Shown: positions 1 to 57,551 of the stretch, piece by piece
Layout of the letters: each line of letters starts with the position of its first letter
Numbering within the stretch: the first letter of the stretch is position 1
Assembly (NCBI RefSeq): GCF_012910805.1
Contig: NZ_WTVK01000037.1
Location: 1 to 57,551 of the forward strand
Direction: 5' to 3'
DNA from: Aromatoleum evansii
GTDB taxonomy: Bacteria > Pseudomonadota > Gammaproteobacteria > Burkholderiales > Rhodocyclaceae
DNA: 57,551 nucleotides
Notes under the pieces: generated by a model
The model's database searches: none
Told to the model about the DNA's origin: nothing
Seen by the model: only the letters and a program-made list of their open reading frames with translations
Made by a program: the position numbers and the translations under genes

Positions 1-16
1 CGCCAATGCCCCCCCC

Positions 17-808
17 TCAGGCCGCGTGCTTCAGCTGCTTCTTGTACAGGAAATCCAGCACCGCCGCGCGGCAGTGCGCGAACTCCGGCTGCTCGGCCAA
101 CGCCAAGCGATCGCGCGGACGCGCCAGCTTCACCTCCAGGATCTCGCCGATCGTCGCCGCCGGCCCGTTGGTGAGCATCACGACGCGATCCGACAGCAGC
201 ACCGCCTCATCGACGTCGTGCGTCACCATCACCATCGTCGCCTTCGTCGCCGCGAGGATCTTCACCAGCTCGTCCTGCAGCATCGCACGCGTGAGCGCAT
301 CGAGCGCGCCGAAAGGCTCGTCCATCAGCAGGATGCGCGGCTCCATCGACAGCGCGCGGGCGATGCCGACCCGCTGCTTCATGCCCCCCGAGATCTCGTG
401 CGGAAACTTCGTCTCGGCGTGCGACAGCCCGACCAGCGCCAGCGCATCCTGCGTACGCTGCTTCAGCTTCGCCTTGCCCTCCTTCGCGCCGAACACGCGA
501 TCGACCGCGAGATACACATTGTCATAGCACGTGAGCCAGGGCAGCAGCGAATGGTTCTGGAACACCACCGCGCGCTCGGGGCCGGGGCCGGCGATCTCGC
601 GCCCGTCGCACAGCATCACGCCCGAGGTCGGCCGCGTGAGTCCTGCGATCAGGTTCAGCAGCGTCGACTTGCCGCAGCCCGAGTGGCCGATCAGGCTGAT
701 GCTCTCGCCCTCGTGGATGTCCAGGCTGATCCCGCGCAGCGCCGTGAAGGGTCCGTTCTTCGTGTTGAAGACCTGCCCGACGTTCTCGATCTGTACGATC
801 TTCTTCAT
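17..808 (-). CDS. nrtD: Nitrate ABC transporter ATP-binding protein
   Basis: This is the ATPase of the nitrate (possibly nitrite or cyanate) importer; it binds the cytoplasmic face of the permease and drives uptake. At 263 residues it has the normal length for the NrtD/TauB/SsuB group. Visible motifs are Walker [10 protein letters not shown] (residues 41-49), the signature SGGMKQR and Walker [12 protein letters not shown] chose the ATG at 808 because GGAGGA lies six bases upstream; an in-frame GTG at 823 would put the start inside that ribosome site. It is the last gene of the minus-strand nrtA-nrtB-nrtD set, 18 bases after nrtB. The exact anion is inferred from the neighbours. Confidence 0.9.
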
Positions 809-826
809 GATGGTCTCCTCCACCGC

Positions 827-1765
827 TCAGCGGCCTTCATAGTTGAAACGACGGGCAAGCAGCATCAGCGCCTGCTCGAGGATCAGGCCGACGATGCCGA
901 TCACGAAGATCGCGATGATGATGTGCTCGACCTTGAGGTTGTTCCACTCGTCCCACACCCAGAAACCGACCCCCACGCCGCCGGTCAGCATCTCGGCCGC
1001 GACGATCACCAGCCACGCCGTGCCGATCGACAGGCGGATGCCGGTCAGCATGTAGGGCAGCACCGCCGGGAACAGGATCTTCGTGAACACCTTCCACTCG
1101 GACAGGTTCAGCACCCGCGCCACGTTGAGGTAGTCCTGCGGCACGCGCGTCACGCCCTGGGCGGTGTTGAGAATCATCGGCCAGATCGAGCAGATGAAGA
1201 TCGTCCAGGTGGCCGCCGGGTCGGCGCGCTGGAACACCAGCAGGCCGATCGGCAACCACGCGAGCGGGCTCACCGGGCGCAGCAGGCTGATGATCGGGTT
1301 CATCATCTGAGACAGCACCGCGAAGCGCCCCAGCAGGAAGCCAGCCGGGATGCCCACCAGCGCCGCGATGCCGAAACCGATCGCCACGCGCTGCAAGGAC
1401 GACAGCACGTTCCAGCCGATGCCCTGGTCGTTCGGCCCGGCGCGGTAGAACGGGTCGGAGAAGATCGCCACCGCCGCCTCCCAGGTCTTGCCCGGCGTCG
1501 GGATGCCGCCGCCGTTCATCGTCGCCAGATGCCACAGGCCGATCAGCAGCGCGAGCCCCGCCAAGGGCGGCAGCACGGCCGCGGCCAGCGCGCGCATCCA
1601 GCCGCCCAGGCGCGCGCCGTAGCCCCTGCCCGGCGCCGCAGCAGGCGCATCGGCCGCCACGACCTTCACCGCCCGGCCCTTGCCGCGCGCCGCCAGCACC
1701 GCGCGCAGCCCCCTCACCTCCGCGGTCCCGGCGTCAGTCCGGTCCGCCACCACTGCCAGCGTCAT
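827..1765 (-). CDS. nrtB: Nitrate ABC transporter permease
   Basis: Inner-membrane permease of the nitrate importer, 312 residues, of the NrtB/SsuC/TauC family. A variable Ala-rich N-terminus of about 55 residues precedes the first membrane segment (LPPLAGLALLIGLW). Several hydrophobic helices follow, with the binding-protein-dependent permease region in the C-terminal half (GTAWLVIVAAEMLTGGVG). A GGGAGG ribosome site lies about nine bases before the ATG. It sits 16 bases after nrtA and 18 before nrtD, so the three are one transcription unit. The family call is firm; nitrate as substrate follows from the adjacent nrtA and nasT. Confidence 0.9.
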   Translation of the reverse strand: MTLAVVADRTDAGTAEVRGLRAVLAARGKGRAVKVVAADAPAAAPGRGYGARLGGWMRALAAAVLPPLAGLALLIGLWHLATMNGGGIPTPGKTWEAAVAIFSDPFYRAGPNDQGIGWNVLSSLQRVAIGFGIAALVGIPAGFLLGRFAVLSQMMNPIISLLRPVSPLAWLPIGLLVFQRADPAATWTIFICSIWPMILNTAQGVTRVPQDYLNVARVLNLSEWKVFTKILFPAVLPYMLTGIRLSIGTAWLVIVAAEMLTGGVGVGFWVWDEWNNLKVEHIIIAIFVIGIVGLILEQALMLLARRFNYEGR

Positions 1766-1781
1766 CGCCGCGCCCTCCCGC

Positions 1782-3041
1782 TCACGCCCTGACCTTGAAC
1801 GAACCGGCGTACTTCGCCGGATCCTTGCCGTCCCACACCACGCCGTCGATCAGCTTGTGGCTGCGCATCTCGCTCTTGGGCAGCGGCACCTTCGCCGCCG
1901 TTGCCGCCTGCTTGTAGATGTCGATACGATTGATCTGCTTCGCCACCGCGAGGTAATCGACATCCTTGTCGAGCAGCCCCCAGCGCCGGTGCTGCGTCAG
2001 GAACCACATGCCGTCCGACAGGTAAGGGAAGTTCACCGCGCCATCGCTGTAGAACTTCATGTAGTTCGGATCGTCCCAGCTCTTGCCCAGCCCGTTCGAG
2101 TAACGACCCAGCATGCGCTCGAGGATCACGTCCATGTCCGTGTTGATATAGGACTTCTGCGCGACGGTCTCGGCGGTCGTGCGGCGGTTAGGCAGCGACG
2201 AGTCGATCCAGCGGCCGGCCTCGAGGATCGCGGCGGTCAGCGCGCGCGCCGCGTTGGGATGCTTCGCAACCCAGTCGGCGGTGGTACCGAGCACCTTCTC
2301 CGGGTGGTCGGTCCAGATGTCCTGCGTCGTCACCGCGGTAAAGCCGATCTTGTCCATGATCGCGCGGTTGTTCCACGGCTCGCCGACACAGAACCCGTCC
2401 ATGTTGCCCACGCGCATGTTCGCGACCATCTGCGGCGGCGGGACGGTGATGACCTTCACGTCCTTCATCGGGTTGATGTCGTGCGCCGCCAGCCAGTAGT
2501 ACAGCCACATCGCGTGCGTGCCGGTCGGGAAGGTCTGCGCGAAGGTGTATTCGCCCGGCTTCGCGGTGATCAGCTTCCTCAGCCCCGCGCCGTCGGTGAC
2601 GCCCTGCTCCTTCAGTTTGCTCGCGAGCGTGATTGCCTGGCCGTTGTTGTTCAGGCTCATCAGCACCGCCATGTCCTTCTTCGGCCCGCCGATTCCCAGA
2701 TGCACGCCATACACGAGGCCGTACAGCACATGCGCCGCATCGAGCTCGCCCGACACCAGCTTGTCGCGCACCGCCGCCCAGCTCGCCTCCTTGCTCGGGA
2801 TGATCTTGATGCCGTACTTCTCGTCGAACTTCTGCACCGCCGCCATCACCACCGACGAGCAGTCCGTCAGCGGGATGAAGCCGACGCGGATCTCCTTCTT
2901 CTCCGGCGCGTCCGAACCTGCCGCCCACGCGCCTCCGCTCACGCCCAAGCCCGTCGAGCCCATCATCGCTGCTCCCGAAAGCACCATCGTCCGCCGCACG
3001 AACTCCCGCCGCGACATGCCCTTGTCCTCGAACGCACTCAT
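1782..3041 (-). CDS. nrtA: Nitrate-binding protein, NrtA/CmpA family, Tat-type signal
   Basis: Periplasmic substrate-binding component of the nitrate importer, 419 residues, normal for NrtA. The chosen ATG at 3041 has GGGAG six bases upstream; the ATG two codons earlier would overlap that site. The N-terminus carries a twin-arginine-like motif SRREFV, then a hydrophobic stretch ending near GGAWAAG. That suggests Tat export and argues against this being the cytoplasmic nitrate sensor NasS, which belongs to the same fold family but lacks a signal. The mature part starts with IRVGFIPLTDCSSVV, typical of the family. It is the first gene of the nrt unit and has its own leader. Confidence 0.9.
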   Translation of the reverse strand: MSAFEDKGMSRREFVRRTMVLSGAAMMGSTGLGVSGGAWAAGSDAPEKKEIRVGFIPLTDCSSVVMAAVQKFDEKYGIKIIPSKEASWAAVRDKLVSGELDAAHVLYGLVYGVHLGIGGPKKDMAVLMSLNNNGQAITLASKLKEQGVTDGAGLRKLITAKPGEYTFAQTFPTGTHAMWLYYWLAAHDINPMKDVKVITVPPPQMVANMRVGNMDGFCVGEPWNNRAIMDKIGFTAVTTQDIWTDHPEKVLGTTADWVAKHPNAARALTAAILEAGRWIDSSLPNRRTTAETVAQKSYINTDMDVILERMLGRYSNGLGKSWDDPNYMKFYSDGAVNFPYLSDGMWFLTQHRRWGLLDKDVDYLAVAKQINRIDIYKQAATAAKVPLPKSEMRSHKLIDGVVWDGKDPAKYAGSFKVRA

Positions 3042-3062
3042 CTTCATCTCCCTGCAGGCTGG

Positions 3063-3089
3063 AAAACGAAAACGGCGCACATCGCCCGT
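3063..3089 (-). terminator. Candidate attenuator terminator in the nrtA leader
   Basis: On the minus-strand transcript a short hairpin (ACGG, bulged G, CG, loop ATGTG, CG, CCGT) is followed by TTTTCGTTTT, about 20 bases before the nrtA start. The same 3' arm, CGCCGTT, can instead pair perfectly with AACGGCG in the third leader hairpin (bases 3122-3128). That provides a possible terminator/antiterminator choice. This is read by eye and no folding energy was computed. Confidence 0.5.
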
Positions 3090-3118
3090 GGCAAATCGCG
3101 AGGATTCCGCCCGGGGAT

Positions 3119-3195
3119 GGACGCCGTTGTCCGTAGCTTGCACGACCCCGACATTGGGGCCGGTCAATCCGTCGCCGAACCGCCATTGATTCGAC
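3119..3195 (-). promoter_or_regulatory. ANTAR-type hexaloop leader RNA of nrtABD
   Basis: Three tandem hairpins with six-base loops can be read in the nrtA leader. P1 (3174-3195) has arms GTCGAATC and GGTTCGGC around AATGGC. P2 (3143-3162) has arms CGGCCCC and GGGGTCG around AATGTC. P3 (3119-3132) has arms GGAC and GTCC around AACGGC. All loops have A at position 1 and G at position 4, the known signature of RNAs bound by ANTAR antiterminators such as NasR. Spacers are 11 and 10 bases. P3 covers the left arm of a possible terminator stem. The nasT gene just upstream encodes an ANTAR protein, so the likely ligand is at hand. Confidence 0.75.
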
Positions 3196-3207
3196 TCAGG
3201 GCTTCCA

Positions 3208-3224
3208 TAGCAGATGCTGTGCCA
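3208..3224 (-). promoter_or_regulatory. Sigma-54 promoter of nrtABD
   Basis: On the minus strand TGGCAC-AGCAT-CTGC gives GG-N10-GC, the -24/-12 spacing of sigma-54 promoters. Transcription would start near 3196-3199, placing hairpin P1 of the leader almost at the 5' end. Control by NtrC is inferred; I saw no convincing NtrC site. Confidence 0.7.
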
Positions 3225-3396
3225 GGCGCGGCGAACAACGCCTAACACCTTTATCGGCAAGGGTTTCCGTAGCAACGAAGCATGATGAAACATGCGGCGG
3301 GAACGCATGGTAACCGCACTATTGCAGTGCACAACACAGGGGTATCGCACCAATCGTGCGCGGCTGTTCCCGGTCGAACAAGTTGGGCAGGCCGCC

Positions 3397-3473
3397 CTGT
3401 GGTAGCGGCTTCAGCCGCGAATCGGCGATGTCGCCATGACTGCGTCCATTCGCGGCTGAAGCCGCTCCCACAG
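3397..3473. repeat. REP-like palindrome, copy 1 of 3
   Basis: Inverted repeat with arms built on GCGGCTTCAGCCGCGAA and its complement TTCGCGGCTGAAGCCGC, separated by a variable centre. The outer ends match GTGG(T/G)AGC and GCTCCCAC. The same arms recur at 8210-8283 and 50474-50547. It lies between nasT and the nrtA promoter. The rest of the 490-base gap (3042-3531) holds the nrtA leader and promoter, and nothing else I can recognise. Confidence 0.85.
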
Positions 3474-3531
3474 GGGAACTCGGCTTGCATTCGCCGCCGA
3501 ACGGGTCCTGCACCGGGTGGTGCAGCACCTG

Positions 3532-4107
3532 CTACAGCAAGTACTTCGCCATGTCGATGAGATCCTGCGCGACCGCCGCCATCGGCTTCGCGCGCTCCAT
3601 CGCAAGCTTGCGCAGCGCCGCGTAGGCCTCGGCCTCGTCCATTCCGCGCGACTTCATCAGCAGGCCCTTGGCGCGGTCGATCAGCTTGCGCTCGGAGAGC
3701 TTCTTCGTCGCAGCCGCGAGCTCGCTGCGCAAGGCCTGATGCTCCTCGAAGCTCGCCACCGCGACGTCGATCACGGGCTTCAGGCGCTGCGGGTCGAGGC
3801 CATCGACGACATAGGTCGACACCCCCGCCTTCACCGCCGCACGTATCGTCTCCTGGTCGCCTTCCTGCGCGAAGATGATCACCGGTCGCGGCATCTCCGC
3901 GTTCATCACCGCCAGGTTCTCCAGCGTGTCGCGCGACGGCGCATCCGTCTCGATCAGGATGACGTCCGGCCGGATCGCCTCGATCTGCGCGCTCAGATCC
4001 GACGAGGACGCCAGCACCGCCGCCACCTGATGACCGGCGAGCGCGAGCCCGGCGCAGATTTCCGCCGCCCGGGCCCGGGATTCATCGATGACGAGTACGC
4101 GAAGCAT
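3532..4107 (-). CDS. nasT: ANTAR antiterminator / NasT response regulator
   Basis: RNA-binding antiterminator expected to act on the nrtA leader. The 191-residue protein has an N-terminal receiver-like domain (residues 1-115, LRVLVIDES) and a C-terminal ANTAR domain (about 125-185, KLIDRAKGLLMKSRGMDEAEAY). The ATG at 4107 has GGAG six bases upstream and is preferred over the ATG four codons earlier. The position normally held by the phosphorylated Asp reads LIETD, so Glu53 replaces it; NasT proteins are controlled by NasS binding rather than phosphorylation. NasS is usually the neighbour, but none is seen here. The gene is 490 bases upstream of nrtA in the same direction. Confidence 0.9.
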   Translation of the reverse strand: MLRVLVIDESRARAAEICAGLALAGHQVAAVLASSSDLSAQIEAIRPDVILIETDAPSRDTLENLAVMNAEMPRPVIIFAQEGDQETIRAAVKAGVSTYVVDGLDPQRLKPVIDVAVASFEEHQALRSELAAATKKLSERKLIDRAKGLLMKSRGMDEAEAYAALRKLAMERAKPMAAVAQDLIDMAKYLL

Positions 4108-4152
4108 GGTGTGCTCCATGCAAGATTCACGCCGCAGCCAGGCGACGCGGCG

Positions 4153-4959
4153 TCACCCGCCGCGCTGGCGCCGCGCCTCGAACAGGCAGATCCCGCTCGC
4201 GACCGATACGTTGAGGCTCTCGACGGTGCCGAGCATCGGGATCTTCGCCAGTTCGTCGCAGGTCTCCCGCGTCAGCCGGCGCAGGCCCTCGCCTTCGGCG
4301 CCCATCACCCACGCGACCGGCCCCTTCTGGTCGATCTCGTAAAGCGACTTCTCCGCCTCGCCCGCAGCCCCCACGACCCATACGCCCGCCTCCTGCATCT
4401 CGCGCAACGCGCGCGCCAGGTTGGTCACCGTGATGTAGGGCACCGAATCGGCCGCACCGCTCGCCACCTTCACCGCGGTCGCATTGAGGCCCACCGCACG
4501 GTCCTTCGGCGCCACCACCGCGTGCGCTCCGGCCGCGTCCGCAACGCGCAGGCAGGCGCCGAGATTGTGCGGATCCTGCACGCCATCGAGAACGAGGATC
4601 AGCGCATTTTCTTCCAGCACGTCGAGCACGTCGGCGAGCTTGATGTCGCGGCTGCGCGCATCGACGCGCGCCACCACGCCCTGGTGCCGGCGCGTGCCGA
4701 CCATCCCATCGAGGCGATCGGCCTCAGCCTGGATCATGCGCACCTTGTGCGCCTCGGCCAGCCGCACGACGTCCTTCGAACGCGCATCGCTGCGGCTCGA
4801 CGACAAATACAGCTCGAACACCGCCTCGGGGTCACGGCGAAGCTTACCCAGCACGGCATGGAAGCCGTAGATCAGGCGCGATTCCGCGCGACCAGCGGCG
4901 GGGGCCTCGTCATGGCCCGGCTGCTGCGGGCGGGAACGGCTTGGGGGTTTGTTAGCCAC
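4153..4959 (-). CDS. rlmB: 23S rRNA (guanosine-2'-O)-methyltransferase RlmB
   Basis: SPOUT-family methyltransferase that 2'-O-methylates G2251 in the peptidyl-transferase loop of 23S rRNA. It has 268 residues: a basic 25-residue tail, an L30-like substrate-binding domain (about 26-105), then the SpoU domain. The three catalytic motifs are visible: NLGACLR (motif 1), GAEGEGL (motif 2) and ESLNVSVA (motif 3). Its start overlaps the end of rnr by eight bases, so the two are probably translationally coupled; this pairing is common in proteobacteria. Confidence 0.95.
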   Translation of the reverse strand: MANKPPSRSRPQQPGHDEAPAAGRAESRLIYGFHAVLGKLRRDPEAVFELYLSSSRSDARSKDVVRLAEAHKVRMIQAEADRLDGMVGTRRHQGVVARVDARSRDIKLADVLDVLEENALILVLDGVQDPHNLGACLRVADAAGAHAVVAPKDRAVGLNATAVKVASGAADSVPYITVTNLARALREMQEAGVWVVGAAGEAEKSLYEIDQKGPVAWVMGAEGEGLRRLTRETCDELAKIPMLGTVESLNVSVASGICLFEARRQRGG

Positions 4960-7924
4960 GGAGTTTCACTTTCCTTGTAGATGCTGCAGTTTCTTTCTTC
5001 GGCTCGGGCACCTCGCCGGCCTTCGGAGCCTTGCTTGCCTTCGCGGCCCTGTCCGTTTCCGGGGCCTTGGCCTCGGGGGCCGGCACTTCCGCCCTTGCCT
5101 TCTTCGCGCCCGCGGTCCTGCCAGCCTTCGACGGGGCAACCGGTTCGGCAGGCTGCGCGGCCTTCTTCGCAGCGGCCGCCTTCGTCGGCTTTGCCACAAC
5201 CGCGTCCGACGCCACCGGAGACTTCCGGGCGCGCTTGTCCGGCGACGCCGCCGCAGCCTCGGGAACCGCCACGGCCACGACCTTGCGCGTCGTCCGCGCC
5301 TTCTTCACCGGAGCGACGGGCGCATCGGCCGTCGACGTCACGCCGGCTGCCTTCACGGCCTGTGCGGGCACGGCTTCGGCCGTGGTTGCGGCAGCAGAAC
5401 GCTTGGAGCCCCGAACGGATGCTACTGCCGGCTGCGCAGGTGCGCTCCCCGGAGCAGCGGCCTTGCGCCCGGCCTGCGCCTTCGGCTGTGGTGCAGGCTC
5501 AGCCGCCGGCCGCGGTGCCGCGAGCACCGCAGCGGAGACGACCGTCTTCTTCCTGCCACCCTTCGCCTTCGGCGCAGCGGTTTCCGGAGCCGCGATCGCG
5601 ACGACGGCCTCGGGCACTGTTTTCACCTCCGCAGGCACCTTCGCCGCGGCCCTGTCCTTCGCCGTCTTGCCGGTCCGCTCGGTCGCCCGCGGCGCACCTT
5701 CGATCAGGCGGAAGTCGATCTTGCTCGACTCCAGATCGACCCGCACGACCTGCACCCGCACGCGATCCGACAGACGGAAGCGCGCACCTGTGCGCTCACC
5801 GGCGAGCTCGTGGCGCGTCTCGTCGAAGTGGAAGTAGTCGCTGCCGAGGTCCGAAATGTGGACCAGTCCCTCGATGAAGATGTCGTCGAGGGCGACGAAG
5901 AGGCCGAAGGGTACCACCGCCGACACACTGCCGGTGAACTCCTCGCCGACCTTGTCCTGCATGTAGTAGCACTTCAGCCACGCCACGACATCGCGCGTCG
6001 CCTCATCCGCGCGCCGCTCGGTCGCGGAGCAGTGCAGGCCTATTTCGTCCCAGTCGCCCGCCGCGTAGGTGCGGTTCTCCAGCGCCGCCTTGATCGACCG
6101 GTGCACCAGCAGATCGGGATAACGGCGGATCGGCGACGTGAAGTGCGTATAGGCCTCGTACGCCAACCCGAAATGGCCGACGTTGTCCGGGCTGTACACC
6201 GCCTGGCGCAGCGAGCGCAGCATCACCGTCTGCAACAGCTGGGCATCGGGGCGGTCCTTCACCTTCTCCAGCAGCGTCGCATAGTCGCCGGCCTTCGGCT
6301 CGTCGCCGCCGCCCACACCCAGGCCGAACTCGGCGAGGAAGCCGCGCAACTTCTCGAGCTTTTCCGGCGTCGGGCCTTCATGCACGCGATACAGCGCCGG
6401 ATGCTCGCGTTCGTGCAGGAATTCGGACGCGCACACGTTGGCCGCGAGCATGCATTCCTCGATCAGGCGGTGCGCATCGTTGCGCACCTCCGGCACGATG
6501 CGCTCGATCTTTCCGTCGGCATCGAAGATCATGCGCGTCTCGGTCGTCTCGAAATCGATCGCACCACGCTTCGCACGCGCCTTCAGCAGCACGCGGAAGA
6601 GCTTGTCGAGGTCCTCGAGGTGCGGCAGCAATCCGCCGACCAGCTCGCGCGCCGCGACGTCCTTGTCGTACAGCGCCGCCGCGACCTGCGTGTAGGTCAG
6701 GCGCGCGTGCGAGAACATCACCGCGGGGTAGAAGCGGTACGCCTTGATCTCCCCTGTCGGGCCGATGCTCATGTCGCATACCATGCACAGGCGCTCGACT
6801 TGCGGGTTGAGCGAACACAGCCCGTTGCTGAGCTTCTCCGGCAGCATGGGGATCACGCGGCGCGGGAAATACACCGAGTTGCCGCGCTCCTGCGCCTCGA
6901 CGTCCAGCGCGCTGCCGGGCTGCACGTAATGCGAGACGTCCGCGATCGCGACGACCAGGCGGTAGCCGCGCCCCTGCCGCTCGCAGTACACCGCGTCGTC
7001 GAAATCCTTGGCCGTCTCGCCATCGATGGTCACCAGCGGCAGCTGCGTGATGTCCTCGCGCCCCGCCCAGTCCATCTTGCGCACCTTCGCCGGCAGCTTG
7101 CGCGTCTCGACCTTCGCCTCCGGCGAGAACTCGAACGGCAGCTCGTGCTTGCGCAGCGCGATCTCGATCTCCATGCCCGGATCGGCATAGTTGCCGAGAA
7201 CCTCCACGATGCGGCCGATAGGCTGCGTGAATTTCGTCGGCTGCTGCACGAGTTCGGCCGTGACGATCTGCCCAGGCCGCGCCCGCTTGCCGCCCGCGGC
7301 GACCAGGATGTCCTGCGCGATGCGCCGGTTCTCCGGCACCACCACCTGCACGCCGTGCTGATCCAGCACGCGCCCGACGATGCGCGTATTCGCGCGCTCG
7401 AGCACTTCGACCACCTTGCCTTCTGGACGCCCGCGCCGGTCAACGCCGGTGATGCGAGCGATCACCCGGTCGCCGTGCAGGACCTCGCGCATCTCCTTCG
7501 GACCGAGGAAGATGTCCGGCTGCCCGTCTTCACGGATGATGAAGCCGAAGCCGTCCGCATGTCCCGACACGCGGCCCCGGATCAGGTCGGCCTTGTCGGG
7601 CAACAGGTAAGCATCACGCCGGTTACGCATCAGTTGCCCGTCGCGCTCCATGGCGCGCAGGCGGCGCTCGAACAGCACGGCCTCGTCACTGCGCACATCG
7701 AGCGCCGCGCACAGCGCCTCGAAGCTCAGCGGCACGCCCTTGTCGGCGAGCACCTGCACCACGTATTCGCGGCTCGGCAGCGGGTGCTCGTACTCGGCCG
7801 CCTCCCGCGCATAGAAGGGATCGGCGCGGCGGATGGCACTCGGAGCCGGCACACGGCCAGAGCCCGGCTTGCGCGCGGCGGAGCCGCGCGAGTTGCTGTC
7901 GGATTTCGTTTTTTGTTTTTTCAT
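4952..7924 (-). CDS. rnr: Ribonuclease R with long Ala/Lys/Pro-rich tail
   Basis: 3'-5' exoribonuclease of the RNB family, degrading structured RNA and acting in rRNA and mRNA quality control. The 990-residue protein has an N-terminal winged-helix region, cold-shock domains, the RNB domain with the catalytic cluster (TIDGETAKDFDDAVY) and an S1 domain (FGLFVALDDIFIEGLVHIS). After the S1 domain comes a tail of about 250 residues rich in Ala, Lys, Pro and Val, longer than the basic tail of E. coli RNase R. I start at the ATG at 7924; the longer open frame would run into the divergent tRNA-Leu gene. The ribosome site is weak (GAAAG). Confidence 0.95.
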   Translation of the reverse strand: MKKQKTKSDSNSRGSAARKPGSGRVPAPSAIRRADPFYAREAAEYEHPLPSREYVVQVLADKGVPLSFEALCAALDVRSDEAVLFERRLRAMERDGQLMRNRRDAYLLPDKADLIRGRVSGHADGFGFIIREDGQPDIFLGPKEMREVLHGDRVIARITGVDRRGRPEGKVVEVLERANTRIVGRVLDQHGVQVVVPENRRIAQDILVAAGGKRARPGQIVTAELVQQPTKFTQPIGRIVEVLGNYADPGMEIEIALRKHELPFEFSPEAKVETRKLPAKVRKMDWAGREDITQLPLVTIDGETAKDFDDAVYCERQGRGYRLVVAIADVSHYVQPGSALDVEAQERGNSVYFPRRVIPMLPEKLSNGLCSLNPQVERLCMVCDMSIGPTGEIKAYRFYPAVMFSHARLTYTQVAAALYDKDVAARELVGGLLPHLEDLDKLFRVLLKARAKRGAIDFETTETRMIFDADGKIERIVPEVRNDAHRLIEECMLAANVCASEFLHEREHPALYRVHEGPTPEKLEKLRGFLAEFGLGVGGGDEPKAGDYATLLEKVKDRPDAQLLQTVMLRSLRQAVYSPDNVGHFGLAYEAYTHFTSPIRRYPDLLVHRSIKAALENRTYAAGDWDEIGLHCSATERRADEATRDVVAWLKCYYMQDKVGEEFTGSVSAVVPFGLFVALDDIFIEGLVHISDLGSDYFHFDETRHELAGERTGARFRLSDRVRVQVVRVDLESSKIDFRLIEGAPRATERTGKTAKDRAAAKVPAEVKTVPEAVVAIAAPETAAPKAKGGRKKTVVSAAVLAAPRPAAEPAPQPKAQAGRKAAAPGSAPAQPAVASVRGSKRSAAATTAEAVPAQAVKAAGVTSTADAPVAPVKKARTTRKVVAVAVPEAAAASPDKRARKSPVASDAVVAKPTKAAAAKKAAQPAEPVAPSKAGRTAGAKKARAEVPAPEAKAPETDRAAKASKAPKAGEVPEPKKETAASTRKVKLRG

Positions 7925-7935
7925 GCTTTCAATGG

Positions 7936-7963
7936 TTGACTTTCGTTGTTCGGCGCTTATAAT
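7936..7963 (+). promoter_or_regulatory. Sigma-70 promoter of the first tRNA-Leu
   Basis: TTGACT and TATAAT are separated by 16 bases and end 11 bases before the mature tRNA. The match is close to consensus. It lies between the divergent rnr gene and the tRNA. Confidence 0.8.
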
Positions 7964-7974
7964 GCGCGGCTCTT

Positions 7975-8059
<85 letters not shown>

Positions 8060-8068
8060 GTTTCACGG

Positions 8069-8095
8069 AAAAGCCGACCTTGTGTCGGCTTTTTT
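8069..8095 (+). terminator. Intrinsic terminator after tRNA-Leu copy 1
   Basis: Stem AAAAGCCGAC / GTCGGCTTTT around loop CTTGT, followed by six T residues. It begins ten bases after the tRNA CCA end. Confidence 0.9.
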
Positions 8096-8209
8096 GTTGC
8101 CCGTCGCATAGCGACGGATGAAAGAATTTGCAGGGCGGCGGCAATGCCTCGGCTCCCGCCGACCCAGGGCTCGCAAGCTGTACGATCGCCACGCGGGGAC
8201 GATTATTCT

Positions 8210-8283
8210 GTGGGAGCGGCTTCAGCCGCGAATGGGCCGCGATGCGTGCGATACCGCCGATTCGCGGCTGAAGCCGCTCCCAC
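8210..8283. repeat. REP-like palindrome, copy 2 of 3
   Basis: GTGGGAGCGGCTTCAGCCGC and its complement flank a variable centre of about 28 bases. The arms match copies 1 and 3. It lies in the spacer between the two tRNA-Leu genes; the rest of that spacer holds only the first terminator and the second promoter. Confidence 0.88.
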
Positions 8284-8325
8284 CGGACACCCCGCCCGGT
8301 CCTTAGTGCGATTGCCAAATCCCCC

Positions 8326-8354
8326 TTGGCCGAGTGCAAACTTGCCGCTATAAT
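8326..8354 (+). promoter_or_regulatory. Sigma-70 promoter of the second tRNA-Leu
   Basis: TTGGCC and TATAAT are separated by 17 bases, ending ten bases before the tRNA. The stretch from the -10 box into the tRNA is almost the same as for copy 1, while the -35 region differs. Confidence 0.7.
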
Positions 8355-8364
8355 GCGCGCTCTT

Positions 8365-8449
<85 letters not shown>

Positions 8450-8458
8450 AATCCAGGC

Positions 8459-8484
8459 AAAAGCCGGTCGAAAGACCGGCTTTT
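8459..8484 (+). terminator. Intrinsic terminator after tRNA-Leu copy 2
   Basis: Stem AAAAGCCGGTC / GACCGGCTTTT closed by a GAAA tetraloop, then a second T run (GCTTTTT). The stem sequence is different from the terminator of copy 1. Confidence 0.9.
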
Positions 8485-8642
8485 GCTTTTTGTGCTTCCC
8501 GTGCGGAATCGCCGCAAGCGCTGCGCCCCACCCCGCGAACGACCACGCTGCCCGACGACGCGCCCGCCACGACCGGCAGGCGCGCGAAGCCGGTCGCTGC
8601 CGGCCCCGTTTCGTTCAGCGCTTCCGTTCCGGTCAAGCCTGC

Positions 8643-9953
<1,311 letters not shown>

Positions 9954-9958
9954 TTACT

Positions 9959-11113
9959 TCATTCTCCCTGAAGCGCCTCGACCGTCCAGCGGCCGTCACG
10001 CCCGATCAGTTGCCGGTCGCAACCGGCCTCCTTCCAGCTTCCATCATGTCCCGGCAGGGCCGTCATCACGACCTCGCCCTGCGCGCGCAACTGCGCGACC
10101 ATTTCCTGCAAGGCCTCGTCCGCGACGGCCGGCGCGAGGATGGCGCCCGGCTCCGCCGCATCGGGCAGATGTAACGCCAGCTCGCGCAGGTCGAGGCTGA
10201 AACCCGTCGCCGGCCTCGCACGGCCGAATGCCTGACCGATACGGTCGTAGCGCCCGCCCAGCGCGAGCGCCGCCGGCGAGCCGCTGCCGTAGGCGGCGAA
10301 GACCACTCCGTTGTGATAGTGGTAGCCGCGCAGATCGGCAAGGTCGAAACTGATCGGCAAATCGGCAAGCGCGGTCGCGAGCGTGCTCAGATCGTCGAGC
10401 GCGGAACGGATTGCCGGCTCATCGGGCAGGCAGCGGCGCGCCTCGTCCAGCACCTCGGCGCCGCCATACAGGGCCGGCAAGGCCAACAGCGCCGAGCGCG
10501 CCGGCTCGGCAACGTCGGCCAGCAGTTCGCGCAGGCCCGGCACGTCCTTCGCCTGCAGCAGATCGAAAAGCTCTTCCTCACGCTCCGGCACCATCCCGGC
10601 CTGCGCTGCGAGCACGCGGAACAGGCCGACGTGTCCCAGGTCGATGCGGCTCGCGGGCACCTCGGCGAGACGCATCACTTCGGACAGCAGGCGCACAATC
10701 TCGATGTCGGCATCGATGCCGGCATGTCCATACAGCTCGGCACCGAGTTGCAGCGGCTCGCGCGTGGCCGTGAGCGTCGACGGCAGCGCGTGCAGCACGC
10801 TGCCGCAGTAACACAGGCGCGACACGCCCTTGCGGTTCAGCAGGTGGGCGTCGATGCGCGCGACCTGCGGGGTCATATCGGCACGCACGCCCATCGTCTT
10901 GCCCGAGAGCTGGTCGACCAGCTTGAAGGTGCGCAGCTTGAGATCCTGGCCGGCACCGGTCGTCAGCGAGTCGAGGTATTCGAGCAGCGGCGGCACCACG
11001 AGCTGGTAGCCGTGGCTGCGGAAGGCGTCGAGCAGGCGCCGGCGCAGGCGCTCGAGCTTTTCGGCCTCGGACGGCAGCGCGTCCTGGATGTGATCGGGAA
11101 GTACCCAGCGCAT
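9959..11113 (-). CDS. hisZ: ATP phosphoribosyltransferase regulatory subunit
   Basis: Class II histidyl-tRNA-synthetase paralogue that pairs with short-form HisG in the first step of histidine synthesis and provides feedback control. The 384-residue protein shows the synthetase core ([30 protein letters not shown]) but lacks the C-terminal anticodon-binding domain of the true HisS encoded at 18.1-19.4 kb. It lies between the DUF2065 gene and purA with spacers of five bases each. hisG itself is not in the window. Confidence 0.95.
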
Positions 11114-11118
11114 GATAT

Positions 11119-11304
11119 TTACGAGAACACCACGAGCAGCGCGACACCGATCAGCATCGAGGTCAGTCCGATGAAACGGATCTGACCGTCAGCCATCTGC
11201 GCGAGCCGCAAAAAAGTTTCGCGCCAGGCGGCTGGCGCGACAAAGGGCAGGATGCCTTCGATCACCAACATCAGTGCGAAGGCCATCAGCAGCTTGTTGC
11301 TCAT
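11119..11304 (-). CDS. DUF2065 small membrane protein
   Basis: A 61-residue protein with two hydrophobic segments ([17 protein letters not shown] and [15 protein letters not shown]) joined by a short polar stretch. It matches the DUF2065/YjeT family, whose function is not established. It sits between hflC and hisZ with four- and five-base spacers, so it is cotranscribed with the HflKC membrane proteins. Confidence 0.85.
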
Positions 11305-11308
11305 GAGC

Positions 11309-12190
11309 TCAGTTCTTCTTGCCCCCGCCGGAATCCTTCATGAACCTGAAGAACTCGGAGCTCGGATCGACGACCATCACGTCGTTCTTGGTTGCGAAGC
11401 TTTCGCGGTACGCCTCGAGGCTGCGGTAGAAGGAATAGAACTCGGCGTTCTGGCCATAGGCCTGCGCGTACGTCGCGGTGGCCTTGGCGTCGCCGGCACC
11501 CTTGATCTGCTGCGCCTCGCGGTAGGCTTCCGCGATGATGACCTCGCGCTGGCGATCGGCGTCGGCACGGATCTTCTCGGCGATCGCCCCGCCCTCCGAA
11601 CGCAGCTCGTTGGCGACACGCTTGCGCTCGGCCTCCATGCGGCGATACACGGATTCGGACACTTCGAGCGGCAGATCGACGCGCTTCAGGCGCACGTCCA
11701 GGATCTGCACGCCGATCTTGCGCGCGTCCAGGTCGGCGCGGGTGCGCATGTCTTCCATGATCTTGTCGCGGGCGCCGGACACCACGTCATGCACGGTGCG
11801 GCGACCGAACTCCTCGCGCAGGCCGGCGTTTACGGTCTGCAGCAGACGGATGCGCGCACGCGCCTCGTCGCCCGCCACGGAGACGTAGTAGAGCTGAGGG
11901 TCGACGATGCGCCACTTGACGAAGTGGTCGACCAGCACGTTCTTCTTTTCCGCCGTGATGAAACGCTCGGGTTCCGGCGTGTCCATCGTCAGGATGCGGC
12001 GATCGAAGTAGCGCACGTTCTGGATCATGGGCCACTTGAAGTTCAGGCCCGGCTTGTCGATCACTTCCTTGACCTCGCCGAGCTGGAATACCACGGCGAA
12101 CTGCCGCTGATCCACAGTAAACAGCGTCATCGAGGCGAGTGCGGCGAGCAGCAGCAACGCGCCCGCGAAAATCGGCATCTTGTCACGCAT
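11309..12190 (-). CDS. hflC: HflC, membrane protease modulator
   Basis: SPFH/Band 7 protein that forms a periplasmic cage with HflK around the FtsH protease. It has 293 residues, an N-terminal membrane anchor (FAGALLLLAALASMTLFTV) and a Band 7 domain. The Ala/Glu-rich helical part (RVANELRSEGGAIAEKIR) and the QIKGAGDAKA segment are family hallmarks. Its ATG overlaps the hflK stop in TGATG, implying coupled translation and equal output. Confidence 0.95.
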   Translation of the reverse strand: MRDKMPIFAGALLLLAALASMTLFTVDQRQFAVVFQLGEVKEVIDKPGLNFKWPMIQNVRYFDRRILTMDTPEPERFITAEKKNVLVDHFVKWRIVDPQLYYVSVAGDEARARIRLLQTVNAGLREEFGRRTVHDVVSGARDKIMEDMRTRADLDARKIGVQILDVRLKRVDLPLEVSESVYRRMEAERKRVANELRSEGGAIAEKIRADADRQREVIIAEAYREAQQIKGAGDAKATATYAQAYGQNAEFYSFYRSLEAYRESFATKNDVMVVDPSSEFFRFMKDSGGGKKN

Positions 12191-13452
12191 CAGCGCTCTC
12201 CCCGTTCACGATCGCGCGCCATCAGATCGCGGCTGCGTGAATCCATCGAACTGTCGCCCCGCCCTGCCGGTGCCGGAGCCGCGGCGGTCGGTGTCGGCGC
12301 CGGATTCGCGTCGTGCGCTCCCTGGCTGCCGGTTGCCTGCATCAGCTTGTCGAGCGGCATGAACAGCAGGTTGCCGTTGCCCTTGGCGTCGACCATGACC
12401 TTGCTGGTCTTCGACATGACCTGCTGCATCGTTTCGAGATACAGGCGCTCACGCGTTACTTCCGGCGCGCGTCGGTACTCGGCCAGGATCTGCGTGAAGC
12501 GGCTCGCATCGCCTTCCGCGTTCGCGATCACCCGCGCCTGATAGGCGTTGGCTTCCTCGATCAGACGGGACGCGGTACCGCGCGCGCGCGGAATCACGTC
12601 GTTGGCGTAGGCCTCACCCTCGTTGCGCAGGCGTTCGCGATCCTGTCCGGCCTTCACCGCGTCGTCGAACGCGGCCTGCACCTGCTCGGGCGGCTGGGCG
12701 TTCTGCATCGTCACGCGGCTGATCTGGATACCCGTATCGTAGCGGTCGAGGATCTTCTGGATCGATTCATGTGCGCTCGAGGCCATCTGCTCGCGCCCTT
12801 CGTAGAGCACGAAGTCCATCTTGCTCTTGCCGACGATCTCGCGCATCGCGGATTCGGCCGCATGCATCACGGACTCGTCGGCATAGCGGTTATTGAACAG
12901 GTACTTCTCCGGACTCGTCAGTATGTACTGCACCGCGAACTGGATGTTGATGATGTTCTCGTCATCGGTGAGCATCAGCGCTTCGCGCAGCATCTTGTTA
13001 CGCTCGGAACCGCGATAGCCGACCTCGACGGTACGCACGCCGGTCAGGTCGACCACGTCGCTCGTCTCGATCGGATAGGGCAGGCGCCAGCGCAGGCCCG
13101 GCTCGGTCGTCTCGACATAGCTGCCGAAGCGCAGGACGACGCCGCGCTGGTTGGCGTCGACGATGTAGAAGCCGCTGGCGAGCCAGATGACCGCGACGAG
13201 CCCCAGCAGCGCGCCGATGCCGCCACCGAACTGTTTGAACGAGAGCTGCGGGAATTGCGGCCCGCCGCCATCGCCACCACCGCCGCCACGCGGCCCGCGC
13301 TTGCCGCCGAGCATGCCCGACAGGCGCTGATTGAAGTCGCGCCACAGGTCCTCGAGGTCGGGAGGCCCTTGGTTGCCACCGCGCCTGTCGTCGCCGCGCT
13401 TGTCGTCGCCATTCCCCTGGTTGCTACCCCAGCGTGGATCGTTGAGAGACAT
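12190..13452 (-). CDS. hflK: HflK, membrane protease modulator
   Basis: Partner of HflC in the HflKC complex that restrains FtsH. The 420-residue protein starts MSLNDPRWG, the usual HflK start; an in-frame GTG at 13470 is possible but less likely. A Gly-rich cytoplasmic N-terminus (about residues 10-70) precedes one membrane helix (LLGLVAVIWLASGFYIV), then the Band 7 domain. The C-terminus is Pro/Ala-rich. It follows hflX by 14 bases. Confidence 0.95.
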   Translation of the reverse strand: MSLNDPRWGSNQGNGDDKRGDDRRGGNQGPPDLEDLWRDFNQRLSGMLGGKRGPRGGGGGDGGGPQFPQLSFKQFGGGIGALLGLVAVIWLASGFYIVDANQRGVVLRFGSYVETTEPGLRWRLPYPIETSDVVDLTGVRTVEVGYRGSERNKMLREALMLTDDENIINIQFAVQYILTSPEKYLFNNRYADESVMHAAESAMREIVGKSKMDFVLYEGREQMASSAHESIQKILDRYDTGIQISRVTMQNAQPPEQVQAAFDDAVKAGQDRERLRNEGEAYANDVIPRARGTASRLIEEANAYQARVIANAEGDASRFTQILAEYRRAPEVTRERLYLETMQQVMSKTSKVMVDAKGNGNLLFMPLDKLMQATGSQGAHDANPAPTPTAAAPAPAGRGDSSMDSRSRDLMARDRERGER

Positions 13453-13466
13453 TAGAACGCCTGTAA

Positions 13467-14627
13467 TCACGTTTGAATTGGGTCTTTATCGGTGAAATCC
13501 GGCCCGATCCCGACTGGATCGGCCGACGCGTCCGTCGCTGCGTCGCGCGCTGCCTCGGCGAAGGCCTCGCGCAACAGCCCGAGTCCTTCGCCAGTCCTGG
13601 CGCTCAGAAAAACGCGCACGATCTTACCATACTCGTCCCGCTGAACTCCGGGCTCGGCGCGGGTCAGGTCGATCTTGTTCATGACCATGATCTGCGGCAC
13701 GGCACCGGCACCGATCTCGGCGAGCACCCCATTGACGGCCTCGATCTGGGCCTCGCGGTCCTCGCTCGCGCAGTCTACGACGTGCAAAAGCAGGTCCGCG
13801 TTCGCGGTTTCCTCGAGCGTCGCATGGAAGGCCGCGACGAGCGCGTGCGGCAGGTCGCGGATGAAGCCTACCGTATCGGAGAGCACGACGTTGCTCCCCT
13901 CGCCCACATAGAGACGGCGCGAGGTCGTGTCCAGGGTCGCGAAGAGCTGGTCGGCCGCATACGCGCCGGCCTTGGTCAGCGAATTGAACAGCGTCGACTT
14001 GCCGGCGTTGGTGTAGCCGACGAGCGACACCGACAGCACGTTGCGCCCTTCGCGCCCGCGGCGGCGTACGCGGCGCTGCTTCTCGATCTGCGCGAGGCGC
14101 TCCCGGAGCACCTTGACGCGCTTGCCCAGCAGCCGGCGGTCGGTCTCGAGCTGGGTTTCGCCCGGACCACGCAGGCCGATGCCGCCCTTCTGGCGCTCGA
14201 GGTGGGTCCAGCCGCGCACGAGGCGGGTCGAGAGGTGGTCGAGCTGTGCGAGCTCGACCTGCAGCTTGCCCTCGTGGCTGCGCGCACGCTGCGCGAAGAT
14301 GTCGAGGATCAGGGCCGTGCGGTCGACCACGCGGCACTGCAAGTTGCGTTCGAGATTGCGCTGCTGGGCAGGCGACAGCGCGTGGTTGAAGATGACGAAA
14401 TCGGCACCATGGGCGCGCAGCGCTTCGCCGATCTCGTCGACCTTGCCGCGTCCGGCGAAAAGCGCCGGATCGGGCCGCGCCCGCCGGCCGCCGATGACTG
14501 CCTCGACGCTGGCGCCGGCGCTGAGTGCGAGCAGCTTGAGTTCGGAAAGGCGCTCGTCCAGCGCGCCCTGGTTCAGGTCGAGCTGGACAAGTACCGCGCG
14601 CTCACCGGCATCGGGGCGCTCAAACAT
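13467..14627 (-). CDS. hflX: GTPase HflX
   Basis: Ribosome-associated GTPase that splits stalled 70S ribosomes after stress. The 386 residues have an N-terminal HflX domain (LFAGRGKVDEI, VIFNHALSPAQQRNLER), a coiled linker with the GPGETQLE motif, and the G domain with GYTNAGKST, DTVGFIRDLP and NKID. The coiled-coil region is basic. Gene order hfq-hflX-hflK-hflC is standard in proteobacteria. Confidence 0.97.
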   Translation of the reverse strand: MFERPDAGERAVLVQLDLNQGALDERLSELKLLALSAGASVEAVIGGRRARPDPALFAGRGKVDEIGEALRAHGADFVIFNHALSPAQQRNLERNLQCRVVDRTALILDIFAQRARSHEGKLQVELAQLDHLSTRLVRGWTHLERQKGGIGLRGPGETQLETDRRLLGKRVKVLRERLAQIEKQRRVRRRGREGRNVLSVSLVGYTNAGKSTLFNSLTKAGAYAADQLFATLDTTSRRLYVGEGSNVVLSDTVGFIRDLPHALVAAFHATLEETANADLLLHVVDCASEDREAQIEAVNGVLAEIGAGAVPQIMVMNKIDLTRAEPGVQRDEYGKIVRVFLSARTGEGLGLLREAFAEAARDAATDASADPVGIGPDFTDKDPIQT

Positions 14628-14662
14628 GGAGGAACTTGGCGTCCATGGGGCGCCCGCGGGAC

Positions 14663-14908
14663 TCAGCTATTGCCGTCACCCGAGTCCTGTTGCTGGATGT
14701 TGACCGGGCGTGCGGGCACGACGGTCGAGATCGCGTGCTTATACACCATCTGGGTGACGGTGTTCTTCAGCAGCACGACGTACTGGTCGAAGGATTCGAT
14801 CTGGCCCTGCAGCTTGATGCCGTTGACCAGGTAGATCGCCACGGGGACATGCTCCCTGCGCAGGGTGTTCAGGAACGGGTCTTGTAGAAGTTGCCCTTTG
14901 TTGCTCAT
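14663..14908 (-). CDS. hfq: RNA chaperone Hfq
   Basis: Hexameric Sm-like protein that pairs small RNAs with mRNAs. From the ATG at 14908, with GAGG eight bases upstream, it is 81 residues. The Sm1 motif ([19 protein letters not shown]) and Sm2 motif (YKHAIST) are intact, followed by a short disordered tail. A longer in-frame start at 14968 adds about 20 residues without family support. Confidence 0.97.
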
Positions 14909-15006
14909 TTTCAAACCTCGAGGCTGCGTTTTATTGTGAATGTAAAGGATTTCATGTTGCACTGCCACATTCGTACAAACAATCGATCCCGGTGCGGAGT
15001 TGGAAA

Positions 15007-16335
15007 CTAATCTTTTCCGATATACGGATTGTGCGAGGTGCGGAATTGTATCCGCAAGGGCGTGCCCTGCAATTTGAACGCTTCCATGAAGGTGCGTTCC
15101 AGAAAACGCACGTAGGACGCGGGCACCTGATCCAGGGCCGCGCCGTGGATCACCACGACCGGCGGATTGTTGCCGCCCTGGTGGGCGTAGCGCATCTTTG
15201 GGCGGAACATGCCGCTGCGCGGCGGCGCCTGCTTCGCCAGCGCCGCTTGGAGCGTGCGGGTCAGGCGCGGGGTGGACAGGTTCACCATCGCCGCCGCATA
15301 GGCGGAATCGACCGACTTCATGACCGCTGCAACGCCTGCGCCCTTGAGGGCCGAGATGTAATGGAAACGCGCGAAGGACAGGAAGCCCAGCTTGTGCTCG
15401 ATGGCCCGCTTGATCAGTTCGCGGCGGTAGTCATCCACGCTGTCCCACTTGTTCACCGCGACGACCAGGGCGCGGCCCGAATCGAGGATGAAGCCCGCGA
15501 TGTGGGCATCCTGGTCGGAGATGTCCTGCGACGCGTCGAGCACCAGCACGACGACGTTGCATTGCTCGATGGCCTGCAGCGTTTTGATGACCGAGAACTT
15601 CTCGATGGCCTCGAAGATCTTGCCGCGACGGCGCAGGCCTGCGGTGTCGATCAAGGTGTAGTTGCGCCCTTCACGCTCGAACGGAATCGCGATCGCGTCG
15701 CGCGTGGTCCCCGGCATGTCGAAGGCGATGACGCGCTCCTCGCCGAGCAGGCTATTCACGAGCGTCGATTTGCCGACGTTCGGACGACCGACGATGGCGA
15801 TGCGCGGGCCGCGATCCTCGGCCTCTTCCGGTTCTTCGTCGAGCGGGAAGTCGGCGAGCACAAGGTCGACGAGTTGCTTGATGCCGTCGCCGTGGGCGGC
15901 CGAGACGGGCAGCGGCGCCCCCAGGCCCAGAGCGTGGAAGTCGGCGGAGACGATGCTGCGCTCCATGCCTTCGGCCTTGTTCACGACCAGGTGCACGGGA
16001 CGTCCGGCGCGGCGCAGGCGCGCGGCGATCTGCTCGTCGTGCGGGGTAAGGCCGGCGCGGCCGTCGACGAGGAACAGCAGCACGTCGGCTTCGGCGATCG
16101 CCTGTTCGGCCTGACGGGCCATCTCGTGCATGATGCCGGCCTTGGCGACGGGGTCGAAACCGGCGGTGTCGACGACGAGGTAGTCGCGATCGCCGACGCG
16201 GCCGATGCCGTAGTGGCGGTCGCGGGTGAGGCCGGGCTGGTCGGCGACGAGGGCGTCGCGCGTACGCGTGAGCCGGTTGAACAGCGTCGACTTACCGACG
16301 TTGGGGCGACCGACGAGGACGATGGTGGGTTTCAA
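15007..16335 (-). CDS. der: GTPase Der (EngA), TTG start
   Basis: Essential tandem-GTPase ribosome assembly factor for the 50S subunit. The 442 residues contain two G domains, each with GRPNVGKST (residues 9-17 and near 190), and a C-terminal KH-like domain. The start is TTG: the conserved opening [14 protein letters not shown] begins at the TTG at 16335, and no ATG is suitably placed. It follows bamB by 14 bases. Confidence 0.97.
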
Positions 16336-16349
16336 GCGCTCAATCCCGC

Positions 16350-17492
16350 TCAGCGGGCCTCATACACATGGATGCCGCCATCGCGCGTCTGGACGACGAA
16401 GCCGCCGCCGCCGAAACGGCGCATGTCGGCGCTAACGGAGCTGCTGTCGGCGCGCGTGCGAGCGGCGAACGTGCCGTCGTCGCGCTTGAGCAGATGGATG
16501 TAGCCTTCGAAATCGCCGACCGCGACGTAGTCGCCGACGATCAGCGGACGCGAGAGGCCGCGGCGCGGCAGGGCACTCTGCTTCCACACGTTGGCACCGC
16601 TCGAACCATCGAGCGCGTGGACCGCGTCGCTGTCGTCGGTGATCACGACGAAGCGGCTGTCGCGGTCCATGCCGACGCTGCTGGAGAACTCGCGCGACCA
16701 TAGGGCATTGCCGTTGCTGGCGTCGAAGCACGCCGCACGCCCCTGATAGGTGACCGCACACAGGTCCTTGCGGCCGATCACCGGGGTGCCGGCGACATCG
16801 GCGACGCGCTCCAGCTCGGTCGCACCCTTGGGCGTGGCGACCGTGAGTTCCCACAGTTGGCCGCCGTTGGCGAGACTCACCGCGACGAGCTTGCCGCCGG
16901 GATAGCCGGCCACTGCAGCCGGCCCTTCCAGCGTGACGCCGGCGACACTGCGCAGCGACAGCGGCGGCGTCGCGCGCTGGAACACCCAGCGGCGGGCACC
17001 GGTATTGGCGTCGAGGCCGATCAGACGGCTGTCGGACGCGCGCACGACGACGATCGCGTCGCCGACCGCCGGCGAAGCGAGCACCTCGGCACCGATCGCG
17101 ACCCGCCAGCGCTCGGCACCGTTCGCCGCGTCGAGCGCGACGACCTCGCCGCCGGTGGTGGCGACGACGGCGAGCTTGCCGTTGCTGCCCACGCCTGCGG
17201 ACAGGCGCTTGGCGGCATTGACGGACCACACCGCCTTGCCGTCCTTGAAGCGCGCCACGGCGCCGTCATGGGCGGCGGCATAGACGTCTTCGCCGACAAC
17301 CGCGGGCTGGAACACATACGGGCCGGCCTTGCCGATGCGCGCCTGCCACAGCGGGCGCAATTCGGCGGTGGCCTTGAAGTCAGGCAGCTTGGCCGGCTTC
17401 GGTCCCGATTCGGCGAAGGGGTTGAGCGAAGAGCAGCCGGCGAGCAGCGCCAGCGAAGCCGCAAGGGCGAACGCGGTGAACGGTCGCTTCAT
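16350..17492 (-). CDS. bamB: Outer-membrane assembly lipoprotein BamB
   Basis: Beta-propeller lipoprotein of the BAM complex that inserts outer-membrane proteins. The 380 residues start with a lipoprotein signal ending LLAGC, with acylated Cys20. Repeated PQQ-like blades follow (for example [29 protein letters not shown]). It lies between the yfgM-like gene and der, the usual order around hisS. Confidence 0.96.
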
Positions 17493-17495
17493 CGC

Positions 17496-18143
17496 TCAGC
17501 CCTCCAGGGCCTGCTGCTTGACGCGGATGACTTCGCGCAGGGTTTCGCCGCCGTCGGCAGCGTCCGCGGCCAGCGCATCGAGCGCGGCCTGGTAGGCGCT
17601 GCGGGCCTCGGCGGGCTTGCCGCTGGCCGCCAGCACGTCGCCGCGCAGGTCTTCGAAACGTGCCTTCAGGGCCGGGGCCGGCGCGTTCGCGAGCTGTGCG
17701 AGCGCCTGGTCGAAAGCGCCCTCGTCGAGCAGCAGGGCAGCCAGTCGCAGCCGCGCGATGTCCTTGAGCGCGGGATCGCTGCCCTTGGCGAGCAGCCATT
17801 CGAGCTGGGCGCGCGCGTTCTTCGCGTCACCCTTCTCGACCTGGACCCCGGCCGAGGCGAGCGCGCCCATTTCGGCATAGGCCGTCGAGGGGAATTTCTC
17901 GATGAGCTGGCCGGCCGCTTCGCGCGTCTTCTGTGCGTCGCCGTTGATCATCGCCTGCTCAAGCGCGAAGTACAGCGCTCCGGCTTCACCGGCCTGGCGG
18001 TTCTTGTAGTACTGCCAGCCCTGCCAGCCGACCGAGGCCAGCGCGGCAGCCACTGCGATCGCAGTCACGAAATTGCCGTAGCGGGCCCACCAGGCCTTCA
18101 GCTCGGAAATCTGTTCCTGCTCTTCGAGGTCATACACTGCCAT
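17496..18143 (-). CDS. YfgM-like TPR protein, inner-membrane anchored
   Basis: Family linked in E. coli (YfgM) to the SecYEG-PpiD periplasmic chaperone complex. From the ATG at 18143, with AGAGGA five bases upstream, it is 215 residues. A short cytoplasmic segment ([17 protein letters not shown]) precedes one membrane helix ([19 protein letters not shown]), then periplasmic TPR-like helices. It overlaps the hisS end by 14 bases and stops four bases before bamB. I infer the periplasmic chaperone role from the family. Confidence 0.88.
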
Positions 18144-19449
18144 CGTTTTCCTCTTCTTCTTGAGTAAATAGGCACCCGGCGACCGCATCGCCGAGGACGT
18201 CCAGGGCGACACGCTGCTGGCCGCCGGGGCCGCGCAGGGGCTTGAGGCCGACCTCGCCCGCCGCGGCCTCGTCGTCGCCGATGACGACGGCGAGCTGGGC
18301 GCCGCTGGCATCGGCCTTCTTCATCTGCGACTTGAAGCTGCCGCCGCCGCAGTGGGTGAGCACCGCGAAACCGTAGCCGCGCAAGGCCTCGGCCGCGCGG
18401 AAGGCGAGCCGCTGGGCCTGCTCGCCGAGATGCACGACATAGACATCGGGCAGCGCACGCTCGATCTCGCCGCCGCCTTCGCGCCACAGCGCCAGCAGGC
18501 GCTCGACGCCCATCGCGAAACCCGCCGCCGGGGCGGGCTTGCCGCCGAGCTGCTCGACCAGGCCGTCGTAGCGGCCGCCCGCGCAGACCGTGCCCTGCGC
18601 CCCGAGCCGCGTCGTGACCCATTCGAACACGGTGCGGTTGTAGTAGTCGAGGCCGCGCACGAGGCGCGGGTTGATGCGGTAGGGGATGCCGGCATCCTTG
18701 AGCAGGGCCTGCACGCCGTCGAAGTGCTTGAGCGATTCCTCGCCGAGGAAGTCGATCAGCCGCGGCGCGGCCTCGACGAGCTCCTGCAGGTCGGGGTTCT
18801 TGGTGTCGAGGATGCGCAGTGGGTTGGTGTGCAGGCGGCGCTTGCCGTCCTCGTCGAGGCGGTCCTGGTGCGCGGACAGGTAGGCGATCAGCTCAGCGCG
18901 GTGACGCGCGCGCTCCTCGCTGGAGCCCAGGGAGTTGAGTTCGAGCCGGACGTCCTCGAGGCCGAGGTCGTCCCACAGGCGCGCGCACATCAGGATGTGC
19001 TCAGCGTCGATGTCGGGACCGTCGAAGCCCAGCGCCTCGACACCGATCTGGTGGAACTGGCGGTAGCGGCCTTTCTGCGGGCGCTCGTGGCGGAACATCG
19101 GCCCGTGGTAGTACAGGCGCTGGGCGCCCGTCGCCAGCATCTTGTGCTGGATCGCGGCGCGAACGCAGGAGGCGGTGCCTTCGGGGCGCAGCGTAAGGAG
19201 CTCGCCGTTGAGGGCGTCCTCGAAGGAGTACATCTCCTTCTCGACGATGTCGGTGACTTCGCCGATGGCGCGCTTGAACAGCGGCGTCGGCTCGACGATG
19301 GGCATGCGGATCGGGCGGTAGCCGTAGCTGCGCAGCCAGTCGCGCACGATGTCTTCGAAATGTTCCCAGGCTTCGGCGTCGTCGGGCAGGATGTCGTTCA
19401 TCCCGCGCACGGCCTGAAGGGTCTGCATCACAGGTTTCTTTTCAGTCAT
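18130..19449 (-). CDS. hisS: Histidyl-tRNA synthetase
   Basis: Charges tRNA-His. From the ATG at 19449 it is 439 residues, starting [19 protein letters not shown], as is usual. Class II motifs are present: motif 2 [20 protein letters not shown], the histidine-binding [15 protein letters not shown], and motif 3 [14 protein letters not shown]. The C-terminal anticodon-binding domain is complete. A much longer upstream open frame in the same frame runs antiparallel to ispG codons and was not used. It ends inside the start of the YfgM-like gene. Confidence 0.96.
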
Positions 19450-19460
19450 AGGTGGACGGC

Positions 19461-20717
<1,257 letters not shown>

Positions 20718-20723
20718 TTCAGC

Positions 20724-21716
20724 TCACTCCAGGGTGAATCTCGCGACGCTGACGCGCACGTGGGGCGTCAGGTCGTACGGCTTGCCGCGATAGTCGAGGG
20801 ACACTTGTTTGGCGTTGCCGACGACCAGCGCGAAGGGGGGCTTGCCCTGCACGGTGCGCGAGCTGCCGGCGCCGTTGACCCCGGAATAGACGATGGAACC
20901 GCCCGCATCGCGCACCTCGATCCACGATTCGCCCTCGAATCGGAACACGATGTGTTCGACGCCCGGAGCGGATGCCGGCGCCGGGGGAACGGCAGCGGCC
21001 GCTGCGGCGGCGGCCGGAGGCACAACCGGTGCAGGTGCGACCGGCGCGAGCGCGGCTGCGGGCCCCGGCTGAACGGAAGCGGGAGCTGTCGGCTGCGCGG
21101 CCGCCGGTACCGGCGTATCCGGCGTGGTGGTGGCGGCGAGCGGAAGCGAGGGCACGACGCCGCTCTCGGCGAGCGCGGACTCGGACACCTGCCCTTGCGG
21201 CGCCGCGGCGGCGCTGGTCAGGGGAGGCGTCACGGGGGTCGCGGGTTCGGCGACGCTCTCGGCGACCTCGGCGTTTTCCTTCGGCATGCGGAACCAGTCG
21301 AAGTACCAGCCCACCAACACGGCGAGCAGCAGCAGGCCGGCGAGCAGGCCGACGGGAAGCTGCATCGGGCGCCCGCCGCTGCCGCTCGGCATCACGCCGA
21401 TGGCGTTCGACACCGGCGCGAGTTCGACCGCCTGGGGAGCGACGTCGGACTCGAAGGCTGCCAGCACGATGGCCGGATCGACCCCGAGGTAGCGGGCGTA
21501 GTTGCGCAGGAAGCCGCGCGCGAACGCGGCGCCGGGCAGGAGGTCGAGCCGCCCTGCCTCCATGGCCTCGATCTGCCGGCTGGTCAGCTTGAGGGAATGC
21601 GCGACGTCGCTCGCCGTTTCGCCGCGGGCCTCACGCAACTGCCGAAGTTGCGCGCCCATCTCGGCAGCCTGGTCGGACGATGCCGCCTCCTGCCGGTCCA
21701 GATGCACTTCTGTCAC
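20724..21716 (-). CDS. rodZ: RodZ-like cytoskeletal protein
   Basis: Links the MreB cytoskeleton to the cell-wall elongation machinery. I start at the GTG at 21716, whose bases overlap the pilF stop (GTGA); this gives 330 residues. Features in order are an HTH_25 domain (about 20-85, LRQLREARGETASDVAHSL), one membrane helix (VGLLAGLLLLAVLVGWYF), a Pro/Ala/Thr-rich periplasmic linker and a C-terminal DUF4115 domain (ESWIEVRDAGGSIVYSGVN). The position between pilF and ispG is conserved in related bacteria. Confidence 0.9.
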   Translation of the reverse strand: MTEVHLDRQEAASSDQAAEMGAQLRQLREARGETASDVAHSLKLTSRQIEAMEAGRLDLLPGAAFARGFLRNYARYLGVDPAIVLAAFESDVAPQAVELAPVSNAIGVMPSGSGGRPMQLPVGLLAGLLLLAVLVGWYFDWFRMPKENAEVAESVAEPATPVTPPLTSAAAAPQGQVSESALAESGVVPSLPLAATTTPDTPVPAAAQPTAPASVQPGPAAALAPVAPAPVVPPAAAAAAAAVPPAPASAPGVEHIVFRFEGESWIEVRDAGGSIVYSGVNGAGSSRTVQGKPPFALVVGNAKQVSLDYRGKPYDLTPHVRVSVARFTLE

Positions 21717-22513
21717 TCGTAATTTCCCTGGATCATCGTCTGGTATTCGGGGCTGTCGGCGAAGCGGCCGCGCAGCTGGGCAGCATAGCTCGCCTCGGCG
21801 TCGCGGTTGCCCAGGCGGCGCGCGGTGCGCAGCCCCAGCCACACCGACTGCGGCGTCGGCTCGCCCTGCTGGTGCAGGTCGACGAGCAGCGCGCTCGCGA
21901 CGTTATAGGTGCCGCGCCGGTAGGCGATGCCGGCGAGCTGGTAGATCGCCTGGCGGTTCGCCGGGTCGGCCTGCACGGCACGGCGGAATTCCGCCTCCGC
22001 CGCAGTGTCGTTGTTCTGGCGCAGATGGCACAGACCGGCGTTGGTGTAGGGCCGCGTCGGGTTGCGGTAGTACGGATTGCGCGCCGCCGAGGCGAGCCGC
22101 GCCAGGCCGTCCGGCACGCTTCCGTTGACGCACTGGAACCAGCCGAAGCTGTTGTTGAACTCGGGGTCGTTGGGCGCAATCTCGAGGGCGCGCAGGAAGT
22201 TCTCGCGCGCCGCGTTGGCGTCGTCGATCGACATGTACACCAGCCCCATCAGGTGATAGGCCGGCGCGTAGTTGGACTGGTTCTGCAGTGCCACGCGCGC
22301 CTCGTCGAGCGCGACGGCGTAGTTGCCGAGCTGGAGGTAGGCGACACCCAGCTCGACGTGAACCTTGGCCGTCGCCTCGCCCTTGCCCGACACGGGCATG
22401 TCCGCCACGGGACGATCCGCAAGCGGCGAGCCGACGGTGTTCATGGTGGCATTGCAGCCGGCGAGCGCCAGCGCGAACAGCGGGAGCGACAGCTTCACGA
22501 AGAGCCGGGTCAT
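21713..22513 (-). CDS. pilF: Type IV pilus biogenesis lipoprotein PilF/PilW
   Basis: Outer-membrane lipoprotein needed to assemble the PilQ secretin. The ATG at 22513 has GGAGG about seven bases upstream and overlaps the rlmN stop (ATGA); the product is 266 residues. The lipobox LALAGC gives acylated Cys20. Tetratricopeptide repeats follow ([34 protein letters not shown]). The coupled rlmN-pilF-rodZ order supports the assignment. Confidence 0.93.
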
Positions 22514-23643
22514 GCACGATCCTCCATCGATTTCACCAGGCGAACGGTGCGGCGCGTGCGGTCTTGGACCTGCCCCGCGAGCTGGCCGCAGGCGGCATTG
22601 ACGTCGTCGCCGCGCGTCTTGCGGGTGGTCGTGACGATGCCCGCATCGATCAGGATACCTGCAAAGCGGCGTATGCGTTCCGGCTGGGAGCGGTCGAAGC
22701 CGGAATTCGGGAAGGGGTTGAACGGGATCAGGTTGAACTTGCACGGCACGTCGCGCACGAGGGCGACGAGCGCGCGCGCATGCGCGTCGGAATCATTGAC
22801 GCCGTCGAGCATGACGTATTCGAAGGTCACGAAGTCGCGCGGCGCGCGTTCGAGGTAGCGCCGGCACGCGGCCATCAGCTCGCGCAGCGGGTATTTCTGG
22901 TTGATCGGCACGAGGCGATCGCGCAGCGCGTCGTCGGGCGCGTGCAGCGACACGGCGAGCGCGACCGGGCATTCCTCGCGCAGGCGGTCCATCGCCGGCA
23001 CGATGCCGGAGGTGGACACCGTCACGCGGCGGCGCGACAGGCCGTAGGCGTGGTCGTCGAGCATCAGGCGCAGCGCGGTGACGACGTTGTCGAAGTTCGC
23101 GAGCGGTTCGCCCATGCCCATCATGACGACGTTGCTGATGACGCGGCCGTTGTCCGCATCGCCGTCGGCATCCTTCGCCCCCGCGGGCGTCGCGGTGCCG
23201 CCCAGCAGCTTGTTGGCGAGCCACAGCTGGCCGATGATCTCGGCCGCGCTGAGGTTGCGGTTGAAGCCCTGCTTGCCGGTCGAGCAGAAGGCGCAGTCGA
23301 GCGCGCAGCCGGCCTGCGAGGAGATGCACAGCGTGCCGCGGTTGGTCTCGGGGATGAACACGGCCTCGACCGCATTGGCGTTGCCGACATCCAGCAGCCA
23401 CTTGCGCGTGCCGTCTTCCGAGACGCTGTCACGGATGGCCTGCGGCGGACGGATGCACGCCTCCTGGGCGAGCTTCGCGCGCAGGCTCTTCGCGACGTCG
23501 GTCATGTTGTCGAATTCGGTTTCGCCGAAGCGGTGCATCCAGCGCATCACCTGGCGCGCGCGGAAGGGCTTTTCGCCGCGCTCGGCAAACCAGGCGACGA
23601 GGCCGTCGACGTCGAAATCGAGCAGATTGACCGGTGTTTCCAT
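22510..23643 (-). CDS. rlmN: 23S rRNA/tRNA adenine-C2 methyltransferase RlmN
   Basis: Radical SAM enzyme methylating A2503 of 23S rRNA and A37 of some tRNAs. The 377 residues contain the SAM-cluster motif [20 protein letters not shown] and [17 protein letters not shown]. The catalytic Cys in the C-terminal part is in [11 protein letters not shown]. It starts at an ATG and ends overlapping pilF by four bases. Confidence 0.97.
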
Positions 23644-23671
23644 GTGTTTCCTGTACTGCCCTCAAAATGCA

Positions 23672-23705
23672 ATCGGCCCGCGACGCACGAAGTGCGCGGG
23701 CCGAT
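23672..23705 (-). terminator. GC-rich hairpin between ndk and rlmN
   Basis: ATCGGCCCGCG and CGCGGGCCGAT form an 11-base perfect stem. On the minus strand only a short T-poor tract (TGCATTTTG) follows. It may attenuate transcription from ndk into rlmN rather than stop it fully. Confidence 0.55.
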
Positions 23706-23728
23706 GCGCGGGCGTAGCCCTGAGAGGC

Positions 23729-24154
23729 TTAGCGGGCGTAAACGTTCATTCCGGGGAAGAAGAACGCGACTTCGACCGCGGCGGTTTCGGGCGCATCCGA
23801 ACCGTGCACGGCGTTGGCGTCGATCGAGTCGGCGAAGTCGGCGCGGATGGTGCCCGGCGCGGCCTTCTTCGGGTCGGTGGCGCCCATCAGGTCACGATTC
23901 TTGGCGATGGCGTTCTCGCCTTCGAGGACCTGGATCATCACCGGACCGGAAACCATGAAGGACACCAGATCCTTGAAGAAGGGGCGCTCCTTGTGCACGG
24001 CGTAGAACTGGCCGGCTTCGCGCTCGGACAGGTGCACCATCTTGGAGGCGACGATCTTCAGCCCCGCATCTTCGAAGCGCTGGTAGATCTTGCCGATCAC
24101 GTTCTTGGCGACGGCGTCGGGCTTGATGATGGACAGGGTGCGTTCGATAGCCAT
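23729..24154 (-). CDS. ndk: Nucleoside diphosphate kinase
   Basis: Moves the gamma-phosphate between nucleoside di- and triphosphates. From the ATG at 24154, with CGGAG upstream, it is 141 residues. The opening [17 protein letters not shown] is typical, and the family's active-site motif appears as [10 protein letters not shown], with the catalytic His. It is the first gene of the minus-strand housekeeping row and is divergent from nifA. Confidence 0.98.
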
Positions 24155-24311
24155 TTGAAAAAACTCCGGTTTGAATCGGTCAGCGAAAAATGGGGCGCAA
24201 AAAGCGTAGCTCGCGATTCTAGCAGTTTTTCTTGACGGACTCCCAGCGGGGGAAAATGCAGCCCTCGCGCGAGGCCCTGCCGAATGCGCAAATTTTGCAT
24301 TGCAGCAAAGG

Positions 24312-24326
24312 TGGCGCACTTCTTGC
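24312..24326 (+). promoter_or_regulatory. Sigma-54 promoter of nifA
   Basis: TGGCGC-ACTTC-TTGC shows GG-N10-GC spacing, 40 bases before the nifA ATG. No TGT-N10-ACA site is seen upstream in the 211-base ndk-nifA gap. A short AT-rich dyad (GCAAA-T-TTTGC, near 24287-24297) lies just before it and could bind IHF or an activator. Confidence 0.75.
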
Positions 24327-24365
24327 GGAAGACCATGGGACAAACATGGACATAGAGGCTCCGCC

Positions 24366-26006
24366 ATGACGCATTCGGGGAATTACCGCCGCACATCCGA
24401 CATCGATCTGCTGACAATTTACGAGATCAGCAAGGTTCTGACTTCATCGCTGGACTTCAGGCAGTGCGTACACAGCGTGCTGCGCCTGCTGCTGACGCAG
24501 TTGCACATGCGCCACGCGCTGGTCGGCCTGGTGCAGGCGGACGAACAGCTGCACATTCTTGGTGCGGCGGGCGTGCCCTGGCCGATGAGCGAGGCGCCCG
24601 TTCTCGACCCCGGCGTGGGGGTGATCTCCAAGGTTCTGCGCAGCGGCTCGCCGATCGTGATCCCCGACATCGCCGCGGACGCGAATTTCACCAATCGCAC
24701 CGGGCGCGACCCGCAGCAGCTCGCACGGGTGTCCTACGTCGTCGTGCCGCTCAAGCTCGACCGCGAGGTGATCGGCATCCTCTCGGCGGACCGTCATCCC
24801 GACGCCGAGCAGCCGGTCAACTTCGAGCGCGACGTGCGCATCCTGTCCCTGGTCGCGAACCTGCTGGCGCAGACTTACCGGCTGCAGCAGTCGGTGGCGG
24901 CGGACCGGCAGGTGCTGATCGAGGAGTCCGCCCGCCTGCAGAAGCAGCTGCAGGGGAGCTACGACATCGAGAACGTGGTGGGGCGCTCGAAGCGCATGAA
25001 GGAGGTGTTCGCGGACGTGCATCAGGCCGCCCCGTCCGGCGCAACGGTGCTGCTGCGCGGCGAGTCGGGCACCGGCAAGGAGGCGATCGCGCATGCGATC
25101 CATTACTTGTCGCCGCGCGCGAAGGGACCGTTCGTGAAGCTGAACTGTGCGGCGCTGCCCGAGACGCTGCTGGAGTCGGAGCTGTTCGGCCACGAGAAAG
25201 GTGCTTTCACCGGTGCGACTTCGGAGCGCAAGGGGCGTTTCGAGCTCGCCAAGGGGGGCACGATCTTCCTCGACGAGATCGGCGACATCTCGCCGGCCTT
25301 CCAGGCGAAGCTGCTGCGCGTGCTGCAGGAGCAGGAGTTCGAGCGCGTTGGCGGCAACAAGACGCTGCGCGCCGACGTGCGGCTGGTGGCGGCGACCAAC
25401 CGCAACCTGGAGGAGATGGTGCAGAAGAACGAGTTCCGCGCCGACTTGTATTTCCGCCTCAATGTGGTGACGATCTTCATGCCGTCCTTGCGCGAGCGCA
25501 AGGATGACATTCCGCTGCTGGTGGATTTCTTCCTCGATCGCTTCAACCGCGAGAATCGCCGCCAGCTGACGATCACGCCCGGCGCGCTGGAGATCCTGAT
25601 GCGGTGCAACTGGCCGGGGAACGTGCGCGAGTTGGAGAACTGCATCCAGCGCGCGGCGACGATGACGCGCTCGAACACGATCCGCGAAGTGGATATGCGC
25701 TGCCAGAAGGGGCAGTGCTTCTCGGCGGTATTGCTGGAGAGCGCGCAGTCGCGGGCATGTTTTCCGGTGATCGGGATGCCGGCGCGCAGTACGCCGCCCG
25801 CGCGGGCGATGCCTGCAGCTCCGGCAGGAGATGCGGGCGATGACATCGCGGCCGGGAGGGCGCCGACCAGCGAGCGCGAGCGCCTGGTCGATGCGATGGA
25901 GCGCTGTGGCTGGGTGCAGGCGAAAGCGGCGCGGATGCTGGGGCTCACGCCGCGGCAGATCGGCTATGCGCTGAGGAAGTACAACGTGGAGGTGAAGCAG
26001 CTGTGA
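24366..26006 (+). CDS. nifA: NifA, sigma-54 activator of nif genes, oxygen-sensitive type
   Basis: Master activator of the nif regulon. From the ATG at 24366, with AGAGG upstream, it is 546 residues. It has an N-terminal GAF domain (about 25-180), then AAA+ with Walker A GESGTGKE, the sigma-54 contact loop GAFTGA and Walker [10 protein letters not shown], then a linker and a C-terminal Fis-type HTH ([19 protein letters not shown]). The linker carries CQKGQC (Cys446 and Cys451), the CX4C motif of NifA proteins that sense oxygen directly, as in Azospirillum and Herbaspirillum. No nifL lies beside it. Confidence 0.97.
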
Positions 26007-26100
26007 CGGCCGGGGGACTCGCTCCGAGGCAGAGGTGGCTTCGACCCGCCCGAGCGCGGGGAACTCCCCTTCGGGCAGGCGCTCGCGGCCTGCGGCTTCC

Positions 26101-26197
26101 CGGATCGGGGCGGCTTGCGGGGGCGGCGACGCAAACTCGCCGGCTGCGCCGGCTCAGACATGCGTCGCCTTCATCCCCCGCAAGCCGCCCCGATCCG
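26101..26197. repeat. Long nested palindrome downstream of nifA
   Basis: A perfect 23-base inverted repeat spans 26101-26123 and 26175-26197 (core GGGGCGGCTTGCGGGGG). Inside it are GGCGACGCA and TGCGTCGCC, then GCCGG/CCGGC at the tip, so the whole 97 bases can fold as one hairpin. It sits in the 259-base gap between the convergent nifA and the unknown gene. A bidirectional terminator or a REP-type element would both fit. Confidence 0.8.
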
Positions 26198-26265
26198 GCG
26201 CTCACGACAGCCCGGCGGAGAGCCCCCCGCACTCGGGCTGCGTGAGTGCATTGTTCGTCGGCCGA

Positions 26266-26835
26266 TTACACCGGCCGGTTGTCGGCGACCTTCACCGGCC
26301 CCATCTCGGCCAGTGCCTGCGCGTACTCGGCGCGCGGGAAGCCGCCGCCGATCTTCGCGGCGGCATCGACGATGGCGTCGATCTTGCCCTCGGAGGACAT
26401 CTTCTTGAGATCGCCCTTTTCCAGGTACAGGAGGTCGAGGAGCTCGTTGTATACGGTCGCCTCGTCGAGGGGGAGGACGTGGTAGCTCACGCTGTCGATG
26501 TCGAGCAGGTACTTCTTCGAGATGTCGACGTTGCCCGCGAAGATGAAGTATTTGCCCGCCGGGACAAGCGCGGCGCCGAAGGTGGCGCGGACCTCGTCGA
26601 GGTGCGCAAGCGAGTCGACGTGCAGGGCGAGGAAGCTGACGGTTTCGCCTTCGACGGCGAGGATGACCTGGTCGGCCTTGATCTCTGGGGGGCGTTTTTC
26701 GCCCGCGACCGAAGGCGGGAACTTGAGGCCGAGTTCGCCGCGGAAGCCATAGCGGGCGGTCTTGGCAGTGGGCCCGGAGAAGGTCGGGGACAGGAGCTTG
26801 CCGTCGAGGGCGCTGAAGAGGGTGGGCTGGGTCAT
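26266..26835 (-). CDS. Unrecognised 189-residue protein, probable nif-regulon member
   Basis: I do not recognise this family. From the ATG at 26835 it starts MTQPTLFSALDGKLLSPTF and is soluble, with no signal peptide, membrane helix or Cys cluster. Its centre (DQVILAVEGETVSFLALHVD, YFIFAGNVDIS) looks beta-rich and the C-terminal 60 residues look helical. The gene is convergent with nifA. Upstream are a GG-N10-GC promoter (26872-26887) and a TGT-N10-ACA site (26950-26965), which suggests NifA control. In-frame codons further upstream reach 27090 but cross those sites and have no ribosome site. Confidence 0.75.
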   Translation of the reverse strand: MTQPTLFSALDGKLLSPTFSGPTAKTARYGFRGELGLKFPPSVAGEKRPPEIKADQVILAVEGETVSFLALHVDSLAHLDEVRATFGAALVPAGKYFIFAGNVDISKKYLLDIDSVSYHVLPLDEATVYNELLDLLYLEKGDLKKMSSEGKIDAIVDAAAKIGGGFPRAEYAQALAEMGPVKVADNRPV

Positions 26836-26871
26836 GGCACGGTCTCGCGTGGTGATTGGTCGAGCCCGTGC

Positions 26872-26887
26872 AGCGAGAACCATGCCA
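26872..26887 (-). promoter_or_regulatory. Candidate sigma-54 promoter of the unknown gene
   Basis: On the minus strand TGGCAT-GGTTC-TCGC gives GG-N10-GC. The -12 box has TCGC rather than the usual TTGC, so it is weaker than the other nif promoters here. A NifA-type site lies 63 bases upstream, a normal distance. Confidence 0.5.
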
Positions 26888-26949
26888 CCGGTTTCTTTCC
26901 GTGTAATTGGCTCATTCGCGCCCGGCACGGCGGGGATTTGTCGCGACAA

Positions 26950-26965
26950 TGTGCGGTATCTGACA
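26950..26965. promoter_or_regulatory. NifA upstream activator site
   Basis: TGT-GCGGTATCTG-ACA matches TGT-N10-ACA. It lies between the unknown gene and the diguanylate cyclase. Only the minus side has a sigma-54-like promoter at a suitable distance. Confidence 0.6.
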
Positions 26966-27059
26966 GACAGCGTGCGATTGCAACGCGAATGGGTAATGCC
27001 GCCACTGACAGGCGAGAGGTCCATGTGACAATAGTAAGCTGTCTGACGAGCCTGTAACG

Positions 27060-28538
27060 ATGCCGAATCCCGCGCGCCCGGACGACCCACCCCTCCTGAA
27101 CGTGCCGCGCCAGCGCGTCCGCATCGTCGCGACGATGGCGATCATGGTGCTGGCGGGGCTGTTTGGTTGGTACGGCGTTGCCGACCGCCGCACGATCATG
27201 GACGAGGGCGTCGAGGCGGCCGAGCAGATGGCGAGCCAGACCGCGCTGATCGCCGCGGGAACGCTGGAGGCGGGCGAGCAGTTGCTCCACGCGATGGAGC
27301 TGCTCGTGAAGCCGCCGGTCGCGGACGGCCGTCCGGACCCCGACGCGGTACGCGCGGCACTGCTGGATCTGCGCGCCGCGGCGCCGCACCTGATGGATCT
27401 GCTGATCCTGTCCGGCGACGGACGTATCGTGCACTGGACGGGCTCCGGCACACCGCCCCCCGTCGCGGAACGCGAGTATTTCACCGCTCACCTCGAGGGC
27501 GGCAGCCGGCTCTATGTCGGCCCACCACAGCTGTCGAAGGTACATGCCGGCCGATGGTTCTTCGCATTGAGCGAAGCCCTGCGCGACCCGGCGGGCGCTC
27601 TCACCAATGTCCTCGTCGTGATCATCGACGTCGGCCTGCTGCGCGAGCGGCTGACGCTGCGCAACCCGCGCACCGGTATCAGCCAGGCGCTGCTCACCGA
27701 GGACGCCCGCGTGTATTCGCGCACCCCCGATCACGAACGCCACGTCGGCAAGCAGTTGCCGCTCTCGGCCGAACGCGCCGGGCTATCCGCCGACCAGCCC
27801 TACGCAAGCACGGTGACTGTTTCGCCGCTCGACGGGCAGGAACGCATCGTCGCCTACCAGCACCTCCGCCGCTACCCGATGGTGGCCGCGGCGACCCTGC
27901 CGGTCGCCGAACTTCTCGCGCCGTGGCGCAAGAGAATGACCATCGCATGTCTACTGTGGCTGGCGCTGAGTGCAGCGATCGTCGCTATCGCGCTGCGCGC
28001 AGCGGCGATAAGCCGCATCCAGCAGGAACAGGCGAGCCTCGACGGACTCACGGGGGTGTATAACCGGCGCTCGATCATGGCGCATGCGGATGAGTTCGCG
28101 CGTGCGCTCGATCGCCGCGGCGAACTGTCGATGCTGATGATAGACATCGACCACTTCAAGGAAATTAACGACACCTACGGCCATCTGGCCGGCGACGACG
28201 CGATCCGCCGCATCTCGCAACTGCTGCGCGACGAGGTGCGTGGAAGCGATATCGTCGGGCGCTACGGCGGCGAGGAGTTTCTCGTCCTGATGCCCGACAC
28301 CGGCACGGAGGGGGCGACCCACGTGGCGGAGAAGCTGCGGGCAGCCGTCGCAGCGCAAGTCACGACGCCGACGATGGTCACGATCAGCGTCGGGGTCGCG
28401 ACGAGTGCGCGCGGGGAACGGTCGCTCGAACCCACCCTCGCACGCGCCGACGCCGCGCTTTACGCGGCCAAGCAGGCTGGTCGCAACTGTGTGCGTGTCG
28501 CCGAGCCCGCCAGCGAACCCGCCGGCGCCGCGGGCTGA
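27060..28538 (+). CDS. Membrane diguanylate cyclase with periplasmic sensor
   Basis: Makes cyclic di-GMP from GTP. The 492 residues contain a membrane helix (about 21-40), a periplasmic region of roughly 250 residues of the Cache type, a second helix (MTIACLLWLALSAAIVAIAL) and a GGDEF domain. The active motif is GGEEF, and an inhibitory-site RGSD lies five residues before it, so it should be active and feedback-controlled. It is divergent from the unknown gene and upstream of nifB. No sigma-54 promoter was found for it. The ligand is unknown. Confidence 0.93.
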   Translation: MPNPARPDDPPLLNVPRQRVRIVATMAIMVLAGLFGWYGVADRRTIMDEGVEAAEQMASQTALIAAGTLEAGEQLLHAMELLVKPPVADGRPDPDAVRAALLDLRAAAPHLMDLLILSGDGRIVHWTGSGTPPPVAEREYFTAHLEGGSRLYVGPPQLSKVHAGRWFFALSEALRDPAGALTNVLVVIIDVGLLRERLTLRNPRTGISQALLTEDARVYSRTPDHERHVGKQLPLSAERAGLSADQPYASTVTVSPLDGQERIVAYQHLRRYPMVAAATLPVAELLAPWRKRMTIACLLWLALSAAIVAIALRAAAISRIQQEQASLDGLTGVYNRRSIMAHADEFARALDRRGELSMLMIDIDHFKEINDTYGHLAGDDAIRRISQLLRDEVRGSDIVGRYGGEEFLVLMPDTGTEGATHVAEKLRAAVAAQVTTPTMVTISVGVATSARGERSLEPTLARADAALYAAKQAGRNCVRVAEPASEPAGAAG

Positions 28539-28575
28539 TCGGCGACCGGGGTGAGAGTGTCGCGCTTGCGCCGCG

Positions 28576-28591
28576 ATTGTCCCGAACCGGA
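28576..28591. promoter_or_regulatory. NifA upstream activator site of nifB
   Basis: TGT-CCCGAACCGG-ACA matches TGT-N10-ACA, 71 bases upstream of the nifB -24 box. Confidence 0.85.
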
Positions 28592-28662
28592 CACAGGCGA
28601 GGCGATCCATCAGACCCAATCAAGTCATTAACAATCAACAGCTTAACCCCCACGCAGGCGAG

Positions 28663-28678
28663 TGGCACGGGCATTGCA
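28663..28678 (+). promoter_or_regulatory. Sigma-54 promoter of nifB
   Basis: TGGCAC-GGGCA-TTGCA is a full consensus -24/-12 element. Transcription should start near 28689, about 45 bases before the nifB ATG. Confidence 0.92.
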
Positions 28679-28733
28679 CTGAGGGTATCGATGGCGCAGC
28701 CGCGCCGAACCCACATGCCCGAGGGAGAATGCC

Positions 28734-30242
28734 ATGCCTGCGCCCCTGCCGTTCGCGTCACCGTCGCCCGCAGTCCCTGCCCGCCGCGTGATCCCGCTTG
28801 CGCCGGCCGGCGTCGCGGGGCGCGGCGGCACCTGCGGGACGGCGACCAAAGGCGGCTGCGGTTCGGGCAGTTCCGCCGGCCTGCCCCGGCACATCCTCGA
28901 CCGGGTGCATGATCACCCCTGCTACAGCGCCGAGGCGCATCACCACTTCGCGCGCATGCATGTCGCCGTCGCCCCCGGCTGCAACATCCAGTGCAACTAC
29001 TGCAACCGCAAGTACGACTGTGCGAACGAGAGCCGGCCGGGGGTGGTGTCGGAGAAGCTGACGCCGGAGCTGGCGGCGAAGAAGGTGCTCGCGGTGGCCG
29101 CGCGGATTCCGCAGCTGTCGGTGGTGGGCGTCGCGGGGCCGGGCGACGCGCTGGCGATCCCGGAGAAGACCTTCCGCACCTTCGAGCTGATCAGGGAGGC
29201 GGCGCCGGACATCCGGCTGTGCCTGTCGACCAACGGGCTCGCGCTGCCCGACCACGTCGAGCGCATCAAGGCGCTGGGCGTGGACCACGTGACGATCACG
29301 ATCAACATGATCGACCCGGCGGTCGGCGCGCAGATCTATCCGTGGATCTTCTTCGATCACAAGCGCCGGCGCGGGCTGGAGGCGGCGCGCATCCTGCACG
29401 AGCGGCAGATGCTGGGGCTGGAGATGCTGGTCGCCGCCGACGTGCTGGTGAAGGTCAATTCGGTGATGATCCCCGGCATCAACGACCGCCACCTCGCCGA
29501 GGTGAACGAGGCGGTGAAGTCGCGCGGTGCCTTCCTCCACAACATCATGCCGCTGATCTCGGATCCGACGCACGGCACGCATTTCGGCCTGACCGGCCAG
29601 CGCGGGCCGACGCCGGCGGAGTTGAAGGCGCTGCAGGACGCGTGCGAGGGCGAGATGCAGATGATGCGCCACTGCCGCCAGTGCCGCGCCGATGCGGTGG
29701 GGATGCTGGGAGAGGACCGCGGCGCGGAGTTCACGTCGCACAACATCGACGCGATCGCGGCCGGGGTCGATGCAGCGGCGGTTGCCGAATCGCGCGCGGC
29801 CTATCGCAGCTTCGTCGAGCGCGAGCGTGCGGACCGCGATGCGGCGACGGAAAGCGCCCAGGCGCGGCTCGGGACGACGGCCGAGACGCGGCTGGTCGCG
29901 GTGGCGACCAAGGGATCGGGGCGGATCAACCAGCACTTCGGCCACGCCGAGGAGTTCCAGGTGTACGAGGTGTCGGCGGCCGGCGCGAAGTTCGTCGGCC
30001 ATCGCAAGGTGTCGCTGTACTGCCAGGGCGGCTACGAGGACGACAAGGCGATGCCGGGCATCGTCGAAGCGCTCGCGGGCTGCGGCGCGGTGTTCGTCGC
30101 GAAGATCGGCCACTGTCCGCGCAAGGACCTCACGGCGGCGGGCATCGCCGCGGTGGAGGACTACGCGCATGACTACATCGAGGCCTCGCTGATCGACTGG
30201 TTCGCGAAGTCGGTCGCGGGCGCCACCACCATCGCCGCCTGA
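28734..30242 (+). CDS. nifB: NifB, nitrogenase cofactor maturase
   Basis: Radical SAM enzyme that builds NifB-co, the 8Fe-9S-C core of the iron-molybdenum cofactor. The 502 residues have a Gly/Cys-rich leader, then the SAM-cluster motif CNIQCNYC (Cys83, Cys87, Cys90) and the radical SAM barrel. A C-terminal NifX-like domain follows from about residue 385 ([16 protein letters not shown]), so this is the two-domain form that can store its product. GGGAG precedes the ATG. It heads the nifB-hesB-nifZ-nifT unit. Confidence 0.97.
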
Positions 30243-30257
30243 AGGAGGACCCAAAGC

Positions 30258-30647
30258 ATGTGCGTGACCCTCACCCCCGCCGCCGCGAGCTTCATGAAGC
30301 GCATCGTGCGCTTCGGCGGCGGCAGCGCCGACAGCGGCTTCCGGCTGTCCGTGCAGCCCGGCGGCTGTTCGGGTTTCGATTCGAATTTCACCGTCGAGAC
30401 CGCCCCGGCCGCGGGCGACGCGGTGATCGAACAGCTCGGCGTGCGCCTCTTCCTCACCGAGGCGAGCTGCGCGCTGCTGCGCGGCTACACGGTGGATTTC
30501 ACCGAGAACAGCATCGACAGCCGCCTGAGCTACCGCAAGGAGGGCGCGCCGGAGGCCTGCGGCTGCGGGTCCGGCGAGCGGCAGCGGGCGGGCGCCTCGG
30601 TTGCGGTGACGTTCTTCAAGCCTGACGGCAGCTGCCGGAAGACATAG
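30258..30647 (+). CDS. HesB/IscA-type iron-sulfur carrier of the nif cluster
   Basis: A-type iron-sulfur carrier, likely feeding clusters to nitrogenase maturation. The 129-residue protein has the family's three cysteines: Cys37 in PGGCSGF, and Cys101 and Cys103 in ACGCGSG. It is about 20 residues longer than housekeeping IscA, with an extra C-terminal segment ending in another Cys. A strong AGGAGG site lies nine bases upstream. Its place directly after nifB matches the nif-specific HesB-like genes of other diazotrophs. Confidence 0.88.
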   Translation: MCVTLTPAAASFMKRIVRFGGGSADSGFRLSVQPGGCSGFDSNFTVETAPAAGDAVIEQLGVRLFLTEASCALLRGYTVDFTENSIDSRLSYRKEGAPEACGCGSGERQRAGASVAVTFFKPDGSCRKT

Positions 30648-30656
30648 GAGGCGGCC

Positions 30657-30989
30657 ATGTTCGCGCGCGATTCGGACATCGTGGAACTCGAAGGCCCGCC
30701 CGCCTTCGACTACGGCGAAAAGGTCATCTCGCGGAAGAACGTCAGGAACGACGGCACCTTCCAAGGCCGCGAGATCGGCGACGTGCTGGTGAAGAAAGGC
30801 GACGTCGGCTACGTGAAGAGCATCGGCACCTTCCTGCAACAGTTCTACATCTATGGCATCGACTTCGTCGACCGGGGCTACGTGGTGGGCATGAAGGGAC
30901 GCGAACTGCGCTCGCTCGACGCGCCCTCGCCCGGCCCCTACGACGAGGACGACGCGCTCCATTTCGACGAAGAGGAAACAATCCGATGA
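30657..30989 (+). CDS. nifZ: NifZ, nitrogenase MoFe-protein maturation
   Basis: Helps form the second P-cluster of the MoFe protein in Azotobacter. The 110 residues contain the conserved NifZ block (YGEKVISRKNVRNDGTF, KGDVGYVKSIGTFLQQFYIY) and an acidic C-terminal tail. AGGAGG precedes the ATG. Its stop overlaps the nifT start (ATGA). Confidence 0.95.
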   Translation: MFARDSDIVELEGPPAFDYGEKVISRKNVRNDGTFQGREIGDVLVKKGDVGYVKSIGTFLQQFYIYGIDFVDRGYVVGMKGRELRSLDAPSPGPYDEDDALHFDEEETIR

Positions 30990-31198
30990 AAGTCACCGTG
31001 CGCAGGGAAGCCGCCGGCCATTATTCGATCTACGTGGCGAAGAAGGATCTCGAGGCGCGCATCGTGAGCGCCGAGCAACCGGCCATCTGGGGCGGCAGAG
31101 TGGAGCTCGACAACGGCTGGACGCTGGAGATGCCGGCGCTGGCGGCCGACACCCGGCTGCCGATCACCGTCGAGGCGCGACGGCTCGGCGAAGGCTGA
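30986..31198 (+). CDS. nifT: NifT/FixU small protein
   Basis: A 70-residue beta-rich protein of the NifT/FixT family. Its role is unproven and it is dispensable where tested. The opening MKVTVRREAAGHYSIYVAKK and the NGWTLEMP block are typical. It overlaps nifZ by four bases and ends the nifB unit; the next gene is convergent and begins 29 bases on. No clear terminator is visible between them. Confidence 0.92.
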   Translation: MKVTVRREAAGHYSIYVAKKDLEARIVSAEQPAIWGGRVELDNGWTLEMPALAADTRLPITVEARRLGEG

Positions 31199-31227
31199 GA
31201 CCGCCCGCGCAACAGCGAACGAGGCGT

Positions 31228-34200
31228 TCAGTCGCCGTCGAGCGCCAAGACCCGGCCGGCCGCCAGCAGCGCCGCGTAGTCGGCTGCCGGCACCGGCCGG
31301 CTGAACAGGAAGCCCTGCATCTCGTCGCAGGCGTTGGCGCGCAGGAAGTCGAGCTGGGGGCGGGTTTCGACGCCCTCTGCGACCACCGTCAGGTCCAGGC
31401 TGTGGGCGAGCCCGATGACCGCGCGGCAGATCGCCGCATCTTCGGGGTCGCTCGCGATGTCGCGCACGAAGGCGCGATCGATCTTCAGCTGGTCGATGGG
31501 GAAGCGCTTGAGATAGGCGAGGCTTGAATAGCCGGTGCCGAAATCGTCCAGCGCGACCCGGATGCCGATCGCGTTGAGCTCGCGCAGCATCGCGACCGCG
31601 CGGTCGACGTCGTGCATGACCGTGCTTTCGGTGATCTCGAGGTGCAGGCAGAGCGGTTCGAGACCGGCCGCCGACAGGGCGGCGCGCACCGTCTGCGGCA
31701 GATTCTCCTGGCGGAACTGGCGGGCCGAGAGGTTGACCGCGACGGGCGGCACGGCGAGCCCCTCGGCGATCCAGGCAGCCTGCTGGCGGCAGGTTTCGCG
31801 CAGCACCCATTCGCCGAGCGGCACGATCAGCCCGGTGTCCTCGGCGACGGGGATGAAGTCGGCCGGCGAGACCATGCCGCGCTCGGGGTGCTGCCAGCGG
31901 ACCAGGGCCTCGGCGCTGGTCACCCGGCCATCGCCCAGGCTGACCTTGGGCTGGTAGAAGACCCGCATCTCGCCCCGGTCGATCGCGCTCCGCAGCGCGC
32001 TGGCCAGCGCGAGCTGCGCGTTGACCCGCAGGTTCATCTCCGGCGCGTAGAAGCGGAAGGCGTTGCCGCCCGCCATCTTGGCGTTGTGCATGGCGATGTC
32101 GGCGGTTCCGAGCAGGGCTTCGGCGTCCTGTCCGTCGCGCGGGAAGAGGCTGATGCCGAGACTTGCGGTCGAGTACACCCCGTGGCCGGCGATATCGAGC
32201 GGCGCAGCGACGTCCTCGAGCAGCCGCCCGACCAGCGGCGCGACGTCCTCGACGGCGGCCAGATCGTCGAGCAGGATCGCGAACTCGTCGCTGGCCAGAC
32301 GCGCGACGGTATCCCCGTTGCGCAGCGGTCCCTGCAGGCGGCGTGCGGTTTCCTTGAGCAGGGTGTCGCCGCGGGCCTGGCCGAGGGTGTCGTTGATGGC
32401 CTTGAAGCGGTCGAGGTCGAGCAGCGCGACCGCAACCGCCCGTCCGTTGCGCCGGGCATGCACCAGCGCCTGCTCGACGCGGTCGCGGAACAGGTGGCGG
32501 TTGGCGAGCCCGGTCAGCGTATCGTAGTGCGCCTGGTGGGCGAGCTCGCGTTCGGCACGCTGGCGCGCATCGCTCTCGCGCAGGCTGCGCAGGCCGTAGG
32601 CCAGGTCGTTGGCGAGCTCCTCGAGCAGGGCCACCTCCTGGGGGTCGAAGGCGTCGCGCTCGCTGGCGTAGATGTTGAGCGCACCGACCGTTCGTCCGGC
32701 CGCAGTCAACGGCAGTGCGATGCTGGAGGAGAAGCCGCGGCGCAGCGCCTCGGTGCGCCACGGCGCGTAAGCCGGGTCGCCGGGGATGTCGATGCAGGTT
32801 TGCGTGGTGCCCAGCCGGATCGCGCGGCCGGTCGGCCCCTGGCCGGCAGGAACGTCCGCCCAGCTCACGTCGAGCGTGCGCAGGTAATCCGCGCCCAATC
32901 CCGCAACCGCCGCGGGGCGCACTGATCGGGCCGGATCGTCGAGCGCGAGGCCGACCCACGCCAGCCGGTAACCGCCATGTTCGACGAGGTGGCCACACAC
33001 GGTCTCGAGTAACTCCCCCTCATCCTGCGCACGCACCAGCGTTTCATTGCACAAGGTGAGCATGCGCAGGGTCCGGTTCAGGCGGCGCAGCTCGTTCTCG
33101 GCACGCACTTGCGCCGAGATGTCGCGCACGACGGCGATGACCTGCGTCTCGCCGTCGTGCGCCATGACGGCCCTGCTGATGTCGGCCGGGAACTCGCTGC
33201 CGTCGCGCCGCCGGGCGAAGATACCGGGACGCCGCATGCCGATCACATCGGAATGCGGCGTCCGGTTATAGTCCGAACGCTGGTCCGAATGATGCGCCCG
33301 GAAACGTTCGGGCACGAGAAGCTCGACCGTCTGGCCGAGCAGTTCGCTGCGCGGGTAGCCGAACAGCATCTCGGTGCGCGCGTTGACCATCGTGATGCGT
33401 CCCGCGGCGTCGGTGATGACGATGCCGTCGGCGGCCGACTCGAGGATGCTGCGGAAACGCGCCTCGCTGGCGCGCAGGGTGCGTTCGGCCTGGCTGCGTT
33501 CATCGACCTCGTGCAGCAGCGCCGCATTGCTGGAGGCCAGTTCGGTGCTGCGCTGCGCTTCACGCCGCTGCCCCGCCTGCAAGGCGCCGGCCATGTCGTT
33601 GAGGGCGACGTTGAGCGTCGCGAATTCGTCGCCGCCGTCGCTGCGCAGGCGCACGTCGAGATCACCCGCCGCCAGGCGTTGCGCGAAACTCATCGTCTGC
33701 CCGATCGAGCGCCGGATGCTGCGCGAGAAGAAATTTCCGATGGCCAGGCCGAGCGCGGCCGCGAGCACAGCGGTCATGAGCAGGGCCGTGCCGGCGAAGC
33801 GTTCGAAACCCAGCAACTCGTCGCGGGTGCTTGTAGCGTGGCCGCTCGCATGGGCATGCAGGCGCTGCAGTTGCGACTCGATTTCATGCACCGCCTCGAG
33901 ATACTTTTCCCGGGTCGTCTCGAGCTCGCCGCGGACCGCCACGTAGGCGAGGAAGGCCTCGCGATAGTCGTGCAGCGCAACGGCGAACGCGCTGCGCAAC
34001 GCGGCCGGCAGGGACTCGCCCGCGACGGCGACGGCAAAGCGCTCGGCCGCATCGGCGAAGCGCCGGGCGTCGCGCGCGCTGTCGGTGAGCACGTAATCCT
34101 TCTCGAACCGTCGCATCTGGAGCAGATCCGCACGCAAGCGATGCGCGCCGGCCGGAATCAGCGCCTCGATGCGGTGCGCGGCCGCGCGCAGCGTACCGGC

Positions 34201-34689
34201 CAGGCCGTCGTCGCGGCGGCCGAGCTGCCCCTGAAGCGCGGCCGCCGCCAGGAATTCCTTCTCGAAGCCGATGGCAGCGGCCTCGATCCGCCGCACTTCC
34301 TCCCGCATGTCGGTTTCGCGCGCGAGCCCCCCGATCGCCGCCAGGTGCTCGCGCAGCGCCTCGAGGTTGGTGCGCACGAGCGTCACATAGCGCGTGCGGC
34401 TCTCCTCATAGCCCAGCACCGGCACCGCGAGCAGAAAGTCCTTCTCGTAGCGGCGCGCCCGGAGCAGCGCATGATTGGCGAGCAGGCTCAGCTCGGCGAT
34501 CCGCAGTTCGACCGTGAAGTGCTCCTCGAACAGCGTGCCGATCCGGCGATGGCTGGCTAGCGAGGCGATCCCGACGGCCAGGGTGATTGCCACCATCAGG
34601 GCGAAGCCGATCCTCAGGCGCGCACCGAGGCTCAGCCGGGCCAAGGTCTCGGGCAGGGAGCCGCCGCGTTCGGGGCGCGTGCTCTCCAT
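31228..34689 (-). CDS. Membrane GGDEF-EAL protein, probable c-di-GMP phosphodiesterase
   Basis: A 1153-residue signalling protein. In order it has a membrane helix (about 28-48), a helical periplasmic domain (50-300), a second helix (near 310), HAMP, PAS (about 405-530), GAF (545-700), GGDEF (725-880) and EAL (900-1145). The cyclase motif reads ASDEF, so cyclase activity is probably lost, although the inhibitory RNGD is kept. The EAL domain looks intact: EALVRW, NLSARQF, DDFGTGYSS and AEGVET are all present, so hydrolysis of c-di-GMP is likely. It follows the PstS-like gene by four bases. Confidence 0.94.
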   Translation of the reverse strand: MESTRPERGGSLPETLARLSLGARLRIGFALMVAITLAVGIASLASHRRIGTLFEEHFTVELRIAELSLLANHALLRARRYEKDFLLAVPVLGYEESRTRYVTLVRTNLEALREHLAAIGGLARETDMREEVRRIEAAAIGFEKEFLAAAALQGQLGRRDDGLAGTLRAAAHRIEALIPAGAHRLRADLLQMRRFEKDYVLTDSARDARRFADAAERFAVAVAGESLPAALRSAFAVALHDYREAFLAYVAVRGELETTREKYLEAVHEIESQLQRLHAHASGHATSTRDELLGFERFAGTALLMTAVLAAALGLAIGNFFSRSIRRSIGQTMSFAQRLAAGDLDVRLRSDGGDEFATLNVALNDMAGALQAGQRREAQRSTELASSNAALLHEVDERSQAERTLRASEARFRSILESAADGIVITDAAGRITMVNARTEMLFGYPRSELLGQTVELLVPERFRAHHSDQRSDYNRTPHSDVIGMRRPGIFARRRDGSEFPADISRAVMAHDGETQVIAVVRDISAQVRAENELRRLNRTLRMLTLCNETLVRAQDEGELLETVCGHLVEHGGYRLAWVGLALDDPARSVRPAAVAGLGADYLRTLDVSWADVPAGQGPTGRAIRLGTTQTCIDIPGDPAYAPWRTEALRRGFSSSIALPLTAAGRTVGALNIYASERDAFDPQEVALLEELANDLAYGLRSLRESDARQRAERELAHQAHYDTLTGLANRHLFRDRVEQALVHARRNGRAVAVALLDLDRFKAINDTLGQARGDTLLKETARRLQGPLRNGDTVARLASDEFAILLDDLAAVEDVAPLVGRLLEDVAAPLDIAGHGVYSTASLGISLFPRDGQDAEALLGTADIAMHNAKMAGGNAFRFYAPEMNLRVNAQLALASALRSAIDRGEMRVFYQPKVSLGDGRVTSAEALVRWQHPERGMVSPADFIPVAEDTGLIVPLGEWVLRETCRQQAAWIAEGLAVPPVAVNLSARQFRQENLPQTVRAALSAAGLEPLCLHLEITESTVMHDVDRAVAMLRELNAIGIRVALDDFGTGYSSLAYLKRFPIDQLKIDRAFVRDIASDPEDAAICRAVIGLAHSLDLTVVAEGVETRPQLDFLRANACDEMQGFLFSRPVPAADYAALLAAGRVLALDGD

Positions 34690-34693
34690 GGCG

Positions 34694-35692
34694 CTAATCC
34701 ACGTAGGGAACGAAATCGAGCTGCCGGATCAGCCCGGTCACGCTCGACGACATCGCGAACTCGATGAATTCGCGCGCCAGCCCCTGCGGCAGCCCCCGGG
34801 TCACGAGGGTCAGCGGCCGCGCGATCGGAAAGTCGCCCTTGCGCACGCTGCGGCTGCTGGCGTCGATGCCATCGACCGCAACCAGCCGGACCGGCTGCCC
34901 CGCCTCCACGGCCCGCTCGGCCTCGCCGATCGACATGAACACGATCGCGCCGCGGTCGCCGGCCACCGCCTGCAGGCGCTGCTGGTTGTCGGTGAGGATG
35001 TTGGCGGCGGGAACGGCCGCATAATCGATGCCGAAATGCCTGGCGAAGAGTTCGGACGAACTGCGCCCCTGCTCCGTAGCCAGGACGCGGATCGGCCGAT
35101 CCTCGCCACCCACCGCTCGCCAGTTGCCGATCCGTCCGCGATAGATGGCGGAGATCTGTCCCGAACTCAGGTTCCTGACCGGATTGTCGCGATGGATCAC
35201 CAGCGACACCCCGTCGCGGGCGATCGGCACTCCGACCAGATCCGTCTCGCCTTCGGGCAGCGCGCGCGAGAACATTGCAATATCGGCCTGCGCGTCACGC
35301 AAGGCCTGCAGCCCCCGATCCGAGCCCAGGGGGCGTATGTCGATGACGACGTCCGGACGGCGCTCGCGAAAGCGTTCGGCGATCGCCTTGACCAGCGGGC
35401 TCATCGTGCCGGAGCCCGCGATGACGAGGGCGTTACGCGAACCCTGGGCACCGTGTGGGCCCGACTTCAAAGGCGCGGCCGACAGCGCCGGCCCGACCGC
35501 GCACAGGGCAAGCAGCGCCCCGAGGAGCAAGCCGCTGCGGCCGGCAGCGGGCGGCCGACCACCGGTCAGGGCACGTCCACTGCCAACGGCTCGCCTGGCC
35601 ACGCGTCGACACCACTCGACTGCGGCCGCGAGGACGTGCGCGCATCCGCGCCGGGGCATTTGCCCCCATGCCGCGGAGCTGGTCGATTCCAT
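34694..35692 (-). CDS. PstS-like periplasmic binding protein
   Basis: Periplasmic phosphate-type substrate-binding protein (PBP family), 332 residues from the first ATG. The true start is uncertain: about 50 basic residues precede a clear signal peptide (GLLLGALLALCAVGPALSAA), and no good ribosome site precedes 35692. The mature part has LVIAGSGTMSPLVKAIAERF, LSSGQISAIYRGRIGNW and SIGEAERAVEAG, typical of PstS relatives. No pst permease genes are nearby. The four-base spacing to the GGDEF-EAL gene suggests that it delivers a ligand signal to that protein's periplasmic domain, which is an inference. Confidence 0.83.
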   Translation of the reverse strand: MESTSSAAWGQMPRRGCAHVLAAAVEWCRRVARRAVGSGRALTGGRPPAAGRSGLLLGALLALCAVGPALSAAPLKSGPHGAQGSRNALVIAGSGTMSPLVKAIAERFRERRPDVVIDIRPLGSDRGLQALRDAQADIAMFSRALPEGETDLVGVPIARDGVSLVIHRDNPVRNLSSGQISAIYRGRIGNWRAVGGEDRPIRVLATEQGRSSSELFARHFGIDYAAVPAANILTDNQQRLQAVAGDRGAIVFMSIGEAERAVEAGQPVRLVAVDGIDASSRSVRKGDFPIARPLTLVTRGLPQGLAREFIEFAMSSSVTGLIRQLDFVPYVD

Positions 35693-35813
35693 CTGGAATG
35701 TGTGCAGTTATTCAGTGTCCGGCGAGTCTAGTGCAATCGGCATGGACGGGCAATTCCGGGCCGATACAGCCACTTCGGCATCCTGCCGCGCAGCGCCACG
35801 TGCCGCGACGTTG

Positions 35814-36716
35814 TCATGCGCCCTGCAGCGCGAGCAGTGCGGGCGCCTGCCGCTCGACCTCGCGCAGCACCGCACCATCGAGACGCTTCAGCCAACGCGC
35901 GGGGATGGCGGCGACGCCGAAATGCGCCCCCGCCAGCATGCCGGCGATCGCTCCGGTCGTGTCCGCGTCGCCGCCGCAATTGACGGTTGCGACCAGGCAG
36001 GATTCGAAACTATCGGTGGCGAAGAAGGCGTGCAGCACGGTCTGCACGGTGTCGACGACGTAGCCGGTCGCGCGCCCGGGGTAGGGGTCGAAGCGGAACT
36101 GGCGGTGCGCCGCGACCAGCGCCTTCGCGTGCGCGCGCAACTTCGCCAGGTTGTCGCGCCAGTGGCCGCCGGCAAGGAGGTCCGCGAGCATATGCGCGAA
36201 GCACAGCGTCGCGGCATCCGACAGCGGGTGGTTGTGCGTGACGTGGGCCTGCTCGATGACGCAGCGGTCGAGCCGATCGGCGTCGCGGAAGGCGAACAGG
36301 ATCGCGGGCAGCACGCGCATCAGCGCGCCGTTGCCGGCGTCCCCGTCCGAGAAGGGCGATTCGAGCGAGCCGTCCGACGCGAAGCGCTGGAGGCCGCGGC
36401 GACAGGTGTTGCCGACATCGATCGGCTTCGACTTCAGCCACGCGAGCCAGTGCTCGGCGATGTTCTTGAGATCCCAGCCGCCCGATTCGAGGATCGCGGC
36501 GCCGAGCGCGAGCGACATCTGCGTGTCGTCGGTGATCTGCCCAGCCCTCAGTCTGAGCCAGCCGCCGCCGACGATGTCGCGCAACTCGCCGTACTGGTGG
36601 CGGATCTCGGAGGGCGTCAGGAATTCGACCGTGGCGCCCAGGGCGTCGCCGACGGCGAGTCCAAGATAGGCGCCCAGTGCGCGTTCGCGCAGGCTCGGTT
36701 CGGGCGCGTTGGTCAT
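35814..36716 (-). CDS. draG: DraG, dinitrogenase reductase-activating glycohydrolase
   Basis: Removes ADP-ribose from NifH to restore nitrogenase activity. From the ATG at 36716 it is 300 residues. The dimanganese-binding motifs of ADP-ribosylglycohydrolases are visible: GLAVGDALGATVEF near the N-terminus, ITDDTQM, and CGGDADTTGAIAG in the C-terminal third. The start overlaps the draT stop (ATGA), so the two opposing enzymes are translationally coupled. Confidence 0.96.
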   Translation of the reverse strand: MTNAPEPSLRERALGAYLGLAVGDALGATVEFLTPSEIRHQYGELRDIVGGGWLRLRAGQITDDTQMSLALGAAILESGGWDLKNIAEHWLAWLKSKPIDVGNTCRRGLQRFASDGSLESPFSDGDAGNGALMRVLPAILFAFRDADRLDRCVIEQAHVTHNHPLSDAATLCFAHMLADLLAGGHWRDNLAKLRAHAKALVAAHRQFRFDPYPGRATGYVVDTVQTVLHAFFATDSFESCLVATVNCGGDADTTGAIAGMLAGAHFGVAAIPARWLKRLDGAVLREVERQAPALLALQGA

Positions 36717-37591
36717 AGGGTCGCCATCCTGACACGATAGTCGCCGCCGAGCACGAGCATCTCGCCTTCCCCACGCAGCAGCGGCCCCGGCATCAGCGCA
36801 TTGCAGTAGACGATCTTGCACAGCGGCACCTCCACTTCGAGGATGGTGTCGCCGAACTGGTCGGCAACGTCGCGCCGTGTCGTGAACGAGACAAGGTTGT
36901 TCTGCCGCGCGATGGCCTCGCGCGCACGGCGTGCCCTACCCTCGGCGCGCGGCAGCCAGGCGACCACCTGGTGTTCGGCGAAGTCGTTCACTCCCCGGTA
37001 GAGCGTGAGGTGGCGCCGCCCCGGGTAGAACCAGCGGCCGAACATGTGCTGGGCGTATTCGTACAGCAGGTCGAGCTGCGCGTGGATGCAGTTGTTGTGG
37101 AAGCGCGCGTGCATCTTGTCCTCGACGTACTGCATCCACGCTTCCGACGGGTAGCGGCCGAGCGGGCGTTTGTGGAAGGTGGGATGCAGGCCGAAGCGCG
37201 CTTCCGCCCAGCCCTTGAGCACCGCGCCCTCGCGGCCGTTGGCGTCGAAGCCCCAGCCGCGCAGCAGGCGCAGGTAGCTCGCGCGGTAGCGCTTGCGGCC
37301 CGTCCGGTCGCGCTCGCCCGGCAGGTCCAGCTCAAACACCGTGCGCATGTAGATCTGGAAGGCGAGCACGGCCTCGTCGACGCTCGTCGCGTCGGCCAGC
37401 ATCGCGAACAGCGCGCGGTTGGTCTCGCGCACGCCGTGGATGTGCAGCGGCAGCGGATGGGCGTTGAACGCCACGCTCGCGACGAGTCCCGTCGGGATGC
37501 CGACGAGATTGGTCGAGTGGCCGTACCCGGCCGGCGCGCCGGCGAGGGGCTCAGTAGTTGCTGAAATGGCCTTCACGCCTCGCCTGCGCAC
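36713..37591 (-). CDS. draT: DraT, NAD-dinitrogenase-reductase ADP-ribosyltransferase
   Basis: Switches nitrogenase off by ADP-ribosylating an arginine of NifH, using NAD, when ammonium or low energy is sensed. The body matches DraT (STNLVGIPTGLVASVAFNAH, RFHNNCIHAQLDLLYEYAQH, FYPGRRHLTLYRGVNDF). The start is unclear: GTG at 37591 gives 292 residues and overlaps the fmdB-like gene by 41 bases, while a GTG at 37576 is equally possible. Both lack a well-spaced ribosome site, suggesting coupling to the upstream gene. The target arginine is present in NifH of this window. Confidence 0.94.
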   Translation of the reverse strand: MRRRGVKAISATTEPLAGAPAGYGHSTNLVGIPTGLVASVAFNAHPLPLHIHGVRETNRALFAMLADATSVDEAVLAFQIYMRTVFELDLPGERDRTGRKRYRASYLRLLRGWGFDANGREGAVLKGWAEARFGLHPTFHKRPLGRYPSEAWMQYVEDKMHARFHNNCIHAQLDLLYEYAQHMFGRWFYPGRRHLTLYRGVNDFAEHQVVAWLPRAEGRARRAREAIARQNNLVSFTTRRDVADQFGDTILEVEVPLCKIVYCNALMPGPLLRGEGEMLVLGGDYRVRMATL

Positions 37592-37757
37592 GCGCCCGCT
37601 TCACGAGCTCGCCCGATTGTGGAGGCGCGGCGGGCGCGGACACCTGTTTTTCAAGCGTGGTGTTGCCGCAATGCGGACACGGAGGCGTTTCGCCGGAGCG
37701 CACGAGCAACTCGAAGGTCCGGTCGCAGACCGGGCAGCGGTAGTCGAAGATGGGCAT
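37551..37757 (-). CDS. FmdB-type zinc-ribbon protein
   Basis: A 68-residue protein with a putative zinc ribbon made of two Cys pairs, CPVC and CPHC, in MPIFDYRCPVC and TPPCPHCGN, then a basic Pro/Ala-rich tail. The family (FmdB/CxxC-CxxC-SSSS) has no proven general function. I use the ATG at 37757 because GGA lies at a better distance than for the ATG two codons earlier. It is the first gene of the sigma-54-driven unit that includes draT and draG. Confidence 0.85.
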   Translation of the reverse strand: MPIFDYRCPVCDRTFELLVRSGETPPCPHCGNTTLEKQVSAPAAPPQSGELVKRARAQARREGHFSNY

Positions 37758-37792
37758 GGTCATTCCGTAGCGTTTGTCGGCTCACCCGAACC

Positions 37793-37808
37793 CGCAAGAA
37801 AGATGCCA
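37793..37808 (-). promoter_or_regulatory. Sigma-54 promoter of fmdB-draT-draG
   Basis: On the minus strand TGGCAT-CTTTC-TTGC gives GG-N10-GC. Predicted start near 37783 leaves about 26 bases before the fmdB-like ATG. The only NifA-type site in the shared gap is the one at 38045-38060, about 237 bases away. Confidence 0.7.
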
Positions 37809-37848
37809 TCCACAAGGCCGACGACCGGGAAGCGAGTGAGGGGCTTTC

Positions 37849-37944
37849 GTAGGGAGGGAGAAGCGCAGCGTATCCCGCCCATTCCCCCGCACGTCGCATT
37901 CGGGGCTGCATGGCGGGATACGCCTTCGGCTCCTCCCGCCCTAC
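37849..37944. repeat. Imperfect palindrome between the dra and nifH promoters
   Basis: Left arm (37849-37879, GTAGGGAGGGAGAAG then CGTATCCCGCC) pairs with right arm (37912-37944, GGCGGGATACGCCTTCGGC then TCCCGCCCTAC), with small mismatches. It resembles dispersed intergenic palindromes common in related genomes. It lies inside the 465-base gap between the divergent dra and nif units. Confidence 0.7.
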
Positions 37945-38044
37945 CGTCCGCGCCAATGCCATTCGGGAGGGGCCGGGCGAAGGGGAGTCATACGTCCCAT
38001 GACCCCGTCCCCGACACGCCGATGTCCGACAGTCGCCGCCATCT

Positions 38045-38060
38045 TGTCGCGTTGCCGACA
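38045..38060. promoter_or_regulatory. NifA upstream activator site of nifH
   Basis: TGT-CGCGTTGCCG-ACA matches TGT-N10-ACA, 81 bases upstream of the nifH -24 box. It may also serve the divergent dra unit. Confidence 0.87.
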
Positions 38061-38141
38061 GCGCCGACCTCGCCCCGACAGCCCGCCCATCCACGCCCAA
38101 AACCCTTGCTGTGCCTGGCTTTAGTGTCTTTTCCACGCCAT

Positions 38142-38157
38142 TGGCACAGCCCTTGCC
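38142..38157 (+). promoter_or_regulatory. Sigma-54 promoter of nifHDK
   Basis: TGGCAC-AGCCC-TTGCC is a near-consensus -24/-12 element. Predicted start near 38168 leaves a leader of about 55 bases. Confidence 0.93.
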
Positions 38158-38189
38158 ATAGGGGAACTGTGCCGGTTCGCCGGGTGTGA

Positions 38190-39092
<903 letters not shown>

Positions 39093-39115
39093 TTTCCACG
39101 CACAGGAGAACCACT

Positions 39116-40561
39116 ATGAGTGCGGTACTGGATGACAAGACGCGCAACAAGGCGTTGATCAACGAGGTGCTCGAGGTCTATCCCGAGAAGGCGGCGAAGA
39201 AGCGCGCCAAGCACCTCAATGTGTATGAAGAAGGCAAACCCGACTGCGGCGTGAAGTCCAACATCAAGTCACTGCCGGGCGTGATGACGATCCGCGGCTG
39301 TGCCTACGCCGGATCGAAAGGCGTGGTGTGGGGCCCGATCAAGGACATGGTGCACGTCAGCCACGGCCCGGTCGGCTGCGGCCAGTACTCGTGGGCCACG
39401 CGCCGAAACTACTACAACGGCACGACCGGGGTGGATGCCTTCGGCGCGATGCAGATCACGTCGGACTTCCAGGAGAAGGACATCGTCTTCGGCGGCGACA
39501 AGAAGCTCGACAAGCTGGTCGACGAGATCACGCAGGTCTTCCCGCTGGCGAAAGGCATCTCGGTACAGTCCGAGTGCCCGATCGGCCTGATCGGGGACGA
39601 CATCGAGGCCGTGTCGAAGAAGAAGTCGAAGGAAGTGGGCCTGCCGATGGTGCCGGTGCGCTGCGAGGGTTTTCGCGGCGTGTCGCAATCGCTCGGCCAC
39701 CACATCGCCAACGACGCGATCCGCGACTGGGTATTCGACAAGGCGGACTACAACGCGCCCTTCGAATCGACGCCCTACGACGTCGTGCTGATGGCCGACT
39801 ACAACATCGGCGGCGACGCGTGGAGCTCGCGCATCCTGCTCGAGGAGATGGGCCTGCGCGTGATCGGCCAGGGCACGGGCGACGCGACGCTCAAGGAAAT
39901 CGAGATGATGCCGCGCGCGAAGCTGCTGCTCTTGCACTGCTATCGCTCGATGAACTACATCGCGCGCCACGTCGAGGAGAAGTACGGCGTGCCGTGGTTC
40001 GAGTACAACCTCTTCGGGCCGACCAAGATCGCCGAATCGCTGCGCGGCATCGCCGCCTTCTTCGACGACTCGATCAAAGAGAAGGCCGAGCAGGTCATCG
40101 CCAAATACACGGCGCTGTCGCAGGCGGTCATCGACAAGTACAAGCCGCGCCTCGCCGGCAAGAAGGTGATGTTGTATGTGGGCGGCCTGCGCCCGCGCCA
40201 CGTCGTCGGCGCGTACGAGGACCTCGGCATGGAGGTCTGCGGCACCGGCTACGAGTTCGGCCACGGCGACGACTACCAGCGCACGACCCATTACGTGAAG
40301 GACGGCACGCTGATCTACGACGACGTCACCAGCTTCGAGCTCGAAAAATTTGCCGAAAAGATCCGCCCCGACCTGATGGCCTCCGGCGTCAAGGAAAAAT
40401 ACATCTTCCAGAAGATGGGCATTCCCTTCCGCCAGATGCACTCGTGGGACTACTCCGGCCCGTATCACGGCTACGACGGCTTCGCCATCTTCGCCCGTGA
40501 CATGGACATGGCGATCAACTCGCCGGTTTGGGGCATGACCAAGGCCCCCTGGAAGAAATAA
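39116..40561 (+). CDS. nifD: Nitrogenase MoFe protein alpha chain
   Basis: Carries the FeMo-cofactor where N2 is reduced and shares the P-cluster with NifK. The ATG at 39116 follows AGGAG; the product is 481 residues. Visible landmarks are the P-cluster Cys regions ([19 protein letters not shown] and [11 protein letters not shown]), the substrate-path His in SLGHHIAND, the cofactor Cys in [10 protein letters not shown] and the cofactor His in [15 protein letters not shown]. It is a molybdenum-type enzyme by sequence and context. Confidence 0.99.
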
Positions 40562-40572
40562 GGAGCACGACC

Positions 40573-42105
40573 ATGCCTCAATCAGCTGAAAAGGTCCTCG
40601 ACCACGCCGGCCTGTTCAAGGAGCCGGAATACCAGGAGATCTTCGAGCGCAAGAAGGCCCAGTTCGAAGGCGGCTGCGGCGCGGACAAGGTCCGGGAGGT
40701 CGCCGACTGGACCAGGACGATGGAATACCGCGAGATCAACTTCAAGCGCGAAGCCCTCGTCATCAACCCCGCCAAGGCCTGCCAGCCGCTGGGCGCGGTG
40801 CTGTGCGCCTCGGGCTTCGAGGGCACGCTGCCCTACGTGCATGGCTCGCAGGGGTGTGTCGCCTACTTCCGCTCGCACTTCAACCGCCACTTCAAGGAAC
40901 CGTGCTCGGCCGTGTCCGACTCGATGACCGAGGACGCGGCGGTGTTCGGCGGCCTCAACAACATGGTCGACGGCCTCGCCAACGCCCATGCGCTGTACAA
41001 GCCGAAGATGATCGCGGTGTCGACGACCTGCATGGCCGAAGTCATCGGCGACGACCTCGACGGCTTCATCAAGATCGCCAAGCAGAAGGGCTCGATTCCC
41101 GAGGATTTCCGCGTGCCGTTCGCGCACACCCCCAGCTTCGTCGGCAGCCATGTCACCGGCTACGACAACATGCTAAAGGGCTTCCTCACGAGCTTCTGGG
41201 ACGGCAAGACGCGCGCCGAGACCACGGCCCCGGCGATCAACATCAACGGCGGCTTCGACGGCTACTGCGTTGCCAACAACCGCGAACTCAAGCGGATGAT
41301 GAAGGAGATGGGCGTCGAGGCGACCATCATCTCCGACCCGTCCGAGGTCTTCGATACCCCGACCGACGGCGAATTCCGCATGTACGCGGGCGGCACCACC
41401 GCCGCGCAGATGGAAGCGGCGCTCGACGCCAGGGGCACGGTGTTCATGCAGGGCATCTCGGCGGCGAAGTCGGCCGAGTACGTCGAGAAGGCGGGCCAGA
41501 AGGCGGTGTCGCTGCACTGCCCGGTCGGCGTCACCGGCACCGACGCCTTCCTGATGGCGGTGTCCGAGCTCACCGGCCAAGCCATTCCGGCCTCGCTGGA
41601 GCTCGAGCGCGGCCGCCTCGTCGATGCGATCGCCGACTCGCAGGCCCACCTGCACGGCAAGCGCTTCGCGCTCTTCGGCGACCCCGACATGCTGCTGGGC
41701 CTCACCGCCTTCCTGCTCGAACTGGGCGCCGAGCCGGTGCATATCCTCTGCACCAACGCGACCAAGGACTGGACCGAGAAGATCAACGCGCTGCTCGCCG
41801 CCAGCCCCTTCGGCAAGGACGCCAAGGCCTGGCCGGGCAAGGACCTGTGGCACCTGCGCTCGCTGCTCGCCACCGAGCCGGTCGATTTCCTGATCGGCAG
41901 CTCGCACGGCAAGTACCTCGAGCGCGACATCGGCACGCCGCTGATCCGCATCGGCTTCCCGATCTTCGACCGCCACCATCATCACCGCTTCCCGATCTGG
42001 GGCTACCAGGGCGGCCTCAACGTTCTCGTGAAGATCCTCGACAAGATCTTCGACACGCTGGACGCGAAGACCACCGACTCGGCCAGCTTCGATCTCGTGC
42101 GTTGA
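40573..42105 (+). CDS. nifK: Nitrogenase MoFe protein beta chain
   Basis: Beta subunit of the MoFe protein, supplying P-cluster ligands. From the ATG at 40573, with AAGGAG upstream, it is 510 residues. P-cluster motifs are visible: [36 protein letters not shown] and [12 protein letters not shown]. The C-terminal segment ([17 protein letters not shown]) is typical of NifK. It follows nifD by 11 bases and precedes the ferredoxin gene by 11. Confidence 0.99.
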
Positions 42106-42116
42106 GGAGGAGCGCA

Positions 42117-42464
42117 ATGCCCAACGTGACCTTCAGCTCGCCGAAGATGCGCCGCGACCTCACCGTCTATGCCCCTGCGGGCGACCGCAAGAGCATCCTC
42201 GGCGTCGCCCGGGATCATGGCGTCGCGATCGACTGCGAATGCCAGAAAGGCGAATGCGGTTCCTGCACGGTCGAGGTGATCCACATCGGCAACAAGCCGC
42301 CGATGGCGGTGCACCTCACCGAGAAGGAAAAGCTCACTCTGCTCACCTCCGGCAAGCTCGCGCGGCAGGAGTTCGAGGAACTGGAACTGCTGGATCTCGC
42401 GCCGCGCTACCGGCTCGCGTGCCAGTACCTGCTGCTCGACGAGGACATCGTGGTGAAGTTCTGA
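42117..42464 (+). CDS. nif-linked 2Fe-2S ferredoxin
   Basis: Plant-type 2Fe-2S ferredoxin of 115 residues. Likely ligands are Cys42, Cys47 and Cys50 (CQKGECGSC) and Cys102 (LACQYLL); an extra Cys40 precedes them. GAGGAG lies just upstream of the ATG, and the gene is the last of the nifHDK unit. Possible roles are electron supply to NifH or, as for FeSII (Shethna) proteins, protection of nitrogenase from oxygen. The sequence alone does not separate these. Confidence 0.92.
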   Translation: MPNVTFSSPKMRRDLTVYAPAGDRKSILGVARDHGVAIDCECQKGECGSCTVEVIHIGNKPPMAVHLTEKEKLTLLTSGKLARQEFEELELLDLAPRYRLACQYLLLDEDIVVKF

Positions 42465-42518
42465 GCGCCTGAAACCCGCTCACTGCATCCGGCGTTCTCT
42501 CCACGACGGATGCCGGTC

Positions 42519-42546
42519 CGGCCCGCCCGCAAGGCGGGCCGTTTTT
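42519..42546 (+). terminator. Terminator of the nifHDK-ferredoxin unit
   Basis: Stem CGGCCCGCC / GGCGGGCCG around a five-base loop CGCAA, followed by five T residues, 55 bases after the ferredoxin stop. Confidence 0.92.
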
Positions 42547-42593
42547 CTTCCGGCCATGCCTCGGCCCTGCCCCGCTCTCGCCGGGCCGTCCGG

Positions 42594-43295
42594 TCAGGCA
42601 GTCAACCCCAGCGCATCGACAAGCCCGCTCAGGTCGGTCACTTCCAGATGCGGCTGCTCGGGATGCGGCCACGCGGCCTGCCCGCGATTCACCCACACCG
42701 CCTGCATGCCCGCACTACGCGCCCCCAGCACATCCATGACCATGTCGTCGCCCACGTGCAGCACCTCGTGCGGCTGCACACCGACGGCCTCGGCTGCGAC
42801 CTGGAAGATGCGCACATCGGGCTTGGACACGCCCACCTTGAGCGCAGCGATGCCGGCGACGAAGTATGGCGCCAGGCCGACGCGCGCGAGATCGGCGTTG
42901 CCGTTGGTAATGCTCACCAGCGGATAACGCGCGGCCAGGAATTCCACCGCGGGGAGCGCGTCGGGAAAGAAGCTCACGTTGTGGCGTTCGGCGATGAAGA
43001 CGTCGAAGGCGGGCCCGGCCAGCGAAGGGTCGTCCCCGGCGCTCGACAGCGCCACACGGATCGACTCGCGGCGCAGCGCGGTCATGTCGTGCGCCAGATC
43101 CGGACGCTGCACTTCCATGGCGTCGCGGACCTCGCGCAGCGCCCGCGGGCTCGCGTACATGGCCGCCGTCGCCGGGGCATTCGTCACGAGCCATTCGTGG
43201 AGGACCTTTTCCGCGCGGTCGATGGTGGGCCAGATGGGCCACAGCGTGTCGTCCAGATCCAGCGAGACGGCCTTGATTTGGTTCAGGTTCAGCAT
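42594..43295 (-). CDS. HAD-family hydrolase
   Basis: Haloacid-dehalogenase-type phosphatase, 233 residues from the ATG at 43295. Motif I is LDLDDTLW (residues 12-19) and motif II is the SITNGN segment. The Lys of motif III (GVSKPDVRIF) and the motif IV acidic pair (HVGDDMVMDV) are present. The cap is small and helical. The substrate is not predictable. The gene is convergent with the nifHDK unit and unrelated to it as far as I can see. Confidence 0.87.
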   Translation of the reverse strand: MLNLNQIKAVSLDLDDTLWPIWPTIDRAEKVLHEWLVTNAPATAAMYASPRALREVRDAMEVQRPDLAHDMTALRRESIRVALSSAGDDPSLAGPAFDVFIAERHNVSFFPDALPAVEFLAARYPLVSITNGNADLARVGLAPYFVAGIAALKVGVSKPDVRIFQVAAEAVGVQPHEVLHVGDDMVMDVLGARSAGMQAVWVNRGQAAWPHPEQPHLEVTDLSGLVDALGLTA

Positions 43296-43376
43296 ACCGG
43301 CGATGGTACCCGACAGTGCTTCGGTTCTGTGCGTCGACACGTGGAACTCGGCCGACGCGATTGCACGCCGCTACCG

Positions 43377-43856
43377 TCATCCCCGCCGTGCAGCTTCGAT
43401 CGCGGCGATGTCGATCTTCCCCATCTCCATCATGGCGTCGAAGGCGCGCTTTGCCGCCGCCCGGTCCGGGTCGGCAATCGCGGCCGTCAGGGCGCGCGGC
43501 GTGATCTGCCACGACACCCCCCACTTGTCCTTGCACCAACCGCACGCGCTTTCCTGACCGCCGTTGCCGACGATCGCGTTCCACAAGCGATCCGTTTCGC
43601 CCTGGTCGTCGGTCGCGACCTGGAACGAGAAGGCCTCGCTGTGGCGGAATGCCGGACCGCCATTCAATCCGAGGCACGGAATGCCCATGACGGTGAACTC
43701 GACCGTCAGGACGTCGCCCTGTTTGCCGGAGGGATGGTCGCCCGGGGCGCGATGGATCCTGCCCACGGCGCTGTCCGGAAACGTCCGGGCGTAGAACTGT
43801 GCGGCATCGAGCGCGGTGCCGTCGTACCAGAGACAAATCGTGTTCTTGCTCACCAT
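43377..43856 (-). CDS. PhnB-like VOC-fold protein
   Basis: A 159-residue member of the PhnB/3-demethylubiquinone-methyltransferase-like branch of the glyoxalase (VOC) superfamily. Landmarks are ICLWYDGTALDAAQFYARTF at the N-terminus, LNGGPAFRHSEAFSFQV, and CGWCKDKWGVSWQITP in the last third. It is the last gene of the minus-strand row that starts with the ECF sigma factor. No catalytic function is established for this branch. Confidence 0.82.
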   Translation of the reverse strand: MVSKNTICLWYDGTALDAAQFYARTFPDSAVGRIHRAPGDHPSGKQGDVLTVEFTVMGIPCLGLNGGPAFRHSEAFSFQVATDDQGETDRLWNAIVGNGGQESACGWCKDKWGVSWQITPRALTAAIADPDRAAAKRAFDAMMEMGKIDIAAIEAARRG

Positions 43857-43936
43857 CTGCGTGCTCCATTGGCCGTAACTGCCGGCACGCGGGAGGTGCG
43901 CGCCGGCGTTCTATGGACGCTGCGCCCGCGGCGACG

Positions 43937-44347
43937 TCAGTGCGGCCCCTGCATGGCCGTGAAGCCTTCTGCGGCCTGCTGCACGTCGGGCGGGAAGTCG
44001 GACATCTCCTGGACCTGGCGGATCTCGATGATCTCGTTGTCCGCCATCGGGCAGCGCGACGCCCAGGCGATCGCCTCATCCTTCGACTTCACGTCGATCA
44101 TCCAGTAGCCACCGAGCACTTCGTTGGTTTCGATGAAGGGGCCGTCCGTGACGGTCGGCTTCCCGCCGGCGAAGGACACGCGCGCGCCCATGGACGGCGG
44201 GTGCAATCCTTCGAGCGAGAGCAGGACACCGGCCTTCTGCAGCGCCTCGTTGTACTTCATCATCGCCTCGACCGCCTTGGCATCGGGGACCGTTCCGGGC
44301 GGCGCCTTCTCGTAGCCCTTAGGAATCACGAGCATCATGAAGCGCAT
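43937..44347 (-). CDS. YCII/DGPF-domain protein (first of two)
   Basis: A 136-residue YCII-domain protein with the motif VTDGPFIETNEVLGGYWMID, the DGPF signature of proteins found beside ECF42 sigma factors. GGGAGG lies nine bases upstream of the ATG. It starts one base after the stop of the VOC gene, so the two are coupled. The biochemical role of DGPF proteins is not known. Confidence 0.87.
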   Translation of the reverse strand: MRFMMLVIPKGYEKAPPGTVPDAKAVEAMMKYNEALQKAGVLLSLEGLHPPSMGARVSFAGGKPTVTDGPFIETNEVLGGYWMIDVKSKDEAIAWASRCPMADNEIIEIRQVQEMSDFPPDVQQAAEGFTAMQGPH

Positions 44348-44348
44348 G

Positions 44349-44792
44349 TCAATTTCCTCCCTTGTCGGTCTCGCAATTGATCATCCACGGCACGCCGAAG
44401 CGGTCCGTGCACATGCCGAAACGGGCCGCCCAGAAGGTGGGGCCGAGCGGCATCTGTACCGTGCCGTTGTCCGCGAGGGCGGCGAAGATGCGCTCGGCAG
44501 CGGCGATCGAATCGACGTTGAGCGAGACCGAGCAGCCCTTGATGCCCTCATACGGATACTGGGGCGTTGTATCCGACGCCATTAGCGTCTGGCCGTCGAT
44601 GAGCAGGCAGGCATGCATGATGCGGTTGCCGAATTCGGCAGGAATCGGCCCGCAACCGGGCTGACCGTCGGCGCCCTTGGGCGCGTCGGCGAAACGGATC
44701 AGGGCTTGCAGGGTGGCGCCCAGGTGCTGCTGATAGAACTTGCAGGCAGCTTCGCAGTCGCCGTTGAAGATGAGATAGGGATTGAGTCGCAT
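44349..44792 (-). CDS. VOC-fold (PhnB-like) protein
   Basis: A 147-residue glyoxalase-superfamily protein starting MRLNPYLIFNGDCEAACKFY, with MHACLLIDGQTLMASD in the middle and FWAARFGMCTDRFGVPWMIN near the end. It resembles E. coli PhnB more than the VOC protein at 43.4-43.9 kb does. It lies between the NTF2-like and YCII genes of the sigma-factor row. Confidence 0.85.
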   Translation of the reverse strand: MRLNPYLIFNGDCEAACKFYQQHLGATLQALIRFADAPKGADGQPGCGPIPAEFGNRIMHACLLIDGQTLMASDTTPQYPYEGIKGCSVSLNVDSIAAAERIFAALADNGTVQMPLGPTFWAARFGMCTDRFGVPWMINCETDKGGN

Positions 44793-44811
44793 CGTCTTCT
44801 CCTCGTGGGGG

Positions 44812-45255
44812 TCAGGGCGTCAGCCACAGGGCCGTGTTGCTCTGCGGATCGAAGGGGGCGGAGAAGTGCTCGTGCACGATCCGCCACTTGCCGTGCTGCT
44901 TGAGCAGGCAGCTCGTCATGCGCATCCAGCCGGACATCTCCTTGCCGTCCGGTCCGGTGCCGCCGCAGCGGTTGAGGGCGTGGGCAAAGGCCAGTCCGGC
45001 GTCGGTGGTGATCTCCAGCTCGTGCACCTCGAAGATCATCGCCCCGGTGCACATCGTCAGGCAGCGTTCCCAGTGCCTGCGGTAGGCCTCGCTGCCCTTG
45101 AACTGCAATTGCGCGATGGCGTCGAAGGCGACGATCTCCGGTGCGTAATGCGCGAAGATGCGGTCGACGTCCTTGGCGCGGACGGCGTCCGCCCAGTCTT
45201 CCAGTTCCTTGCGGATTTCCGTTTCGCTGAGTGCGAGGGTAGATCTCGTGTCCAT
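44812..45255 (-). CDS. SnoaL/NTF2-like protein
   Basis: A 147-residue NTF2-fold protein of the SnoaL/DUF4440 type: helical start (EIRKELEDWADAVRAKDVDR), FAHYAPEIVAFD, then beta strands ending WRIVHEHFSAPFD. Such proteins often accompany ECF sigma factors of this class. It lies between the first YCII gene after the sigma factor and the VOC gene. Confidence 0.83.
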   Translation of the reverse strand: MDTRSTLALSETEIRKELEDWADAVRAKDVDRIFAHYAPEIVAFDAIAQLQFKGSEAYRRHWERCLTMCTGAMIFEVHELEITTDAGLAFAHALNRCGGTGPDGKEMSGWMRMTSCLLKQHGKWRIVHEHFSAPFDPQSNTALWLTP

Positions 45256-45339
45256 GGTGGGTCTCCCGGGGTTGGATGAGGCGCTTGTGCGCGCCGGCTG
45301 GTCGAACGGTGCGTGGCCGGATCGACCTCGTTGTTCCCT

Positions 45340-45732
45340 TCAGGCGGCGGCTTCCTGCGTGTCAAAGCCCAGTGCCTGCAGGGTTTGTGCGTCCTCCGCG
45401 ACCGGCCGTACCTCGACGCAGCCGAAGCGCGCGCCTGGTATGCGCGCCGCCACCTGGATGGCCTCGTTCAGATCCCGGGCCTCGATCAGGTAGTAGCCGC
45501 CGAGCTGCTCCTTGGTTTCGACCCACGGCCCGTCGGTGACCGAGATCCGGCCGTCGCGCACCCGGACGGTGCTGGCGGCGTCGGGGGGCAACAGGCGGTT
45601 GCAGCCGAGGTAGTGGCCGCTCTTGCGCACCGCGTCGGTGAACTCGCGGTACTCCTCGAAGTGCTTGTCTGCATCGGGGCGCGGCATCTGCTCCATGACC
45701 TTCTCTGCACAGATCAGGCAAAGGTATTTCAT
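45340..45732 (-). CDS. YCII/DGPF-domain protein (second of two)
   Basis: From the ATG at 45732 it is 130 residues, starting MKYLCLICAEKVMEQMP. The DGPF-like motif reads VTDGPWVETKEQLGGYYLIE, with Trp replacing the usual Phe. It is the first small gene after the sigma factor, separated from it by about 130 bases that contain a candidate promoter. A longer in-frame open region upstream lacks a ribosome site. Confidence 0.86.
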   Translation of the reverse strand: MKYLCLICAEKVMEQMPRPDADKHFEEYREFTDAVRKSGHYLGCNRLLPPDAASTVRVRDGRISVTDGPWVETKEQLGGYYLIEARDLNEAIQVAARIPGARFGCVEVRPVAEDAQTLQALGFDTQEAAA

Positions 45733-45814
45733 CGGGCTTCTCCTCTTGAATGCGCGGTGTGGACCGCCTTCGGCAGCCTGCGCCGATCGGCGCGATCGGG
45801 GCCTCCGTACCCCT

Positions 45815-45842
45815 GGTCGAACGGCGCACGACGAAATCGACA
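45815..45842 (-). promoter_or_regulatory. Candidate ECF42-dependent promoter
   Basis: On the minus strand TGTCGA (45842-45837) is followed after 16 bases by TCGACC. As I recall, TGTCGA is the -35 element reported for ECF42-type sigma factors. The site is about 100 bases before the second YCII gene. Support is limited to this one hexamer and its position. Confidence 0.4.
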
Positions 45843-45862
45843 TCGCGTTGCAAAAAGAAACA

Positions 45863-47155
45863 TCAAGCCGCCAGTTCCGCGAGCCGTCGCTCGAGGAAAC
45901 GGCGCTCGGTGGCCTGCCGGGTCAGCGCCAGGGCGCGCGTGTAGGCCACCCTCGCCTCGGCGTGGCGGCCCAGGCGCCGGCACAGATCGGCCCGCGCCGC
46001 GTGGGCGAGGTGGTAGTCGGCGAGTTCGCCGCGGTTCAGGATCGTGTCGATCACCGCGAGCCCGGCCGCCGGGCCGTCGCGCATCGCTATCGCCACGCCA
46101 CGGTTCAGTTCGACCACCGGGGACGGTTCGCGCTGCAGCAGCAGGTCGTAAAGACCGACGATCTGGGCCCAATCGGTTGCCCCGGCAACAGGGGCCTCCG
46201 CATGCACGGCGGCAATCGCGGCCTGCAGCGCATAAGGGCCGGCGGGTCCGGCCAGGAGCGCGCGCTCGACCAGTGCCGTGCCCTCGGCGATCAGCTCGTG
46301 CAGCCATCGCGAGCGGTCCTGTGCGTCGAGCAGCACCAGATCGCCGGCTGGCGTGGTGCGCGCGGCACGGCGCGACTCCTGGATCAGCATCAACGCGAGC
46401 AGCCCGATCGCCTCGGGCTCGGGAAGCAGTTCGACAAGCAGCCGTCCGAGCCGGATCGCTTCGCCCGACAGATCGGCACGGGTGAGCGAATCGCCGGCCG
46501 AGGCCGAGTAGCCTTCGTTGAATACCAGGTAGATCACGCGCAGCACGCTGTCGAGCCGGGCCGGCAGTTCGGCGCGCTCGGGCACTTCGTAGCGCAGGCG
46601 CGCGTCGCGGATCCTGGCCTTGGCGCGCACGATGCGCTGGGCCACGGTCGGCGGCGCGGTGAGGAAGGCGCGCGCGATCTCTTCGGTGGTGAGGCCGCAC
46701 ACCTCGCGCAGCGTCAGCGCGGTGCGGGCCTCAGTGGGCAGCGTCGGGTGGCAGCAGGTGAAGATCAGCCGCAGACGGTCGTCCTCGACGCTATCGCCGG
46801 GACTGCCTTCGTCGGCCGATTCGTCGCCGGCCGGATGGGGGCGGTCATCCAGATCCTCGACGAAGTCGAAGCGCGCACGGCGGCGCAACGTGTCCACCGC
46901 CTTGAAGCGCCCCGTGGAAACCAGCCAGGCACGCGGATTTGCCGGTACGCCCTGTTCGGGCCACTGTTCGAGAGCCGCGCGGAAGGCGTCGTGCAGTCCC
47001 TCCTCGGCGAGGTCGAAGTCGCCGAGGAGGCGGATCAGCGTGGCGAACACCCGGCGCGACTCGGTGCGATAGATTTCTTCCACCTTCGCTCGCACCGCCG
47101 CGGCCGCCGGCATGGATTGGCGCACTGGGTCCGATGAGGCATCGCGGTCGACCAT
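45863..47155 (-). CDS. ECF42-type RNA polymerase sigma factor with C-terminal extension
   Basis: Extracytoplasmic-function sigma factor of 430 residues, more than twice the usual ECF length. Region 2 is at about 28-95 (RRVFATLIRLLGDFDLAEEG) and region 4 at about 140-185 (LTLREVCGLTTEEIARAFL). After that comes a helical extension of about 240 residues, TPR-like in the last part (YDLLLQREPSPVVELNRGVA). No anti-sigma gene is adjacent, consistent with control through the extension. The downstream YCII/DGPF genes are the usual partners of the ECF42 group. Confidence 0.9.
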   Translation of the reverse strand: MVDRDASSDPVRQSMPAAAAVRAKVEEIYRTESRRVFATLIRLLGDFDLAEEGLHDAFRAALEQWPEQGVPANPRAWLVSTGRFKAVDTLRRRARFDFVEDLDDRPHPAGDESADEGSPGDSVEDDRLRLIFTCCHPTLPTEARTALTLREVCGLTTEEIARAFLTAPPTVAQRIVRAKARIRDARLRYEVPERAELPARLDSVLRVIYLVFNEGYSASAGDSLTRADLSGEAIRLGRLLVELLPEPEAIGLLALMLIQESRRAARTTPAGDLVLLDAQDRSRWLHELIAEGTALVERALLAGPAGPYALQAAIAAVHAEAPVAGATDWAQIVGLYDLLLQREPSPVVELNRGVAIAMRDGPAAGLAVIDTILNRGELADYHLAHAARADLCRRLGRHAEARVAYTRALALTRQATERRFLERRLAELAA

Positions 47156-47413
47156 CCCGGGCTGCTCCGCTTGTCGAAGGACATCCCTTAGACTAGTCCA
47201 TCTCGCCCTCAGCTCAATGGCGGGCGCGATCGCACTTTGTGATCCTTTGCTTCAGAACGGACGCGAGCTGTGGCGCGGCGCTCGGCAGGTCAGCGACTTT
47301 GCGCTGACGACGATCCGCATTCCCGCGCGGGAGAAGGATCCCGAAGCGACTGTGCAGGAAGGAACAAGGCCGGCGAGAGCCCGTAACGGTTCGACCTCGC
47401 CCGGGAGCACGCC

Positions 47414-47950
47414 ATGTACGAAAAGATCCTGGAATTCTGGTTCGACGAAATTTTCCCCGCGCAGTGGTGGAAGAAGGACGCCGCTTTCGACCGCATGGTC
47501 GCCGAACGCTTCGGCGCAATACACGCGCAGGCTGCGCGCTGCGAGTTGTACGCGTGGCGTGCGACGCCCACCGGGAGGCTGGCGGAGGTGATCGTGCTGG
47601 ATCAGTTTTCGCGCAACATGTTTCGCGATTCGCCCGCGGCCTTCGTGTGCGACGCCTTGGCCCTGGCGCTGGCGCAGGAGGCGATTGCGGCGGGGGCGGA
47701 GCAGGCGCTGCGGCCGGTGGAGCGCAGCTTCCTGTACATGCCCTTCATGCACAGCGAGTCGCGGAAGATCCACGAGATGGCGGTGCAGCTCTTCGAGCGC
47801 AACGGCATCGCGGACAACCTGGACTTCGAACTGCGGCACAAGGCGATCATCGAGCGCTTCGGGCGCTATCCGCATCGCAATGCGATTCTGGGAAGGGAAT
47901 CGACGCCGGAGGAAGTCGAATTCCTCACGCAGCCGGGTTCGCGCTTCTGA
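47414..47950 (+). CDS. DUF924 family protein
   Basis: A 178-residue helical protein with the DUF924 landmarks YEKILEFWFDEIFPAQWWKK, IVLDQFSRNMFRDSPAAF and RSFLYMPFMHSESRKIHEMA. The fold is TPR-like; the function is unknown. It is divergent from the sigma factor. The 258-base gap (47156-47413) between them holds a plus-strand TGTCGA at 47172-47177 but no promoter I trust. Confidence 0.88.
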   Translation: MYEKILEFWFDEIFPAQWWKKDAAFDRMVAERFGAIHAQAARCELYAWRATPTGRLAEVIVLDQFSRNMFRDSPAAFVCDALALALAQEAIAAGAEQALRPVERSFLYMPFMHSESRKIHEMAVQLFERNGIADNLDFELRHKAIIERFGRYPHRNAILGRESTPEEVEFLTQPGSRF

Positions 47951-48005
47951 ACCCGGCCGCTTCGGCCCGCCGCGGAGGACGGACCGTTCGGCTAGCGCAG
48001 TGCGC

Positions 48006-49013
48006 TCAGAGGATGATGCGGCCGACGTACCACGCGCCGGCAGCGATCAGCGCGCTGCAGGGGATGGTGAGGATCCACGCCCAGACGATGCTGCCCGCCA
48101 CGCCCCAGCGCACGGCTGAGACCTTGCGCGAGGAGCCGACGCCGACGATGGCGCCGGTGATGGTGTGGGTGGTCGACACCGGGATGCCCAGCGCGGTGGC
48201 GAGGAACAGCGTCATCGCGCCGCCGGTTTCGGCGCAGAAACCGCCGACCGGCTTGAGCTTGGTGATGCGCTGGCCCATGGTCTTGACGATGCGCCAGCCG
48301 CCGAACATCGTGCCGAGGCCGATGGCGAGGTAGCAGGTGACGACGACCCACATCGGCACCGGGTCCGAGCCCTGGCTGATGCCGGCGGCGATCAGCAGCA
48401 TCCAGATGATGCCGATGGTCTTCTGCGCGTCGTTGCCGCCGTGGCCGAGGCTGTAGAGCGAGGCCGACACGAGCTGCAGGCGGCGGAACCACTTGTCGAC
48501 CTTGCGCTGTGACGTTCGGAAGCACACCCAGGACACTATCACCATCAGTATCGACCCGAGCAGGAAGCCCAGCATCGGCGACACGAGGATGAAGGCGACG
48601 GTCTTGATGAGGCCGGCGGCGAGCAGGGAGCCGAAGCCGCCCTTGGCGACCGCGGCACCGACCAGGCCGCCGATCAGCGCGTGCGAGGAGCTCGACGGAA
48701 TGCCGTAGTACCAGGTGATGACGTTCCACGCGATCGCGCCGACCAGCGCGCCGAACACGACGACGTGGTCGACCACCGCGGGATCGATGGTGCCCTTGCC
48801 GATCGTGGTCGCGACCTTCAGCTGGAAGATGAAGATGGCGACGACGTTGAAGAAGGCCGCGAAGGCGACCGCATGCTGCGGCTTGAGCACGCCGGTCGAG
48901 ACGACCGTCGCGATCGAGTTCGCCGCATCGTGGAAGCCGTTCATGAAGTCGAACAGCAGGGCCAGCACCACGAGGAACATCACCGTGGCCAGCCCGATCT
49001 CCATAGTTGCCAT
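48006..49013 (-). CDS. pit: Pit-family inorganic phosphate transporter
   Basis: Low-affinity phosphate (metal-phosphate) symporter of the inner membrane, 335 residues, with about ten hydrophobic segments. The repeated family signatures are present: FDFMNGFHDAANSIATVV near the N-terminus and GIPVSTTHTITGAIVG in the second half. It lies 23 bases after the DUF47 gene, its usual partner. Confidence 0.95.
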   Translation of the reverse strand: MATMEIGLATVMFLVVLALLFDFMNGFHDAANSIATVVSTGVLKPQHAVAFAAFFNVVAIFIFQLKVATTIGKGTIDPAVVDHVVVFGALVGAIAWNVITWYYGIPSSSSHALIGGLVGAAVAKGGFGSLLAAGLIKTVAFILVSPMLGFLLGSILMVIVSWVCFRTSQRKVDKWFRRLQLVSASLYSLGHGGNDAQKTIGIIWMLLIAAGISQGSDPVPMWVVVTCYLAIGLGTMFGGWRIVKTMGQRITKLKPVGGFCAETGGAMTLFLATALGIPVSTTHTITGAIVGVGSSRKVSAVRWGVAGSIVWAWILTIPCSALIAAGAWYVGRIIL

Positions 49014-49036
49014 GTCGTTTTCCTGGAGATCGCGGA

Positions 49037-49675
49037 TCAGGAGTTTTCGAGCACTACGGCCTCGAGGATCTTGGCGACGTCCTTGCAGCGATCGGTGACC
49101 GATTCGAGCAGCTCGTACACACCCTTCATCTTCAGGACCACGCGAACGTCCGGTTCGTCGCGGAAGAGGCCCGACAGCGCCTTGCGCAGGACGCGGTCGG
49201 CGTCGGATTCGAAGCCGTCGATCTCGTGGCAGATGCGCAGGATCTCGCGGCCGTTGTCCATGTTGGACAGCAGCACTACCGCCGCGCGCACGCTCTCGGC
49301 GCAGGACAGCGACAGCTCGGCGATGCGCAGGGCCTCCTCCGTCGACTCGCCGATGTCGTACAGCGAGACGGTTTCGGCGACGTCCTGGATGGTATCGAGC
49401 ACGTCGTCCATGCGCGAGATGAGCTGGTGGATCTCGTCGCGGTCGAGCGGCGTGATGAACGTGGAATGCATCAGCGCCATCACGTCATGATTCACCTTGT
49501 CCGCACGGGTCTCGATCTCGTCGATGTCGGAGGTGGCCTTGGCCGCTGCCGATGCGTCCTTTCCGACGGCCTGCATCAGCGCAACCAGGGCCTTGGCACC
49601 GGCCACGATCTCATCTGCATGGGAGTTGAAAAGCGTGAAGAACTGACCCTCACGGGGCATGAAGCGCGAGAACAT
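49037..49675 (-). CDS. DUF47/PhoU-like partner of Pit
   Basis: A 212-residue helical protein of the DUF47 (TIGR00153) family, related to PhoU. Landmarks are MPREGQFFTLFNSHADEIV and the metal-site-like segments EIETRADKVNHDVM and SRMDDVLDTIQDVAE. It is thought to regulate the adjacent Pit transporter. The 195-base gap upstream (49676-49870) shows a -10-like TAAAAT on the minus strand but no clear Pho box. Confidence 0.92.
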   Translation of the reverse strand: MFSRFMPREGQFFTLFNSHADEIVAGAKALVALMQAVGKDASAAAKATSDIDEIETRADKVNHDVMALMHSTFITPLDRDEIHQLISRMDDVLDTIQDVAETVSLYDIGESTEEALRIAELSLSCAESVRAAVVLLSNMDNGREILRICHEIDGFESDADRVLRKALSGLFRDEPDVRVVLKMKGVYELLESVTDRCKDVAKILEAVVLENS

Positions 49676-49870
49676 GATGTTGTTTTGCCGGACGGCCGTA
49701 TGGAGTTAGGCCGCGATTTTACCAGCGGAAACAATCCTGTAATGTTTCATCCGGAAATATTGCGCAGGAATATGCGCGCGCCGGGGTATATCCCCCAACG
49801 CGTCCGTATCCTGCGCGCGGCTGCGCCCAGGGAAACTTCATGCGCCGAGCGCCGCCCGGGCGCGCACCGC

Positions 49871-50377
49871 TTACATGCGCAGGCCGAAGGCCTTGCCGAT
49901 GGCCTCGACGGTATCGGGGCTGTCCCACTCCTTGGCGCCGTAAACCTTGTGCAGGATCTTCCCGTCGGCATCGACCAGCACCGTGAGCGGAATGCGGTTG
50001 GCGCCGAGCATGTTCTCGAGCGCGAGTTTGCGGTCGATGAAGTGCGGGAAGCTGGTCTTCGCCTGCGCGAGGAAGGCCTGCGCGCGCTCGGGGTAGTCGT
50101 CGATGGAAATGCCGATCACGTTGAACTGCTTGCCGTAACGCTTCGACAGGCGCTCCAGCGAGCCCATCTCGGCCAGGCAGGGCGGGCAGTAGCTGGCCCA
50201 GACGTTGATGATCAGGGGCTTGCCGCGATAGTCGCCGAGCAGCTTCGAGCCGCCGGTAAGGCCCTGCATCGGCATCTGCTGCAAGGTGCCGCCTTCGGGC
50301 ACTTCTCCGGGGGCAGCGACGACCGGTCCGGACAGTGCGGCAAGGCTCAGGGCGAGGGAAAGGAGGGCTTTCTTCAT
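49871..50377 (-). CDS. TlpA-like periplasmic thioredoxin
   Basis: Exported thioredoxin-fold protein, 168 residues from the ATG at 50377. A signal peptide (MKKALLSLALSLAALSGPV, cut near VAA) precedes the redoxin domain with the redox pair Cys64-Pro-Pro-Cys67 (WASYCPPC). Insertions typical of TlpA/ResA proteins are seen. It could serve cytochrome c maturation or thiol repair. Its 5' side faces nifE across a 335-base gap that holds a REP-like palindrome and the nifE control sites. Confidence 0.9.
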   Translation of the reverse strand: MKKALLSLALSLAALSGPVVAAPGEVPEGGTLQQMPMQGLTGGSKLLGDYRGKPLIINVWASYCPPCLAEMGSLERLSKRYGKQFNVIGISIDDYPERAQAFLAQAKTSFPHFIDRKLALENMLGANRIPLTVLVDADGKILHKVYGAKEWDSPDTVEAIGKAFGLRM

Positions 50378-50473
50378 CTTGGCTACGGGTCGGAAGCGCG
50401 GCGCGGTACGCCGCGAAAGCCTGAGCATAGCAGGGCTGAGGAAGCTCCGACACGGCGGCGCCCGTGCTGTTCC

Positions 50474-50547
50474 GTCGGAGCGGCTTCAGCCGCGAATGGG
50501 CGGAGTCTCAAGGGCTGCGGCCGATTCGCGGCTGAAGCCGCTCCCAC
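50474..50547. repeat. REP-like palindrome, copy 3 of 3
   Basis: GCGGCTTCAGCCGCGAA and its complement flank a variable centre, as in the copies at 3.4 and 8.2 kb. It lies between the tlpA-like gene and the nifE activator site, 32 bases from the latter. Confidence 0.87.
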
Positions 50548-50579
50548 TGCGCCCCGTGTCGCCTCCCCGACAAATTGAC

Positions 50580-50595
50580 TGTCGCGAGTTCGACA
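50580..50595. promoter_or_regulatory. NifA upstream activator site of nifE
   Basis: TGT-CGCGAGTTCG-ACA matches TGT-N10-ACA. It is 48 bases before the nifE -24 box, closer than at nifB, nifH and nifN. Confidence 0.83.
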
Positions 50596-50643
50596 GCATT
50601 CGCGTAATGCCTGCAAGTCATTGATTTTACGTGCCGCTGAGTC

Positions 50644-50659
50644 TGGCACCGATCGTGCA
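50644..50659 (+). promoter_or_regulatory. Sigma-54 promoter of nifE
   Basis: TGGCAC-CGATC-GTGCA gives GG-N10-GC, with predicted start near 50670, about 43 bases before the nifE ATG. Confidence 0.87.
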
Positions 50660-50712
50660 TCGGTTTCCCCGTCCCCCGACCCCCGCGCCACGGGCGCATA
50701 CAGGAAACCGAC

Positions 50713-52128
50713 ATGAGCGCACTCAAACAGAGAATCGACAGCCTGCTGATCGAGCCCGGCTGCGCGACGAACCAGGCGAAGAGCGACAAGGCACGCAAGG
50801 AAGGCTGCAAGAAGCCGCTGACGCCGGGTGCGGCGGCCGGCGGCTGTGCCTTCGATGGCGCGAAGATCGCGCTGCAGCCGGTGGTGGACGTCGCCCACCT
50901 CGTGCATGGGCCGATCGCGTGCGAAGGCAATTCGTGGGATTCGCGCCACGTGTATTCGTCCGGCCCGCAGACTTACCGCACGGGCTTCACCACCGACATG
51001 GCGGAGTTCGATGTGATCTACGGCGGCGAGAAGCGCCTGTACCGCGCGATCAAGGAGATCGTCGACAAGGTGAATCCGCCGGCGATCTTCGTGTACCAGA
51101 CCTGCCTGCCGGCGATGATCGGCGACGACGTGGAAGGCGTGTGCAAGGCGGCCTCCGCGAAGTTCGGCACGCCGGTGATCCCGGTGAATGCCCCAGGTTT
51201 CGCGGGCAGCAAGAACCTCGGCAACAAGCTCGGCGGCGAGGCGCTGCTCGACCACGTCGTCGGCACGCTGGAGCCGGAATACACCACGGACTGCGACATC
51301 AACCTGATCGGCGAATACAACGTGGTCGGCGAGTTCTGGCAGGTGAAGCCGCTCTTCGACGAGCTGGGCATCCGCGTGCTGGCGACCTTCTGCGGCGACG
51401 CGCGCTACAGCGACATCGCGGGCTCGCATCGCGCAAAGGCGGCGATCATGCTGTGCTCGCAGGCGCTGATCAACATCGCGCGCAAGATGCAGGAGCGCTA
51501 CGACATCCCGTTCTTCGAGGGCAGCTTCTACGGTATCGCGGACATGTCGGACTGCCTGCGCAGGATCTCGCGCCTGCTGGTCGAGCGCGGCGCCCCGGCA
51601 GACCTGCCGGCGCGCGCCGAGGCGCTGATCGCACGCGAGGAGGCGCGCGCGTGGGCGCGGCTGGAGAAGTACCGTGCGCGCCTCGCGGGCAGGCGCGTGC
51701 TGCTGTTCACCGGCGGGGTGAAGTCGTGGAGCGTGGTGTCGGCGCTGCAGGAGGTGGGCATGGAGATCGTCGGCACCTCGATGCGCAAATCGACGCAGGG
51801 CGACCGCGCGAAGGTCGTCAAGATCATGGGCACCGACGCGCACATGTTCGACGAGCTGCCGCCGCGCGAGATGTACCGGATGCTGAAGGAGTCGAAGGCC
51901 GACGTGATGCTGTCGGGCGGACGCTCGCAGTTCGTCGCGCTGAAGGCGAAGACGCCTTGGGTGGAGATCAACCAGGAGCGCCATCACGCGCTCGCGGGCT
52001 ACGAGGGCGTGGTGAATCTGGTCGCGGAGATCGACAAGGCGCTGTACAACCCGATCTGGGCGCAGGTGCGACAGCCGGCGCCGTGGGAGCAGCCGGAGGG
52101 CTGGGGCGAGCGCGTGGCCACGGCGTGA
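50713..52128 (+). CDS. nifE: NifE, FeMo-cofactor scaffold alpha subunit
   Basis: With NifN forms the scaffold on which NifB-co is turned into FeMo-co. The 471 residues resemble NifD. Cluster-binding Cys regions are GGCAFDGAKIAL, HGPIACEGNSWDSR and QTCLPAMIGDDVEG, and LSGGRSQF and PWVEINQERHHALAGY lie near the end. Normally nifN follows directly, but here a gene on the opposite strand intervenes and nifN lies 2.9 kb away. Confidence 0.97.
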   Translation: MSALKQRIDSLLIEPGCATNQAKSDKARKEGCKKPLTPGAAAGGCAFDGAKIALQPVVDVAHLVHGPIACEGNSWDSRHVYSSGPQTYRTGFTTDMAEFDVIYGGEKRLYRAIKEIVDKVNPPAIFVYQTCLPAMIGDDVEGVCKAASAKFGTPVIPVNAPGFAGSKNLGNKLGGEALLDHVVGTLEPEYTTDCDINLIGEYNVVGEFWQVKPLFDELGIRVLATFCGDARYSDIAGSHRAKAAIMLCSQALINIARKMQERYDIPFFEGSFYGIADMSDCLRRISRLLVERGAPADLPARAEALIAREEARAWARLEKYRARLAGRRVLLFTGGVKSWSVVSALQEVGMEIVGTSMRKSTQGDRAKVVKIMGTDAHMFDELPPREMYRMLKESKADVMLSGGRSQFVALKAKTPWVEINQERHHALAGYEGVVNLVAEIDKALYNPIWAQVRQPAPWEQPEGWGERVATA

Positions 52129-52152
52129 GCGTCCGCGACAAGCCCGTGAGGA

Positions 52153-54642
52153 CTACAGGACCGTTTCGGGAGCCGGCAGCGCCCGGGTCAGCGCTTCGAT
52201 CAGGTCGGCGAGCGCGCGCGCGGCACGGTCGCGGGCGTCGTCGATCTCCGCGGCGGGGGCGCCTTCATGGAGACAACGCTCGAGTCCGGCCGCGACCTCC
52301 TGCATCGGCGCGGCGCCGATCTGCCCCGCCAGTCCTTTCAGCGAGTGGGCGAGACGCTCGGCCGCGGCGAGGTCGCCGCCGGCGAGGGCCGCGTCCAGGC
52401 GCGCGGTGAAATCCCCATAGCCGCTGACGAACTTGCGCAGCAGGGAGAGGTAGAAGTCCTCCTTCCCCATCAGGCGGCGCACACCGAGGTCGGGATCGAG
52501 TCCCGGAATCAGCCTGAGCCTTGCCAGCACGACGCGCGGCGCGGCAGCGGCAGGCGCCGTCGCTGCCGGACTGTCCGCGGCCGTCGCGTCGCCGCGCGGC
52601 GCGATCCAGCGCAGCAGCGCCGCCCACAGGCGGTCGGGCTGGATGGGCTTGGCGACGTGATCGTTCATCCCCGCGTCGATGCATTGCTCGCGATCGCCTG
52701 CCATCGCATTGGCGGTCATCGCGACGATAGGCAGGCCGGCGCAGGCGGGCAGGCGGCGGATCGCACGCGTCGCGGTCACGCCATCCATCACCGGCATCTG
52801 CATGTCCATCAGCACTAGGTCGTAGGAGGCCTGCTGCACGCGCTGCACCGCCTCTTCACCATTGGCGGCGATATCGACACGGAAGCCGGCGGCGCCGAGC
52901 AGCTCGCTCGCGACCTCCTGATTGAGCTCGTTGTCCTCGACGAGCAGCAGCCGCGCACCGCGGATCGCAGCGAGGTCGGCCGGGGCGTCGCCGGTGGCGG
53001 CGTGCGCCCTGGCCGGACGCAGGGCGCCGTCGAGCAGCCGGATGGCCGTGTCGAACAAGGCGGAGGCGGTGACCGGCTTGAGCAGGATGTCGTCGACGCC
53101 GGAGCCCACGGCGGCGCGCGCAACGTCCTCACGCCCGTAGGCGGTGACGACGATGCGCACGGGCAGCCGCGGCAGCCCGAGCCGGCCCATCTCGCGCGCG
53201 GCGGCCACGCCGTCGAGCCCGGGCATCTGCCAGTCGATCAGGACGATGTCGTAGGGTTCGCCGGCGCCTGCGGCGCGCGCCACTTCGGCGACCGCCGCGT
53301 GCCCGCAGTCCACGGCATGCACCCGGAAGGTCATGCAGCGCATCATCTCGGCGAGCACCTCGCGCGAGCTGAGGTTGTCGTCGGCGACCAGGGCGCGCAG
53401 GCCGCGCAGGTCAGGCGCGGGCATGAGCAGGTGCCCCTCGGCGCGGCCGATGCCCAGGCGGCAGGTGAACCAGAAGGTCGAGCCGGCGCCCCGCTGGCTG
53501 TCGACGCCTACGCTGCCGCCCATCATGCCGGCGAGCCGCTTGCTGATTGCGAGTCCGAGCCCGGTGCCGCCGTACTTGCGCGTGGTGGAGGTGTCGGCCT
53601 GCTCGAAGCTGCGGAACAGGCGCTCGCGCTGCTCTTCGGCGATGCCGATGCCGGTGTCGCGCACTTCGAAGCGCAGCACCACGTCGCCGTCCTCGAAGCG
53701 TTCGCGCCGGACGCGCATGACGATCTCGCCGCGGTCCGTGAACTTGACCGCGTTGTTGGCGTAGTTGAGCAGGATCTGGCTGATGCGCAGGGGGTCGCCA
53801 ACGAGGCTGGACGGCACGTCCGAGGCGACGTCGATGACCAGTTCCAACCCCTTCGCGTTGGTCTTCTCGACGATCTGGGCGCCGACGTCGGCGACGGTCT
53901 TCTCGAGGTCGAAATCGATGCGCTCGATGACGAGCTTGCCGGCCTCGATCTTGGAGAAATCGAGCACGTCGTTGATGATGCCGAGCAGGTGCTGGCTGGA
54001 GGCCTGGATCTTCTCGATGTAGTCGCGCTGGCGCGCGTCGAGCTGGGTGCGCAGGACGAGGTAGGTCATGCCGATGATGGCGTTCATCGGCGTGCGGATC
54101 TCATGGCTCATGTTGGCGAGGAAATCCGACTTGATGCGCGCGGCGTCCTCGGCGAGCGCGCGGGCCTTCTGCATCCGCTCGACGGCTTCGATCTCGGCGG
54201 AGATGTCGTCGATGACCCACACGGAGCCCTTGCTGCGGTCGGTCGTATCCACCGCAGTGCCCGTCAGGCGCGCCCAGAACAGGGAGCCGTCGCGGCGCAT
54301 GAGCTGCTGCTCCCGCCGGTGCGATTCGCCTCGCCAGATGGCTGCGTACACTGGTTCGCCGCCCGCGATGTGCGCTGCCTCGTCGGGATACCACACCGCC
54401 GTGCGCTGCCCGACGAGCCCGCCCGGCGGCCAGCCGAACATTTCGTGCAGGCGCCGGTTGCAGCGGACCACCACGCGGTCCTTGATCAGCGCGATGCCCG
54501 AGGTCGCGGTATCGAGGATCGCCTGCTGCTCGGCATTGACCTCGCGCAGCGACGCACTGACCGCGGCCAGTTCGGCGGTGCGCTCGGCAACGAGCGCCGC
54601 GATCCGCTGGGAACGATCCACAGGCATCCGATAGTCGGGCAT
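52153..54642 (-). CDS. Hybrid sensor histidine kinase (PAS-HK-REC-REC-Hpt)
   Basis: An 829-residue cytoplasmic hybrid kinase. I start at the ATG at 54642, with GAGGA six bases upstream, not at the ATG 13 codons earlier. A short coiled coil is followed by PAS (about 40-150), HisKA with NMSHEIRTPMN, HATPase with YANNAVKFTD and KYGGTGLGLAIS, receiver 1 (VADDNLSSREV, LIDWQMPGLDG), receiver 2 (LVEDNELNQEV, LMDMQMPVMDG) and a C-terminal Hpt with the His in AHSLKGLAGQ. No membrane helix is seen. It lies opposite to and between nifE and nifN; its partner regulator is not in the window. Confidence 0.95.
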   Translation of the reverse strand: MPDYRMPVDRSQRIAALVAERTAELAAVSASLREVNAEQQAILDTATSGIALIKDRVVVRCNRRLHEMFGWPPGGLVGQRTAVWYPDEAAHIAGGEPVYAAIWRGESHRREQQLMRRDGSLFWARLTGTAVDTTDRSKGSVWVIDDISAEIEAVERMQKARALAEDAARIKSDFLANMSHEIRTPMNAIIGMTYLVLRTQLDARQRDYIEKIQASSQHLLGIINDVLDFSKIEAGKLVIERIDFDLEKTVADVGAQIVEKTNAKGLELVIDVASDVPSSLVGDPLRISQILLNYANNAVKFTDRGEIVMRVRRERFEDGDVVLRFEVRDTGIGIAEEQRERLFRSFEQADTSTTRKYGGTGLGLAISKRLAGMMGGSVGVDSQRGAGSTFWFTCRLGIGRAEGHLLMPAPDLRGLRALVADDNLSSREVLAEMMRCMTFRVHAVDCGHAAVAEVARAAGAGEPYDIVLIDWQMPGLDGVAAAREMGRLGLPRLPVRIVVTAYGREDVARAAVGSGVDDILLKPVTASALFDTAIRLLDGALRPARAHAATGDAPADLAAIRGARLLLVEDNELNQEVASELLGAAGFRVDIAANGEEAVQRVQQASYDLVLMDMQMPVMDGVTATRAIRRLPACAGLPIVAMTANAMAGDREQCIDAGMNDHVAKPIQPDRLWAALLRWIAPRGDATAADSPAATAPAAAAPRVVLARLRLIPGLDPDLGVRRLMGKEDFYLSLLRKFVSGYGDFTARLDAALAGGDLAAAERLAHSLKGLAGQIGAAPMQEVAAGLERCLHEGAPAAEIDDARDRAARALADLIEALTRALPAPETVL

Positions 54643-54843
54643 CGGTGTTCCTCGTGTCCTGAAATCGAAGTTCATTGACATGCTCGCCGATGGGCGGGGG
54701 TGGCCGGATGCCAGCGTACCCGCGGCTGCCCCCCCGAATCGACGCGCCGGCTCCAGCCGGTCGTCATCATGATACCGCGCAAGGGCATGCTTGCCGCGCG
54801 GGATTGTCGCCCGGACCGACCCGGGCCCGCGTCACGGGGCGTG

Positions 54844-54859
54844 TGTGGCGCTTGCGACA
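54844..54859. promoter_or_regulatory. NifA upstream activator site of nifN
   Basis: TGT-GGCGCTTGCG-ACA matches TGT-N10-ACA, 85 bases before the nifN -24 box. Confidence 0.83.
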
Positions 54860-54944
54860 CGTCGGTGTCGGACATCCGCCAAAGCTGCGCCGGAGCAGCC
54901 TGGCAACGAGGCCATGTCACTGATTTTTGGCGCTTATGCCTCGC

Positions 54945-54960
54945 TGGCACCGTTCCTGCT
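54945..54960 (+). promoter_or_regulatory. Sigma-54 promoter of nifN
   Basis: TGGCAC-CGTTC-CTGCT gives GG-N10-GC. Predicted start near 54971 leaves about 22 bases before the ATG. The rest of the 350-base gap from 54643 to 54992 holds only the NifA-type site. Confidence 0.83.
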
Positions 54961-54992
54961 GTGTTGTACCCGTACCCTTCCGAGCACGCATC

Positions 54993-56381
54993 ATGGCCAC
55001 GATCATTCCCGGCAGGAAAGCCTGCACGACGAACCCGCTGAAGATGAGCGCACCGATCGGCGCCGCGCTGGCCTTCCTCGGTATGGACCGCGCGCTGCCG
55101 CTGCTGCATGGCTCGCAGGGGTGCACGGCGTTCGGGCTGGTGCTGTTCGTGCGCCATTTCCGCGAGACGATCCCGCTGCAGACGACCGCGATGAACGAGG
55201 TCACGACCATCCTCGGCGGCCTGGAGAACATCGAGCAGGCGCTGCTGAACATCAAGAAGCGCGCGAACCCGGCGCTGATCGGGTTGTGCTCGACCGGCAT
55301 CACGGAGGCCAAGGGCGACGACGTCGCGGGCTTCCTGAAGCTGATCCGCGAGAAGCACCCGGAGCTCGCCGGCACGGAAGTGGTGTTCGCGCCGACGCCG
55401 GATTTCGTCGGCGGTTTTTCCGACGGCTGGGCGAAGGCCGTCGGCGCGATGATCGATGCCCTGGTGCCGACGACCAAGGTGCGCACGCCGTGGCAGGTGA
55501 ACATCCTCGCCGGCTGCCATCTGACGCCGGGCGACATCGAGGAGATCCGCGAGACGATCGAAGCCTTCGGCCTCACACCCATCGTGCTGCCGGACCTTTC
55601 CGGATCGCTCGACGGCCACATCCCCGAGACCTTTCTGCCGCACACACTGGGCGGCACGCGGCTCGAAGACGTGCGCGCGATGGGCGCATCGGCCATCACG
55701 ATCGCGATCGGCGAGCAGATGCGCCCGGCCGCGGAGCTGCTGGAGAAGAAAACCGGCGTGCCGTTCCGCGTGTTCGACCGCCTCACCGGGCTCGCCGCCT
55801 GCGACGCCTTCATCGCGCTGCTGTCCGACCTGTCCGAACAGGACGTGCCGCTGAAATACCGCCGCCAGCGCAGCCAGCTGCAGGACGCGATGCTCGACGG
55901 GCATTTCTACTTCGGGGAGCAGAAGGTCGCGATCGCCGCCGAGCCGGATCTGCTGTTCGCGCTGTCGCACTTCTTCGCCGACATGGGCGCGACGGTCACC
56001 TGCGCGATCGCGCCGCAGGACGCGCCGGTGCTCGCACGCGTCGCAGCGGAGACGGTGCGCATCGGCGATCTGGGCGATTTCGAGGAGCACGCCGCCGGCT
56101 GCGACCTGCTGGTCACCCATTCGCACGGCCGCCAGGCCGCGGCGCGGCTGGGCATCCCGTTCTGGCGCGCCGGCCTGCCGACCTTCGACCGGCTCGGCGT
56201 CGCGCACAAGGTCACTGTCGGCTATCGCGGCACGCGCGATCTGATCTTCGAGGTGGGCAATGTCTTCATGGAGCAACTGCACGCGCATGAACAGCACGTC
56301 ACCCCCGCCAGCCTCCGGCCCGACCTCCACCGAACCGGCCCCGCGCCGGCCGTGGATGCGCCGGCTCGCGCTGGTCACTGA
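54993..56381 (+). CDS. nifN: NifN, FeMo-cofactor scaffold beta subunit
   Basis: Partner of NifE in the cofactor scaffold; NifK-like. From the ATG at 54993 it is 462 residues, starting MATIIPGRKACTTNPLKMSA, the usual NifN opening. LLHGSQGCTAFGLVLFVRHF, GLCSTGITEAKGDDV and VTHSHGRQAAARLGIPFWRA are typical. The ribosome site is weak. An in-frame ATG at 54927 would lie inside the promoter. The last 30 residues are not conserved and overlap the start of nifX. Confidence 0.96.
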   Translation: MATIIPGRKACTTNPLKMSAPIGAALAFLGMDRALPLLHGSQGCTAFGLVLFVRHFRETIPLQTTAMNEVTTILGGLENIEQALLNIKKRANPALIGLCSTGITEAKGDDVAGFLKLIREKHPELAGTEVVFAPTPDFVGGFSDGWAKAVGAMIDALVPTTKVRTPWQVNILAGCHLTPGDIEEIRETIEAFGLTPIVLPDLSGSLDGHIPETFLPHTLGGTRLEDVRAMGASAITIAIGEQMRPAAELLEKKTGVPFRVFDRLTGLAACDAFIALLSDLSEQDVPLKYRRQRSQLQDAMLDGHFYFGEQKVAIAAEPDLLFALSHFFADMGATVTCAIAPQDAPVLARVAAETVRIGDLGDFEEHAAGCDLLVTHSHGRQAAARLGIPFWRAGLPTFDRLGVAHKVTVGYRGTRDLIFEVGNVFMEQLHAHEQHVTPASLRPDLHRTGPAPAVDAPARAGH

Positions 56382-56832
56382 TTCGCCACTGGGAGAACTC
56401 GGCATGAAAATCGCCTTTGCAACGGAAAATCTGGTCGACGTGGACGCCCACTTCGGCTGGGCGAAGAAGATCGCGATCTACGAAGTGCAGCCGGACGCGA
56501 GCCGGCTGGTCGAAGTCGTCGAGTTCGCCGGCGATCTCGCCGAGGACGGCAGCGAGGACAAGCTCGTGCCCAAGCTCGACGCGGTGCGCGACTGCGCGAT
56601 GCTGTACGTCGCGGCAATCGGCGGCTCGGCCGCGGCCAAGGTCGTGAACCTGCGCGTGCATCCGGTGAAGGTGGCAAGCCCGCAGCCGATCGCGACGATC
56701 ATCGAGCGCCTGCAGGAAGTGCTCAGGGGCACGCCGCCGCCGTGGCTGCGCAAGGTGCTGCTGAAGGGCCGGGAGCGCAGCTTCGATTTCGATGCGGAGC
56801 ATGACGCCGCGAGCGAGGCCGAACATGTCTGA
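56287..56832 (+). CDS. nifX: NifX, cofactor carrier
   Basis: Small carrier that binds NifB-co and FeMo-co precursors between NifB and NifEN. The conserved core is MKIAFATENLVDVDAHFG onwards, preceded by the family's RRLALV segment. The start is uncertain: ATG at 56287 gives 181 residues and overlaps nifN by 95 bases, ATG at 56356 gives 158, and ATG at 56404 has the best ribosome site (GGGAG) but drops the RRLALV segment. The stop overlaps the next gene by eight bases. Confidence 0.93.
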   Translation: MNSTSPPPASGPTSTEPAPRRPWMRRLALVTDSPLGELGMKIAFATENLVDVDAHFGWAKKIAIYEVQPDASRLVEVVEFAGDLAEDGSEDKLVPKLDAVRDCAMLYVAAIGGSAAAKVVNLRVHPVKVASPQPIATIIERLQEVLRGTPPPWLRKVLLKGRERSFDFDAEHDAASEAEHV

Positions 56833-57298
56833 CACCCTCGCACCGGATGAGGCGGCCGTCGTCATCGCCGCATCCCCTTTCCTCGCGGAGCTGGTCAAGC
56901 TGATCCGCGCCCAGGACACCTTCGGCCGCCGCGACCACAAGAGCGACGCCGACATCCTCAATCCCTTCGTCGTTGACAAGGCCGCGCGCAAGCTGATCTC
57001 GATCATCGACGATCCGGGCCCGGAGGTGATGGCGCGGGTGGATCTCTTCTACAACGCCGCCGGCCTCGCGATCGAGCGCCGCACGGGGCTGATCGCGTCC
57101 CCGACGATCAAGCTCAACCACGAAGGCTTCGGCCGCGCGATGCTGACCACGGGGCGCCTGATCGTGTTCTCGAAATACCACCGCGACATCCACCGCTTCG
57201 GCTTCGACACGCTGCAGGCGCTCGCGGAGGCCGGCGACCGCATCGTCGGCGAGGCGGCGGAGCTCATCGGCCGCTTCCCCGAAGTGGCGAATTTCTGA
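56825..57298 (+). CDS. NifX-associated DUF269 protein
   Basis: A 157-residue protein of the DUF269 family, found almost only beside nifX. Landmarks are SPFLAELVKLIRAQDTFG, ILNPFVVDKAARKLISI and IVFSKYHRDIHRFGFDTL. Function is unproven; the linkage points to cofactor synthesis or transfer. Starts at the ATG at 56825, overlapping nifX. Confidence 0.93.
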   Translation: MSDTLAPDEAAVVIAASPFLAELVKLIRAQDTFGRRDHKSDADILNPFVVDKAARKLISIIDDPGPEVMARVDLFYNAAGLAIERRTGLIASPTIKLNHEGFGRAMLTTGRLIVFSKYHRDIHRFGFDTLQALAEAGDRIVGEAAELIGRFPEVANF

Positions 57299-57309
57299 GG
57301 GGAACCGCG

Positions 57310-57498
57310 ATGCCGAGCGACGAACTGAAAGCGCTGGTGAGAAAGCTCAACGCCCAGGCGACGCAGGCCAAGATGGACCTGCACGACCTGTCCGAGGAAC
57401 TGCCGATCGGCTGGGAGCGCATCCCCGAGCAGGCGCAGAAGACCTTCGACGCCTACGCGAAGCTCGCCGAAGCGCGCGCCCGGCTGGTGCCCGAGTAG
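57310..57498 (+). CDS. DUF683 (CCE_0567-type) small helical protein
   Basis: A 62-residue helical-hairpin protein (MPSDELKALVRKLNAQATQA, then LPIGWERIPEQAQKTFDAYA) of the DUF683 family linked to nif clusters. A cyanobacterial member has been described as metal-binding. AGGGGA lies about five bases upstream of the ATG, 11 bases after the DUF269 gene. It ends the nif unit in this window. Confidence 0.9.
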   Translation: MPSDELKALVRKLNAQATQAKMDLHDLSEELPIGWERIPEQAQKTFDAYAKLAEARARLVPE

Positions 57499-57513
57499 AG
57501 CAGTACGGTCACT

Positions 57514-57534
57514 CCCTCCCCTTCAAGGGGAGGG
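57514..57534. repeat. Short GC-rich palindrome at the window end
   Basis: CCCTCCCC and GGGGAGGG flank TTCAA, followed by a G-rich tract (TTGGGGTGGGG). This form is common in intergenic repeats of related bacteria and may also terminate the nif unit. It is cut by the window edge. Confidence 0.6.
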
Positions 57535-57551
57535 TTGGGGTGGGGATGGGT

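Follow-up and report, generated by a model that had tools for sequence, protein, structure and literature searches.

The window analysed here is a whole contig of 57,551 nucleotides from Aromatoleum evansii (NZ_WTVK01000037.1), part of a 5.9-Mb assembly in 330 contigs that is 100% complete by tool estimate. To judge from the relatives of its nrtA, the host is a betaproteobacterium close to Rhodocyclaceae. On its minus strand an rlmB-like gene, a REC-ANTAR regulator gene, an intergenic region of 490 bases, nrtA, nrtB and an nrtC/D-type gene follow one another in that order (Table 1). All features of the nrtA leader lie on this strand, at the place for which an earlier sequence-only reading had described three hairpins beside an ANTAR gene. 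That gene does encode a REC-ANTAR protein, and it gives the single ANTAR match in the whole genome. NrtA carries a twin-arginine signal, predicted from its sequence, and has only a weak SsuA-family match in NCBIfam.

Table 1. Features of the nasT-nrtABC region of the window.
Feature	Position	Strand	Basis or remark
rlmB-like gene	4959-4153	minus	SpoU methylase
nasT-like REC-ANTAR regulator, 195 aa	3532..4119	minus	PF03861 67.3 bits + PF00072
NtrC-like site GCACTGCAATAGTGC	3316..3330	minus	starts 106 nt upstream of the sigma-54 element
sigma-54 -24/-12 promoter element TGGCACAGCATCTGCT	3209..3224	minus	sequence
P1, 8-bp hairpin GUCGAAUC-AAUGGC-GGUUCGGC	3174..3195, loop 3187-3182	minus	starts at about +4
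P2, 7-bp hairpin CGGCCCC-AAUGUC-GGGGUCG	3143..3162, loop 3155-3150	minus	extra, middle hairpin
P3, 4-bp hairpin GGAC-AACGGC-GUCC	3119..3132, loop 3128-3123	minus	putative antitermination hairpin
intrinsic terminator	3063..3134	minus	left arm begins inside P3, right arm at 3078-3071 (GCGCCGTT), T-rich tract ending at 3063
nrtA, nitrate-type ABC binding protein, 419 aa	1782..3041	minus	PF13379 E 3.6e-104
nrtB, nitrate ABC transporter permease	827..1765	minus	TIGR01183 245.8 bits, cut-off 209.05
nrtC/D-type nitrate ABC transporter ATP-binding protein	17..823	minus	TIGR01184 335.1 bits, cut-off 291.8

At the gathering threshold, Rfam models found nothing in the whole window besides two tRNA genes (7975-8056 and 8365-8446, plus strand), which have equal scores. 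Between nasT and nrtA a long palindrome (3388-3487) is formed by the repeat GAGCGGCTTCAGCCGCGAA (96 + 88 copies in the genome), whose copies, among the places listed, often stand as inverted pairs, as in a REP/BIME-like element. Several miRNA-like Rfam matches at 3366-3507 sit on this palindrome and were rejected as RNA genes.

Counted from the sigma-54 element, the predicted transcription start falls near 3198, 3 nt before P1, which bears out the proposal of a sigma-54 start at the first hairpin. The element is present in all ten readable leaders of the genus. Upstream of it, exact GCAC-N7-GTGC, which we take to be the NtrC consensus, occurs within 160 nt in 83 of 146 leaders of the order Burkholderiales, against 0.5 expected from shuffles, and 53 of 91 such sites start 91-110 nt upstream of sigma-54. 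Together, the NtrC-like site and the sigma-54 element point to NtrC and nitrogen shortage.

The three hairpins seen in the sequence-only reading (loops AAUGGC, AAUGUC and AACGGC) are found as described, with hexaloops that all begin with A and have G in fourth place (A1/G4). In addition, each loop is closed by a C:G pair. Linkers are 11 nt (P1-P2) and 10 nt (P2-P3), with 41 nt between P1 and P3. Each hairpin also folds when taken alone (P1 -8.7, P2 -12.4 and P3 -4.0 kcal/mol). In the minimum-energy fold of the full leader (z -2.87) P1 and P2 are formed and the terminator takes the place of P3, as expected of a switch. The segment from P1 to P3 alone is not unusually stable (z -0.93 against shuffles), and the case for the hairpins therefore rests on conservation, not on energy. 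The plus strand of the same interval folds no better than shuffles (z -1.15), and the signal is on the minus strand. A small ORF starting in P1 (ATG at 3186) was set aside, since leaders with AACGGC have no such ATG.

The third hairpin had been read as the switch half, overlapping a terminator arm, and this part of the reading is well supported. AACGGCGU of P3 pairs with GCGCCGUU (3078-3071), the last pair being U-G; the T-rich tract follows at once. The folding energy is -39 kcal/mol (z -4.67) for the terminator segment and about -4 for P3 alone, so P3 would need help to win; such help is what an antitermination protein would give. We looked for the overlap in 103 upstream regions, leaving out L012, L049, L090, L099 and L105 (truncated) and L047 and L038 (copies). 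In 86 of the 88 leaders with a P3-type motif (near-copies such as L030 and L057 both counted, and the motif taken as P3 standing at the expected P1 place in L030, L039 and L057) a terminator-like stem with a score of at least 11 starts within P3 and ends at the T-tract; when the letters of P3 were shuffled, this was so in 217 of 1760 trials. Position 3 of the P3 loop also changes together with its partner in the right arm (AACGGC/GCCGTT, AAAGGC/GCCTTT and AAGGGC/GCCCTT, that is C/G, A/T and G/C), which supports mutual exclusion of P3 and the terminator.

Known ANTAR targets consist of two small hairpins (at least 3 bp) with hexaloops carrying A1 and G4 (PMC3369931), and in SELEX with NasR a closing C:G pair was selected as well as A1 and G4 (PMC7496416). 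The window leader has the hexaloop hairpins, the C:G closing pairs and the overlap with a terminator, and the genome encodes an ANTAR protein. In its A1/G4 hexaloops, its C:G closing pairs and the overlap of the last hairpin with an intrinsic terminator it resembles the Enterococcus faecalis eut leaders bound by EutV, the Klebsiella nasF leader of NasR and the Pseudomonas aeruginosa amiE leader of AmiR, as these are described in PMC3369931 and PMC7496416. Unlike them it has three hexaloops and not two, with 41 nt from P1 to P3. Comparison thus makes it an apparent variant of the known ANTAR antitermination leader, differing in its three hexaloops. Our literature search found no three-hairpin ANTAR leader. 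Several ANTAR elements per transcription unit have been described in Desulfotomaculum acetoxidans, with at least 13 hits in six units (PMC3369931).

Spacing matters for the question of which hairpins work together. A survey of actinobacteria required an ANTAR linker of 2-25 nt (PMC8164766); this range takes in P1-P2 and P2-P3 of the window, and not P1-P3. In the case of EutV, where the eut linkers are 5-12 nt, induction fell when the linker was 3 or 14 nt long (PMC3369931), and a 20-nt extension of the linker abolished antitermination in vitro (PMC8934654). By these limits P1 and P3 are unlikely to act as a simple pair unless P2 joins in or compacts the gap.

Within the genus ten leaders are readable (L012 is cut off). 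P3 is identical in all ten, P1 is present in all ten with the loop AAYGGC, and P2 has an A1/G4 hexaloop in nine (A1 in nine, G4 in ten), its other four loop positions varying. Loss of the loops in close relatives, which would have spoken against the hairpins, is therefore not what we see. The exception is L009, where GGTGCG stands at the P2 loop, A1 is lost and a triloop hairpin forms instead. One P2 pair changes on both sides within the genus, from U-A to C-G. The covariation score of the genus alignment, in which pairing is 100%, was reached by 70 of 500 shuffles, with ten close relatives only.

P2 and P3 had been proposed as the working pair, with P1 spare or alternative, and one could also think of P1 as a stabiliser of the 5' end. 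The 10-nt spacing of P2 and P3 does fit two-hairpin leaders, and across the order (see below) the median P2-P3 spacing of 9 nt matches that of the two-hairpin class; in Undibacterium, Rhodoferax and relatives it is the first hairpin that has the looser loop, or none fitting the rule. In the genus of the window, it is P1 that has the better loop and P2 the looser one, and P1 remains where P2 is without an ANTAR loop. P1 as a mere spare does not agree with this, and we consider a P2-P3 pair of that kind improbable. Judged by these leaders, P1, just after the start, is the more widely conserved hairpin in the family of the window, and P2 a lineage-specific addition; in other families the first hairpin is the added one.

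A collection of nrtA leaders was assembled to see how far the third hexaloop extends in Burkholderiales. Searches with the nrtA protein gave 50 of 101 relatives (the genome of the window counted), 11 of 17 genus members and, from named genomes, the 80 best of 593 loci. Across the order 137 of 399 genomes had nrtA; 30 of these came as loci (4 already in the set), and 80 further places were added. We examined 208 of 215 upstream regions (L012, L049, L090, L099, L105, L047 and L038 were left out). From these, 166 candidate leaders were kept, 37 regions lacking P3 and a terminator by script and 5 identical ones being dropped. A sigma-54 element was found by pattern in 148 of the 166 (145 by a stricter pattern), and an A1/G4 P1 at the expected place in 120. 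The 148 were classed by how far the P3 loop lies from sigma-54 as short (below 77 nt, n=48), long (77-105 nt, n=91) and longer (n=9); L172 was too short and was excluded.

Among the short leaders none has three A1/G4 hexaloops, 39 have two and nine have one, while three are present in 32 of the long leaders, two in 51 and one in eight. The P1-P3 linker of the short class has a median of 8 nt (3-20, n=39). In the triples the medians are 14 nt for P1-P2 (1-23), 9 nt for P2-P3 (3-15) and 43 nt for P1-P3 (32-50); the first two fall within the two-hairpin range of 3-20 nt and the third outside it. One of the 32, L096, is doubtful, since its P1-P2 gap is only 1 nt. The count leaves out hairpins closed by G-U and those whose inner stem has 3 bp (e.g. 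in Undibacterium L067, L075 and L108). One very long nrtA leader (L255) has four A1/G4 hexaloop hairpins, P3 included.

The third hexaloop might be a chance fold of GC-rich sequence, as the ordinary stability of the P1-P3 region and the genus alignment, alone without significant covariation, would allow. Against this we set the 83 long leaders with P3 and a partner. With P3 and the best partner held fixed and the remainder shuffled, an extra A1/G4 hexaloop hairpin was seen in 32 and expected in 1.42; for stems of at least 5 bp the numbers were 26 and 0.35. Hairpins with six-base loops carried A1/G4 in 87 of 111 cases in the leaders versus 8 of 140 upstream. Because the hairpin and terminator script selects for pairing, counts of pairs are circular, and we used as evidence features outside the selection criteria. 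The closing pair is C:G in 32 of 32 middle hairpins of triples versus 18 of 52 control hairpins with A1/G4 taken from upstream sequence, and loop position 2 is A (A2) in 29 of 32 versus 10 of 52. Nothing else in the sequences speaks as strongly as these two features for a middle hairpin of the presumed ANTAR-binding type.

The triples span ten family labels (f1, f8, f12, f15, f21, f27, f31, f35, f220 and f221), and further ones, outside the genomes that carry these labels, are in Cupriavidus, Noviherbaspirillum, Keguizhuia, Herminiimonas, Rhodoferax and, doubtfully, Variovorax. Nine of the 32 are from the genus of the window, so the effective number is below 32. By these comparisons a chance fold is very improbable, and the three-hairpin design appears as a recurrent one in Burkholderiales.

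A more serious alternative is that P1 works with P3 and that P2 is a structural spacer which shortens the linker, its loop being ANTAR-like by descent or put to weak use only. In leaders of the Dechloromonas/Azonexus type, P1 and P3 are kept and a strong hairpin in the gap has a loop that breaks the ANTAR rule, and L009 keeps the hairpin at the P2 place without the loop rule. The 42 gaps of long or very long two-hexaloop leaders have a median z of -1.7 (30 below -1, 18 below -2). Their unpaired nucleotides number 7 in the median, against a shuffle mean of 10.6 and near the 8-nt linker of short leaders, although some of these gaps contain an uncounted third hexaloop (e.g. L067, L100 and L107). 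The A1/G4 counts, too, tell against necessity: 51 of the 91 long leaders have two hexaloops and eight have one, and since the gap of many holds a hairpin that is not of the ANTAR type, some leaders can do without an ANTAR loop at this place, and the extra hairpin may act as a spacer. A spacer, though, predicts no hexaloop preference, and it leaves without explanation why A1, G4, A2 and the C:G closing pair recur in 32 middle hairpins under at least ten family labels. We therefore consider it unlikely that P2 is a spacer alone. What seems to be favoured in general is a hairpin in the gap, which in a good part of the lineages has the ANTAR loop; P2 of the window is probably used as a NasT site, judging from the recurring loop features.

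The genome of the window holds a second leader of this kind. Upstream of cobA and nirB (L126, 1424-1566) there are a sigma-54 element (read by eye), P1, P3 and a T-tract. Promoter, P1, P3 and terminator are like those of the window, but L126 has two hexaloops with a linker of 21 nt. Of 12 cobA-nirB loci in the genus 11 are readable, and ten are without a third hexaloop between sigma-54 and P3; the other (L265) has one more A1/G4 fold, weak and overlapping. Since the two-hairpin leader occurs in the same genome and in its sisters, NasT does not need three hairpins, and as the genome has only one ANTAR gene, the same NasT presumably serves both leaders. Genome-wide, the P3 pattern gave 15 matches versus 9 when reversed; apart from the window's own match, L126 is the only one with P1 and a T-tract. 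The pattern of sigma-54 followed by AAYGGCG gave 10 matches versus 10 in the control, the window's own leader included. These two patterns were the whole of the genome-wide leader search, and targets of another make are missed by it.

A related motif is present in Rfam. The consensus of RF03032 (narK RNA), reportedly described by Weinberg in 2017, has a sigma-54 core, a CC-AACGGC-GG hairpin and a second hexaloop hairpin, GAC-AAAGAC-GUC, which is not modelled. We know of no function assigned to this RNA. RF03032 models a single stem and lacks a third hairpin, unlike the window leader with its three; that leader (3223-3157, minus strand) reaches 18.5 bits, below the gathering score of 43.2, and is not a member by score. 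When 274 genomes of the class were searched with RF03032, 13 matches were obtained in 12 genomes (L113-L125), two of them over the cut-off. Inspected by eye, 11 of the 13 show P1, a hairpin resembling P3 and a terminator with its T-tract, and L120 and L121 do not; a plain sigma-54-like element is present in 7 of the 11 matches with P3. A relative of the ANTAR protein lies within the flanks (up to 1.5 kb) of nine of the 13, partial in L115, L118 and L120. By these observations the narK RNA of Rfam is probably a sigma-54-driven ANTAR leader. A literature search, outside which the original description of narK RNA lay, found no connection between this RNA and ANTAR proteins.

The window NasT aligns with EutV over its length, and the alignment, read with a numbering shift of +2, keeps the RNA-contact residues Arg142, Lys143, Lys149, Glu160, Tyr164, Arg168 and Met172. 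Lys147 is replaced by Arg, and three contacts (Asn173, Arg175 and Arg177) are changed. The residues that in EutV contact loop G4 are kept, as is Met172. At the phospho-Asp position of the receiver there is a Glu (PDVILIE); in nrtA-linked ANTAR relatives this place, found by a short motif match, is taken by D, E, Q, N, S, G and others.

A REC-ANTAR NasT-like protein beside nitrate assimilation genes, together with a hairpin leader, recalls NasS-NasT and nasA of Paracoccus denitrificans and Azotobacter (PMC3795266, PMC5424462). It differs from that system, as those sources describe it, in the Glu of the receiver, in the sigma-54 promoter at P1, in having nrtABC as target and in that no NasS was found in the genome. 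A cytoplasmic NasS partner (NMT1_2, PF13379) was sought in all 330 contigs, and the single PF13379 match is NrtA with its twin-arginine signal. With Glu at the phospho-Asp position and no NasS found, NasT may be controlled without phosphorylation and without NasS. One may speculate that NrtA, the only NMT1_2 protein, is the sensor before its export.

By tblastn, a relative of the ANTAR protein is present in 85 of 110 nrtA loci, a count that includes copies and truncated flanks. About a dozen of these match in the ANTAR part alone; L026, L048, L050, L059, L062, L063, L091, L098, L103 and L110 match NasT in the C-terminal ANTAR part only. Such loci may use another type of sensor, NasR-like NIT-ANTAR or other. 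Several of them have longer terminator stems.

We put the probability at about 0.6 that the window leader is a NasT-type antitermination leader, started by sigma-54 and carrying three ANTAR hexaloops. Promoter, hairpins, terminator overlap, conservation and gene order come from sequence comparison; binding, the order of events and the signal are what we infer from them. How an ANTAR dimer uses two hairpins has been described in two ways, as a dimer on tandem hairpins (PMC3369931) and as recruitment followed by transfer, the model proposed for EutV (PMC8934654). By analogy, the best reading of the window would be recruitment and transfer, with P1 and P2 as candidate recruitment hairpins and P3 as the antitermination hairpin. 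Under nitrogen limitation, NtrC and sigma-54 would start transcription just before P1, and in the nascent RNA P1 would fold first and P2 second. Without active NasT the long terminator would overtake P3, and transcription would stop before nrtA. With nitrate present, NasT dimers would bind P1 and/or P2 and be handed to P3 as it emerges; holding P3, they would keep the left arm of the terminator occupied, and nrtABC would be read. P2 would be the handover site, close to P3, and P1 would raise the odds that a dimer is already on the RNA. Control is thus likely to be of the AND type, nitrogen shortage acting through NtrC and nitrate through NasT.

It is also possible, if somewhat against the odds, that the three tandem hexaloops (four in one case) form a stepping-stone array, in which NasT would be loaded at the 5' end and passed from hairpin to hairpin up to the one that blocks the terminator. 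Such an array would allow a leader longer than the EutV linker limit, or would set the amount of NasT needed. If this is true, nrtABC with three hairpins and cobA-nirB with two would respond differently within one cell, though the same NasT acts on both.

The analysis yields 166 candidate ANTAR leaders of nrtA in Burkholderiales. Leaders with two hexaloops, with three, or with two and a non-binding hairpin occur in relatives and within one genome, and they would make a natural series on which the use of hairpins by ANTAR dimers can be tested.
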